Assembly: GCA_947034885.2 (NCBI GenBank)
Contig: OX344752.2
Span: forward strand, 1,674,001 to 1,738,000
Direction of reading: 5' to 3'
Source of the DNA: Thuidium tamariscinum
Lineage: Eukaryota; Streptophyta; Bryopsida; Hypnales; Thuidiaceae
Length of the DNA stretch: 64,000 bases
This document shows positions 1-64,000 of this stretch, in pieces; position 1 is the stretch's first letter; each line of letters opens with the position of its first letter. Position numbers and translations under genes: made by a program. The notes under the pieces are model-generated. The model saw only the letters and a program-made list of their open reading frames with translations, was not told where the DNA came from and searched no databases.

Positions 1-1542
1 GAGGCGAAATCTGAGAAGGAGTTGAAGGTTGGATGAACCTAGGTTCAACGCTTTTATGACCCACTTCGTTAATAGCGCATGTAAAGCATCTTTGGGGTTG
101 ATAAGATTAAGTCCCCCAATATGCCGAGGAATATTGTCCGTCCAACAAACACGGGCCCTAGTGTGAAAGGTAGAGCCAGACTATAGGAAGTCTCTCATAG
201 AGGCTCAAATTTTCCTTATGATCTGTAAAGATCCACCCTAGATGTTGATGAAGAACCATAAGGTGCTAAGCAGGATTGCATTGATGATAACCGTACGCCC
301 TGCAAGAGAAAGGTGGATACTAGTCCAGTAATCGAGTTTCTTCTGAATTTTGGCTTCAAGAAACTCGTCAACATCAAGAGTGTTCAAGTCAAGGCTAAAG
401 GGGGTGCCTAAGAGTTTTGAAATCTGTTGATTCTCGGCCCAAGGACATTCAATATGATGGATCCATGGTGGGGCTAGGTTGGGGAAGAGCCAATAGGCGA
501 GACTTTTTGGCCAGTTGATACGCAGACTTGTAGCAAGTCCGTATCTTTCGATAAGGCATGAAAGATTCCTAAAGCGCTCTTCCCCTGAAATAGTAAAGTT
601 CACATCATCGGCATATTGGTTAATGATTTGAACAACCGACTCTGTTGGGAGATAAATACCTTGGAGAATTCTAGTCTGAACTTGGTGCTTGGCCATTGCA
701 TTCAAGGCTTCACCGACGAATAAAAAAAGGTATAGTACAAAGGGGTAGCCTTGTCGGACGCCTCTGAGGACATGGAACGGCTTTGAGTCTGCTCTGTTAA
801 TACAAACTGAGGCTTCGGCATTGATAAAAAGGAGCTTGACCATCTTGACAAAGTCATCAGGGATACCCGTTTTCCTTAGGGCTTGAAAAAGAAAAGGTAA
901 GTGGACTATATCAAAAGCTTTTTTTAAATCTAGCTTCAAAAGGATGGCATTCTAGTTAGATTCTTTTGCCCAAGAAATAGACTCATGAAGAAGTAGAATG
1001 TTATCAAGGATGTACCTTGTAGGGATGAAAGTTGTCTGATCAGGGTTGATAATTTCAGCTAAGATGGGTTGGAGGTGGTGTTGGAGAGCTTTGGCAAGAA
1101 TTTTGTACACCACGTTGAGTAAGCTGATCGGCCACTAGTTGTTGAGATCATTCTTGGGACCACCTTTGTGGAGAAGAGCAATAGAGCCGCGATTCATGCC
1201 TTGTGGGAGGGCTCCAAGTGTAATTGCTTGTTGGATCATGGTGGTGAACTCTGGCCCAACTAAGTCCCATTACATCTTGTAGAACTCGGTGGTGATGCCA
1301 TCAGGGCCAGGGCTTTTGTTCGAGGACATTGCCTCAACTGCTTCACGTAATTCATGTTCGCTAATTGGACAAGATAAGTCTGCTTTGGCTTCTAGAGGGT
1401 TTTTGTCTGACAAAAGGGACATGAATTCGTCCATAGCAAGTAATTGATCCTGTGAATCGGATTCAACAGCATAAAAGTTGGAATAGAAGTCAGAAACAAT
1501 TTGGTTCAACTCGGATTGGGTCTCAGATAAGTTACCATTCAA
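1..1542 (-). pseudogene. LINE ORF2, reverse transcriptase region, interrupted
   Basis: The minus strand from 1542 reads an RT N-terminus with SNKSPGPDGITTEFYK (the SPGPDG block before finger motif 1), then GSIALLHKGGPKNDLNN, then LKLDLKKAFDIVHLPFL (palm motif A), RGVRQGYP (motif B) and QYADDVNFT (motif C, YADD at about 604-615). Stops fall at 1270-1272, near 1137 and near 952, and two more stops follow below position 238. The reading is otherwise collinear with a plant L1 RT. The region after motif C (GTPFSLDLNTLDVDEFLEAKIQKKLDYW) matches the usual post-RT segment. The rest of ORF2 is outside the window. Confidence 0.85.
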
Positions 1543-2411
1543 ATCTGGAAGGTTGGTAATGGCGTAGGAGATCGGTTTTCTCTGAGAGATTTGAAAAATT
1601 TGGCTGTGACAAGGTCACCTCGGAACTTCCACCTGATGCAAGCACAAATACAAAGGCTGTTGACTTTTCTCGATTCAATGTTTTGTAACCGAATTCAAGC
1701 TCGACTATGTTGAATTTGGGACTCCGGGTCGTTTGGTGATTGTTGGAGAACTAAGGATGCCATGGAAAGAGAAGTTCTAGCATTGTCCTCCTCAACGCAA
1801 GCATCTTGGGCTTTTTGTTGATAGAAGGAACACTAAACTCTAGAGACGGTTTTGAGTTTTGAGAAGAAAGAGGCTGCAGGAGGAGAGTTGCGCCAAGCTT
1901 GCTCGATCAAAGGTCTGGCTTCATCGAGCCAATGGAAGCTCATTTTCCATTTACTAGGGTGGGCGGGGGAGACATGAATTCTACTGTAGCGCTGACTAGT
2001 GAGTGATCGGACTATGCATTGTCACTTTTGATCTTGTATTCAAGAAGCTTCCGATTCGAGGTTCCAGCACCGTTTTTGAATAAGTAGACTTTGTCAAGGT
2101 GTGCTAAAATATAGTGGTCGTCGTCTCAGAAGTTATCCTAGGAGTATTGAAGGCTTCCATTTGATCTTGGATTGTCTTCTACATTAAGATGCCTCTTGAG
2201 GTTGGAAAAGAGAGTTTGTTCAACCGCATGGACCATACGACAACACGGATTTGTTTTGTCCTGGCGCTGCTCAACCATATTGAAGTCACCTGCAAGAATC
2301 CAATGACAAGAAGAAAGGAGATCTCAAATCATAGACTCCTACAGTTGACATCAAGAGGCATAGTCGTTTGGGGTGTAAATATTGACGATGCCAACATCAC
2401 CGCTTGGAACT

Positions 2412-2749
2412 CCTTAGAAAGTAATCCATAGAGCTCGGTTGTCCATAATGGTACCTGAGTTGGAAATCATATGGCTAATCTTCAGGGAGACCATTGTGAT
2501 GATACCCCCTTTCCCAATACCAGGGGATAAGGGATCATTGTTGTAGCTTGGAGAAGCGGCAACTGACCAAGAAGAAGCTTGTTTCCATAGTAGCTTCCCT
2601 AAGTAATTAGAATCCTGGAGTCTAAGCTTGTGTTCTTGAAGAAGGAAAATATCCATCGAGGGAAGGGAGTGAAGGTAATTGCACAACAAGAATATAGAGG
2701 ACTTATCATTAAGTCCACGGACATTGAATGATAGAAGGAGTAAAGTCAT
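2412..2749 (-). pseudogene. LINE ORF2, N-terminal endonuclease (EEP) fragment
   Basis: From an ATG at 2749 the frame reads MTLLLLSFNVRGLND, then DIFLLQEHKL, then GKGGIITMVS. SFNVRGL and LLQEHKL are the first two conserved blocks of the APE-like endonuclease of plant LINEs (catalytic Asn and Glu). The frame stops after RALWITF near 2412; beyond it, towards 1550, the endonuclease remnant holds many stops. In an intact element this enzyme nicks target DNA to prime reverse transcription. This copy cannot encode it. Confidence 0.7.
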
Positions 2750-5238
2750 GGATAAAATTGAGTTTTGAGAGACAGAAGCAGTATCCTCAACGTTTAGATA
2801 GGGAAGGAGCGACTCTATAACCCCATTGATCAAAGCCAGCAGGGGGGGTGGAAAAAAGGGAAGAGAGGGAAGGGGTGGAGAGAGCTCGATCTGCTGCGCA
2901 AGCACTCCGAATTGAAACAATCTGTTCTACGTTAGGCGGGGATGGGGTGGAGATCAAATTGCCGGAAGTTACAGTCGGAGTAGGAAGTTCTTGGCTAGGT
3001 CGAGATTGGTTTGTGGTCATGACACTAGTAGAAAACGTAGGAATTTTGACAGAATTCTGTTGATTTGGTCACGTTGTTCCGGTCACTGTTTTGTTGATTT
3101 CAACAGAAATCTGTTAGAATTAACAGATTTCTGTTGAAATCAACAAAACAGTGACCGGAACAACGCGACCAAATCAACAGAATTCTGTCAAAATTCCTGC
3201 GTTTTCTACTAGTGTGAGTTGGATGGCTCTGAAGGCTCTCTCATTGTTGCGGTCCTCTGATCTTGAAGTGCAAGGGGGATGGGTACAGAAAGACTGGGAA
3301 TGATTTGAGACATGAGTAGGGTTGATGATGGATGAAGAGCCAAATGATATGGCCCTGGGTTGAAGAGATGTTGGTTGAGTTACCTTGGGGCTTCTAACAC
3401 TAGCTTGAATGGGAAAAAATTGGTTGCTTTGCGCATCTTGAAAGGCCTCCTCTTCATGAATTGATGGGCCGACAGCAATGGCATGGGGGGAGGAATCTTC
3501 CAACTCATCCGAAAAGGAGAAGTTCTTACCTGGGCTTGTGTGGATTCCCAAAAGTGCTAAAGTGATATTAGTAAGTTCGACTTGAATGATGCGGGCAGGA
3601 GAAGAAGGAGGACTGGTAGAGGTGGGAATACTTGGATTTGAATTCAAAGTCACCACCCTTGGTGATGATGCATGAATTGGATCGGGTAGATTCTCATCGA
3701 CTGCCGTAGTGTTCTTCAATGGAAAGGAAGGAAGTTGGTGAAAAAGAGATTCTTCAATTGGAAAGGCATCTTGATCTGCTTCGTTCTCTTTGGCAAGGTG
3801 TTGCATGTAGTGTTTGATTTCTTCTTCGAGTGTTGTGACGATGATTGTCTCATGTTGAGCAGGATCGAAGAGGTTGGTGATGTACACAGGATTGTCCGAA
3901 GGAGCTAACGGGGGAGGTAGGGGGAGACTTTGGCTTGCCGGTTGAGGTGGGGGATGGAGATGAGACTGAGGTTGGAGAATGATAGAGCAGGAAAGTTGAG
4001 ATGATTGAGATGGGTAGTTAGGAGGATCCCCACTACAAGAGGAATCAAGTGTAGATGGTGAAAAGGTTAGAGCCACGGGTTCCAGAGGAAGCCCTTGGGG
4101 GAGATTGACATCCATTGCGGTGGGGCTTGAGGGGGGTGGGGTAGCTGCTACCGACGCAGGGTGGTAGAGGATTTGGTTTCTAGGTTTTCCAATACTTGCC
4201 CGATCTCTGCCAAACTTCCAGTTGACTCTTGTGAATCCTTCAGCATCGGTGGAACAAGAAGGGATGTTGGAGAAAGGGTCGAGTTTGAGTGTCATTGCCG
4301 ACTAGATGAAGGATGTTTCTTGCCGGTGTAGAGATATCTATTGCTGGAACTTGAAGAGTCATTCGTAAGGTGACGTGGGAGAAGTCCAAATAAACCTCTT
4401 CTGGAGCATACAACTGCGTTGTGGATGGATCTAGGGTAGTTGCGACAGGAGGAATCAAGCACTTCATACTCAATGGTGACGTCAGAGAAGTGACTAGAGG
4501 TATTGGCCACTGAGAGACGGGATACGTATCCATGTGTGGGGGCGATCGATACGCAAAAGCGTGGATCAATGTTAACGGGGCAACTACGGTCTTCGTCCAA
4601 AATTGAACCTACTGCTCCAATGATGGTCTTGGCTTCATATTGGTGACATTCTAGGGGGGGTTTAAGTTGATCCAACAAGGTATGGCAAGGCCATAAGGCT
4701 GTAAAGGATTGAAACTAGGGATCCAACGTTGAAAAATAGTAGTCCCATTTTTGAGCCGACAAGGAGAAGGCGCCAAAACTTGGAGGACTAGCTCGATGGA
4801 GTCTAGTTTAATATAATGGAAACCGCCACCTACATCCTTGTGAAGGGCAAACCTGGCACGAATCCTATCTTCAAGATCCTAGATCCAAAGAAAATGACGC
4901 ATTAGAAGGGAGAAGTCAACTGCAAACCTGACAATAATGACATGTTGCTTGAAGAATGTTGCTTCCCTTCTGAGCAAGACCATGTCCAGAGCCGAGGCTA
5001 GGATGATGACGCAATCTCTCACCAAGAGGCCATTAGGGTTGTGAGAGGTGCCTTTGGGAAGATCAGTCGATTCGAGTTTCTGACAAGTTGATGAAGATTC
5101 CGGCAAAGGAATGGCTAGCTCCGTTGCGGTAACCTTACGCCAATGTCTTGAGGTGTGTGAGAGATTGATGCTAGTTGACTGCGCGTGGAGATCTGGTGGC
5201 TCCCTCCGCAGAACGGTTGCGTAGTTCGGCGCCGCCAT
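2750..5238 (-). pseudogene. LINE ORF1 (nucleic-acid-binding protein), broken
   Basis: The ATG at 5238 opens a frame beginning MAAPNYATVLRREPPDLH. After 119 codons a stop at 4879-4881 (TAG) interrupts it, but the same frame continues (DLEDRIRARFALHKDVGGG). There are frame changes near 4660 and near 4295. The middle part resembles the DUF4283-like region of plant L1 ORF1 proteins (PCWINL, then IIGAVGSILDEDRSCP and RVSRL-like text). The C-terminal part (about 4290-2790) is a proline/serine-rich, low-complexity tail. A MITE splits it at 3023-3214. Without the MITE and one copy of its TGA target duplication, the frame reads through the junction as RAIQL-MTTNQSRPSQ. No CCHC zinc knuckle was recognised. 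Confidence 0.7.
3023..3214. mobile_element. CACTA-type MITE, 192 bp, near-perfect palindrome
   Basis: The left end is CACTAGTAGAAAACGTAGG and the right end is its inverse, CCTGCGTTTTCTACTAGTG. Nearly the whole 192 bp can fold on itself (the two TGTTGATTT / AAATCAACA halves meet at about 3118). It is flanked by a 3-bp duplication TGA (3020-3022 and 3215-3217). CACTA ends with a 3-bp duplication are diagnostic of the CACTA (En/Spm) superfamily. The few arm mismatches suggest it is younger than the LINE it interrupts. Confidence 0.9.
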
Positions 5239-5399
5239 TAGACCTAATTTTTAAGAACGGGAATGTAGCTCTAAGTTCGGATTATCAAGCTCTAAACTTA
5301 ATCTAATCAACCGCATTCATGATGGATTCATGAACGCGAATGAAGAGATTCACAATGTAGTGGGACAATGATGATGTTTTCTTCACAAAAAATCAGCAA

Positions 5400-7792
5400 G
5401 TAAGCGGGGTGCGGCCGCACCGTACGAGACCTGATTTCACCATCCAGAAGGCATTCTACTCACGGTAGTTTTGGCATCCAGCATGGAAGAGTTTAGTGTA
5501 TACAAAATATTCTATTGCAAGCGGTGGAGATTGGGCATAACTTCTTTTTCAAAGAGCAGTGGAGAATCAAATTGAAAAATGACCAATTGGGTTCAGTTGT
5601 TCTCTCATTTTTATGTCCAATATAGAAACATTTATTGGTCATAAACCAAATGGAAGGAAGGAAGGTTTGCATTAATCCTTAATCCTAAAGCGTCTCAATC
5701 CTTTTTAAAAAAATTTGGTCATTTTTGCTTATAGCTTTGTACAAATATATCATTTTCAGGAATGAAATGAATTTGGTCATTAAGGAAGGTTGTCTTTTCT
5801 AGACTTAAGTGTTACATTTGATGAATGAGAAGTTAATTGGATGAAATAGTGCCTTGTAGCCATATGTTCATCGTCTAGAATATGGACATTGGAGCACTTT
5901 GAGGGTTAAATGTTGGGCCCATAACCGATGTTGTCATGCTCCTGTACCCAATACTCAGTTTGCTAACATTTGGGGACTAGATGTGTATGAGATTTTTTTA
6001 ATTTATTTTTTAGAGATGAAGTTACATCTCTTTGTACTTCCCAAAAAATTTAGATTTTTTTTGAGGAAAATAGATTTTTTCTGAGAATTTTTGAAGAAAA
6101 AGTGAAGAAAAAACATATCAAATAGAAAATTATCTCAAAAAATTTGAGAATTTCACCATGTGTGTATATTTTAGTGGAAAACATCATGGTGTTAACTCAA
6201 TTCCTGTATCATTCTATAATTACAATCTAGAAGACTTTGAAAATACATCCAAAGTTCAAATTGCAATAAAATATCCAAAATTATGGTTTTAAAAAAAATT
6301 CCGATTGGAGAAGAAACTAGAATAGATTACCTTCATTTTGTTAGTTGGTCTCAAATTCAAAAAATATCATATTTGTAGAGAAATTTGAGACTTAGAGCAA
6401 GGAGCAACAATTGCCCAAAATACACTGAAAATAACATATTTTGTGATTTGTTTCTTTTCTCTAATTTCTTATTTATGTGAAGAGAAACACTCACAAGACT
6501 ACAAAATGAATTAGGTGCTCTTCATAAGCCTTTGTAAAAGGTCAAGCAACAAGAAATGGATGAAAAACTTCTAGCAATCTCCCTAGACATTGCAAAGTCG
6601 TCTAAGTGCCACAAATGGCATCACCGACACTTCAAGGTTAAATAAGAAGTATGGAGTATGTAGATATAAAAAATTCAATCAACTTGTCTTTTTTGTCTTT
6701 TTGATTCTTTTTACATTGGATATGACATTTCAAATTTATAAACAATCCATGTAAATGTGAAAAGGGCTTTATTGTAGATTTGAAAAGAGCAAGTTGATAG
6801 GATTAAAGGATTGGCTAGTAGGCTAGGTGACTTTTAAAATCAAGCATTGGACAAGTTGTCTTTTGACATTCAACTATTTAGCAAGGTCAAGTTGTTTTTT
6901 GCTTTCAATTCATATCAAAGTCAATTTTTTGTATATGGCTCATTGACCATCTTGTATTAGTGTATTCCTTCAATCAAAATCTTTTTTTAAATTGTTGTAG
7001 TTAAGATTGTGTAAGAGCTAATTGTTGGAGGAAATTGCTATAAAATTGTCTATATGTGTGATATGGGAATCAATGATTCTCATTGAACTTGTTAAATCAT
7101 CAATTAATTTGTGTTAACATCACATGACACTAGGAGGTCTTGGAGAGTGTAGTGTGAGTGTCTATTGGTTGAGGCAAATTGCTTTTGCTATCAAGGTGTC
7201 AAACCATAAAAGGATGCGTGGCCAAGAGGGCCAATGAAGAGAGATCAATGGGTAGACAATTGAGTCAGGCAAATTGGCTTGTGTAGTTGTTTAACAAATA
7301 AGTTATTGATTGTGTTGATTTTGATTGAAGGAGTTAATATAGAAGTAATAAATGTTCATTTATTGTATTTAATTTGTATGTGTCAATTTATTGAGGTGTA
7401 GATTATAGTTGAACAATTACTCTAGAATTGCTTGGAATAAATTTTAGAGTCTAATGATTTATAGAAGAGAGCAAATTACCGGATGTAGATCATTGAGTCT
7501 AGTTGATGGGAGTCACAACTAGGCTAATTGTTGTACTTGAGAACCAGCTAGCATTTTATTAAACTTAGCAACTGCTGAATTATTTTTGGCAATTTGATCA
7601 TTTGTAGTAAGTTGGTTAGTATTGATATTGGAAGAAAAATTACATGTTATAAATTGGCCCAATTTTACTTGTGGCATTGATGATGAGTCATGTAATTGCA
7701 TCTAATTGACTAGTGATTTAGAAATCAATAGAGACCAATTTTGATTAGTTTATGAAATTGGATAATGCATTGATTGTAGATTTGTAGAGTAG
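5400..7792. other. Intergenic, AT-rich, no gene recognised
   Basis: From about 5500 the sequence is AT-rich with many poly-A and poly-T runs. Open frames are short (at most about 60 codons) and resemble no family I know. No tRNA-like or splice-bounded coding segment was seen. Confidence 0.5.
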
Positions 7793-8174
7793 TAGAGTAT
7801 CCGACCCATTTCTAACCACTTAAGCAATTCTGCATATTTCAAGTGCAAATTTTTTGGATGTAATTTTTTTCCCATAAAGAGAAATAGAGTTTAAAAGGAC
7901 TGTATATTTTTTCAGAATTTTATCACACAAAATGTAATTACTGTGAATTTTTTATTCATTGATTCTCTATGACTTGTAATAGTGATATAGACCTTTCTAT
8001 TTCTAACCGTAGGCTAATTGCAAAATCTAAAAAGGGTTGATTGCATTTATAAGAGCCTTACAACCAATCATAATATGCCACAACTACTCCGGGCTTTGTG
8101 CCACAACTTCACGGAAACGGAAGAGTCTATAGATTGGAAATAGGGGGGTGGTTGGAAATGGGTTGGATACTCTA
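7793..8174. mobile_element. Short TIR DNA element (MITE), about 382 bp
   Basis: The left end TAGAGTATCCGACCCATTTC is matched by the inverse of the right end (GAAATGGGTTGGATACTCTA), with two mismatches over about 25 bp, and the repeat goes on to AACCAC. There is no coding sequence inside. The TAG-starting end could fit the hAT superfamily, but no 8-bp target duplication is clear, so the superfamily is left open. Confidence 0.5.
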
Positions 8175-8423
8175 GATGGTGAATGTGAGAAAATTTGAAA
8201 TGGCAATGTGAAAGATTAGGAGTTTAAGTGTGGTCTCTAATTTCCAACACTAGGTAGATTGAACTAAAGTATGTTGGCACTAATTGGCAAATAAGTACAT
8301 TTTTTATTTATTATAACCTATTTTGAAAGTGACCGCTTGGATACCTAAATGGGCCTAAATGATAGACAAATTGACCTTCTTACAAAGAATCCCTATACTT
8401 ATAATCTTGGATTTTGGCCTTAA

Positions 8424-9341
8424 CCCCTAAAAGCCCATTGTCCCCCAAGGGGACAATTTGGAGTTTGAGCAAGTTTCGATGACCTCAATTTTTAGTGAAT
8501 TTTTTTAAAACTTTCTCATAAGATAGTAAAACTGATTAGCTTTATGGAAATATAATTTCTATTTCAATTGGTGCCTAGGAGAAAAAGTTATACTATAAAA
8601 GCCAAAATTTTAACTCGGTCGATAAAAAAGAAATCCACAAAATATTGAAATTAAAATTTTTAGTTTTTTTAATCTTATAGATTATATTTTTGTCTATGTG
8701 TAAAACTTTGATTTGTTCCATTTAGATTAGTTATGTGAAAGTTATGAACAATCTTGTTTTTTGGGCGATTTGAGTATCTTCTTGAGAAAATAACTTATAG
8801 GATTCATTTCTAAATGCAATTTTTACATTTTTTCAAAAAGAAATTCTTGACAAGGTTAAATTTGATTTCTAGAACAATCTCACTATTGGGATTATTGTGT
8901 TTCAATTCCATCTTAGAGCTAATAACGATTTAATTTTTCTTTCAATCTTGGACATACCTCTATTCAATAATTTTTAAAGAATGAAAATCCAGCATTTAAA
9001 AAAAAAAAATTCCTAGACTTTCAAATCAATTCTTAAGCACAATTTTTCTTCATTCAAAATCCATAGTAGAAAAAAATTCAACAAATGGCAATCAAAGTCA
9101 TATGAAATTGTAGGACAATGTTTAGAAAAACTATGTTTTTCAACTTTGAATGCTCATATCTTGTAATCTATATGGTCAAACTTCATGAAATTTTTATAAC
9201 ATGGGCTTAGACAAACACAATAGAAGATATACTGTGGTTAGATTCTATAAAAACACTTTTTTTTGTTTTTTTGGATGATCGTAGCAAAAATGGCAGTTTT
9301 GAGTGTTTTTTGACAGAAAAATGGCCTTGGGCCTTTAGGGG
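8424..9341. mobile_element. TTAA-flanked TIR element, subfamily B copy 1 (918 bp)
   Basis: It starts CCCCTAAAAGCCCA and ends TGGGCCTTTAGGGG, and is flanked by TTAA at 8420-8423 and 9342-9345. Its right third matches the ends of the copies at 37531 and 44476 (the block around AAAAATGGCAGTTTTGAG). No transposase is encoded. TTAA duplications with C-rich ends are typical of piggyBac; Sola3 also uses TTAA. The superfamily is inferred from ends only. Confidence 0.7.
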
Positions 9342-9376
9342 TTAAGATAGGGAAAAATCCAGCTTACAATGTACAA

Positions 9377-10242
9377 TAGGGTAGCAATCAAAATGGTGTT
9401 TTTAAATTTGCAGTGAAAGAAATTTTAGTGTTACCAACTTTGACAACCTTCTAAGAGCTAAAAAATTGGTATTTTACTATGAAATTTTTCTTCCAAAATC
9501 ATCTCTAAGTTATGACATGTACTAAATTTCAAAGCCAAAAGATTTATACAAAAAAGAAGATATTCAAAATCTACCAACATGAATAGCTATTAAAAAAAAT
9601 TCTCTACTTTCAACTCTGAAACCCTCTTAAAGATTGATATATTTTTTTTGCCATAAAATTTTTGGTATGAAATAAACTCCATATTTATAACATGTATGAA
9701 AATTTTCAAGGTCAAAAGATTAATACAAAATTAGATATTTGAAGTCTACCAACATGTGTAGTTTTGAAAAAAAATTCACATTTGCCAACATTGACACCCT
9801 CCCAAGTGCTAAAAATTTGTTTTTTTACCATGAATATTTTTTGTGAATCATGTATGTTGATAACATGTGTTCCAAATTTCAAATTCAAGAGACTTATCCA
9901 AAAAAATATATATTCAAAATCTCTGATCCCAACATGTGTAATTGTGAAGATGAGTTTTTTAATCCTTGCTAATAGTGTCATTTTTGTGGGTCAAAGTTTG
10001 ATACAGATGTAAAAACACATCTTCACAACTACACATGTTGGGAGATTTTGAATATCTTTTTTTTTGTATAAATCTTTTGGCTTTGAAATTTGACACATTT
10101 TATTAACTTAAAGATGATTTTGCCAAAAAAATTCATGGTAAAATACCAATTTTTTAGCTCTTATAAGGTTGTCAAAGTTGGCAGCACTAAAATTCTTTCA
10201 CTACAAATTTGAAAATGCCATTTTGATTGGTACCCCACTATA
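9377..10242. repeat. TIR element built of about 175-bp tandem units plus an inverted unit
   Basis: Three direct units (about 9400-9590, 9598-9770, 9775-9955) share the order GACACCCTCC / GCTAAAAA-TTG / TTTTACCATGAA / AACATGTGT / AAGATATTCAAAATCT / CCAACATGTGTAGTT. A fourth copy at about 10015-10235 is inverted and matches the first unit over about 210 bp at roughly 90 percent by eye. The outer ends (AGGGTAGCAATCAAAATGG and the inverse of CCATTTTGATTGGTACCCC) form terminal inverted repeats. No coding capacity. It starts 35 bp after the preceding TTAA element. Confidence 0.65.
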
Positions 10243-11049
10243 CCGATGTGTGCAATGAAAAAAATGTTCATTTTTTATTTTTCAAATGAAAATCTTCTTC
10301 CTTTGAAGAAAAACACATTGCAAACTCTTAGTTCTAAAATGTAATTGTTACTTTGGATTCGAAATGACAATGCACCTCATAAATTCCTTCAACAATGTCT
10401 AAGGTATTCCTTCAAGAGGTGTAGCATCTTGAAAATTAGTGCAACAAGTGCTTTTGGTAATTCTAAAGCTCTTCATGTGCAAGTAGAATACTACATATGC
10501 AAAGAAATGAACATAACAAATTGTAAAGATTGTTCCAAAATCTCAATAAAGAGGGAGTTTTGTAGCAACTATTTCTACCACAAATAGACATTTTTAACAT
10601 GTGAGTTGTTTTCATGCAATCCTACCTCCACTTTTATTTTTACTACAATCTTTAGCATAATCTTCAATACATCCTAAGTACAATCTACAATATAATCTTT
10701 AATATATTCTTAACTTTAAGCCTCATCAAATTACCAATTGAAAAATTGCCAATTATATTTGATAATATTGAAATGTCACTAATCTTACACCAATATGGTA
10801 CAACTAGACTAGATATAAGAACTTTAACAAGGTCTATGAATCATTTGTGAGACCTTAAATGAACAAACTTTTAGTATATGCCAAATATAAAATATGATTG
10901 GAATTAATCTCTCTCTATAACTCTTGATGTGAAATTTCCGCAAACAAAACTTCTTTAATACAAACATGTATGTGTATCCTACCAACACTTTTTCCCACAT
11001 TGCAACATTGCTAAACTCCCCTTCACCACCTTCACCAATAGTAAAGTAG
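10243..11049. other. Intergenic, no gene recognised
   Basis: AT-rich sequence with short open frames (the longest, about 80 codons near 10345-10587, has lysine- and phenylalanine-rich composition typical of AT-rich non-coding DNA and no motif). Confidence 0.45.
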
Positions 11050-12475
11050 AGGGCTGTAAAAGCGACCCTTTACTAGCTGATTTGCATTTTGGAGAAGCTC
11101 AACTCCTTAAAACAATTTTTAGTAAATTTTCGTGGTAAGGAAAATGGAATTGGCATCTAACCCAAGTCGTTTCATATTTTTTTGGACCTTCATGGAATTA
11201 GTTATGAATTTTTGAAGTTGAAAACACAGTGGTTTCTAAAAGCGCTTCCCTCCTGAAATGTACACTTCTGGTACATGTTAGAGGCAAAATCTACCAGATC
11301 TCTTTTAGAGACAGGGTTGCAATTACAACCCCCTATCTTATAGGATAATAAAACCTCAATTCACTTTAGCAAAGGTAGAGGAAACTACCTAAAACCTCAC
11401 ATCATTACATGTCAAGACCATTTTAAACACTTCAACTAATCAAGATTCTAAGTACTCAAATTGCTTCACCTAAAATAGGAGATGCTCCACCATTAGGAAT
11501 TGATACTTATAATGACCTTCATTACCAACAAAAACTAATTTATTTCATATGCTTTGTTAGACTTCAATTGCATGATTCAACTACATTAGATGAAGCTAGG
11601 GAACTAATCTTCACATGAAAATCAGTCCAATTGCCTACAATCCATTCAATAATATATGAGGCATCTCATTCCTCATAACCTCCCTATTTTTGGAAGGTAG
11701 GATGTTTTATTTCCAATTAGTAATGACATACTATAATTGGAAATAAGACTCCACTTGATAAGTGGCACTAAGGCACTTGACATTGCAACACTTTTTATTG
11801 GAATTGCAATTATCTATTGTAGTAATGAAGCACTCTAAATTTTACAACCAACCCTTGGTTGGAAATAGCATGGCTATATGACTAGAATAGGATGAACATA
11901 ACCTTCACCTAAAAACATTCATGATAATTTTAATTTGGGAAATTAAAATCTGAATTAATATGGAATCCTTTTCAAATCTATTTCTTTACATGAAGAAATT
12001 TCTCCCCTCAACATATCCACATTTAAGGTAGGCTCAATTGCTTAGGTGGTCAAAAATGGATTGTTTCCCTTAAATCTCTACAACCTCCTACTTAAAAGAT
12101 TGCATATGGAAGCATCATCCATTGATTGAAAAATTAGAGCTCAAGATCAAGAATTTGGATCTCTTTGTGTATAAGCGAGGGTGCTCTAAAAGGGACCCGG
12201 TTCTAAGAGGGACCTCTTATAGAAAGGTGGATTTTACTTTCTTCAACGTACCAACAATGTACATTTCAAGAGGGGTCACTTTTATAAACCATTGCACTTC
12301 AACTTCAAAAATTCATAACTAATTCCACTAAGGTCCAAAAAATATGAAACGACTTGGGTTGAATTCTAATTCAATTTTTCTTCCTATGAAAATTTACTAA
12401 GAAATTGTTTAATTGATTTTATCTTTTCCCAAAATGCAATCAGCTCTTAAAAGGTCACTTTAACAACAACCTCCC
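11050..12475. mobile_element. DNA element with about 280-bp terminal inverted repeats
   Basis: The left arm (about 11050-11330) and right arm (about 12165-12475) are inverted copies. They share GAGCTGATT-GCATTTTGG, the block TTTAGTAAATTTTC, CAAGTCGTTTCATATTTTTT, ATTAGTTATGAATTTTTGAA and an inner CCTTTTAGAG end. The roughly 830 bp between the arms shows no long open frame. Partial copies of one arm occur at 14525-14730 and 43970-44170. Arms this long recall Mutator-like elements, but no 9-bp duplication could be confirmed. Confidence 0.55.
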
Positions 12476-13269
12476 TTACACCTCCCAATGAAAGCACACT
12501 GGCCTACATGTTGCTTAAAACAAATGCTTCCAAATCGTATCCTGATTCCGGAACCATACAAACTCCTCTCAATCCGGTCACCCAATCCTCCGAAACGCAC
12601 CCATTTACTCATTGTTCAAGACTCCAAGAATGTTGGGAATCGGAACTGCCATGCTTTCGAGCTCCAACGTCAAACACGAGAATGAGCTCCCAAGTGAGCT
12701 CAAAATGAGAAATTCAAAGCTGCAGAATGGAAAGAAGGCAAGCACGCAAGGTGATGTAAATTGCATAAGAGGATTTTTAGCTGGTTTATAAGATTGTGAG
12801 TTCCCAAACGCTGGGAACACATTGGGAACTCTGGGAATGTGATGCCAATGTGGTTGAGTGATTGCCAGAAAATATTAATTAATCATAAAATATTTTTAAA
12901 ATATTTTTTTGAATCATTTTTATGCTTTTTAATACATTCTGAAAATTTTTTGGAAATTAAATTTTTTTTTCCAAAATTCCAAAATTCAGACCAGCAGGGG
13001 CTGGTCTGCAACAGTGGGAACAGTTTCAGGGAACACCCCTGAAACGGTCTTCTGGGGGCCCATAAATCCTCTTATGGTGTGATTTTGAGTGCAAAAATGA
13101 TCCCAAGAACATGACCAAAAAGGTGGTTCAAAAAATCAAGACATGAGGACATGACTATGAAAATTGAAAAGGGTTGAAGTTGGGGAGGAGGATGGAATTA
13201 CAGGTAGACATGAGTCACTCCTGGGAGAAGGATTATTGAGATTCCTATGACCGTTCAAGTACCAGAAGT
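12476..13269. other. Intergenic, slightly less AT-rich, no gene recognised
   Basis: Around 12480-12720 both strands stay open for about 65 codons, but neither frame resembles a known protein and no start or splice context supports a gene. The block 12860-13060 holds T-rich runs. Confidence 0.4.
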
Positions 13270-13273
13270 TTAA

Positions 13274-13495
13274 CCCTTGAAAGACAGACTCGTGGCTGTG
13301 GAAACCATGCATTTTGATTCTGTGCGACATCACCTACTTTGAAAAGGCTAAATATATGCATTGGAAGTCAAAGTACTATAGAAGATCTTCCCTTTCCACC
13401 CCTAATACCAAGGATGAAAAATTGCATTTCTTTCCTGAAAGGAAAGATTCTTTGTCATTCAGTAAACGCCAAACGTCCGCAACATCGTTCAAGGG
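13274..13495. mobile_element. TTAA-flanked MITE, subfamily A copy 1 (222 bp)
   Basis: It starts CCCTTGAA and ends TTCAAGGG, with TTAA on both sides (13270-13273 and 13496-13499). Internal blocks shared with the other subfamily A copies include CATGCATTTTG, CTACTTTGAA, CATTGGAAGTCAAAGTA, GAAGATCT and GATTCTTTGTCATTCA. Non-coding. This copy has perfect inner ends and is probably the best kept of the four. Confidence 0.75.
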
Positions 13496-13499
13496 TTAA

Positions 13500-14928
13500 T
13501 GTTTTGCTTTTATCATGGTATCAGTCATTAACTGAGCTTTGCTTGTCTGGCGTATCAACTGAGGGTTAAGTTACCAACACTGTAGTAAAGATGGAGTATG
13601 TATTAGAGAAATTTTGAACCCTCAAAGAGGCTCTTAAAAATTGACATGCAAAGCTATTTATTGAAGGCTAGAGATGATAGCCTTAGTACACAATATGTGT
13701 TGCTACCTTGTGTGAATATTCATCAAGTACTTATGAATTTGTTAAATAAAGAATTCACTTATTGTACCAAGGACTTGAATGACAAAAAGGACCTATTGTT
13801 CTATTGTCCAATAAGAGGTATTTCATGGTGCAAACATCATGAGCATGAAGTACCAATGATCTTATTAAAAATAAAGTCTCACTCATTGTACTTACTAAAA
13901 ACACATGAGCTATTAGTACTTAATTGCACCAAAGTTGTCCTTCAAATAAAATAATCCCTCAATGTACTTAAAATTTGAATGACAAAAAGTACCTAATGTC
14001 CCATTATCCAATAAAAAAACATGTACCTTTATAAACATCATGATGTCAAAATGGGTGAAAATAGGGGAAAAAAATTGTCCTTTCTTTGACAAGTACGCAT
14101 TTAAATCCAATTGAGGACCCCAATTGAGGCCATTTTAGAGGCCTCTTTGAGGGTTCAAAATTTCTCTAATGTGATTTGTAAGTTTTTCGTTGTTGAATTC
14201 ACCACAATTTTCTACTCCCCAACAAACGTCACCCCTTCTCATCCGAGCCTGTGACAGAATGCTGATGCAATCAATACAAGAGGATATTCAAACAGCAGGA
14301 ATGGCAACATCAAGATGATGAAATAGAAGAGGGTGGGTTCCAGAGGCTCTCGATCATCGTCGCGTTGGCTGAGTTTTCGAGTACATAGCAACCTGTTCAC
14401 CAGAATGAATGTAAGGTCAATGCAAGGTCTTCTCTTCTTTGTTCCTGAGGAATGTAATTTACTCAATAATCATGTGTAAGGTACGAGGCTTGAAATCCGC
14501 TCAGGCTCAGGACTATACAAATAGTGTACATTTGGCAATTTTAGAGAGTGAGCAAATTTAACTTCAAAAATTCATTAGTTTCATGAAAGCTCCACAAACT
14601 ATGAAATGACTTGCATTAGATGCCAATTTCAGTTGTTTTTCAAGGAAAATTTACTGAAAAATATTTCAAGAAGTTTCACCTCTCCAAAATTCAGTTTCAG
14701 CTCTTCAATGAGCAGTTTTTGCCCCTCCTACCTTAGTACTTGCAACCCGAACTCTTCACTTACAAGCCATGATTCACTATTGAAACCAACCAATTTGTAG
14801 CAGACTCAACAACTGCAATGCACTACTGTAGTGCATTACCCTTTGTGGAGCTCCCTCCACTCATGTGGAAAAGGAATCAAATTTCTTTCAGTGAAAAACG
14901 TTTAGTTATTCTCTACGTGCTAAATTAA
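13500..14928. other. Intergenic with a partial long-TIR arm
   Basis: The block 14525-14730 is a one-arm relic of the element described at 11050-12475 (shared TTCAAAAATTCATTAG, ATGAAATGACTTG and TTTACTGA blocks). The rest of the stretch is AT-rich without a supported gene. Confidence 0.45.
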
Positions 14929-15236
14929 CCCTTCCAAAGATGGATTGTGGTTGTAGAAAACATGCACTTTGATACCATGTGACATTATCTTCTTTGAATA
15001 ACCTAAATTTACTCATTGGAAGTCAAAGCACCATAGAAGATCTCCCCCTTCCACCTCTAATATTGAGGATGAATAGTTGCACTTCTATCCTACAAGGGAA
15101 GATTCTTTGTCATTCATAGGACACAAAAACCCCTTCCACCTCTAATATTGAGGATGAATAGTTACACTTCTATCTTACAAGGGAAAATTCTTTGTCATTC
15201 ATAGGACACAAAAACATCCACCTTGACAATTAAGGA
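14929..15236. mobile_element. TTAA-flanked MITE, subfamily A copy 2, with internal 85-bp duplication
   Basis: It is flanked by TTAA at 14925-14928 and 15237-15240. The ends are CCCTTCCAAAGATGG (left) and a degenerate AATTAAGGA (right). It carries the same internal blocks as the copy at 13274 (CATTGGAAGTCAAAG, GAAGATCT, TCTTTGTCATTC). An 85-bp segment (15047-15131) is repeated head to tail at 15132-15216 with few differences, which accounts for the greater length. Confidence 0.7.
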
Positions 15237-16168
15237 TTAAGCATGCTCTTTAGTCTGAACAACGAATGTCAACCCTTTTTCGGTTGCCATCTACGGTGGC
15301 CAAGGCTCTAGGAAAACACACTAACTTACGTGTAAGATAATATATCTAAACTAAGCAATATTTCAGAACTTCCCGAGGTTGGAATCTCGACCAACTGAGA
15401 ATTTGTGTTCTTAATTTCGTCCAGTTGCAAGTTTGCAGTATTCATTCGTCCAATACAGTTGCAGTTGCGATGTCTTTCTACCAATACAATGTTCAACGGA
15501 CGTTTCTCTTCATCAGGTTTCAAATTGCTACACTTCTCAGATACCGCCCAAGGTGCGCAACTGATTTCACAAGCTGATAAAAACTGTCCACCTCTCCTGG
15601 ACCACCCCCACAACTGGGGCATACGGCGAACAATTTACCCTTATATGCATAACGCTCTGCTATGTGCACGATGATATGGTCACATGTTCTGGATTTTTTT
15701 TTCCTCTAACGAGACGGTTTTAAAGCAGGCTCACACGACACGACACTCGCAAATCTCAGCATAACTGTCCTTCCCAAATTCTAGAATTTTCTAGGGTAGT
15801 GGTGGTTTAGGGTTACCCAGCAATGAAAAGCAGAAAAACAAATGAAAGCATAATGATTATCAACAGAAGATCCGCAATAGTCAATCCAGAGATTCAACAA
15901 TGCATGTGGTCCAACACTGACGGTCTACAAAATATGCTCAACTTCATCTCCGAATGATTTCCAAGACTTGAGCTAAGGTCCAACCCAAGAAAAAACAGCA
16001 TCAATCCTCAAAATAGATGGCTCCGGAACGAAGTGTCGAGACTCTCTAAAGAGAACAATGACTCGTCCTCAGAACACTCTACAGGTACATCCACCGTGGC
16101 TAACAGATGACTCAACATACCGGATCTAAAAACAATAAGCTGGCATGCTTGAGTTCATTTTGCATTTG
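15237..16168. other. Intergenic / probable 3' flank of the XRCC4-like gene
   Basis: From about 15250 the base composition becomes less AT-rich. Between 15326 and 15674 both strands stay open for about 90-100 codons; the minus-strand frame (SEKCSNLKPDEEKRPLNIV) resembles nothing I know, so it is not called as a gene. The segment 15700-16168 lies just 3' of the XRCC4-like stop codon and probably includes its 3' UTR. Confidence 0.4.
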
Positions 16169-18265
16169 TCAAGTGTTCCCTTCCTGAGCTCCAGTGCCTA
16201 GATACTCCGCCGGTGTGGACGCAGGATCCAGCTCCCAAGCACCAGGAGGCACTCCAGGGCTCTCACTTCCAATCATCTGACGTCGAGGAACACAGTGAGA
16301 GAATCTTCCCTGTATATGCTTGTGCGGAATGTGGTGCATTTCGTCCTCATTCGCAACCGTGAACAGCGACTTGAATCCTTCCACTTTAATCAGAGGCAAG
16401 ACCGACAGTCCATCTGTACTTGAATAGTTGGAAGCCACTTGGACCAAATCATACTCGTAATAAAACGACTGATCCCCGTCTTCCTTCTTCGTCTGCTTCT
16501 TCTCCCAATCTCGGTACAAAGCCCAAATCTCATCCTTTTTAGGCCAAAAAGTGACCATGGAACGCTTGGGATCCCTGTCCACTTCGACAATATGTGAAAA
16601 GGCCGGAAGATCCTGAAGGCAATTGGATCCAAAAGTGAACTCCCCACAGGACGGAGACAGCTTGGCTGTTTTCACGAGGCCATTGGCAGGACAATTAGGT
16701 TTAAAAGGTTCCAGCCACTCCACTGACACTTTCACGGGCGAATTTTGAAGGAGAGTGACGTGGCCATAAAAGCGAGGCATACCATCCTGGTCGTCATAGA
16801 GTGCCCAGAACTGACCCTCTTCAAAGGAGCCTTCACTTCGACTGGCATCAAAGTCACTAAACTCAGCATTCACCACGTCAATCTCTCGATCCTCATCCAC
16901 TCCAGGATTGGGTCCAGCAACGATTTCTGGTGCTTCACTAGGCTCTGACTCAGGCTCGCTGGTCTCCTCTAACTCTACCTCCACCACCGTTGGCTTCGCC
17001 TTCTTTCTAGAGCTTCGAGAGGGAGCCTGTTTCCTCTCTTTCGCTACTTTCGGAGAAGACGCACGTACCTTTCCACTTGCTGGCGTCTTTCGTTGTGGTT
17101 TCCCTGGTGTTTTTCTTGGTGTTAAGAGACTCGTCACTTCATGAGCAGTGTGAGAAGCAGCAATTCTATCCACAGAGTGAATCCCCTTCTCCACTACATC
17201 CTCCACCTGGTCTAGAGAATTGTCCAAGGAACGCTGGGGTTGAGCTTTTTTATGGGATTTCTTCACTCCGGATTTCGAGGGTCTCCTCTTATTCGATTTC
17301 CTCGCAGGCAGAGGATCCGTCTTGGGCTCTGCCACATCAGAAAGACGGTCTATGAACGCCTTTCTGCCACCTGCGGTTTCTCCCTCCGAAAGGCTATCAT
17401 CTGGCACGCCATTGGGATGACCAGCCACAACTGCGTCTAACCAGCTCGGGTCCTTGGAGGTTTCACGCCTTGCCTCTGACTTGGAGTGCTGCTTGTATCC
17501 CAAAGCACTCAAGGGGGGAGGTCTTGTTCCTGGTGCTTGCTCCAGGAGGAGAGGCGCTGGCGATCGAGGCTTTTGCAACAGTGGCAAGGGCTCGGAAGCC
17601 TTTGAGGGTCGTTTTCTGGAGCGTGTTTCTGTGTTGCTAGCACCTGATTTGCGTTTCGCTCGTGAGGATGTCCCTGCCGCAGTCTTCTCAGTTGCGGGTA
17701 CTTCATTTATATGGCCGTTTGTACGGTCTCTTGGTGACACAGTGCCCTCTCGATGAGTTCGCAGCAATGTCAAGCTCCGCTCTTTAGCAGCAATCTCTCT
17801 CTCGAACCCTCGTGTTCTCTTTGCCAGCTCTTTAGTGAGACCATGATGAGCATCCAGCAAAAGCTGTACCATATCAGCAGCCACACGAGGGCCACTATCT
17901 GTAGTTGTTTGCAGTACCAAAACAACTGGCTTCTGGTTCTGTGGCAATGAGCAAATTAGTTCCGGGCTCAAACTCTTGCCCCATTTCAATTCATAGTTAA
18001 CATTAGGCTGCTGTTTGCTGAAGTAGAACTGAACTCTGTCAACATACTCCGACTCAGTCAAACCCAATCTGTTCGCATTCTCCACAACATATTCCTCGGT
18101 AGCTCTGCCAGTCCAGGCATCATTACCATCACAGACCGAAATGGTGAATTCAGATGGCAACCAGGTTCCCTTTATGTATAGCAGAGCAGCCTCCAGTTCG
18201 TACCGGGCTCCCGACCTGGCCACATCGTCGAACCTTGCGCACGTTGAGTTTAGAAGACTCACCAT
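16169..18265 (-). CDS. XRCC4-like N-terminal head fused to a C-terminal DUF3444 domain
   Basis: An uninterrupted 698-residue frame. The start is the first in-frame ATG (18265); an in-frame stop lies a few codons upstream. Residues 1-125 match the XRCC4 head: IKGTWLPSEFTISVCDGNDA, then WTG, parallels FVITLTDGHSAWTG of human XRCC4, followed by ATEEYV and YFSKQQPNVNYEL as in plant XRCC4. Residues 128-172 form a helix (LLLDAHHGLTKELAKRTRGF). Residues 175-470 are a basic and Ser/Pro-rich linker with likely nuclear signals (RAKRKSG, SRKRPSK, KSNKRRPSK). Residues 480-690 match DUF3444: GQFWALYDDQDGMPRFY, VSVEWLEP, EIWALYRDW, YDLVQV, IPHKHIQGRFSHCVPRRQ and a final GAWELDPASTPAEYL. XRCC4 proteins are usually 250-340 residues and act with DNA ligase IV in end joining; DUF3444 usually sits at the C-terminus of plant DnaJ proteins. 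The fused role is inferred: nuclear, DNA repair or chromatin. Confidence 0.88.
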   Translation of the reverse strand: MVSLLNSTCARFDDVARSGARYELEAALLYIKGTWLPSEFTISVCDGNDAWTGRATEEYVVENANRLGLTESEYVDRVQFYFSKQQPNVNYELKWGKSLSPELICSLPQNQKPVVLVLQTTTDSGPRVAADMVQLLLDAHHGLTKELAKRTRGFEREIAAKERSLTLLRTHREGTVSPRDRTNGHINEVPATEKTAAGTSSRAKRKSGASNTETRSRKRPSKASEPLPLLQKPRSPAPLLLEQAPGTRPPPLSALGYKQHSKSEARRETSKDPSWLDAVVAGHPNGVPDDSLSEGETAGGRKAFIDRLSDVAEPKTDPLPARKSNKRRPSKSGVKKSHKKAQPQRSLDNSLDQVEDVVEKGIHSVDRIAASHTAHEVTSLLTPRKTPGKPQRKTPASGKVRASSPKVAKERKQAPSRSSRKKAKPTVVEVELEETSEPESEPSEAPEIVAGPNPGVDEDREIDVVNAEFSDFDASRSEGSFEEGQFWALYDDQDGMPRFYGHVTLLQNSPVKVSVEWLEPFKPNCPANGLVKTAKLSPSCGEFTFGSNCLQDLPAFSHIVEVDRDPKRSMVTFWPKKDEIWALYRDWEKKQTKKEDGDQSFYYEYDLVQVASNYSSTDGLSVLPLIKVEGFKSLFTVANEDEMHHIPHKHIQGRFSHCVPRRQMIGSESPGVPPGAWELDPASTPAEYLGTGAQEGNT

Positions 18266-19870
18266 CTTCACTAATACTTAGATGTTCCTCTTTGGAAATC
18301 CTCTAATGAGCAGATTGAGGTGCAGCACAAAATCATACCCCCAGAAGATTGTCAAGAAGGTTCGTTACAATCAAACCATGCCTGTCAATAAGATCAACCA
18401 TCAGAAAATAAACTCAGGTTGAAGCACCGGGGACAGCTTCAGCGTCTAGAGCTAACTATCACCAACGTAAGAACAGAAAGCAAGGTCAAAGATTACTTAT
18501 TTGTGGTCCGATTCATCTTAAACAAAGGCGTGCAATGCTTCCACGGAAAGAGAGAGAGAGAGAGAGAGAGAGAAGCGCAGGAAAAGCTGCTCATGCACAC
18601 AGACAGCATGCTCTTATCCTGGAATTGCAACAACTAAAGAACCTTTCACTGTCATAAAAATGGGGAGCCCATTTGGCTTAGGAGTCACAACCTCCGGTTT
18701 GATACAAACTTAGCCTTCAACTCCACAATTTATTCCTACAGCAAGATTACTAAAAGTTGTACCATAAAACCACTTCCAACACCTAATATGTGGTTACCCA
18801 GTTTGCTCGTGATTGAAACTCCCAATATCAAAACATGACGGCATTCCCTGAGGTCATATGATAAGGAAAAAAACCAAGTACGCTCCCAACACATGCACAT
18901 GATAAAATCAACAATCCTTGTTCCAGAGTACATTGGAAATAGTTAGACTATTTTGGGCATTAATCTCACCCGATGGATGCTGTCACCAACACACTTCCTC
19001 AACGCAGAGCAGTACCACGCCTCGTAGACTCCGCCGATTTCATCCCTGCTCAACCTCCAACATTCTAGTCCCTAAAGAGAATCTGCAAACTGCATGGCCC
19101 CTACTGCTTCAACAGAAACGCCACCAACACAAAACTTCACCTGGGAACCCCCATTTAACGCTATCGGTGCCACCAGCTTCTCCGAGACCTACACCATACC
19201 AGTAACACCAAACCCAATGCAAAGTTACACTACAAACAAACCACAATCGACGGCTAAGTAACTCTCCTTCCTAACAACCAGGATACTCGTCTCCCTCACA
19301 GCTCCAATATGTTTATGATGAAGGTGGCACTACCGACAGGTGGAAAGCATGAATTAACAGCTCACATGCTCCCAATAATCTCGAGTTTCATTCTACAAAG
19401 CTTCAAAAATTGCTAAAACCTAAGATACAGAAAACCCATTCTAGAGACCAAAAAAACTCCAAAATCTGAAGCCCACAACTGCAGGCTTACTGTCTAGCAT
19501 TGCTGATATTCACGGCACCATAACTGCTCCCCGGGAGCAACACGGGCTGTCGTCTCTCAGGAGAAACTTGAGGTTCCGTACCCCTCGCAAAACCCCAAAG
19601 CTGCTCATAAGAAGAATTTAAGAGTGCGCCATAAGAAGCCCTAGAAAGGACGGAAATTGAAGGAGAATGCGCATACATACCTGATGGTGACCAAGGCGAA
19701 GCAGGAAAGCTTGTAGAAAAGCTTGTGCGGCAATGATGAAAATAAGCTAAGGCAGGGCTTTGGAAGGTGGGAGACGGAGCTTTGCCCCTCATCTGGCCTT
19801 CTGTGTGAGTTGAACTGGGCGAGGGAGCGCCGGAGCGGGCAGGGCCGGGTTGTGATGGAAACGTGCTGGC
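18266..19870 (-). other. Probable promoter, 5' UTR exon and leader intron of the XRCC4-like gene
   Basis: On the minus strand a strong donor, CCATCAG/GTATGTATG, ends a possible leader exon at 19681. Several AG acceptors lie shortly upstream of the ATG (for example CTCATTAG near 18303), so a leader intron of about 1.4 kb is plausible. The block 19790-19870 is GC-rich relative to its surroundings, as expected near a start site. A frame of 101 codons in this exon (from 19792) resembles nothing known. A 25-bp AG microsatellite lies at 18549-18573. No transcript evidence was available. Confidence 0.35.
18549..18573. repeat. (AG)n microsatellite
   Basis: Twelve uninterrupted AG dinucleotides within the inferred leader intron of the XRCC4-like gene. 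CT/AG tracts are common in plant 5' leaders. Confidence 0.9.
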
Positions 19871-21362
19871 ATTGGTGTTTAACTTAAAGTGAGTAACTCA
19901 AAAGCCGCCCCTAATTTGTAGTTCTCACTATCATGAAACCGGTCAAATTTTCATATTTCGGTGTTGGCAAGTCCAAGGAGGTTTTAATGCACCAATAATC
20001 ACAACATTTGGATACCGTATTCAAAGTTATGAAGGGTCAAAGTTTTTTTTATAGATATTTTAAAATCATTACTTCAATATGGATTTTGGAGATGTGCATA
20101 TAGTGTTAATGGCAATTTTAAGCAAGATGTGATTTGGAGTGCACACACCTGAGGGTAATGTGTGCCCTTGATTTTTAGCTTTTAATACTTCACATGACAT
20201 TTCATATGCAAGCTTGGTCAAACTTCATTAGATTTCTACATAAAAATACACATTTAAATTTTTAAATTTTTTTCACATGTATTAATATATATCTAAAATT
20301 TATTCTCAGTTTTCTATAATCAAAAACATCAAATTGGATTTAACATGATTTTTTTAATATTTAAAAAAATCATAGTAATTACAAAAATTCTTGAAATAGT
20401 ATGAAACTTCAAAGAAAATTTCAAAAATAGTGTCTTTTGAGCTTTGAAGATCATATCTTCAAAGTGCAACAAAATTACAATTTCAACAATTAAAATGGAA
20501 TGAAAAAATAGACTATAAGAGCTGCATTTTTTTAAATTAAAATTATAACATTTAAAATCAAGAACTATATTTAAAAATTGCATTATAATTTTCAAAATGC
20601 ATGTAGAACTTGTAATATTCTTTAATCCCTCAAGGCCCATCAACTTCTTTACAATGGACATTTTCAATGAATCGTCCTACTTTGATATTTTTTAGGGTAT
20701 GGATGCACCTAAAATTTTGACAAATGTAAAGAGTGCATATCTTGTATGTATAGAGTAAATTGTAGAAAATATTGATTGTTGGATTTTTGAATTACAATTT
20801 TGGACAATCAACTTTATAGGAAAAAATCTCAAGGGGGGTATTCTCTATATGATTATAAAACCACATGCAATAATGGGGTATTTAGTGGGGGAGTATTTAT
20901 CTCCTTCCCATTTTTTTCCCTCCCTATAAGTAGAAAAAAAGCTACTAGTGTGTATTTTTCAACCCCCTATTTCTTTTTGTTAAGTCTTTGAATAATCAAT
21001 TTATGACAACCTATTTTTTTATACATCTTACAATTACTGAACAATGAATAGATCATGAACACTTCAAGATCAAGCACGTGCACTCCTAGCATTTCAATGC
21101 ATTACATAAACAAAGAAGATGCAATACACTACTATTCAAACTTGGCCATGATCAAGAACATTATACATATGTCAATAATACAAATATTCGCCCAAAGAAC
21201 CTCCAATGTAACAAAGTTCACAGCTTCAAGAATATTGGAAAATAGGCTTTTAACAATTCAGTCCAACACTTTCTAACACATCTAGAATACACTGCAGACA
21301 AATCAGAATAATTGCAATATGAAGTTGAAAGATTAAATAGTACATTCAAACATAGCATGGTT
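19871..21362. other. Intergenic, very AT-rich
   Basis: No gene or clear element. The open frames seen (for example about 112 codons at 20329-20667) have Ile/Lys/Phe-rich composition and no motif. Confidence 0.45.
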
Positions 21363-21536
21363 GTTAGTATGTGAGCATAGAAAGTGTGAGCCTATGAGCC
21401 TAGAATTCTATACACCTATGTATAGATTTCTATACTATAGACACCTCAATGGTTATAGTGTATCTATGTTCTAAACACCTATATTACAGGTGTTTATGTT
21501 AAAAACACCTTCAATGAGTGCATAGAATATACTAAC
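21363..21536. mobile_element. Short TIR MITE, degenerate copy (174 bp)
   Basis: The left end GTTAGTATGTGAGCATAG faces a right end ...CATAGAATATACTAAC. The left 40 bp match the end of the 209-bp element at 25553 (GTGTGAGCCTATGAGCCTAGAA). Internal blocks AGGTGTTTAT and CTATA runs are shared. Non-coding. Confidence 0.5.
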
Positions 21537-24051
21537 TCAAAGAACTTGTATATTGAAAATTGTGTTTATAAACACAAGTAGTTTGCATTGAACCTGCTAT
21601 CAATACATACTCATATACATCTAGAAATTCAGTAAAAAAAACCTAGCAGTTAAAGCTTAGGGCAATGGTACTTTACTACGATGCAACACTAAGATTGTTC
21701 AAAATACTAGAAGTTGCAGAAACAGAAAAAGAATTGTTGGAGAGTATCAAGGACTCAACGCCACCCTAAATCCTACCACTTATTCCTACTACTCAAATTG
21801 CAAGAAAACTCTAAGTCTTGGATTTTCATCTAAGCTTAAATTTCCCACCATATTGAGTTTTAATTCAAAACCATAATTACTTTTCCAACTACCTCTTTCA
21901 ACATGTCATTCAAAAAACTAAACCTACTAAACACTTTTAGGGGAATCCAACTTTTGGCATCCTATTTTTTTCCCTACTATATTAAAAAATGAAGGCTTTT
22001 TCTTATATCCTATTTTTTTTATAATCACCCTAAGTACATATTACCAATGCTATGTTAGATCTACAAATAGTATAAATTTTACCTTCAATGAATTAAATTG
22101 ACCGTACTTTTTATCTTATACCATTTGCTACCACAGCCCTAGTGTCCCCTCGAGGAAAAAAATGCAAATTTGGAGGAAGAAAAAATCATGAGAAGATTAG
22201 TATTGCTTCTTTATCCTTCCAAATAATTGTATTAGTGTCTAAAGAAAATTTCACATTTTTTATTTTTTTAAAATGAGATTTTTAAAAATCTCAAATTTGT
22301 ACACATAAAGGAAAAGTAAAAAGCAAAAATTGATCAAATTGGATCCTACAAAAATATTTAAAATTTATATGTGCATCAATTTTTTTAATTTAAAAATTTA
22401 CATTATTATCATATTTTTTGGATTATCTTCAAATTTGAAATAAATATAATTGTTTCTTCATTAAACTAAATTGAACCTTGTATTTTTATAATTGCTAAAA
22501 ATACAAAATTGAAAACAAATTCTCTAGACCCAATTTATTTCTATATAATAAAGACTAACGTCCAAAGAAATTCTTTTTCATGCCTCCTAATTTTCTCATT
22601 GGAATAAGATTATATGTACTCACTTTTTTCTATTAGACTACATTTCTTAAATAAAATTTTAAACACTTCTCACTTTGAAACTATAAAATCAAAAAATGGA
22701 ACAAGTGTATCAAAATTTTTACTCAACTAGATCTTTGTTTTCAAAATATTGAAATTTGTTTCACCTTGCCAAGAATTTGCCATTAAAATTATGAAGACCT
22801 CATTATCTTTTCTTGTTCCTACTAATAAATCAACTAAGTTTTATTAATTTTTGGTTGAGGGCAAAGTTATATTTCAAATTATCTTTTTAAGCATAGAAAT
22901 CGACATTAGCTTGAGGGTGCACTCTCAAACTACAACCAAAGACAAAAGTAGGTTTCCAACACCTAAAAGTGTACTATTATAGTGAGTCTAAAGTCAATTG
23001 CCTAGCTTTACATAAAACTTGTGAATTTTTTCTTTATCTTCACAAATTTTTGTGTTTTCTTGTATTTACTTAAGGAAACTTAGAATTTTTAAATTAAATG
23101 TTGCATCTATAAATTTGTTTGAATGGGTGTGAAAAGATAATTAATTCAATTTGTTAAGGTTTCTTTTAAATTGTAGCTTTGTTTTGCATGATTTTATGCA
23201 CATTATATGCACACAATATGGTTCAGATTTGTATGGAAGAAAACATTCAAGTGCTAACACATTTTTGGACATTGCAAAAATAAATCATAAATTTTTAAAG
23301 AATTGAGTAAGCTTGTTCAAAAAAATGACCCTACACTCTCATAAATATAAGGCCGTGTACATGGCACCTTCAGTGGTCATCCTTTGCTATTAACATTCTC
23401 AAGGCCAAGTTGTTGTCTCTATTTTTTTCACACCTTTTTTCTTCTTACTAAAGACCCAATAGTCTCTTGAATAGCAAACTCTAATTCTTTTCATGCCTTC
23501 ATCTCAAGGTACTGTAGCACTTTGCTCACTAGAGATGATAGTTGATTTCATCTAGAGCCTCTACAATTGTGAGCCCATCTAGTGATGTACCTAATTCACA
23601 TTATCCATTAAATTTGGTCATGTCATACTTGGTGCTCTTCCATTTGGTTTCAACTAGGATTCCATCAATTGGAAAGGGTGTTCCACAAAATTGTGAGACC
23701 TTTGCTGATTGTAATGGCCGAAAATCTAATCCCAAAATGCTTTTGCCTTTGTCTATTATTAATATTGGATCTTACAAAATTTACAAAAGGATGTAGTAAA
23801 CTTGTTGTTCTTCGTCATTCATGAAATATTCCTTTTTTTGCATGGAAATCTTACCCCCACCTACTATGGACAACAAATCTAACAAATAGAGAGGTTTTCC
23901 ACAACCTCCCTAAACATTCCCCAAATTTTGTAATAAACCAAAAAAATAGAGCCTCCACAACAATTTAGCAACTAATAACAAATCCATTGGACCCTTGTAT
24001 AATTTATCCCTTGAAAATTGCCCAAACAATACAATTGACATCTTTCTTTAA
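21537..24051. other. Intergenic, AT-rich, no gene recognised
   Basis: Long AT-rich stretch with poly-T tracts and no supported gene. A frame of 84 codons near 23542-23796 (MISSRASTIVSPSSDVPNSH) has moderate complexity but no recognisable motif; it may be part of a decayed mobile element. Confidence 0.45.
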
Positions 24052-24273
24052 CTCTTGAATGATGCCGCGGATGTTTGGCATCCTTTGAATGACAAAGAAT
24101 CTTTCATTTTAGGATAGAAATGCAACTTTTCATCCTTAGTATTAGGGATAGAAAGGAAAGATCTTCTACAATACTTTGACTTTAAATGAGTATATATGGC
24201 TTTTCCAAAGAAGATGATGTCATACGGTATCATAATGTATGATTTCTATGGCCACCAATCCATCCTTCAAGGA
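24052..24273. mobile_element. TTAA-flanked MITE, subfamily A copy 3 (inverted orientation)
   Basis: TTAA lies at 24048-24051 and 24274-24277; the ends are CTCTTGAATGATG and CATCCTTCAAGGA. Read on the minus strand the interior matches the copies at 13274 and 14929 (TACTTTGACTT as the inverse of AAGTCAAAGTA, AGATCTTC, GAATGACAAAGAATC). Length 222 bp, the same as copy 1. Confidence 0.7.
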
Positions 24274-24277
24274 TTAA

Positions 24278-25552
24278 GGACCCTTGATGGTAATTTATTG
24301 AGTTGAAGAAATACAAAATTTCAAGCATCAAACTCATAACAAACTGAAGTACCAAATTCATTATTCAATATTCATTATGCATGTTGGCTTAGTAGATGTC
24401 ATCATTTTGAAATCTTGAACACAATTTTTTTATGATTCAATCTTATCTGATTTGAAATCATGTGATTTACAAATTGTAAAGAAGACCAAAATCATCATAA
24501 ATAGTTGTAGGCTCTTACCTTTCTAGCTATGGAATAGAAAATAATGAATACTCAAATTTGAAATTATCTTTGATAATATAGTGTCCTTTGTAATAAGATT
24601 GACAACAATTGACACATATCAAAGTGTGATTTATAGATCATCACATCCAATATACTGTACATTCTTCTCAATTTTGTTACTAAACAAAAAGATGCAATTA
24701 TTGTGACTCAATCTAATTTTTAATAAATTTAAGTCAACTAAACTTTTTTATTGAAATTTTATAATGAGGCAAAAATTATATAATGACATCATAAGTAAAG
24801 TGACCTAATTTACAAGTTATTGTAAAGATGATATAACCCTAGATAGTTAGAAACTTTATATTATGATTTTGAGGGATAAAAAATTACAAAGTAATTGAGT
24901 TGCTTAGAGATTAGTTAAGTTATAATTCAACACTTAGAACTCAAAAATTATTCTATTTTTGAACATTTGAAGTAGTTCACATATTTGTTAGCAATTATAC
25001 TCCAATTTACCCATTCCATTGTCAAAGTTTGATCATCTTTGTTTTTTGCTTTCAACTCTCTAAACACGTATAATGACTTCATTTTACTTCAACAACTATA
25101 ATTCAAACTCTATCTATGGAATAGATTATTTTCTAAATTAAAATTCTATAAAATTTTCCTAAACTATTGGTGATAAATTTAAAATTGCTTTAATTTTCAA
25201 CAAAACCCTAGAATACTCTGAGATATGCAACGAAACTTTCATTCAAAGCCTTCAAAATCTTACTTAATTGTTATAAATCAAAATCTTGAAATTTTTTCAA
25301 ATAAAAATGATAAATGCAAGTGTAAATTGAGCATGTCATCAATCTCATATTGTTAATTAAGTATACAAAAATTGAACTTGAAGAAATGAATTTCTTAATA
25401 TGATTGATGTGTATAGGTATAGTCTCTTTCAAATATATGTATAATTAAAAATCTTGAACAATTTAAAACACTACAACTTTATAAATGGTGAAATCCAATT
25501 ATTTACTAATGTTGCTCTTTACAATCCATTCAAGTATAATGTGAACAATGAT
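24278..25552. other. Intergenic, AT-rich, no gene recognised
   Basis: Only short open frames; no repeat boundary or RNA gene was recognised. Confidence 0.45.
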
Positions 25553-25761
25553 GCTAGTGTGTGAGCATGAACATGCAAGCATATGAGCTTCTAATATGTA
25601 TGTACATAGATATACTACTACCTTTGAAGGTGTTTATAGAAAAAATACCTATAATATAAATATACTCTTATTATAGAAGGTTTTTATAGTATAAGCACCT
25701 ATTCTATAGGTGCATCATCTTTGAGGCTCATAAGCTCACACTTCTATGCTCACATACTAGC
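25553..25761. mobile_element. TIR MITE with about 42-bp inverted ends (209 bp)
   Basis: The left end GCTAGTGTGTGAGCATGAAC pairs with the right end, whose inverse reads GCTAGTATGTGAGCATAGAA. The repeat continues to the inverse of TTTGAGGCTCATAAGCTC. The interior has poly-purine and palindromic AGGTGTTTATAG / CTATAGGTG pieces. A related copy lies at 21363-21536. The target duplication is not clear and the superfamily is not assigned. Confidence 0.65.
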
Positions 25762-27107
25762 AACCGTGTAGCATGAAATGTTGTGTAAGATATAATTTTG
25801 ATTGCATTGATAATTTGCTCAAAATACTTTAGGTATTTTGGACTAAAGTATCTTAACAAGCATAAGTTTGTAACAATGAATAGACCTACCATTTGGAATT
25901 TTTTATTCAAAGAAGTTTATTGTATAAAATCCTTCCAATAATTGTATACATAATTGTACATGTATAGTAAGTCATGTATTTTTCTAGCATGAGAATGGTA
26001 CAATATAAATATGTAGATGGCAAAATGCATTTGTAATTCATAATTTGCAACAATATTTTGTAGTTGTTACATTTCACCAATCTTAAGATTCTTAGGCACA
26101 TCTCTATAACATATTACCTTCATGGATAGTAATCATTTATCTTAATTACTAATTTAGAATCATATTTTCATTTGAAAAATTCTCTTGTAGCCATGAATTT
26201 ATAAATTGAACTTTTAAAATTAAATCCATATGAGTGATTGGCTACAAAGAGATATATTTTTACTTTGGAAAACAAAATTTAACCTTTGATTGTTTTATGA
26301 TTCACTTACTACTATAATACCACTAGAAGGTTAAGATTCAATACAACTAATTATTCTAATTGTATTTGATTTTTTTACTATAATTATCTAATTTTTTTAA
26401 TAGATAACTTACTTTCAATGAACTAGTTGATTTTAATTAATTTTTTAAAAATAACTCAATTGTAGTGTATATGATTGTATTATTCACATGATCCTATAAT
26501 GTATAATGTCAACTTTAAGATTTTTTTTATATCTACTATATAAGCATGAATATAATAGTGATTAGGAGATTCAATAAATAATGGATATCCTCACAACAAC
26601 TAGGGAATTAAAGAGGGTAGGATTTTCAACTTCACCACACTTAAGAAATCGTTTAATTTTTAGTTGTTGCTTTAGACATCTCTTCAAACTTGAAATCATC
26701 ACATAAAGCCATTGCAAATTGTCTTAGAAGAAAGACTTAACCAATGAAATATCATCTGAAGAAAAAATATTCCATGGGTAGTGTAAGTTTGTAAAGGTGG
26801 TTGGTTGAAGTATATAGTTGATAGGCATAGCCAATGTCATTTTAGAATACTTCAATTAATTACAGCTAAATCTAAAATATAATCTTCTATTATCCATTCA
26901 TTTTGGACATTGTCTTGCCATGATTGCATTTCATAGAAAAGACAAACATTAAATTTGAAATCTTTTGAGATATGGCACGTCCAAAGTCATCATGTCCAAG
27001 GATTTTTTTTCAAAAATAGAACTCTGATTGTATATATTTCAAAATCCAAATGATCAAGTTCTTTAAAAATTGTAGGATTTGATATTAATAAATACAATTT
27101 TATAATC
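25762..27107. other. Intergenic, AT-rich, no gene recognised
   Basis: No supported gene or boundary. Poly-A/T rich throughout. Confidence 0.45.
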
Positions 27108-27489
27108 ATACTAGCGGTTGGTCCTTGCTATGCTATGCATTCATCATTAGAATTTAGAAAATTGATATCATGAAAGCTCAAATCTCACAAAAGCACTAAA
27201 TCATAGAAGCGCAAAGAAGTGTTAAGCCAATGGATTTGCTACCTCTATTATATCTTCTTGTAGATCCTCTTTAATATCATCTTCATTGCAACAACTACAT
27301 TATTTTTATAATATCACTCTTTGCAAAAAGTGATATTACAAAAGTGATTGCAAATTGCTACTCCTTTTTTGTAATATCATATTATGTGACAATAAGATTT
27401 TCATGTATTCATAATTGAAAACATTCTTATAAAATATTTAAAATATGATACAGTGAATGCATAGCACACCAAGCACCAACCCCTAGTAT
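27108..27489. mobile_element. TIR MITE with about 38-bp inverted ends (382 bp)
   Basis: The left end ATACTAGCGGTTGGTCCTTG and the inverse of the right end, ATACTAGGGGTTGGTGCTTG, match and continue to TGCTATGCATTCA. Non-coding inside. Superfamily unassigned. Confidence 0.65.
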
Positions 27490-29773
27490 TAATAGTAGCA
27501 TTTGTGACATTAGAGAGGGAGTTATGATTTTAGTAGTATAATTTTTGAAAAAAAAATTTGAAAAAAAAATTCTACATTGATTTCTAGAAATGACAATTTT
27601 GAAATGATTTTGGAAGAAAGTCTTCTTTAAGCCTTTTGGAGTTAATATTATATTCTTTAAATTTTTAATTTTTAAAAATTTGGGTATTTTATATTATAAT
27701 TCATGAACATAGTATTTTCTTGAAGAAGTTCAATGTTTTTTTGTTTGTTTTTTTAAATTTCTCATCTATTCGTCTATTAATAAATATCATTGACATACAT
27801 ACTCTAAATTTTTGCATTATTTTCATTTAGGACCACTTTATACTAGAGGTGAGAAGTCGTAGAGAGCATGCTTTCATCTAATAGGAGACTCACAATAGGA
27901 ATCTTCACTCCTATTCTATAAACTATAAACCAAAATGTTCTCAAATGAATGCATGATGAAATTGCAAAAATGTGTGATGAAGTATATGTTATTTGTTACC
28001 ACCCCCAATATGCAAAAGTTGGGTGTGGCAATGTATCAAAGCTAATGAGCCAATAAAAATACCTTTGTGACCATATTCAAGATTTAAAAACTTAAGACAT
28101 GTAATTTGGTCAAGTAGGAGATTTCAACGAGGCTAATGAATTTGATGATGTTTTCTTTTCAAAAACTCGACTTGTATCAAGTTTCAATGACTTGGAGAAG
28201 GAAAGTATTTAACTATGTACCTCCCTAGGAGAGCTTCTAAAATTGCAAAGAATAAGAAATGTAACTTTATATTTCAATTTAAGGTCAAAGAAGAGAATGA
28301 TATAGATAAAACTTTAGTGATCTATGGCAAAAAGTAGACAAATTCCTGGACAAATTTTGAGTACCTTGGAATTATAGTGAAACCCATTTGAAGAGCTTTG
28401 TTTGACAACAATTCTTGAAATCCTTAGGCTAAATGGTTCATAATCAATCATTTACAAAAATTCACATTGTAAGCAAGCCTATTTAAGAGAATACTAAAAC
28501 AATGGATTGAACTCTTTTGTGCCAATCTCTTGAAGGCAAGTCATAGATCTTGAGAGTGGTTCTCTTCAAGGCTTTCCAATCTTAGTATAAAGAAAGTTTT
28601 ACCTTCTAATTTGTATTATTTTCTAATTTAGCATGGGTGCCATCACTAAGAAAATTTCAAAACATTGGTTGAAAAAATATTAAAGTGGAGTTGTGCCAAA
28701 TCTTGGTGGAAATCAACTACAATCTATAGTTAAGATGAAAATTACTTTGAACACATTGTTTTGAATTTTTTTGTTCTAACATGAAGCATTATATGTCACT
28801 ATGCAAGTTTATTCATTTAGTAGACTCTACTCTAGTAACTTAAATTTGTACTCATTTCAAAATTATGTGAATTTGCAAGGTATACTAATATGGTACTAAT
28901 GTCATAGTATTTTTAATAAATTTAGTAGAATGCAATTTACACCAATTTCATACTATCTTAAATAATGATGTGATTTTTTTTCAATTAGTCATCTACCCTT
29001 TACCTATTTCATCAAGAAACTTCACTTATCATATAACATTCATGAAAAAAAAATCTAAATTAGAACACAAAAGGCTCACACTATTTAAATATTGACAATA
29101 AGACCAAAATTTAAGTTTAAAAAACTCAATTGTATACACCTATGAATTATTGTCATTCTTCCAAAATACAAAGGTCAATAAGAATTTAAGTGCAATCTAT
29201 AAAAAAAAGAATTTTTATGTATTCAAAGTTGATTAGAGAAAGTGATTACAAATCCAAACATTGTATGTGGACATTTGTTTTGGCAAGTCATGTTGCAATA
29301 GTTTACTTTTCTTAGTTTGACAAATTCAGCAAGCAAATTGGAATTTTTTCATTTTCAGCGATTTATGGGGACATTCCTAATTTTGGATTGATTCTTTCTA
29401 TTCATAGGTAATTTTATTCCTTTTTCTATTTTTTCTCAAGAATTTTTTTTTCAAAATTTTAGAAATAGTTGTAAATAATTTTAAAAATTTCGCCATTTTC
29501 AAAATTTTCCCAAGTTATTTACAAAACTAACCTACACATATGGTATACCATGATATTTCAAAGACCTTAGTTAATTATAGTATTTAGCTAGAATATCAAA
29601 ATCCAAATTGAAAAATCAATGAAGTTTGAAGAGTTAACAATTTCTAGTCTTACCAAGTCCCTCGCTCTTATATACAAGTCATCATATTTTGATCATCCAT
29701 CCTTCTCTCATCTCCAATATTATCCCAAAATAGTAAAGTTCATCCAAATATTGGCAAATGTCATATTTCTTAA
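27490..29773. other. Intergenic with a possible decayed retroelement fragment
   Basis: Around 28110-28200 the plus strand reads GQVGDFNEANEFDDVF, which recalls the GDFN block of LINE endonucleases, but nothing else nearby supports it. The rest is AT-rich and without gene signals. Confidence 0.3.
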
Positions 29774-30132
29774 CCCTTGAACAACACGTGGATCACCATG
29801 CCAAGAAGTTGGGTTGTGAGTAAGGTGCCTTTGGAGGTTGCCCACGTGAGAAGGGTGATGAACAATGCCAAGAAACAATGATGTGGTAGTGTGCACGCCT
29901 TCTCACAATAAAATATTATTGTCTAGAGTTTTGCAATTCAGTTGCCTTCATATGGAAATTGAAAAAACGGCAGTGTGACTACAGTGATTACTACTTTGTG
30001 CGCTGTGTGATGCCACATAGCTTTAAGTCCACAGTAGGGAAAAAATTGGATGAAAACTGACTTTTTTTTCATCCACCAAATTGTTTAAGAGTCATTCATC
30101 GACCGAAAAACGGTGCCCATGTTGTTTAAGGG
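29774..30132. mobile_element. TTAA-flanked MITE, subfamily C (359 bp)
   Basis: It starts CCCTTGAACAACACGTGG; the inverse of its right end is CCCTTAAACAACATGGGC. TTAA flanks it at 29770-29773 and 30133-30136. The first eight bases agree with subfamily A but the interior differs. It holds two CACGTG G-boxes (inside CAACACGTGGATC and GCCCACGTGAGAAGG), which could bring bZIP or bHLH binding sites into new places. Non-coding. Confidence 0.7.
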
Positions 30133-30136
30133 TTAA

Positions 30137-31106
30137 AGACAATGCTGGTGATTTTAACCACTCTTTTCCTCTTATGTTATCATATTACCTTAAGGAAGGC
30201 ACCTTGAAAATAAGGAAAGATTTTGGCAATTGTTAACCAACAAAATTTTCACTGATAAGGAAACTGATATGAATGTACAGTTGGTTTCAGACAACTTCGA
30301 TACCAACAAATTTTGAAGTATTGCACAACTACAGTAGTAGACTCCCTGAGCGTGTTCCATTAGAATAGGACAAATAAACACTGCTGCGTTTAGTATCCAC
30401 AAACCTAACCTGGTATTTGTATGTATTTATCCACTTGTCAGCTTGAGAATTTTTTTATCTTATTATCATGTCAGAATTGAGTTTGAACAATCATCAAAGT
30501 TCGCACGAAGGTTTCCAGTGAAATTTGCTAACACGGCGACGACTTCCAACATCTGCCAAACTCCAATATTTCATCTAACCCGGTGTGCCCTGAAATTAAA
30601 TAGAATTAGCAGCACTTTACTTCCCCGCTTTAACATATTCATTCACCTGTTGCTCTACTTGAGACAAAGGTATGTTTCAAAAATGCAACAAAAGCCATAT
30701 AATGATATAATATGCACAATCCAATCACCACTCTGATGGATAATCAATTACACATACTTGCGAAATCCAACAGATGTAAAGCTGTAAGCTGAATAGTGGC
30801 ATGAAAGTCCAACAGGAAACACGCAGGGATATCACAAACTTAGCTAATTTTGCCAACGAGGAAAAACGCAATCTACACAATCCCAGACTTGCCCCATCAT
30901 GATCATTTTCTAAAGCGTATGAATGCAGACACGGAAAAAAAACAAATTGTTTCAATCGTGATTCAGTAATTGAGTCCAGACCCAACGGTCATGTAATGTA
31001 CATGTGCACCACTATTCACAAATGGATACTTAGGGGGTCTGGAAATAAGAACCCGACGAACCCTCACTCATTGATCAGCTATGAATCCTATACGGAAAAA
31101 CGCAAA
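30137..31106. other. Intergenic / 3' flank of LEA-1
   Basis: From about 30955 to 31106 the sequence is the LEA-1 3' flank and is repeated, inverted, downstream of LEA-3 at 42523-42660 (shared CATGTACATTACATGACCG and CCAGACCCCCTAAG). The block 30137-30950 shows no gene. Confidence 0.55.
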
Positions 31107-32146
31107 TTACTGCTGCTGCTGACTGGGGGTCACGTCCGACTTGATGGACTCGTAAGCCGTGTTCGCAGCGTCGCGAGTCTGCTGCGCGAGACTGCCCGCC
31201 TTGTCCGAAGCCACTTGCGAGGCATCGGAAGACGCCTGCTTCGTCTGCTCCCACTTCTGACCAGCCACCGCGCCTGCCTGATTGTAAGCCTCGCCAGCCT
31301 TCTGCTGCGCGGCGCCCGCGGCGTCGTACGCACCCTGCTTGGCCTGACCCAACTTCTCGCCCGCCACGCCCGTCGCCTCGTTGGCTTTGTTCTGCGTGGT
31401 GCCCGTGGCGTCCGAGGCGCCCTGCTTCGTCTGTGCCCACTTGTCGCCCGCCACGTTCCCGGCCTGGTTCGCCTTGTCCTGGGCGGTGCCCGTGGCGCTG
31501 GAATTGCTCTGCTTCGACTGCTCGGTCGCCTGAGCCACGGTCGACTTCACGTTCTCGAAGGCGTTGTTGAGGACATTGGTCGCCTGCTGCAAGTAACTGC
31601 CGCCGACCTCCTTGGCCTGCCCGGCCTTGTCGGAGGCCACTCCGGCCGCCTCGCGGGCTTTGTCTTGCGTAGTTCCAGCAGCATCCTGAAAAAAACAAAA
31701 AAACCGTACCCAACAATCAAAAGGTGCTATACAAGTGTAACCAGCTAACATCCCCCGACCACAGCAAACCACATAGGTCAAGCTTCCTGCCCACCGCTTC
31801 ATTGCACACTCTACAGATACATCCGCGAGCTCTCACGGAAGAAAATGCGAGCAAACTGAAACCATTATCCTCACGAAACAGGAGTCACCTTGCGAGTGCG
31901 CTCACTCACTCATGCACCATCTCGTTCAACTGCGAAGACCGCTAATCACTCTCACCGCAACAAATGAATTGAAGCACCCGTTATGCAAGATGCGGACGTG
32001 GTCCACCAGCCTTGCGCGATGGACTAGGGGTTCGCGTCTGTTACCTGGGTGGCTTGCTGGGCCTCGCCCGCCTTCTGCTGCCCAAAGAGCTTGGCATCCT
32101 CGGCCTTCTTGGCGGCGGCGTCCTGGTTGGTGTTGTACGAAGCCAT
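31107..32146 (-). CDS. Group 3 LEA protein (LEA-1), two exons
   Basis: Exon 1 is 32045-32146 (ATG at 32146, donor CAG/GTAACAG), the intron is 31686-32044 and exon 2 is 31107-31685 (acceptor TTTTTTTCAG). The 226-residue product begins MASYNTNQDAAAKKAEDAKL and is hydrophilic, Ala/Gln/Lys-rich and Cys-free, built of 11-mer-type amphipathic repeats (GTTQDKAREAAGVASDKAGQ). A distinctive block recurs as AGDKWAQTKQ, AGEKLGQAKQ and AGQKWEQTKQ. This is the LEA_4 (group 3) pattern: disordered when wet, helical on drying, thought to protect membranes and proteins. No signal or transit peptide, so probably cytosolic or nuclear. It is nearly identical to LEA-3 (about 8 residue differences by eye) and lies in an inverted duplication. 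A TATA box stands about 180 bp upstream of the ATG. Confidence 0.9.
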
Positions 32147-32322
32147 GTCTGAAACTCGGAAACTGGAAATGAATCTAACTTACTCGATCTCGAGGAGAGA
32201 GAGAAAAGAGACAGGAAAACGACAGTAACAATTCACGATTGCAAGAGTCTGTAGAATTTGCTTGAGAAAACTTGGGAAGCGAAAGCGATGACTGATATGG
32301 AACTCTGGAAGTCACTCCTGCC

Positions 32323-32446
32323 TATATACCAAGACTTGGGAGGGACAGGTGGCACTGCCATTGAGGACACTTGGCGCCCTGATGTTGCAGGACAACTCCG
32401 CCCAGGTGGCCTACAGGCAAGATCGTCGTGATTTCCCGAACGTGGC
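32323..32446 (-). promoter_or_regulatory. LEA-1 promoter: TATA box, CACCTGTCC block, ABRE-like core
   Basis: TATATA lies at 32323-32328. Just upstream in gene orientation is ACCTGTCCCTCCCAAGTC (32333-32350), which is also found before LEA-3 and, in part, before LEA-2. GCCACGT, an ABRE-type ACGT core, is at 32440-32446 (seen as ACGTGGC on the plus strand). Known plant LEA promoters respond to ABA through such cores; here that is inference. Confidence 0.5.
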
Positions 32447-34284
32447 AGTTGCTGCGGGAAGGGCGTCCTCTCCAGGCTCATCGCTATCTACACTTTGTGC
32501 ACCTGCTGATCTACGGATAAGCTCACAAGTCTCCATAATATATTTCCTTTGGTTCTGTTGAGCCTTGGCAGTCCTAATCAATGCGCTGATACCGCAGAAC
32601 TTTGCATTTCCAAACTTGAGTCTTGATCAGAGTAATTTTGGTACGAACAGCCAGATTGCTCATGAACAACACAAAGATGCCTATTTATGCTAATTTAAAC
32701 TATACTAGTGCCCTATGCTGTTACCACAACCAAAACTAAAGTAAAAGTAATTTCTTAATTTTTTAATCCATTAAAACTTTGAAATTCAATAACTTTCTTG
32801 CTGTAAGCAAAAATGTCATCAAACAAAGCCATGCACCCTCCTCACTGAGAGCTTTCTAACAGTACGAAGCACGCGGCCATTAGATGCACGGTCCGGGAGA
32901 TCTCAACATTAGAAACAAACAAACAAAACAAACTACCTGTCTTAAGGTATAGATTTGCCAATCCATTTGTGTTACTTTGTTTAACCTAAAGCGCCCCTAG
33001 GGCAAAAATATCGCCTCTCCGTTTTGAAAGATGTCCTTGTTTGACAGTTATAATCTTGTCATTGATATGGTCAAAGGACAAGTACCTTTGCATGTACCTC
33101 CAGGCATGTCTCCACTATGAATTGGTACAGTCAATTAATGTGGATCTTTTTTTAGGTGATAGTTTAATTAGAATGACTAAAAAAGATTTGGATTTCAGTG
33201 AACATGGGCTAGGCGTTCAAGGATTAAAGTAATAAGAAAGATTAAACAACATGCTATCAAAAGAATCTTCAGAATTTTTCAACCCCTGGAACCAAGCTTT
33301 GGGCTACATCCAACATTAGCAATAGATCCCTTCTAAAATGCATTAACTTGTCTAGATTAGGACATCTTTGATCTAGATGATTATATTTATCCTTCAAAAT
33401 TTAGGTTTGTTGATTAAGAAAAAAAAATGTAAGTTCATCCTACATCTACTTTGAAGGATCCAATTACACTTTATATGTGTTGGTAAACAGTTTGATGACA
33501 AAGTCCAAATTTTCACCAAGCCCTTTTTCTATATACAAATGATAATTAGAGGTCTTATTCTTTAGACTGTATGGATTGCTCATAGTCACATTATTGTCCC
33601 AAAGATTCTCCAATGCCACAATTGTTAATTAGCTTATGTTATATAGCAATGATTAATTGATTATGAAAGGATTAGTTGGTCTTTATATTTCTAAATATTT
33701 GCTTAAATTCTTTTAGTCTCCTGAATCTTCTAATAAGGTCCTAGATTATTTTGATATTGAATAGGACATCTTATTGTAGAATTTGTCTAAGAGACAATTA
33801 CAAGGTGATATGGATTAGGCACAAAATGTACACCGGCTTTAGTTAGTTATGTCCCTTTTTCTTTCTTTTATTAGAACCCTACCTTGGCTCCACCCTTAGA
33901 TGGTTGAAATTTTCTCTTTTTATGTAAATGCAATGGGGGCCTCTATTTATGCCAATAAATAAATATGGAAGAAAGTGGACTTGTTGGATATTAGATGGTA
34001 GCATATTAGGTGCTTTGTAAGGCTAGATTGACTTGTTGGATATTAGATGATTGCCATGAAGATTTGTTTAGTATTTTTATCTTCTATTGGCAAGTATCAC
34101 TTCAAAGTGAAAAACCAGGTTAAAAGTTTGATGTCCTATAAAAAAAAGGCCACAAGAAGTAGAGAAGAGAAGCTCAATTGCAAATAATAACAAATGAGAA
34201 AACCCATGGCAAATGAAATTGAAAATCTTGACGACTTGGTTTGTATTCATGAAATTTAGGTATTGCCTATTGGTCAACCCTCTT
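32411..34284. other. Intergenic between LEA-1 and LEA-2, first part
   Basis: Apart from the element at 32985-33223 the stretch is AT-rich and shows no gene. Short direct repeats (GACTTGTTGGATATTAGATG at about 33979 and 34031) occur. Confidence 0.45.
32985..33223. mobile_element. Possible TTAA-flanked MITE (239 bp), degenerate
   Basis: TTAA lies at 32981-32984 and 33224-33227. The left end CCTAAAGCGCCCCTAG and the inverse of the right end, CCTTGAACGCCTAGCC, are similar but not equal. The length is close to subfamily A, though the interior does not clearly match. Less certain than the other TTAA elements. Confidence 0.4.
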
Positions 34285-34443
34285 TTAAAAGTTGGGCTAA
34301 TCTAATTTGATGCTTGATTTGATAGTAGACAAGCCATTTAAAAATTGGGCTAATCTAATTTGATGCTTGATTTGATAGTAGACAAGCCATTTAAAAGTTG
34401 GGCTAATCTAATTTGATGCCTGATTTGATAGTAGACAAGCCAT
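34285..34443. repeat. 53-bp tandem repeat, three copies
   Basis: Units start at 34285, 34338 and 34391 and contain GGGCTAATCTAATTTGATG and GATAGTAGACAAGCCAT. Only about two differences separate the units, so the array is young. Confidence 0.9.
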
Positions 34444-35599
34444 TCGAGTGTCATTTTCCCAATTGCTTTGATGCAAAGTTATAGAAAGGTTGGCACCACA
34501 TTAGCTTATACTCCTTATAGCGTTTCAATGCACCCAATTGACATGCCTGATGCTTCCTAAGAAATAAGAAATCTGAAAATGCAGATTTTCAAAAACCCAG
34601 TTCCACCATCTAATCTTGATGCGCACAAGCTGCTTTTGCCATGGTGTGAACGCCACTTTCGAGGTAAGAGATGAAAACTGCATCAATGAACTATCAATCA
34701 ATCGTTGCTGTCTACGATCATGGAAACATGCTGATGGCTGCATATTTTCGTCCTCCGGATGCATCCCAGTCGTGCGCAGTTGTTGGAGAGCGTAACAAAA
34801 ATTATATTTGTGAGACTCTCCTACACCGCGACGTCAGAATGCAACGCAGTAGACATTCCCTTGCCATGTTCACCTGCATGGTTATTACTTACGAACATGC
34901 ATTGCTTTCGAGATTTCTGTCTCGCAAAAATTGAAGGAAGATGAGGATGAAGCTCTTCAGAACTCCGTGGAGACAGATTGAAGAGACATTTTTGGCTTTA
35001 TCTGCTGAAATTGGTTTTGGTTATGAAGTGCTGTCCCGCTACTCCTAGATTATAATTCCAGAGCTTTTGTCGGAGAAAGTAGTATGACAAGCAAAATATG
35101 ATTTAAAAAAAGACCCATTTCACATCATAACCAGAACTGAAATTAAAATTCAGGGGACGACAAATTAGGGTTCTTTACAGTTTCACACAAATCTTGGAAT
35201 GTTGGATATACTCCCCGCCCCAGTTCATTATACATCGCGATTTCACGAAGCAGATTGATTGAACGGAATGACATCGAGAATTATCCACCAAACTAAGACG
35301 CATATGAACGAAATTTGCAACTCAAGAGCGAAAGCCCAAGGCTTATGTTTGGGGAAAGAGATACAGTTTCTTTAAGGAGAGAGATAAAACCACACAATCA
35401 TACGCGTGGAAAGAGAAGTCACAAAGCCATGCCATTTCATACCTCCAATGCTCACCACAGAAGCCATAAAACAAACTACCTTCATCGATTTCATTCTCAA
35501 AAAGTTTGCGCAATACAATTGCACTAGTATTTAAGTGAACTCTTTACAGTATTCACAGGGGAAAGAGCCTTTAGCAAACACAGAACATTGCTGTAATCA
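34444..35599. other. Intergenic / 3' flank of LEA-2
   Basis: Between 34500 and 35000 the sequence is less AT-rich and both strands stay open for about 80 codons, but neither frame is recognisable. The last few hundred bases before 35600 probably hold the LEA-2 3' UTR. Confidence 0.4.
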
Positions 35600-36513
35600 C
35601 TACTTGGGAGTGACAGCATCCTTCACACTGTTCACTGCATTTCCAATCGCGTTCCCTGCTTGCTGCAACAACCCAGCCGCTCCATCTTTGGTCTCCACGG
35701 CCTTGTCGGAGACTACTTGCGCCCCGTCGGCGGACGCTTGCTTCGTCTGCTCCCACTTCTCCCCTGCCACGCCCCCAGCTTGGTTGACCTTCTCCTGGGT
35801 GGCTCCGGCGGCGTTGGAAGCCCCTTGTTTCGTCTGCCCCCATTTCTCCCCGGCGACGTTGCTCGCTTGGTTAGCCTTGTCGCCAGCTGCTCCGGCTGCC
35901 TCCTGAGCCTTCTGCTGAGTAGTGCCGGCGGCATCCTGTGACACCAAAACCACCAGTACGATCAAGATTATCAAGGACTCAATTCAAAATGGAGATCAGA
36001 CAATCTTCTTTCCGTCCAAATGCAACCTACTGATAAATCCATGCAGTTAGACAATGAGCTCTGAAATACACTCTCTCAGCAAGCAAAAATGGTAAACTCT
36101 TCAAAGCAGGACACATTTCCGGCGAGGAGAGCATGCACTCACAACCGCATTGTAAAAAAAAAAGAATGCGAACCAGTTATCCCGAGTACAATCCTCTCAA
36201 ACGATACTGCCTCAGGCATAAATGGGTTCTTCGCACTCGCGATTACAACTTCATATGTGAACTCCAATTTATCATAGTAATCTACAACAGGAGAAATTCC
36301 GAAAATGCGCAGGGAATGAGCAATTTCAGAGTGCGTGCACGATAGACTGGCACCAACGAAAACACAGAAATAGCTGTGCAATAAAGCCGACTGCAGAGGG
36401 GAGGGTATGTAGGTTACCTTGGTGGCTTTCTGGGCTTCGCCCGCCTTCTGCTGACCAAAGACCTTCGTCTCCTCGGCCTTCTGGGCAGCAGCGTCCCGAT
36501 TGTAAGAAGCCAT
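35600..36513 (-). CDS. Group 3 LEA protein (LEA-2), short paralogue, two exons
   Basis: Exon 1 is 36418-36513 (ATG at 36513, donor AAG/GTAACC), the intron is 35936-36417 and exon 2 is 35600-35935 (stop TAG). The product has 143 residues, begins MASYNRDAAAQKAEETKV and continues FGQQKAGEAQKATK, so the exon 1 peptide is clearly homologous to LEA-1 and LEA-3. Exon 2 holds fewer repeats but keeps the signature AGEKWGQTKQ and AGEKWEQTKQ. It ends NAVNSVKDAVTPK, comparable to ESIKSDVTPSQQQQ of LEA-1. The intron sits at the same place and phase (0) as in LEA-1 and LEA-3. Likely role and location are as for LEA-1. It diverged earlier than the LEA-1/LEA-3 split. Confidence 0.88.
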
Positions 36514-36687
36514 TAGATCTGAAACTGAGAGTAAATTCGAAACTAAAGAACGAAGTAGTGCACAGAATCAAGAGAGAACTTGCTGTGCTACAGATGATGG
36601 AATCACAACGAAATGGAACACGCTGATACTAAACGCTGAATAGTAATGTAGCTTGCGGATGATGTTTGGTAGGGACCCACACTGCTG

Positions 36688-36870
36688 CTTATAACGACTT
36701 GAACTGAAGGACAGGTGTCGAGTGTTGGGATGTGCTCATGGATTTAGGCCACTTGTCACGTTCCTGTGGATGCAGGAGGTGGGCCAGTAATTGCACATTT
36801 GGCTTTGCTCTGCTGTGGCCCCACTGGCTGGGCTATATCGGCAAGAACGTCGTGTGGTTCCAGACGTGGC
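36688..36870 (-). promoter_or_regulatory. LEA-2 promoter: TATA box, shared block, ABRE-like core
   Basis: A TATA-like TTATAAG (36688-36694 on the minus strand) is preceded in gene orientation by GACACCTGTCCTTCAGTTCA (about 36699-36718), which agrees with the LEA-1 and LEA-3 block. An ACGTGGC core lies at 36864-36870. The distance from TATA to ATG (about 180 bp) matches the other two genes. Confidence 0.5.
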
Positions 36871-37530
36871 AGTCTATGAGCAGCCAGGTTCTGGATCTCC
36901 AAGCTGCTTTGGAAATGGGAATGGCGGCACTGGAGTGAAGTGTGAAGACCATGAAGTCTTGTGAAATGTGAACCCACCAAACTCTGGAACATACAGCAAT
37001 CACGCTTGTGTTAGGAGTGCTTGTGAAGTGAACCTAGTCCATATGTGTGCCTAAATTCATTTCCAACAGAGAAAAAAATTATGGTCTTCTGCCATGCTCC
37101 TTGGTGGGTAGACGGGATAAAAGTGAAAAAAAAGTCCCCTCTTTTGTGCCATGTTTTAAGACCTCTCCTAGTTGAGCCTACCCTAATCACCATGCTTGCA
37201 AGTGTAAATTCAAAATATTGTGAAACAAAATAACAAGTAAATTTGAGACCCTAATTCCTATGCGCTGAGAATCATCTCCAAAATTGGCAATTTCAAAAAA
37301 ATCATCATAAAGTACTATTTGGAAGAATATTTTGGAATTTGAAATGCAAATAAAAGTTGTAGGGTTTGAGTTGTAGATTCTATCTATACGGTTAGATTAT
37401 TGCCAATATTCTTCTATAAATTTTGAAAGGAAAAATTCAAAATTCCTTCTAAACTCAGTTGGTACAAGCATAGTTTTGTCATTTTTTGAGTAAATTTTGT
37501 TGGAATGAATTTGAAATGAGGTTCTCTTAA
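36871..37530. other. Intergenic upstream of LEA-2
   Basis: No gene recognised; becomes AT-rich beyond about 37200, up to the TTAA element at 37531. Confidence 0.4.
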
Positions 37531-38473
37531 CCCCTAAAGGTTTTTGACTATGTTTTCACCAAAAATGCTCCAAAACTGCCATTTCTAGTACAAGTGCAAT
37601 TTTTCTTTTAAAACACATTTTTGACTCATGTAACCGTAGGATCTTGTATTAAGGTGGTTTGTAAACATGTGGGAAAAATTTCAGAAAATTCCACCGTTTA
37701 GATTGCAAGATATAAGCATTTGAATTGACAAAAATTATTTTTTTATCCCTGCAAAAATCCGGGCAGCTGCACTTCACAAGGTCACATTTGTGTGAAAAAA
37801 ATTCAAAATGGTGGTTACTCTTTGAATTCATACTTCAATGCAAGTTGGTTACATTCTCAAAAAATTTCATACCATTTGGAATTGTATAACATATAGGAAA
37901 AAATAAGTAAGTAGAAAGAAGTAAAAAATGAGCCACAATACGAAATTGTGAACATTTTATTCATGGAATTGAAAATCTCCAATCCCAATGGTTAAAATGT
38001 TGTAATAAACAATCTACACCATCTGTTTTTATTTTTTTCCAAAAATATGAAAAATTGAATTAAATGAAGAATTTCAAACTTTTTTTGTACTGTAGAGATT
38101 CTGTAATTGGCCGCAAACTACCCCAAACTCAAAATCTTCATAACTTTTGACTCATTGATCGGAATGGATTGATTCAAGGCTTCACATGTCTGTATAAACC
38201 TAAAGAACCAATTTGAAATTTCACTTTTAAGAAAAAGTTTTTTTGAAGAAGTTTTTTCAGCTGCCCGGGCTGCCCGCCGAGTAGAGAAAACAACATATCC
38301 TACCATAACTTTTTAACCGTGAAGTCAAAAGTTATGAAAATTGTCGGGCCTTAAAGCTACTCCTCGGGCATACATTGTATCAAAATTTCAAAGAAAAAAA
38401 ATAAAAACTCCATCCGTAGTGAGCTGCCCAAAAAATTTATAATCTCAAAAAACACTGTTCAGGGCTTTAGGGG
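37531..38473. mobile_element. TTAA-flanked TIR element, subfamily B copy 2 (943 bp)
   Basis: It starts CCCCTAAAGGTTTTTGACTA and ends GGGCTTTAGGGG, with TTAA at 37527-37530 and 38474-38477. The left half matches the left half of the copy at 44476 (CAAAACTGCCATTT, CATTTGGAATTGTA). The right half matches both arms of the fold-back copy at 48037 (GTCAAAAGTTATGAAAATTG, GCTACTCCTCGGGCATACAT). Non-coding. Confidence 0.75.
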
Positions 38474-38477
38474 TTAA

Positions 38478-41027
38478 CATGGTGATTTTAAAAAAATTGT
38501 GTTCTTTGATTCTATGACCTCATTTTTGCAATTCCAAGTTTGAACTAGGGTCAATGAATTTTGGCTTGGTCAACTATTTGATAAACTTCCACATTTGTAA
38601 TTTTAGAGAAATATGTGCTTTAGTAACATCAAATCCAACCCTTGGATAGGACAACAAATTCATTAGGTATTTCTAAATATTAGGATGACTTTCATCCAAG
38701 TTGTAACAAGAAAGAGATTTGATTTTCAATTTGTACATTGTTTAGAAAGTGGATGTTGATGGGCTTCAAGGTTAAAGACTGAATTCAATAAACCTTCTCC
38801 CCGAGTATAAAGAACTTATATATAAAAATCTCCAAAGTTAATGAAAGAAAGAGGCTTTGATAAATGTGTGGTGTAAAAGAGACCTATGTACTATTTGTTT
38901 AGATTTGAGGTCTTTAGTAAAATTGCTCCTTTTTGATGTCACATAGAATCCATTATAAAATAAAGGCAAAAAACATGCCAAAATTTCAGATGACGCTTTT
39001 GAATTTAGCTTGTTTTTTTTACATCAAATAAAATGAGGTCTTGCAAGCTTTGTAAAAGGCTACATGTGGAGGGGTCTTAAGTGCCATATAAGCTCTTTTT
39101 AGGACAGGTAGTACCACATAGGACAATTTTTCATTCAACACTATTTTGACAAAGGTTTTGACATGGACTTGGAAAAAAAATGACATGGACCCCAAATTAT
39201 ATTGACATAGCATGCTTTGTCAACACATTTTGAAAATTTTGAAAATTTAAATTGTGTTTTTTGAGATATTAAATTAGATGTTTTTTGAAACATCAATTGT
39301 TACCTACCCCACCCATAAGTCAAAATTAACAAAAAATTTATTTAAAATAAATTAAAAAATAAATTAAAATGAACAAGGAAATTTGTTAAATTCAATAAGA
39401 ATTGAAGAAAACTTACCATCTACCATTAAGAAGATTTTTGATGGCAAAATGAAGGAATAACTTCATTTCAAATTAATGAGAATGAAAAGGAGAGACAATA
39501 CATTTATAGCCTTTCCTAGCCTAAGGTGAGGCAAAAGATATAGGATTCTAAAATATGGCACTTACCATTGAACATGTTGATGTCATTTTAGACATGCACA
39601 TGTTTTTCCAAACATGCACATGTTGTTTTAGACATCTCGATGTTGTTTTTTACATTTCACAATGAATACAATTGTTGATTTTCATATCCCATATAGATTG
39701 TCTCTCTTCCTACCACTATACTAGTATATAGACTAGCTATTTTCATCCATCTTATACATTCAAGTCATCCATCCATTTCCTTTTTTTTGGCAAAGCATGT
39801 TGTGAGGTTATTTTTTTCCAAATTTTTCCACTTATGGGCAATACTTTACTACTGACTATAGTAATTTTTTTAAATTTATCTATAATCAAAATGAACTTTT
39901 TGTTGACGCGGTAGTCTATGTTTTTTTGGATGTCACAAAAAACATTAACTTGTTTTTTTAAACATCATTATGAACATGTATGTCAATGGTGACATCTACT
40001 TGTTCTCTAATTTAGCTGTATATGTTTTTCACGACATTACGTCAAATTTACACTTCTACACCCATCCATCGCTTGATGCATGATGTTCCAAAAAACATGA
40101 CACGTTTTTCTACTTACGACACCAAAAACATAGTTTTTTTTATAGTGAAATGTATGATGGTATGTATTGTGAATTTGGTAGATATTGCAACTATAAGACT
40201 TCCTAGTATGGGTTAACCAATCCAATTTGATTAGTATTGTTATTTTTTGGTGAGCATTTATGATGTATTTGTGCAATAAATGTACTTGGATTTTTTCAAT
40301 TTTTTTTTTAATCTAAACAACAACTATAGAGACAACCTTTGTGTAAAGAGTTTATCAACTAGAAAATACAAAAAAATGTTGCTAAAACATTCAACTCTAG
40401 GTTCTATGAAAATTTCATTGTACATTGGAAGCTAAAAGGAAAAAAAAAGAAAATTGTCATGCTCAATGCATAAAAAACCATGCCCCCAACACCAAGTAGG
40501 AGGGCTAGGGTTGGGAACCTTAGCCCCTTGGTGGCTTCATTGAGTGTAGGAAACAAGGATAGGAATGGACTTGTAATTGTAAGTGGTAGCCAATACAAGT
40601 AGGCCTATATGCCAATCTAAACAAAGGATTGGAGTTAGGGCGTCTTGCTATGCTCCTTGGATGAACAAAGTTTACAATGCGAACTATAGGATCCCAACAA
40701 AGCAATTGCATTATCTGTGAGGACCTATGTTAGTGGGTGGGGAGCAATGATCTTAGAACAGGTTCAAGGTTTTTAGCCAAATGTTCATTTTCGTAAGATT
40801 TTTTTAAATTTACACTGAGGGCACGAAGAAATTAAGTAGCAACTGAGTGACATTTAGCCAGTTTAGGGATCGCTGGTGGGGAGGGATCAAGTGAGAATTC
40901 CTCAAATCCTCACATTTTCACTCTTTCTAGATTTACCTATCTCGACCAATGGGGTTGTTCACATAAAATCTTGTTTTTCCCACTCACTGTCTCAATCCGG
41001 TCTCTTTTGGGTGCTGCGCCCTTGCAG
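38478..41027. other. Intergenic, AT-rich, no gene recognised
   Basis: Mostly poly-A/T rich. Repeated ACATG-type words (GACATGCACATG, AAACATGCACATG) occur around 39590-39650. No boundary-defined element was recognised. Confidence 0.4.
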
Positions 41028-41116
41028 TCTCTGACTCGGGAGAGGATGAGCTTGGAGACCACGCCCTCTTTGCTCACGTCCACGAATTCACCGCCATCAG
41101 CCCTAACCGGTACTAA
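41028..41116 (+). pseudogene. Possible orphan 3' terminal exon of an unknown gene
   Basis: After a good acceptor (GCGCCCTTGCAG) the plus strand reads SDSGEDELGDHALFAHVHEF, then TAISPNRY and a stop TAA at 41114-41116. The composition is coding-like and unlike the AT-rich DNA on its left. I do not recognise the family. It lies upstream of the LEA-3 promoter and has no visible upstream exons, so it may be a gene relic or a chance frame. Confidence 0.25.
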
Positions 41117-41204
41117 CTAAACTTCCGCTGCAATCAATCCCACCCAGGCTGTGACATCCTGCAACGCCAAGGCGCCAAGTGTCCTGATTTCTGAATGGCA
41201 GTGC

Positions 41205-41232
41205 CACCTGTCCCTCCAAGTCTTGGTATATA
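41205..41232 (+). promoter_or_regulatory. LEA-3 promoter: CACCTGTCC block and TATA box
   Basis: CACCTGTCCCTCCAAGTC (41205-41222) is followed by TATATA (41227-41232), about 185 bp before the ATG. The block and its spacing are the same as at LEA-1. The duplicated promoter region extends up to about 41150. Confidence 0.55.
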
Positions 41233-41414
41233 GAGAGGAGCGACATCCAGAGTTCTCCACCAGATGTCATTCTCGAATCCCAAGTTCTCTCAAGCAAATT
41301 TGCAGACTCTCTTGTTTTCGTGAATCGTTACCTTACTGTCAATTTCTTGTCTCTTTTCTCTCTCTCCTCGAGATCGAGTAAGTTAGATTCATTTCCAGTT
41401 TCCGAGTTTCAGAC

Positions 41415-42445
41415 ATGGCTTCGTACAACACCAACCAGGACGCCGCCGCCAAGAAGGCCGAGGATGCCAAGCTCTTTGGGCAGCAGAAGGCGGGCGAGGC
41501 CCAGCAAGCCACCCAGGTAACAGACGCGAACCCCTAGTCCACTGCGCAAGGCTGGTGGACAAACTTTCTTGGAGTTCGTATTTTGCATAACGGGTGCCTC
41601 ATTTCACTGGCTTTGGTGAGAGTAATTAATAGTCTTCGCAGTCGAATGAGATGGTGCATGAGTGAGTGGGCGCACTCGCATGGTGACTCCTGTTTCGTTA
41701 GGAAAATGGTTTCAGTTTGCTTGCAATTTTTTCCGTGAGAGCTGTAGAGTGTGCAATGAAGCGGTGGGCAGGAAGCTTGGCCTACGTAATTTGTTGAAGT
41801 CGGGCGAGGTTAGCTGGTTACCTTGTATAGCACTCTTTGATTGTTGGGTACTTTTTTTTGTTACAGAACGCTGCTGGAACCACGCAAGACAAAGCCCGTG
41901 AGGCGGCCGGAGTGGCTTCCGACAAGGCCGGGCAGGCCAAGGAGGTCGGCGGCAGTTACTTGCAGCAGGCGACCAATGTCCTCAACAACGCCTTCGAGAA
42001 CGTGAAGTCGACCGTGGCTCAGGCGACCGAGCAGTCGAAGCAGAGCACTTCCAGCGCCACGGGCACCGCCCAGGACAAGGCGAACCAGGCCGGGAACGTG
42101 GCGGGCGACAAGTGGGCACAGACGAAGCAGGGCGCCTCGGACGCCACGGGCACCACGCAGAACAAAGCCAACGAGGCGACGGGCGTGGCGGGCGAGAAGT
42201 TGGGTCAGGCCAAGCAGGGTGCGTACGACGCCGCGGGCGCCGCGCAGCAGAAGGCTGGCGAGGTTTACAATCAGGCAGGCGCGGTGGCTGGTCAGAAGTG
42301 GGAGCAGACGAAGCAGGCGTCTTCCGATGCCTCGCAAGTGGCTTCGGACAAGGCGGGCAGTCTTGCGCAGCAGACTCGCGAAGCTGTGAATACGGCGTAC
42401 GCGTCCATCCAGTCGGACGTGACCCCCAGTCAGCAGAAGCAGTAA
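41415..42445 (+). CDS. Group 3 LEA protein (LEA-3), two exons
   Basis: Exon 1 is 41415-41516 (ATG at 41415, donor CAG/GTAACAG), the intron is 41517-41866 and exon 2 is 41867-42445 (acceptor TTGTTACAG). The product has 226 residues and an exon 1 peptide identical to LEA-1. Exon 2 differs from LEA-1 at only a few places (for example NAAG for DAAG at the junction, GEVYNQ for GEAYNQ, and the tail TPSQQKQ for TPSQQQQ). It has the same repeats and the same AGDKWAQTKQ / AGQKWEQTKQ signature. Frame, intron phase and near-identity all indicate a functional gene. Role inferred from the LEA_4 family: desiccation and ABA-linked protection. Confidence 0.9.
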
Positions 42446-44475
42446 TTTGCGTTTTTCGGTAGCTGGGGTTTATAATTACGTAGGTTGTCCGTTGTTGTAG
42501 ATCGGCTGCATATCTTTTCCGTTTAGGATTCATAGCTGATCAATGAGTGAGGGTTTGTCGGGTTCTTATTTCCAGACCCCCTAAGTATCCATTGTGAATA
42601 GTGGTGCACATGTACATTACATGACCGTTGGGTCTGGAATCGATTACTGAATCACGATTAGCCTTTCTTCTCTGCTGCACATTTCCAGCATCTTGTAGCG
42701 TCCTCTTTGCACGACGTTGCCTGCGTTGGTTTTTGAATTGAGTTGATGGGTCTGTACATTTGTGCCAAGGTTGCTGAGGAATAGTTGATCGGCGTTTGCT
42801 GAATCACTTTCACTTGTAGACTGGCTGACCATCTGGTTTGAAATTTGAGCTGGCGAAATTAGTGCACAGATTTTTGAATGTCTACTTGTCTCCGTGAGTT
42901 CTTAAGTAAATTCTGTGAGGTGGTAGAATGTAACGACACCTTCATTTGCTTTCGATGATTCTTACTATTCTGCTCTGCACAGCGTATCGAATTCTGCTCC
43001 GCGAGGGTGAATGCTTTGCCATATGCGGCAGGCAGGGGAAATGCAAATTCAATGTGCAAATAGCCGTTGCTATGGACAATGTTACTGAGTGTGGCAATTT
43101 GTTGACATGCGTATGCTGGCATTCGAAAAGTGAAGCAGGTTTTCAAATCTAACCGTGACGATGACCATTCCATTGGTAAATTTGTTGGAGAAAATTATGT
43201 CCACAATGTTCCGAGCTTGGTTCTGAACGGAGAGGAAGAATAGACATATCTCCAGCAGCTTGGCTTTCGGTCATTGTCCATCTGCAGTGTGGAGAGTACC
43301 GTAGTTTACGACAAGGAATTAATGAGGGCGTAATTTAGTTAACAGATCTGCGACCACTCCAAAACGTCTTAAGTGCAGAAGTGTAATCAAAGCCTGAAGC
43401 GCCGTCTTTCAAACTCTGAAGCTGATCCTCCAGTTCATGAAAGATTTGTAGATTATGGTTAAACCACCTATTTCCAACTAGAGACCCATACCCAACTGTA
43501 TGTAGCTATTTCCAACCATGTGTATGAACAAATTTCCAACTAAAGTTTGGAATGTGTTTCTTTCTCCTTTTCAATGTTGGGACTATTAAGGCCATGATAC
43601 ATTTCCTAAAGTGTTATCAAGTGTGTAGCAAGTATTGAGTGGCAAAGTAGTTTCTTGAAATGATCATAACTAGAAAAGTCTAGACATTGTCTATATGTTC
43701 AAAGCACTTTCTAGTTCCCTAAGATCATAGTAATTTCAATTTTGGGAATAAAATCATGAGAAATTTGTAGTCCCCATATTGCCTATCTTTCTGCATGGGA
43801 ATTGTTTGCATTGCTTTATATCACTCATGATTTGTTCGAGAATTGTTTAAGTAATCAAGTATAGGTAGTTTTACGTTAAATCTATAACTGGGGCACTAAC
43901 ATTCTCTGATGGGTTCAACAAATTTAGGGAGGGCTTCATTGGCCTTCGAACTAAGTAAGGTAGTTGGTTCTTAAAGCAATGTTTTTAGAGTTGATTGCAT
44001 TTTGAGGGAATTATGCTCAATTTTTTGAAACAATTTTCAATAATTTTTATTGGATTAACTTCTATTCCAAGTTGTTTCTTATTTTTTTGACCTTTGTGGA
44101 ATTAATTGCAAATTTTAGAAGTGGAAATTTAAAGTAACCCCTCTTGAAATGTACATCATTAATACATTAAAAAAATAAATATGTACTTCTACTTTAGATA
44201 TTGCTTTCATAACTCCTTACCTAGCTTATAGTTTGACTCCAAATTCATTCAAAAGACTTGCTATGTGTCCAAATCTCCTTCAACCATGATGTTTTTTCAT
44301 TGAGTTCATTTTTCTCTACCTGCAACTATTACTACCTTTATTGTAAAGAGCGTGCATGATTGTGACATTGTGTGAGAGGTCATTGTCTTTATCCAAAAAA
44401 ACATATAATCCTTTATGTACTAAGAGTTCAAGTTGTAGACATTGATTGATCATATTGTAGAAAGTATAATTTTAA
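42446..44475. other. LEA-3 3' flank and intergenic DNA
   Basis: Positions 42523-42660 mirror the LEA-1 3' flank. The block 42660-43450 is less AT-rich but holds no recognised gene. Positions 43970-44170 are a partial copy of the long-TIR arm seen at 11050 (TTGATTGCATTTTGAG, CAAGTTGTTTCTTATTTTTTT and CTTGAAATGTACA blocks). Confidence 0.45.
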
Positions 44476-45124
44476 CCCTAAAGTTCTTTAACTATGTTTC
44501 TACCACAAACGCTTCAAAACCTCCATTTATAACACAAGTACCAAAGTTTTGGAGAAAAACTATTTATAGAAAAAACTAACTATAGGAACTTATAGTATGT
44601 TGGTTTGCAAAGATGGTGATAAAATTTCAAAAACTTTTACCTTATGGATTAGAAGATATTAGTGTTTGAACCAACCAAAATCCTTTCTTTTCGCCTTGCA
44701 AAAAAGAAGCAAGTGCACTTTACAAGACCATATTTGCATTAAAAAAATGTTCAAAATGGTAGTGCTTTTTTGGATTCATGCTTTAAAGAAAGTTGAGTTT
44801 ATACTTGAAAATTTTCAAATCATTTGGAATTGTACAATATATAATTTAAAATTGCCAATCCCAATGGTTCAAATGTTTTAATAAAGTTTCTAAGAAAATT
44901 GATTATTTTAATTTGCCCAAACTACCTGAGTTGAGAAAGAAACAACATATCATGCAATCATTTTTCAATTGTACAGTCAAAAGTTACAAAAATTGTTTGG
45001 CCTTCAAGATATTTGTTGTTCCAACCTTCTAGTGAATTTTGGGCCCAAAACATAGAAATCTCTAGTCATATGTACTTGCCCAAACTTTCTATATTACCGA
45101 AAATGCACTTTTGTCCTTTAGGGG
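44476..45124. mobile_element. TTAA-flanked TIR element, subfamily B copy 3 (649 bp)
   Basis: It starts CCCTAAAGTTCTTTAACTA and ends TTTTGTCCTTTAGGGG, with TTAA at 44472-44475 and 45125-45128. It is collinear with the copy at 37531 but lacks an internal part. Non-coding. Confidence 0.72.
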
Positions 45125-45128
45125 TTAA

Positions 45129-48036
45129 ATGGAAGATTTATTATGTCATTAGCTTAAATGAAGAACATTGTATGCATTGGTTTAAATAAATAATTATCTC
45201 TATATAGATTTTTCAAAATTGCTTAAAAAAAATTAGGTCTAATTTGGGCTTTTTAGTACATAGTCAGTAAAGGATTAAGCTTAGCTCCCATCATTAAATT
45301 GTCCAAATTATTATTGGATCTTATTGGGAGGAAAAAATAGATTAGAGTTTCTCTTTACATGCATTTTTTGGATAATAGTTCATGTATAAATTATGAATTT
45401 ATAGAATGTTGAAACTTCATGTACTCAATTCATGCTCATAGGATTTACATTTTAGACAAGAATCTAGAAGTTGTAGTTATGAAATCAAGTGACAAGTAGG
45501 TTTTGTACCAAAAAACTTAAAATATTTTTCTAAATATGCAAAAAAGAAGAAACTCATAGAATGGATGAAGCTTAGTAGAGCGAGATAAGGGAGTTTTACA
45601 AAGGCTTAATAATGCATTGCAATTGCTAACTAAAGTTTACTTCAAAATAGCTAGTTTCAAAGTTGAATGATGGGTCTATTGAAAGTAAAGAGTTGGAAGA
45701 TTGAAAGGTATTGCACATGTTGAGAAATTATATTTCTTAGGAACAAAGAAGAGGAGCCTAGCAACAAAGTTAAAATTTTTAGAAATGTGAGGAGATTTGG
45801 TTACGGTGTTACTTATAGGATTAGTGAATGCTTTGATGTGCTAGAGCATCTAGTTGTGCATCTCTATATCTTTTATCATCTTAATGGTGTCATTACTATT
45901 AATGGAATACATCACATACTCTATGGCCTAGATGAGAATGGTAAGGTTTTCTTATGTTTGAAGAAGGGTGGCACATTTAGCTTTAAATATGAATTCATTT
46001 GACACGATAATGTTTTTGCACTCTATTGAGTGTGTGTTTATGTGTGGTGAGGTGCTATTCAACAAGACTTATATATGAAAAATTTAGTCATTAAATGATT
46101 CAATGATACTCAATCCGCAAGGCTTGACAACATTATCTTTTCTTCTTCCGACTAGCCATGAGACAATGACACTAAACTTAGCATAATGTATTGGATTCTA
46201 TAGTACATATTTGTCCTTTGTAAAGAAATATAAACAAATGATTTAAATTAATTTCAAAACAAATGATTGCCACAGAGCTACACTATAGCCTTATTTTATT
46301 GAAAAGCTTTATAAATACATAGGTGTTGGACTATGTAAGCAACACTTGCCTTCTCTCTTGCCCTTCTTCTCTTTTAGAAAATTTGCATGTATTGCCTTGG
46401 TTTTTTGTGCAACGCACTTGGCTTTATATATATATATGCCTCATAAGCTCTTTTCTTCCTAACTCATGGATGGAATGGAAAAACAAAGGCCATTTTCAAC
46501 TTGCATTGTATGATACCCTTTTTTTCTATTATAAAATGCTATTGTTTGATACATAATCTAGGTCTCATGGTTAATGCTGTACTGACCTAGAGAAAGACAA
46601 TTGAACTTGAGGGTGGCACTAGAATCTTATCTCTTCCTACGAAGGTTGAATCTGGGCTCGTACTTGTGTTGTATGATGATGCATGACCTATCTTTTATAT
46701 CTCTGCAATGCACCCTTCTTTGTACTCCTTCAACGACATTGTAGGCATTATTGAATGCCAATGCATGATTTGGTCTTTGAGAAAATTTATACTTTGCAAC
46801 GAGTATTGTAGCAAGCTACATATCTAAACTTTATCTAGGCATAGGCACCTTTGAATAACACTATTAACACAAAGATGTCTTTGAACTCTAATGACACTAC
46901 TTTTTCAAGTTGCTATAGATGATTTTCTTATTTATGGAGAATGTAGTTACTTGGTAACATTTCATGCGGTTAGACTCTACACGGGATTCTACAAATCTCC
47001 ATCCAAACAATGGTTTGGGCTATTGAAGCTTGGATGGAGATTTGTGGAGTCTAACTACAATGTTGGAAGTGACCAAGGATGGGGTTCAATTGCAACCAAC
47101 TTTTCCCTTCATTAATGATCAATTCAAGTATAGAAATGGGTAGAGACTCATCAACTATTTTCTTCAAGATGTTGATTGGATAGTAGATATAGTAGAGGGT
47201 ATTTGATTTGACTTTTATTGCTAGCTGAGTTACAAGGGCGCTTTACTTAGCTAGGGGGCAATTAGATGGTTGATCATTCATGTTGTATTGCAGTGTGAAT
47301 TTGCATTTTGACATATATGTATGCTAGTGTCTATAGTTTACAACACCTACTATTAACGATGCAGAGTGACACAATAACTGTCACATTATTTGATGACAAT
47401 TGGCTATTAGGCTATGTAATCCATGTTATAAAATGGTTGTAAATTTAATATAGCTAAAATTGCCATGTATAAGCCATTGGAGGGCTAAGCTAATGTTTTG
47501 GAACTATTGGAGGTGTAAATGGAGGCATTTTGGGGAACCTTTAGGGTGGTTGTAACTCTAGGCCCGCCCTCGGCTTCTTTATTTTCTTCAAGTCTTGTGT
47601 GTGAAGGCTTTCTTGGAGTTTTAGGAAATGGTACACCTTGAGGGTTGTTTGTAGATGATGGCAATGTTGTCAATTTATATAATCTGAGGTTTTCTTTTTA
47701 CACTTCAATTTTTGTGTAGACTAGTCCAATTGAGGCTAAGTAGCATTTGGAGTATTTGAGATGTTTATTATTGGATGGTCGGTCATTTGTATTGTGTTGC
47801 AATTTGGATTTACTTTTCGACATGTTTGTGTATTCTAGTTTCTATAGTTTTCAACACCTATTGTTAACAATGCAAAGTAATACAACACCTTGGTTATAGG
47901 AGGTTGTTTCTTTCTAAAGTAAACACTAAAATCTCAAAATTTGCAATGAACAACCTTATATGAAATCTTCAATACAAAGATCATCAATATCCTTTTTTTC
48001 CCATATTTGGGTGATATTCAATATAATAATCATTAA
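45129..48036. other. Intergenic with one hairpin, no gene recognised
   Basis: AT-rich with some lower-AT stretches (46300-47130) whose frames of 60-75 codons resemble nothing known. A hairpin lies at 46969-47055. The direct repeat TTGTATTGTGTTGCAATTTG / CATGTTGTATTGCAGTG and the shared TATAGTTT-CAACACCTA blocks at about 47280-47350 and 47790-47860 suggest a local duplication. Confidence 0.4.
46969..47055. repeat. Hairpin-forming inverted repeat with 12-nt bulge
   Basis: The left arm (46969-47006) has GTTAGACTCTAC and AAATCTCCATCCAA separated by a 12-nt insertion. The right arm (47030-47055) reads TTGGATGGAGATTTGTGGAG and TCTAAC. Apart from the insertion and one G-U type pair, all 26 pairs match. 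The loop is about 23 nt. Confidence 0.75.
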
Positions 48037-48778
48037 CCCATCACGAACCAAATTGTATTTTTTGGTAACATAGCAATTTGGGGCAATTCATTACAAATGG
48101 AGTATTTATTTTTCTTCTTTGAAATTTTCACACAACATGTCCCCAACAAATAGCTTTAAGGCCCTAAAATTTTCATAACTTTTGACTACATGGTTAGGAG
48201 AATAATTGCATGATATGTGATCTTTTTTATATTTGGGTAGCCCGAGAAGCTCAAAAACTTCTTTGAAAATCACTCTTTGAAAAAATGAAAATTTAAAGGA
48301 TTCTTTAGAATTATATATACGTGGAAAGCTTTAAATCATCCCATTATGATTAATTAGATAATAGTTATGAGGAGTTTTAGTTGTAGGTAGATATGGTTTT
48401 GAAATACTCCATACCTATCCACAAACTAAAAACCCGCATAACTTTCATCTCATTAATCATAATGGAATGATTCAAAGCATCATATGTACATATAATTCTA
48501 AAGAATGACTTTCAATTTTTTATTTTCTCAAAAAGTGATTTTCAAAGAAGTTTTTGAGTTGCTTGGGTTACCCAAAGATCAAAGAAAATCACTTAACATG
48601 CAATAATATAAAAATCACCATGTAGTCATTCATGTAATCAAAAGTTGTGAAAATTTTTGGGCCTTGAAGTTACTCCTCGGACACATATTGTGTGCAAATT
48701 TCAAAGAAAAAAAAATCCATTCATATCGGGCTGCCAAAATCACTATGTTGCCAAAAATACAACTTTGTCCTTTAGGGG
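48037..48778. mobile_element. TTAA-flanked fold-back element, subfamily B copy 4 (742 bp)
   Basis: TTAA lies at 48033-48036 and 48779-48782. The two halves are inverted copies of each other. The left arm has TTTCTTCTTTGAAATTTTCA, then GCTTTAAGGCCC, then TTTTCATAACTTTTGACTAC. The right arm has the inverse order ending TCCTTTAGGGG. Both arms match the right half of the copy at 37531, so this copy seems to be two right halves joined head to head. Its arms differ more than those of the CACTA MITE, so it is older. It lies about 350 bp upstream of the RPL5 start codon. Confidence 0.72.
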
Positions 48779-48782
48779 TTAA

Positions 48783-49136
48783 CAACCTTTTTCACATTTG
48801 GGTGTTAAGAATAGAATTTAAAGGGTAATTTTCCTTTAGATAATGATACTTCATATAAAATAATAATTTGATCATATCTGTTTTAACCCAAATTTTGTTG
48901 ACACCAAGATTTTCTGCCTTGGGGCATTTAGAGGTTAGACGGAGACAACATCAAAATTCTCCGGCTCATGTACCACTAATTAGACTAATACTAGAACATG
49001 ACATGGACGAACTCATAGCCGTAGGATCAGGAAATGATCGAACGGTGGGAGAACCTCAAGGACTTGGTTCTTAGGACTAAGTTAGTAGGCTTTCTGACGA
49101 CACTCCTCTTCACGAGCGTCATTCCCCGCTCCAGCG
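48783..49136 (+). promoter_or_regulatory. RPL5 upstream region (promoter and 5' leader, inferred)
   Basis: The 350 bp between the TTAA element and the RPL5 ATG must hold the promoter, unless it reaches into the element. Composition shifts from AT-rich to mixed near 48950. No TATA box was recognised, which is usual for plant ribosomal protein genes. Confidence 0.4.
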
Positions 49137-52100
49137 ATGGTGCGATTCCGAAACCCTAATTTCCATGTCCGTTCTCTCGACTCATGAATGTTACGAAATT
49201 CCATATTTTTACGAAATTTAAACGAATTTTGGTTTCTGTGATTACGTTCAGGCGTTCATCAAGCCGAACAAGACGAAGGCCTACTTCAAGAGGTTTCAGG
49301 TCAAGTACAAACGCCGCAGAGGTGAGATTTGGACTCTGTCTCTGAGCATTGTGGGAGTTTGCATCTCTTTTCGGTGATGCTCTTTTGTAGAAGAATGCAA
49401 GTACGGATTTTGCGCTGCTGGTAAATTTTGGGTTTTGAGTATTGCTTGTGCGACGATGCAGCTGGAAAGACCGACTACCGTGCCAGGATCCGCTTGACTA
49501 CTCAAGACAAGAACAAGTACAATACTCCCAAGTATCGCTTCGTCGTGAGATTTGTATCCTTTTTATGATGAGAGAGCTGGCAATTGAAGCTGGCATTTTT
49601 GGTTAATTATCTTTGCTTTTCTGATGGTTTTAGGGCTTTCTAATTGCGCAACTGCCTCACTCTTTACCCAGTTTTGCGAGCATGTGGATGGCTCCGATGG
49701 TAGCAGGGGTTTTGTGTGAGTTGCCACACCTAAAGCTACAGTTAATGCGCTGAGTATTATTATTAGGCTGACCCAATTTTCATTGATTCTTGTTGGCAAT
49801 TGCAAGAGGATTCCATTGCACCAAGTATGCTTTATTTGGATACAGTATGCAGTAGTTATAAGGTTCCAAAATTTTATTTATAGATGAACATGAAACCAAC
49901 GGGAGTTCTAATGAGTAGGTGGTGTGTTCATTCTCAAAATCAATATGGATCCATTGTGCAAGACTGTAGCGTGTCGCATTTAAATACGTGTCACAATTTA
50001 GTACCTCGATTACGTTTAATGGTTTGCCTGATCAAATCCATTTTTTCCTACTGGCTTCTCCTTAAGTCGTCTCCCTCTAGACCAACAAGGATATTGTGGC
50101 CCAAATCTCCTACGCCACTCTTGCTGGGGACATTGTTCTTTCCTCTGCCTATGCTCATGAGCTTCCTCGGTATGGGTTGAAGGGTGGCCTCACGAACTGT
50201 GCTGCAGGTACGGGTTTAGGGTTTAGAGTTGCTCAATCGCCTTGGACTTATTTTACGTGCATTGCAATATTGATCACAACCTAGTCAGTCGTTTTTGGAT
50301 TCTGACGACGTGACTCTTTCGTAATGCAGCTTACTGCACTGGTCTTCTGTTGGCTCGTCGTCACTTGAAGAACTTTGGCCTTGATCAGGAGTACATCGGC
50401 AATGAAATGGTGTGTAGTCCGACTATGCCTGAGCTCAGCTACTTCATTATTTAGGTTCTGCTGTGCATTACTTGTTTCTATGAGAAGTCTAGAAGGCTGC
50501 CAGTCCATTTAATAGACACCCTCGACTTTGGTTGAGGAATTTAGAACAAAGTATCTGCAGTTTTATCCTGGGTGTTCACAAATAAGCGCTTCCTTGGGTT
50601 GGATCACTGATCTTGAGCAGAATTGTCAGTTCTGACGTACTTGATCAATGATTGTAATGCCAGGCTACCGGTGAGGACTTTAATATTGAAGCCGGTGATG
50701 AGAAAAGGCCATTCAGGGCTTTGTTGGACGTCGGTCTCGTTAGGACCACTACTGGCAACAGGGTGTTTGGTGCTTTGAAGGTGATTTTATGTACACCTTC
50801 GTGGGTGCAATAATTCAGTACCACGGAGTACCTTTGGACTAGTTCATGCTGAATAGCTAACTGACGGTACTAATGTTTTCATTTAGCTGTAAAGTGTTTT
50901 TGTTTTTGTGTTTAACATAGTGGCGGTAATCAGGGTGCTCTTGATGGAGGTTTGGACATTCCTCACAGCGAGAAGAGGTTCCCGGGCTTCAACAAGGAGG
51001 ATAAGTCTTTGAATGTTGAAACTCATCGCAAGTACATTCTCGGCGGCCACGTTGCCGACTACATGAGGGTGAGGGACTTTGACTGATTGAGGTTTGGGAG
51101 TTTCTGATTGAGTTTCTGATTGAATTTTCTAATTGCCTGTTATTGTCAATCATTGAATATTCATAATTTTACTTAATTATTCTGTTTGGTCCATTTAGTA
51201 TATGATACATTACATTGTAGGGTTAATGATAATTTGAGCACCATGTACAATTGTACCTATTGATGCATATGATTGGGACTACAGGCAAGTTAACTACACC
51301 GAGTTGCAACCCTACTGTAAAACTATCCCTTACAGATTATTGCATAAAATGTTCGTCTTCAACGCTAAACATGAGGACCTAAGGTCGATTTTGGAAACGC
51401 TTATAATTAACACTGTGAAAGTTCATAGTTTATTCGTATGGTGTCCAAAAAATACATAGGAAGAGAATCTAGAGTCTCTTTTCAATTGCGAACAAGACTC
51501 ATGACTAACAAAGATTGTATAATAACAGGCACCATGGTCAGATGCTCACTTGGATGCTTTTAGCTGTGGTTTACCTCAGTGGTTTTGGAATCCCAAGTTG
51601 TCCAGTTGTTGATTGATTATTCACTCAGGAGCTTATTGATGGAACCAGAGTGCACTTTTTGACTAAAAAAATTTATTGCTCTTAGACCACTAATTTGGTG
51701 GCACATGAAATCATATGTAGCACTAAATAGAAAAAATCCGTGAAGCTTCTATCTACCTTATGGCATAAATATTTTCTTACTTTGAATCTGTTACTTGTCC
51801 GAACGGTTCTGTGGGGGACATGCAGCTTCTGAAAGGAGAGGAACCGGAGAAGTACCAATCCCACTTCAGCGCTTTCATTAAGGCAGGTGTTGAGGCTGAG
51901 GATCTTGCCGATATGTACACGAAAGTGCACGCTGCCATTCGTGCCGAACCAGTTATTCAGAAGACTGAGAAAAAGGCCCCTGCCGAGCCAAAGAGGTAAG
52001 ATAGTACAGAGTAATTGATGTAGAATTTTAATTATTTATTGTTTGGAGATGATGTGCTGTTCGATAGATGATTGTTATTGCTTCTTCGTTGACCACCCTT

Positions 52101-52218
52101 ATGACGAGTTTGTGTTCCTACTTTTATGTGCAGGTGGAAGATGAAGAAGTTGACTTATGAGGAGCGCCAGGCATCTTTAGTTCATCGCCTGAACGCTATC
52201 AACGAGGTTGAAGAGTAA
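49137..52218 (+). CDS. RPL5: 60S ribosomal protein L5 (uL18), nine exons
   Basis: Coding exons: 49137-49139 (ATG only), 49252-49321, 49462-49553, 50081-50207, 50330-50409, 50664-50780, 50934-51068, 51826-51995, 52134-52218. All introns are GT-AG and the frame is kept throughout, giving 292 residues (family about 295-300). The product starts [20 protein letters not shown], then [20 protein letters not shown], and includes [53 protein letters not shown] and [13 protein letters not shown], all hallmarks of eukaryotic L5. The basic C-terminus [19 protein letters not shown] is also typical. L5 binds 5S rRNA with L11 and forms the central protuberance of the large cytosolic subunit. The gene looks intact and functional. 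Confidence 0.95.
49151..49159 (+). promoter_or_regulatory. telo-box in RPL5 intron 1
   Basis: AAACCCTAA stands 12 bp after the start codon, inside the first intron. Telo-boxes are known in promoters and first introns of plant ribosomal protein and translation genes, where they act with other elements in growing cells. Function here is inferred. Confidence 0.5.
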
Positions 52219-53161
52219 ATAGAAAGGGAGAAAGTTCCGATGTTTTCATTTTCTTTCACTTTCTACATCCAGATTTTTTGTCCTTCCAGACTTGGCACCG
52301 TTTTCAGCCTGAAAATCTGTGGCAGGAGTTTTTTTTGGAGGCTTATTATTTTTCCGTCACATTGACTTGAGTACATCCTGCTGAGACCTAAAGCATGGTA
52401 GAGCGTTTTTATGTAATATTTTCGGCCACTTGTGAACACGAAAATCAAAGAGACTATGTGTTCAGAAAGGTTGGGCACAATTTTCGAGTTTGCATTTTGC
52501 AGTAGGATTTACCACTTTTCTTTTTGAATAAGTAGATACGGATTCTTATTTGATATTCCTTAAAATGCAAATCCTCGTTGCTTCTTCTGCTATCAATTTG
52601 AAACTAGTATTCTCATCCAATTAACCAAATCTGCAGTGATTCTTCACATCGGTTCTTCAAGCTACGAGTGAACAACTGACTGGAGGAAAGAGTCCTGTCA
52701 CTGAATTCATTTGTCTGTATACAGACAACAGTGGTTCCTGCACCAAACAGGTTTGAAATTTTTTTGTGTTGTCTGTCCTGTTGTTGGGGATTGCAAGTCG
52801 GCAAGTGGTCAACGTCAAACCGTCCCCAAATCACTCAAGTTCTACGGTCCACATGAAGTGAATGTTCAGCGTGAGGCAGAAAATGCAAGAAAGTGTCTGA
52901 AACCTTGTATTGCATCCACGATTGCGGATATGACCATTTGAGTACCACTCTGAATCTCCGACCTGTCTGCCTGCAGGAAAAAAACCAATCCTTCACAAGG
53001 CAAAGTTCTTCATGTTTTAGGTTTTGAAAGGGGCTGGCATAGAAATTGGTGCCCTACTGTTTTGGGTTCTACAGTACAGAACTTGTGAAGTGGGTTCCTG
53101 GAAAAAGTAAAGTTCCTCAAATTAACCCTTATGGTAGAACCACCCAAAGTCCAGCTTTTAA
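52219..53161. other. RPL5 3' flank and intergenic DNA
   Basis: The RPL5 3' UTR probably covers the first 200-300 bp. The block 52600-53120 is less AT-rich but holds no recognisable gene. A partial TTAACCCTTATGG word at about 53122 resembles the end of a subfamily A element. Confidence 0.4.
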
Positions 53162-53783
53162 CCCTTGAATGATGGATTGGTGGTCATAGAAATCATGCAT
53201 TTTGTTACACTGTTCATGTCATGTCCCACCCCTAGTCTAGGGTGTTCAATTCCCTCATACTCCCTTCTTTTGTGAAGTACACCTAGTCCAAGATGTGACT
53301 AACACGTACAACTTGCACCAAGCAAGACAAACAAAGTTAGTCCCCAACTACACTTAGGAAATGCAAGTCCCTTAGCCTCCCCTACACTAGTCCAACTTGT
53401 GGAGTCTCACTTGACTTACCATGGGTCCTTGTGCTTTGGGCACTCCTATGTCACATGGCTTGGAAGGGTCCAAGCCACAAGTAGCTTTCAAGCTCACACC
53501 AAGTCACACTACCTTGGTATTATGCCTTGTGCCAAGGTTCAATTCCTATTGGGCTTGTGGGTTTGCCAGACCCACAACCCGCATCCAACCAAAGTCAACC
53601 CTTACACTCACTTATCATCTACTTTGAATAAGCCAAATATTTTCATTGGAAGTCAAAGTATTGTAGAAGATCTCCCCTTTCCACTATTAATATTGAAGAT
53701 GAATAATAGTTGTACTTTTGTTCTACAAAGAAATATTCTTTGCCATTCATTGGACACAAAACATCTTCCTTGATGTTTAAGGG
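53162..53783. mobile_element. TTAA-flanked MITE, subfamily A copy 4, interrupted by an insertion
   Basis: TTAA lies at 53158-53161 and 53784-53787; the ends are CCCTTGAATGATGG and GATGTTTAAGGG. Both flanks of the interior match the other copies (CATGCATTTTG on the left; CTACTTTGAA, TTGGAAGTCAAAGTA, GAAGATCT and TTCATTGGACAC on the right). Roughly 400 bp at 53218-53618 are absent from the other copies and are an insertion. Confidence 0.7.
53218..53618. mobile_element. Possible solo LTR nested in the subfamily A MITE
   Basis: The insertion begins with TGTCCCACCCC, a TG-start as in many plant LTRs, and is about 400 bp long, less AT-rich than its host and without protein-coding features. A CA end and a 5-bp target duplication could not be placed with certainty. 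It is a fossil without internal region; the family (Gypsy or Copia) is not assigned. It is younger than the MITE it interrupts. Confidence 0.35.
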
Positions 53784-53787
53784 TTAA

Positions 53788-55846
53788 GTGATTCTATACA
53801 TGTTTTGGAATAGTACAAGGCAATGTAAAATTTTTACTATATAGGAAAGATAGAAATCATAGAGATTGCCAAATTTTCATGATTTTTTTAAAATTCAAAT
53901 TACTGGCTATAAGTTTTGGAAGCCAAAAGTTTGTTAGAACATGTGACCAAAATATATAGTCTTCCAATTCTCATCATTCAAGAACTACTTTCCTGCTCAT
54001 TATTTTAGAATATGAATTATAAACTTGTAAGTCTCAATCCAAAAAAAGAATAAAAAACACATTCTAAACTTTGATTGGAAATTTATTCTAGCTTTCATTA
54101 GACATGATTGCACCTATAGGTTGGATATGGATCCTTGGTTGGCAATGGGTGGTTCTACTATAAATGACAATCACTTGCCTAAAAAACAAGTCAAATGGGG
54201 ACAAAAAATCTCCTTGAAGGAAGATGTGGATCTTGTTGCTTGGCTAAAGTTTGTATGGATATAGCATGCAAAAGTAAATAGTAATTTGACTTTGAAACCT
54301 AAATGTGGTCCTTGGTAAGCTAGGAGGTTGACACATTCCAATAAAGTACAAAAGATGCTTTTTATAAACTGAATTCTCTCAATAAGAAGCCCAAGGGGCT
54401 TGGCTTTGTTGTTTAAAGCTTAAATTTTGTACTACATAACCTTGTAACATTGTAGCAAATAACTATTAATTGATGGGTAATTTTATAAGGCCTATTGGAT
54501 GAAAAAAATAGTTTTCATCCAATTTTTTGTAGGTGTTTAGATACTACTTTTGAAAATGTTGAAAAAAATTGCTTCATTGTGGTATTTTTGACTTCTTTAT
54601 ATAAAAAGATGGTTGATCCACAGATCACCATGTAGAGTATTTTGACATCTTCTAGTTCCTTATTTTTGAAGTGAATTTGAATCATAAAAATGCTTTTGTA
54701 TTTGAGCTCTACCACTCAAATGAAGCTTATCCACCCGAAATCCTAATAAATTTTGAAAAATTCTTAAGAATAATTCAATAGTGCAGTTTGAAGTTTGGAC
54801 CTAGTATTACAAAGTGTTAATTTTCTAATTTTAAAATGATGTGGTGTTTTACATCATGATGTTCTATACAAATATGTATACATATGGAGAAACTTCAGAT
54901 TTTTCAAGCATATTTTGCATTTGATATAAATCATTTTTTACTTTTAATCCAAAAATTAGCAATTTTTTCAAAAGGTTTGAAAATTTTATGATTTACAGAA
55001 GACATGTAAATATATTTTGGAATTTAAAAAAAAACACAATCATATAATATTGCAAAATGGAAGCATTCAAAGAGATTTAAAGACTTTGAAGTTTAAAAAA
55101 AGTGGTCATAGGCCCATTTGATAATTTGATTTCCTATTTTCTTAAACCAATCATTGCTTCATTAGCTATCAATCTCTAAAGTCCCAAGTGTCTTTATAAA
55201 GGACATTTGAAAAGTTCAAGTAGCTTCTACTAATTTCAATTTTTGATGCAATTTTAAGGAAAAAATTATTGATATAATATCTTTTCCTAAGAATTCATAT
55301 GGTTTTTATTTCAATTAGTTTTCTAGAACAAAAGTTATATTACCTAAAGTTCAAAAAGTGGTTTGTTGGGTAGTGAAAAAACACAAAGAACTAAAATTAT
55401 TTCTTTTCATAAATTATATTTTATAATCTAATTATAAAATCAAAATATTTATCTACATTGAAAGATTTGATCATTATATGTATATTAGTGATGTAAAAGA
55501 ATGGAGTTTACATTTGGCAAAAAATCATTGCATCTCCTTGAAAAAATAATATATATATCAAGATGAATGAATTTCAATTCTACCTTAGAGCTATTAATAA
55601 CTTAGATTTTCATTGTAGATTTGTAACTTTAGTAGAAGTCTTTAGTAAATTTGTAGGCTTGTATTACTTCAGTAGAAAATAAAGATTTCTACTAAAGTAA
55701 TACAAGCCTACAAAGAGATCTTTAAAAAGAATAAGGTATTGTCCTTCTACATGTGCTTAAAGTGCACTACCTTTGTAGACATGTAGAGATTGTAATTTAT
55801 TTTTTCCGAGAATGCAAATGGTTGAGGAAAAGCATATTAAGACAAG
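53788..55846. other. Intergenic with one hairpin, AT-rich
   Basis: No gene recognised. The block 55200-55620 shows weak similarity to the interior of the TTAA element at 8424 (TTTCAATTCTACCTTAGAGC vs TTTCAATTCCATCTTAGAGC), so it may be a decayed copy. A hairpin lies at 55650-55714. Confidence 0.45.
55650..55714. repeat. Near-perfect 29-bp hairpin
   Basis: The left arm 55650-55678 (TTTGTAGGCTTGTATTACTT, then CAGTAGAAA) pairs with the right arm 55686-55714 with a single mismatch; the loop is 7 nt (ATAAAGA). The arms have no match to the MITE families in this window. Confidence 0.85.
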
Positions 55847-56604
55847 GAGTGATTGCACAAAATACTTGTACCATTTGTTGTGTTTTGTAATTACACTCAT
55901 GAATTTTCTCAGAGTTTTTAAAATTAGCAAATCAATTTTTTTTAATACTAAAAAATACGGTAAATGTGTGCACGTTTAAGGTGAAGGTAAAGCACCAAAG
56001 GAAATTCATTAAAAAATTCTCTAAGTAGGAAAATTCAAATAGTGCCAAATCTCACAAAAATAGATGTTTCAATGTTTTAATTAATAAAAAATATAAAAAT
56101 ACAATAAAATAAATCAAAAGTAATCATTTGTAGCAATTTGTTATAGATATGATAATTTTCCATAAAAACATTAAAAAAATACTATAATAATTTTTTACAT
56201 GTTTTAAAATGCATGCAAAAAGAGACTCCCTTTGAAGACTTTTGCACCACACAAAAGTAATTGTTTTTAGAATTCCTTCATAAAATACCTACAAGCCTAC
56301 TACAAAACCATCTTCTTTAAACTTTAGCTTCAAATTCATTCTTTTGGGTACAATTAATTAGTATTAAAATACCCTAAATTAGCAAGTACAAGATAAAATT
56401 AGAAACTATTTTGAAATAGTATTTTTTTTCAAATTCCAAAAATTTTCCAAAAAATTAGGTGAAGTATATACTAGTCATAATTGATAAGTACCTTGTCTAT
56501 GAATTTTGAATCATTTGGAGCTAGAATGAAAATTTTATGGCTTAAAAATGTCAGTAGTACACAATGTGTGAAAAATATAGTACAAGTGTTTGGTGCAATT
56601 ATTC
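55847..56604. mobile_element. MITE family F, isolated copy (about 758 bp)
   Basis: The left end GAGTGATTGCACAAAATACT and the inverse of the right end, GAATAATTGCACCAAACACT, are alike and match the family end GGGTGATTGC. The interior is collinear with the copy at 60059 (ACCTTTAAGATGAAG-type blocks, CACCACACAAAA, GAATTTTGAATCATTTGGAG). No clear duplication remains at this copy, which is the most diverged. Confidence 0.65.
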
Positions 56605-56608
56605 TTAG

Positions 56609-58801
56609 AAAAAACAAATTTGTCTACTTTAATAAAATTTTGAAGTATCTATGTTGTGCATATTTTTTAAAGATAAATTTTTCTAGGGTTGAATTTTCAC
56701 ATTGATTTTATGCTATTTTGAATGCTTTACAAAGTAACCATTTTATATTTCATTCAAGAAATCTTATTTCAAAAGTCATTGTACTCACAATACTAGATCA
56801 TTTCTTGCAAAAATTCCAAAATGCTACAAAAAAATGGCCAATCTTCTTTGCAACCATATAAATATGGGTAATTTGAGGAACACTACAAATTATTTAAAAA
56901 AAGGTTTACACCAAAATTTATGAATAATTTTTTTTTTTTTTTTGTAAAATTTCCCAAAAATAACAAAAATAATCAAAAAATACTACCATAACTTATTTTA
57001 ACAAGTTCATAGAATTGATGAAAATGAGACTTAATTTACCAAAAAATTTAGAATTTTTTTTGAAATGCCTAGAAATGAATGCATACCAAAGCTTGATTTA
57101 CATCTATGTGGAAGTGGGTAAATAACTTTGTAAGGATTTGTTTTTTGGGGCCATGAAATCATGTAATTTTTTATTTTTGTTGCAAAAAGAGCTTTGTATA
57201 AGAATTGGAGTATGTCAAATTTGCCAAAAAAATAAAAAGTACTTTGTAGAGGTTTAAGAGATGATTGATTTTGCGCAATTTTCAAACAACTCAATAAATT
57301 ATTTGCTATACAAAGGATTCATATTCATAGATGGTTGCAAGAAATCCTATTTAGTTTTTGTAGCATTTTGCCAAAGTTGTAGTTCTTTTACTCAATACTA
57401 AGAGTATTATGAAATAAAACAATCTCAACCATTGACATGAAAAATCAATGGCTAAAGTATTGTTGCAAGTACTATTTCTACTTGAAAGTACCAAAAGAGA
57501 ACAATGTAAAAAAAAAGATACAATGAGGAATAAATTAACAATAAATAGAAGTGATAAAGAAAAAAAATCCTAAAACTAATTAATTTTTAAGGATTTGATG
57601 GTCATCAAATTTCACTACAACAATGAAGTTGAACCATCTTCAATGTTGAAAAATGCGCACGCAAAAGAGCCCTATTTGCACAAACATAGAGGCTATAAAA
57701 CATTGTATCTTTAGATGCCTTTTTGTAGGCACATGTCCCCCTATTGTGCAAATATATTGTGAGAATTTCATCCCTAAATGATTAAATTTGGGGACTCCTA
57801 ATATAATAAAACCTCCTAAACTTCAAAGTGTGCCAATTAGCAAAATTAATTTTTAAATATAAAAAAATTATTTTAATTAAAAAAATTAAGGATGTACTTA
57901 CAAATTTACAATCAAATTAGCCATCTATAGATAGATGCAGTTGTAGTCATCATTGGAATTTGAGAGCTCAAGTGGCATTATCTTCTATAATAAATAGTGG
58001 ATAGGAAACTTTAGGCTAATCCTCCGATAGTGAAAGGAACATGTATGTAGACTCTAGATTGGCTTATGCTCAAATCTCCAAAACTACATGTATTTTAAAA
58101 GAAATGTAATTTTTTGCCACTAGTGACAAAAAGTACTGTCTTGCATCTTCAAAAGTATTGTGGGTAATACATGGATGACATTTCTAAAAATCTTTGTTGT
58201 TCATTCCAAAGTCTACTTCGATCTAAAGGACCATATATTTTCCAACATTTTTTTGACTAGATCCTATTTTTGTGCACTCTATATAATGTATACAATGTAC
58301 ACTCTATACAAATTAATAAAAAATGTACACTAAAGGTACTTCAAAATTTTATTGAAATTGAATCTAATGTAGTGGTCTAAAGCTTCCACTCAATCATGCT
58401 TTTATCCTCAAAAATTTCTTAAAGAGTGAAAATCAATTTATTATTTTGATTTTTTCCCCACCCCTCAATCTCAAATCAATTCTTCAACAAATTAAAAAAA
58501 AATTACAATCAACTTCTATAGAACAAATATTTGAAATTAAGAAGACTCAAAGTTTAATAATCTAATCACACAATTGAGGGAGTCTAAAAATTACTTTCTT
58601 TACTCTAAATACATATATCATGCAATCTACAAGGTTAAATTTAAGAAAATTCCATCTACACATTTTCTTAATCTCTTATGAGTCTCATACAAGATCCTAT
58701 GGTTTGGTATGCAAAATAGGTCATTTTAAAAAAGATTTGCTCTTTTCAATAGAAATGACAATTTTGAATGGTTTTTGATGAAAATAAGACCTTGGGGCTT
58801 G
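56609..58801. other. Intergenic, AT-rich; possible decayed TTAA-type end near 58800
   Basis: The block 58560-58800 resembles the right end of subfamily B (TCATGCAATCTACAAGGTTA, AGAAATGACAATTTTGAATG, ACCTTGGGGCTTGGGG), so a decayed copy is likely. The rest holds no recognised gene. Confidence 0.4.
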
Positions 58802-59247
58802 GGGTGATTGAAAGAAACATCGGTCAATTTTATTGCATTTTCATGATTTTTTGGGGAGTAATTTAAAATTAAAAATATAATTTAAAAAAATACAAAAATA
58901 TAACTAATGCATATACCTTTAAAGCAAAGGTAACCACCACAAAAATGTATTAAAAAATTGTCTAGGTAGGTGAACTAGAAAAGTACCAAATCTCAAGAAA
59001 ATACATACTTTTATGTTTTTATTAGGCAAAAAAAGGATTTTTAAAAAATAAAATAAAAATAGACCATTTACAAAAACCTAACAGAGATGGCCATTCACCA
59101 AAAAACTCACCAAAATCTCAAAATGTTAGCAAAAGAGGCTCATTTTGTGGACTTCTATACTACATAAAAATAATTATTTTAAGAATTTCTTTGGTCATTA
59201 GCTAAAAGAAGACCATCCTCTCAAATTTCAGCTCAAAATTTGTTTTT

Positions 59248-59986
59248 AGGTTGTTGCAAGAAACACTTACCGGTTTTATCTGAAAAATCAAAATGGCCTA
59301 TTTCCATGTGTCCTATGACTTTTGGAATAATTTTTTTTAAATAAAATAAAATATGGATAATTTGAACAGCAATGGGAATATTATGTCTCTTAAAATTCAG
59401 ACCTAAGAAAATTTACCTCTAAAAGTTATGCACAAAAAAGGACAATGGAAAATATAATGAAAATAGACACTTTTTTCTTTGATTTTTTAAAAATAGTAAA
59501 AAAATTCAAAAAATTCAAATAGAAAAACATATTTTTTTCTAATTTAAAGATGCTCGTCTTCAACAATTTTCATATTTGGGAAAAATAAATTGTATTCTCC
59601 ACACTTGTGCACAGGCATTGCTGCACTTTGAGTACATGTGGAAGTTGGATAGTATAATATTCTCAAAAAATATCTTTTGGACTTGTCTAATTTTAGTAGA
59701 GATACTTGTAAGACTATCTTCAAATCAAAATTTGCACTTTTGGATCAAAAATAGGACTAAATCCCCCCCAAAACGGCAAAGGTAGATATCCAATTAGAGG
59801 AAATTTAAAAATAGTAAAATAAATTTTTTTAAATTGAAAAAATTACATAACATGTAAAACTTTTTTGTGCACCTTCATTCCAAATTTCAAGTCAAGTGAA
59901 CAAAAGATGAAAAAGTTATGAACAAAAAACTATCTAGTGAAGATCACGGGGACAAAAGAAAGGACAAGTGTTTCTTGCAATCACCC
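59248..59986. mobile_element. MITE family F, inner copy 1 (739 bp)
   Basis: The left end AGGTTGTTGCAAGAAACACT and the inverse of the right end, GGGTGATTGCAAGAAACACT, match. The possible 4-bp duplication TTTT lies on both sides, but in T-rich DNA that is weak. Sequence before and after it belongs to the outer copy. Confidence 0.65.
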
Positions 59987-60058
59987 TTTTTTGGATGCTA
60001 AATAGTACTAAAAACCTCCAAATTAGCAAGTGTGACTCTTGGGTATGCAACTCTTGTA

Positions 60059-60780
60059 GGGTGAATTCACGAAACACTTATACTATTTGTTGCGTTTTGC
60101 TGATTTTCTTTGGGAGTACTTTAAAATTAGATAAATTATTTTTAAATTTAAAAAAAAATATGATTAATGTAAAAACCTTTAAGATGAAGAAAACCACTGA
60201 AGGAAATTTGTTAAAAAAATCTCTAAGTAAGAGAACTTGAGATTTGCCAAACCTCAAGAAAATACATATTTTGATGTTTTAATTAGTAAAAAATAGGAAT
60301 ATTTTTTAAAAAATAAAATAAAAATTGGCCATTTGCAAAAACTTTATGGAGATGGTTATTCATCAAAAATATCACCAAAATCATTTTTTACATGTTTCCA
60401 AAAAAACATAGAAGGAGGTCCACTTTATAGACTTGTACACCACACAAAAATAACTTTTTCAAAAATCCCTTCTGTAGAAAACTAGAAGTCTATTAGAAGA
60501 CCAATTCATCCAAATTTGAGCTCAAAATCATGAAAAAAAAGTACTCCTTAGTGACTAAAACCCCCTAAACTGCCAAATGTGACATTCAATCACTAGTACT
60601 ATTTTAATCTTCAAATATTTTTGAAAATTATGAAAAAATTACGTAAGGTGTATAATAGTCATCAGTACCTTCCCTATGAATTTCGAGTCATTTCAAGTCA
60701 AACACAAAAGTTATGGCCAAAAAACAGATCAGCACATGTTATGTGACAGAAAATAGTACAAGTGTTTTGTGAATTCACCC
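60059..60780. mobile_element. MITE family F, inner copy 2 (722 bp)
   Basis: The ends are GGGTGAATTCACGAAACACT and, inverted, GGGTGAATTCACAAAACACT, agreeing over about 30 bp. They are flanked by TGTA at 60055-60058 and 60781-60784. It is the best-kept copy of the family. No transposase. Four-bp duplications with GGG-starting ends do not fit Tc1, Harbinger or hAT; Sola is one possibility. Confidence 0.8.
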
Positions 60781-61501
60781 TGTATTATATATACAAGGTT
60801 CATCAACATTAAAATGGTTTAGGAGATGGCTTTTGTTAAAATTATATCAAATTAAAAAAGGCCATAACACTAGGTGAAGGCCAAATTAAAAGATAATTAT
60901 ACATAGAAAATGTTGCATTGGATACAATTTAAGAAAAAACTCACAATATATGTGAAGAATTAAAACATCTATATATAATTTTTTTAAATCCATACAAGAA
61001 GTTCCCTCCAATTGAAATTAAGTTCTTATTAAAAAAAACCAAAGTTGGGTAGCTTGGCCCATGATACATATATTAAAAAAATTCATATAATTAGTTTTTC
61101 AATGTTGTTATTTCCTCAAAAAATTATCATTTTATATATATGTTTATATTTTTGGATTCCTTGTTAAAAGGGCTACAAGAATTTCCTCCACTAAAGGAAA
61201 TTATATCCTTTGAGATTAGATTAAAATGCATTAAAAGTGATTATAATCAAGTCCATATAATGTGGGAGTTGCATATCCAAGATGTGATTGTGTGACAATA
61301 AATTGAGATCTATTTTTGGATAGTTTATTATTTTTTTAAATTACAAAAAAATTTGGAAATGTGTATAATAGTCATGAAAACCTTCTTTATCAATCTTGAG
61401 TCATTTAGAGCTAAAATAAAAAAGTTATGGCCAAAACACAAATCAAGAGACATTCACATGTGATGCCAATTAGGATATGTGTTTTTTGCAATCACCCCTT
61501 G

Positions 61502-62879
61502 AAACTTTAGGAATTAATTAACAAATGCATAATATGTTGCCACTTTACTGCTTCTTTTGAACCATTTGCCCCCACTGAAGTTGTTGAAACTTGGCATGTG
61601 GATCGTGACTTCGTGAGTTTGTGATTGACTGATATAAATAGTGACCATGAACTCCTCTCAAAAATACAATAAATAATCCATACTTGCACTCAGGATACAA
61701 AACATGAGAACGATGTAGCTCGGATGAACTTGATTTCTCCTTTTTGTTGCCATTTGGTCTGGCAGATGAGAATGAAATATCCATTTCACAGTATAGGCAA
61801 AAATAATTATACAATATTGACACTTTTCAAGAAATATAAAGACTATTCATCCATTTCGTCAGATTGGTGGGATTCCAAGCGCCAGAAACTACGTCATACA
61901 TCCAGAAAAGGCCCCCCCAAAACTAGTACTGGTATAAATTAACTTTAAAGCTTGCTAATTGAATTAACGAAAATGATGTTCCGCAAGGGAAACTACCTCG
62001 AAACCTAAATAGGTTGAAAAACATCGTTCAACTTCTTCGCAGAATGCGCAGATATGGCATGTCAAGGCCTGACGTAAGCGTCGCAAGCTAGGTTCAGCTG
62101 GGTGTGATGTTTCCAACCGCAGTAAGTTACCGACTTACTGCGTGCGGTGGCTCCTATCCATGCATACCGACAGCGCAGATCAGATCGACCCCACAATACG
62201 AAGTGAACCAATCAATCAATTACTCCCCTGGCCTGGTTTTACCGACAGACTAGTGTAAGGGATCAGAATATACGCAATTCCGATGAAGAATGATGCTCTG
62301 ATTTTCACACTCATTAATGACGTCCTAGAATGAGGTTACAGTACTGTCTTCGATTCTGTCTGTCTGACACAACAGAATTCCAGACTTACAGTTACAGACA
62401 CGTACTGCCAAATTAAAGAGCTGCACGACAATTAAGCTAAGGAAAATAATTCATGACACCTCAATGACAACTTAACGGCGAATTGAAACAGTGACTATGC
62501 GTGGACCCGTCGGAGTCTTGATCGCCACGCATGAATTTGGGTATATGGGGGAATCCCACGACTTCGTGGGCTTACAATCAGGCTTGCCTAGTGCCATGAA
62601 ATTAAACAGCCGAAGTCCTGTCGAAGCTGCTGCAGACCTGCGCCATACTCGCCATACTCGATCGTCGGTGATGGATGGATCGTGAGCACTAAGAGCACTA
62701 AGAGCAACTGCAAGGCAGGTGCGCAGACGAATTGATGGCGGAATATTACCACCACCATCTCCGGCTATTGCTCCGCTTCAGGATAGGGTTAATTTTTTCA
62801 CCGCCTGGATTAAACACTTGCGGTGGCATGTCTGCGGAGTACTAATTAAGAGCCGTTGTTTCGTCGTCACAAGCTCGGA
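61502..62879. other. Intergenic, turning less AT-rich rightwards
   Basis: From about 61950 the composition becomes clearly less AT-rich, as seen near the other genes of the window. Several frames of 60-90 codons occur but none is recognised. Confidence 0.4.
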
Positions 62880-62960
62880 TCAACTGCGGGACACCGGCTC
62901 CGCCTTATCCACGCCGCCAACTGGTTTCTTATAAAGAGCCGCTCCCTCGGTCGTATTCAT
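62880..62960 (+). promoter_or_regulatory. Candidate core promoter with TATA box
   Basis: TATAAAG at 62930-62936 is followed by a pyrimidine-rich stretch (CATCTTCTCATACACC) where a start site is expected. CCTTATCC, the inverse of a GATAAG I-box, lies about 30 bp upstream. This is the clearest TATA context outside the LEA genes. Confidence 0.4.
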
Positions 62961-63185
62961 CTTCTCATACACCATTTCCTTTCATATTCGATCATTGCAA
63001 TTGCAGCCCTGTTGCAGACAGTCAGCCTCGAATTAGTTGTCGTAGTGTACCTGGATTACATAGTGCTTCGTAAACGTGCTGCGGTTTCTTCAGTTTCAGC
63101 TAATTTGTGGTTGTGCGGCTGGTGCTAGAAGCTTCCATGGCTTGTTACGTTTGCATCAGTGCTAGATTCTATAGTAGAACTCTTG
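62961..63185 (+). other. Candidate first exon of an unidentified gene
   Basis: Downstream of the TATA box, an ATG at 63137 opens MACYVCISARFYSRTL and runs into a donor CTTG/GTACGT at 63185. The peptide is not recognised and no second exon could be placed before the window ends. It may equally be a non-coding transcript. Confidence 0.22.
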
Positions 63186-64000
63186 GTACGTGATCGACTA
63201 GTATCTGGTATCATTAGTGTGCTTCAAATTCTGTAGGCGCCGGGCTAGAGGTTCATTCATGACAGACTTTTTATTTTGTTTCTAGCACGTCACAATCTAT
63301 AATTTCCATAAGTATTGCATCTACTGAGGAGGAGTTTGTAGGGATTGACGATTCCATTCGGTTTAACAGGCATTCCCAACGCTGCTGTTGTGCGATCTGA
63401 ACATATTAAGTGAAAGACAGTTGTTTTGTGCCAATCTATAGTAAATTCAATCTCCAACCTTCATCTCGTGGGAGGTGGCTAAAGTCGCCTTGCTTAGCGT
63501 TAGATACAATTAATATAGTAAAACAAGAAGAATCAGTCCAGTTTCGATCCTGCTGAATTTAAACAAAATTTCAAAAAGATTGCCGAAAGAAGATTCTTTT
63601 AGAGGAAATAGTCGTGCGTGGCTTGTCCTGTAGCTAAGTAGCTAATTACCGCCAGAACTGTTCGCATGAGTAGGTGAAGCTAGTTAGTGGTTTACGGGGA
63701 GACACGATCGACAACGGATCGATTGTCAGTCTGAGGAAAGTCCAGGCAGTCGGCCGTAAGGACTGCCTTATGGGTTGAGCGATCTATGCAAACATGTTGG
63801 TGTACATTATTTAATACTGAATATATGTGTGTTCGACCATTAGGAGCAGTGATTAGCTATGCGGAAAGGCTTTACAACAACGAAGTTTCCCAACGTCCCA
63901 CATAGAGTTGTTCTAAGGTGCCCAATCATATTGACATACTCCTCCAAACCCCCTTCCGCGAATCAAACGGGAGATTGTCAATTTCACCCTATCTAGCATA
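63186..64000. other. Unassigned, no gene recognised
   Basis: Mixed composition, possible intron and downstream exons of the candidate gene at 62961. A GAGGAAAGTCC word at about 63732 resembles the CR-I core of RNase P RNA but lacks the partner region. Confidence 0.35.

What the first reader, a model, noticed from the sequence alone, without database searches (positions are those of the whole stretch)
16169..18265. XRCC4-type head fused to a DUF3444 domain in one intronless frame
Seen: one 698-codon frame contains an N-terminal region that follows XRCC4 closely (GTWLPSEFTISVCDGNDAWTG) and a C-terminal region that follows DUF3444 (IWALYDDxDGMPRFY pattern, ELDP near the end). Known: XRCC4 is an end-joining scaffold of 250-340 residues, and DUF3444 is normally found in plant DnaJ proteins. 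I know of no described protein joining the two. Inference: a lineage-specific repair or chromatin protein.
Basis: partly seen in the sequence, partly recalled or inferred. Interest (0 to 1): 0.75.

Follow-up and report, generated by a model that had tools for sequence, protein, structure and literature searches.

The report
Moss XRCC4-headed protein with DUF3444 tail
Mosses carry, besides their ordinary DNA-repair protein XRCC4, extra proteins in which an XRCC4-type head is joined by a long flexible arm to a plant domain that may be a chromatin-binding module; this gene is one of them, and what the joined protein does is not yet known.

Summary
A single 698-codon frame, on the minus strand (18265 to 16172), carries a Pfam XRCC4 head (55.9 bits) and a DUF3444 domain (182.9 bits). 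It is not a chance join: 24 database proteins have both domains, and the 6 of them with an organism name are mosses. Sixteen fusion DUF3444 rows lie on one side of a branch (100/99), so one join is enough for this gene and its paralog.

It is not the plant XRCC4. The same genome has an ordinary five-exon XRCC4 and a ligase IV motif. Five of 5 XRCC4 proteins match the XRCC4 coiled-coil model, 2 over its cut-off; 0 of 13 fusions scanned do at E <= 1. The genome holds three more XRCC4-head/DUF3444 loci.

The parts
16169..18265 (-). Single-exon coding frame, 698 codons plus stop: XRCC4-type head, helix, basic linker, DUF3444
   Evidence: both domains in 17 of 17 hits
17894..18265 (-). XRCC4-type head, residues 1-124 (Pfam match 29-92 = 17990-18181)
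17747..17893 (-). Predicted long helix, residues 125-173, short version of the XRCC4 stalk
   Evidence: model mcb4a850b3bbc; no PF21924 XRCC4_CC match at E <= 1
16892..17746 (-). Linker, residues 174-458, about 19% K/R and 30% P+S+T, least conserved part
   Evidence: model confidence under 50 from residue 176 to its end at 185
17492..17512 (-). Short conserved linker motif LSALGYK, residues 252-258
   Evidence: pattern in 14 of 17 type-B rows, 0 of 9 type-A rows (pattern chosen after seeing the rows)
17171..17194 (-). Short conserved linker motif VEKGIHSV, residues 358-365
   Evidence: pattern in 11 of 17 type-B and 2 of 9 type-A rows (pattern chosen after seeing the rows)
16262..16888 (-). 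DUF3444 domain, residues 460-668
   Evidence: PF11926 182.9 bits; model pLDDT 89.8, pTM 0.87
16544..16849 (-). First half of DUF3444, residues 473-574, BAH-like in the model

Best explanation
The gene is the intronless ('type B') member of a moss family of XRCC4 paralogs that carry DUF3444 at the C-terminus. Shown: both domains, one conserved frame, DUF3444 parts of types A and B on one side of a branch, a separate ordinary XRCC4 in the same genome, no match to the Pfam XRCC4 coiled-coil model. Inferred: the head and short helix hold two copies together, as (recalled) in XRCC4, SAS-6 and CCDC61; the long basic linker lets two DUF3444 modules reach chromatin; DUF3444 acts as a BAH-like reader or docking module, as its presence in DNMT3 and its modelled fold suggest. 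The protein would thus be a dimeric chromatin-bound scaffold that has given up the ligase IV role and works beside, not instead of, XRCC4.
For: Head fold and domain. Ordinary XRCC4 kept apart: five exons, 329 aa, head 39.9 bits, XRCC4_CC 31.6 bits; also Ceratodon KC19_2G064800 beside its two fusions KC19_4G012300 and KC19_10G157700. XRCC4_CC (cut-off 27 bits) is matched by 5 of 5 XRCC4 proteins at 21.1-35.1 bits, 2 of them over the cut-off, and by 0 of 13 fusion proteins at E <= 1. A ligase IV motif, PF11411, is in the genome at 32.8 bits; that this motif is the XRCC4-binding one is recalled. The predicted helix ends at residue 173, and the model maps residues 5-185 on 1-186 of human XRCC4 in the ligase IV complex 1ik9; the ligase IV contact region of human XRCC4, which I recall as about residues 173-195, would fall in the part modelled without confidence. 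DUF3444: BAH chains at ranks 1 and 2, and DNMT3a/b of Physcomitrium carry DUF3444. AT-hook-like patterns in 8 of 9 type-A linkers. Head and DUF3444 are each better conserved than the linker in 13 of 13 comparisons.
Confidence: 0.5

Rival explanations
1. It is an end-joining factor: the head joins XRCC4/XLF-type filaments or a mixed dimer with XRCC4, and DUF3444 anchors the repair complex on chromatin near breaks.
For: XRCC4 is the closest fold: ranks 1-19 are XRCC4 chains or chimeras, ahead of SAS-6, CCDC61 and PAXX; ligase IV motif present in the genome; in Physcomitrium XRCC4 and ligase IV transcripts rise with bleomycin (PMC4990234, passages).
Against: XRCC4_CC not matched, helix short, ordinary XRCC4 present. 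In PMC8803787 the 'second XRCC4-like gene' Pp3c14_21160 was not differentially expressed while XRCC4 Pp3c1_38430 was; that Pp3c14_21160 is the fusion was not verified.
Confidence: 0.27
2. It replaces or regulates J-domain DUF3444 proteins: the head is a dimerising stand-in for the J domain, and the protein competes at the same DUF3444 sites in gene regulation.
For: Of six DUF3444 loci found in this genome two are J-domain genes, one of them apparently decayed; many of the other DUF3444 proteins retrieved carry J domains.
Against: The fusion DUF3444s lie apart from the moss J-DUF3444 row (100/99), so shared sites are not implied.
Confidence: 0.13
3. The head came along without a function: a gene-fusion by-product now drifting, with DUF3444 doing all the work.
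For: The head is less conserved than DUF3444 in 12 of 13 comparisons (e.g. 31% against 46% to the C9 paralog).
Against: The head is better conserved than the linker in 13 of 13 comparisons; six head columns are invariant in 25 rows, one of them an ordinary XRCC4 exon; the four fusion loci of the genome keep a head over Pfam's cut-off, two of them by exons that I joined.
Confidence: 0.07
4. Artefact: two neighbouring genes or a misassembly read as one frame.
For: No RNA reads of this species were available.
Against: Both domains in one protein in 24 database proteins and in a second, three-exon locus of the same genome.
Confidence: 0.01

Closest known systems
XRCC4 (Pfam PF06632 head, PF21924 coiled coil)
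   Same: Head domain and fold; helix following the head
   Different: No PF21924 match, shorter predicted helix; instead a 285-residue linker and DUF3444; exists beside an ordinary XRCC4 in the same genome
DUF3444 J-domain proteins of plants (PF00226, PF23551, PF11926)
   Same: C-terminal DUF3444
   Different: No J domain, no zinc ribbon; XRCC4 head instead; DUF3444 on its own branch
Plant DNMT3 with C-terminal DUF3444 (Physcomitrium DNMT3a/b, PMC6453930, one passage read)
   Same: A non-J protein ending in DUF3444, on a chromatin protein
   Different: Methyltransferase instead of an XRCC4 head; no DNMT3 row was in my trees, so relatedness of the DUF3444 parts is untested
SAS-6 and CCDC61
   Same: XRCC4-like head plus coiled coil used as a scaffold outside repair (role recalled; PMC7267773 seen only in a search listing)
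BAH-domain readers (EBS, SHL, DNMT1 BAH1)
   Same: Possible fold of the first half of DUF3444

Membership tests
XRCC4 | XRCC4 N-terminal head domain PF06632 | tested here: met
XRCC4 | XRCC4 coiled-coil domain PF21924 | tested here: not met
   No match at E <= 1 in the window protein nor in 12 other fusions; the 5 XRCC4 proteins score 31.6 (C5 model), 35.1 (P0139), 23.0 (P0166), 21.1 (P0165), 23.7 (P0170) against a cut-off of 27, so only 2 of 5 pass it
XRCC4 | Binds DNA ligase IV | not testable with these tools
   Only the shorter predicted helix argues against
XRCC4 | Is the XRCC4 ortholog of the genome | tested here: not met
   Separate XRCC4 at C5; it groups with four other XRCC4 proteins (two named Ceratodon), the 24 fusion-head rows on the other side of the branch, 99/96
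DUF3444 proteins | PF11926 domain over the curated cut-off | tested here: met
   182.9 bits against 26.1
DnaJ (J-domain) proteins | J domain PF00226 | tested here: not met
   No match at E <= 1
BAH-domain readers | BAH fold | tested here: inconclusive
BAH-domain readers | Binding of a modified histone tail or nucleosome | not testable with these tools
   none

The most novel reading that the evidence does not exclude
Mosses evolved a family of chromatin-reading XRCC4 paralogs that use the end-joining fold to steer where, or whether, breaks are joined, which could help explain why mosses integrate DNA by homology so readily; at least four loci of this kind sit in one genome.
Probability: 0.15. 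Interest if true: 0.8.

Novelty: new variant of a known kind. Interest (0 to 1): 0.52.

Why it matters
XRCC4 is usually taken as a single-purpose ligase IV partner. A set of moss paralogs that keeps the head but swaps the rest for a plant domain also found on a DNA methyltransferase would be a plant parallel to the reuse of this fold in SAS-6 and CCDC61, and it can be tested directly in Physcomitrium by gene removal. It also matters for practice: a count of 'XRCC4-like' genes in moss may include a protein that is no longer a ligase IV cofactor.

Tried and rejected
Rejected: that this is the standard plant XRCC4 (separate XRCC4); that it is a DnaJ protein (no J domain); that it is two genes. 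The plasmid collection gave no match for this protein or for a LEA-like frame. The profile search of solved structures with the DUF3444 alignment gave 70 matches, 60 shown, led by J-domain chains, because the aligned rows were whole proteins with J domains. Liverwort Riccia sorocarpa P0128 looked like a fusion by score but is two DUF3444 copies without a head.

Did not work or stays open: my helix-length count broke off at the first residues in 12 of 31 rows and is not used. XLF in the own genome is untested: the request did not complete. The divergent type-C DUF3444 is not placed: one clade with types A and B is neither shown nor rejected (p-AU 0.23); its head sits with the fusions but on a branch 3.3 long. 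In the head tree type B is not one group (2 changes needed), unlike in the DUF3444 tree. A recalled list of XLF-contact residues of human XRCC4 was looked at by eye and is not used. Whether Physcomitrium Pp3c14_21160 is the fusion P0006 was not verified (one search found that name in one paper only). Papers: 0 hold both DUF3444 and XRCC4; 9 hold DUF3444; a looser search listed 16 papers, none on the fusion by title and abstract start. That covers only the open library held.

Full report
What is there. The finding's stretch holds one frame on the minus strand, ATG at 18265, stop at 16171-16169, 698 codons. Pfam finds exactly two families at E <= 1: XRCC4 head at residues 29-92 (55.9 bits) and DUF3444 at 460-668 (182.9 bits). 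The window lies in a 363-Mb genome of 19 contigs, at C4:1674001-1738000; the named relatives of the protein are mosses.

Relatives. The first protein search gave 17 hits, 17 of 17 with both domains. A search with the DUF3444 part of P0009 gave 250 hits, of which 120 were listed; 18 of the 120 carry both domains. A search with a mixed profile gave 72 hits, 21 with both, 5 with the XRCC4 head alone and 46 with DUF3444 without a head annotated. The union is 24 fusion proteins. Six have an organism name: Ceratodon purpureus (2), Physcomitrium patens (1), Sphagnum tenellum (2), Sphagnum compactum (1); the other 18 have none. Named non-moss DUF3444 proteins in these lists (Riccia, Marchantia paleacea, Diphasiastrum, Adiantum, Ceratopteris, many flowering plants) have no head annotated. 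A head profile built from 23 fusion rows and run over the 178 proteins then held (175 retrieved, 3 from the window and my models) gave nothing above 2.4 bits outside fusions, the five XRCC4 proteins and P0137, a head-only protein close to a Sphagnum fusion. The word-based search can miss distant forms, and 130 hits were not listed.

The same genome. Six DUF3444 places were found (eight matches by exon; the tool calls such counts lower bounds). Four have an XRCC4 head upstream on the same strand: the window gene; a three-exon paralog (type A) at about C9:8162.4-8165.8 kb, 703 aa, introns in the linker and within DUF3444; and a pair (type C) at C4:31.61 Mb and C1:28.85 Mb, 79-85% identical in DNA, with heads in three exons of 54.1 and 49.1 bits and divergent DUF3444 exons of 115 and 125 bits against my own profile. 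That head and DUF3444 of the pair are one gene is inferred from strand, distance and linker frames conserved between the copies; their exon limits are my reading of splice sites. The remaining two are a J-domain gene at C11 and what looks like a decayed J-domain copy at C3. The ordinary XRCC4 lies at C5: five exons, 329 aa, head 39.9 bits, XRCC4 coiled coil 31.6 bits. Its exon 2 is 135 bases long between phase-0 introns; the third head exon of both type-C copies is also 135 bases between phase-0 introns, at the matching place. This suggests that type C came from an XRCC4 gene with its introns. The heads of the window gene and the C9 gene have no intron, which would fit a later intron loss; that is inference. 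A ligase IV motif is present at C5:17939510 (PF11411, 32.8 bits).

Trees. Heads, 29 rows (15 type B, 7 type A, 2 type C, 5 XRCC4; P0010, P0011, P0017 and P0019 of the 24 database fusions were not put in): the five XRCC4 proteins stand apart from the 24 fusion rows, 99/96; types A and B together 85/71, so not shown; type A 93/99; type B is not one group. Long branches (P0102, P0028, type C) make the deep part unsure. DUF3444, 46 domain rows from 36 chosen proteins and models: the 16 type-A/B rows (one, P0131, is a fragment without its head part) form one side of a branch against 30 others, 100/99; the 11 type-B rows, with the Sphagnum row P0028, are 99/96. As Sphagnum-named proteins fall in both types (P0028; P0011 and P0014), the A/B duplication looks older than the split of Sphagnum from the other mosses sampled. 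With type C added, the 16 stay together at 100/99 and type C is not placed.

What it likely does. The head and a short stalk make dimerisation likely. The part of the stalk that holds ligase IV in human XRCC4 (residues recalled, not looked up) would lie past the end of the predicted helix. The Pfam XRCC4 coiled-coil model is matched by 5 of 5 XRCC4 proteins (2 over the cut-off) and by 0 of 13 fusions. DUF3444 is found on DNMT3 in Physcomitrium (PMC6453930, one passage read). A review passage describes DNAJ1/2/3 joined with the methylation readers SUVH1/3 (PMC8395315); whether those carry DUF3444 I did not verify, so it is not used. The most economical reading is a dimeric chromatin scaffold derived from XRCC4. 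A repair role remains open: in Physcomitrium XRCC4 (Pp3c1_38430) rises 149-fold with bleomycin (PMC4990234, passages), and a 'second XRCC4-like gene' Pp3c14_21160 was not differentially expressed in another study (PMC8803787, passages); I could not confirm that the second gene is the fusion.

Linker. It is basic and less conserved than both head and DUF3444 in 13 of 13 comparisons. Two short motifs recur in type B, and AT-hook-like patterns occur in 8 of 9 type-A rows and 0 of 17 type-B rows; the patterns were chosen after looking, so no significance is claimed.

Verdict. A real, conserved, moss-type domain join that sits beside ordinary XRCC4, held in databases under names such as hypothetical, uncharacterized or DUF3444 domain-containing protein and not found in the papers searched.

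Noticed in passing
L028 (C4:31605500-31614500, minus) and L029 (C1:28843500-28852500, plus): A duplicated, intron-rich and divergent pair of XRCC4-head plus DUF3444 loci with a GRKGRPPGAK- or GRRGRPPGAK-like AT-hook stretch in the linker frames; may be the oldest form of the fusion.
   Followed up: partly
L019:3580-8347 (C1:39.223 Mb): XRCC4-like head exons below Pfam's cut-off (14.8 bits; 24.4 bits), AT-rich, followed by a frame of about 1,100 codons at 29% G+C that looks low-complexity by eye; no DUF3444 match was reported there.
   Followed up: partly
L030:8105-9695 (C3:30.838 Mb): What looks like a decayed copy of the J-domain DUF3444 gene, in broken frames; a neighbouring gene looks like a phosphatase by eye, not searched.
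   Followed up: no
window 31107-31802 (-) and 41837-42445 (+): Two near-identical LEA-like frames (94% over 200 residues) in opposite orientation about 10 kb apart; only a weak, sub-cut-off LEA_4 match for one of them.
   Followed up: partly
window 15045-15215: Two 85-bp tandem copies, 96% matches, about 1 kb beyond the 3' end of the gene.
   Followed up: no
window 238-939 (-): Reverse-transcriptase fragment (RVT_1, 46.4 bits).
   Followed up: no
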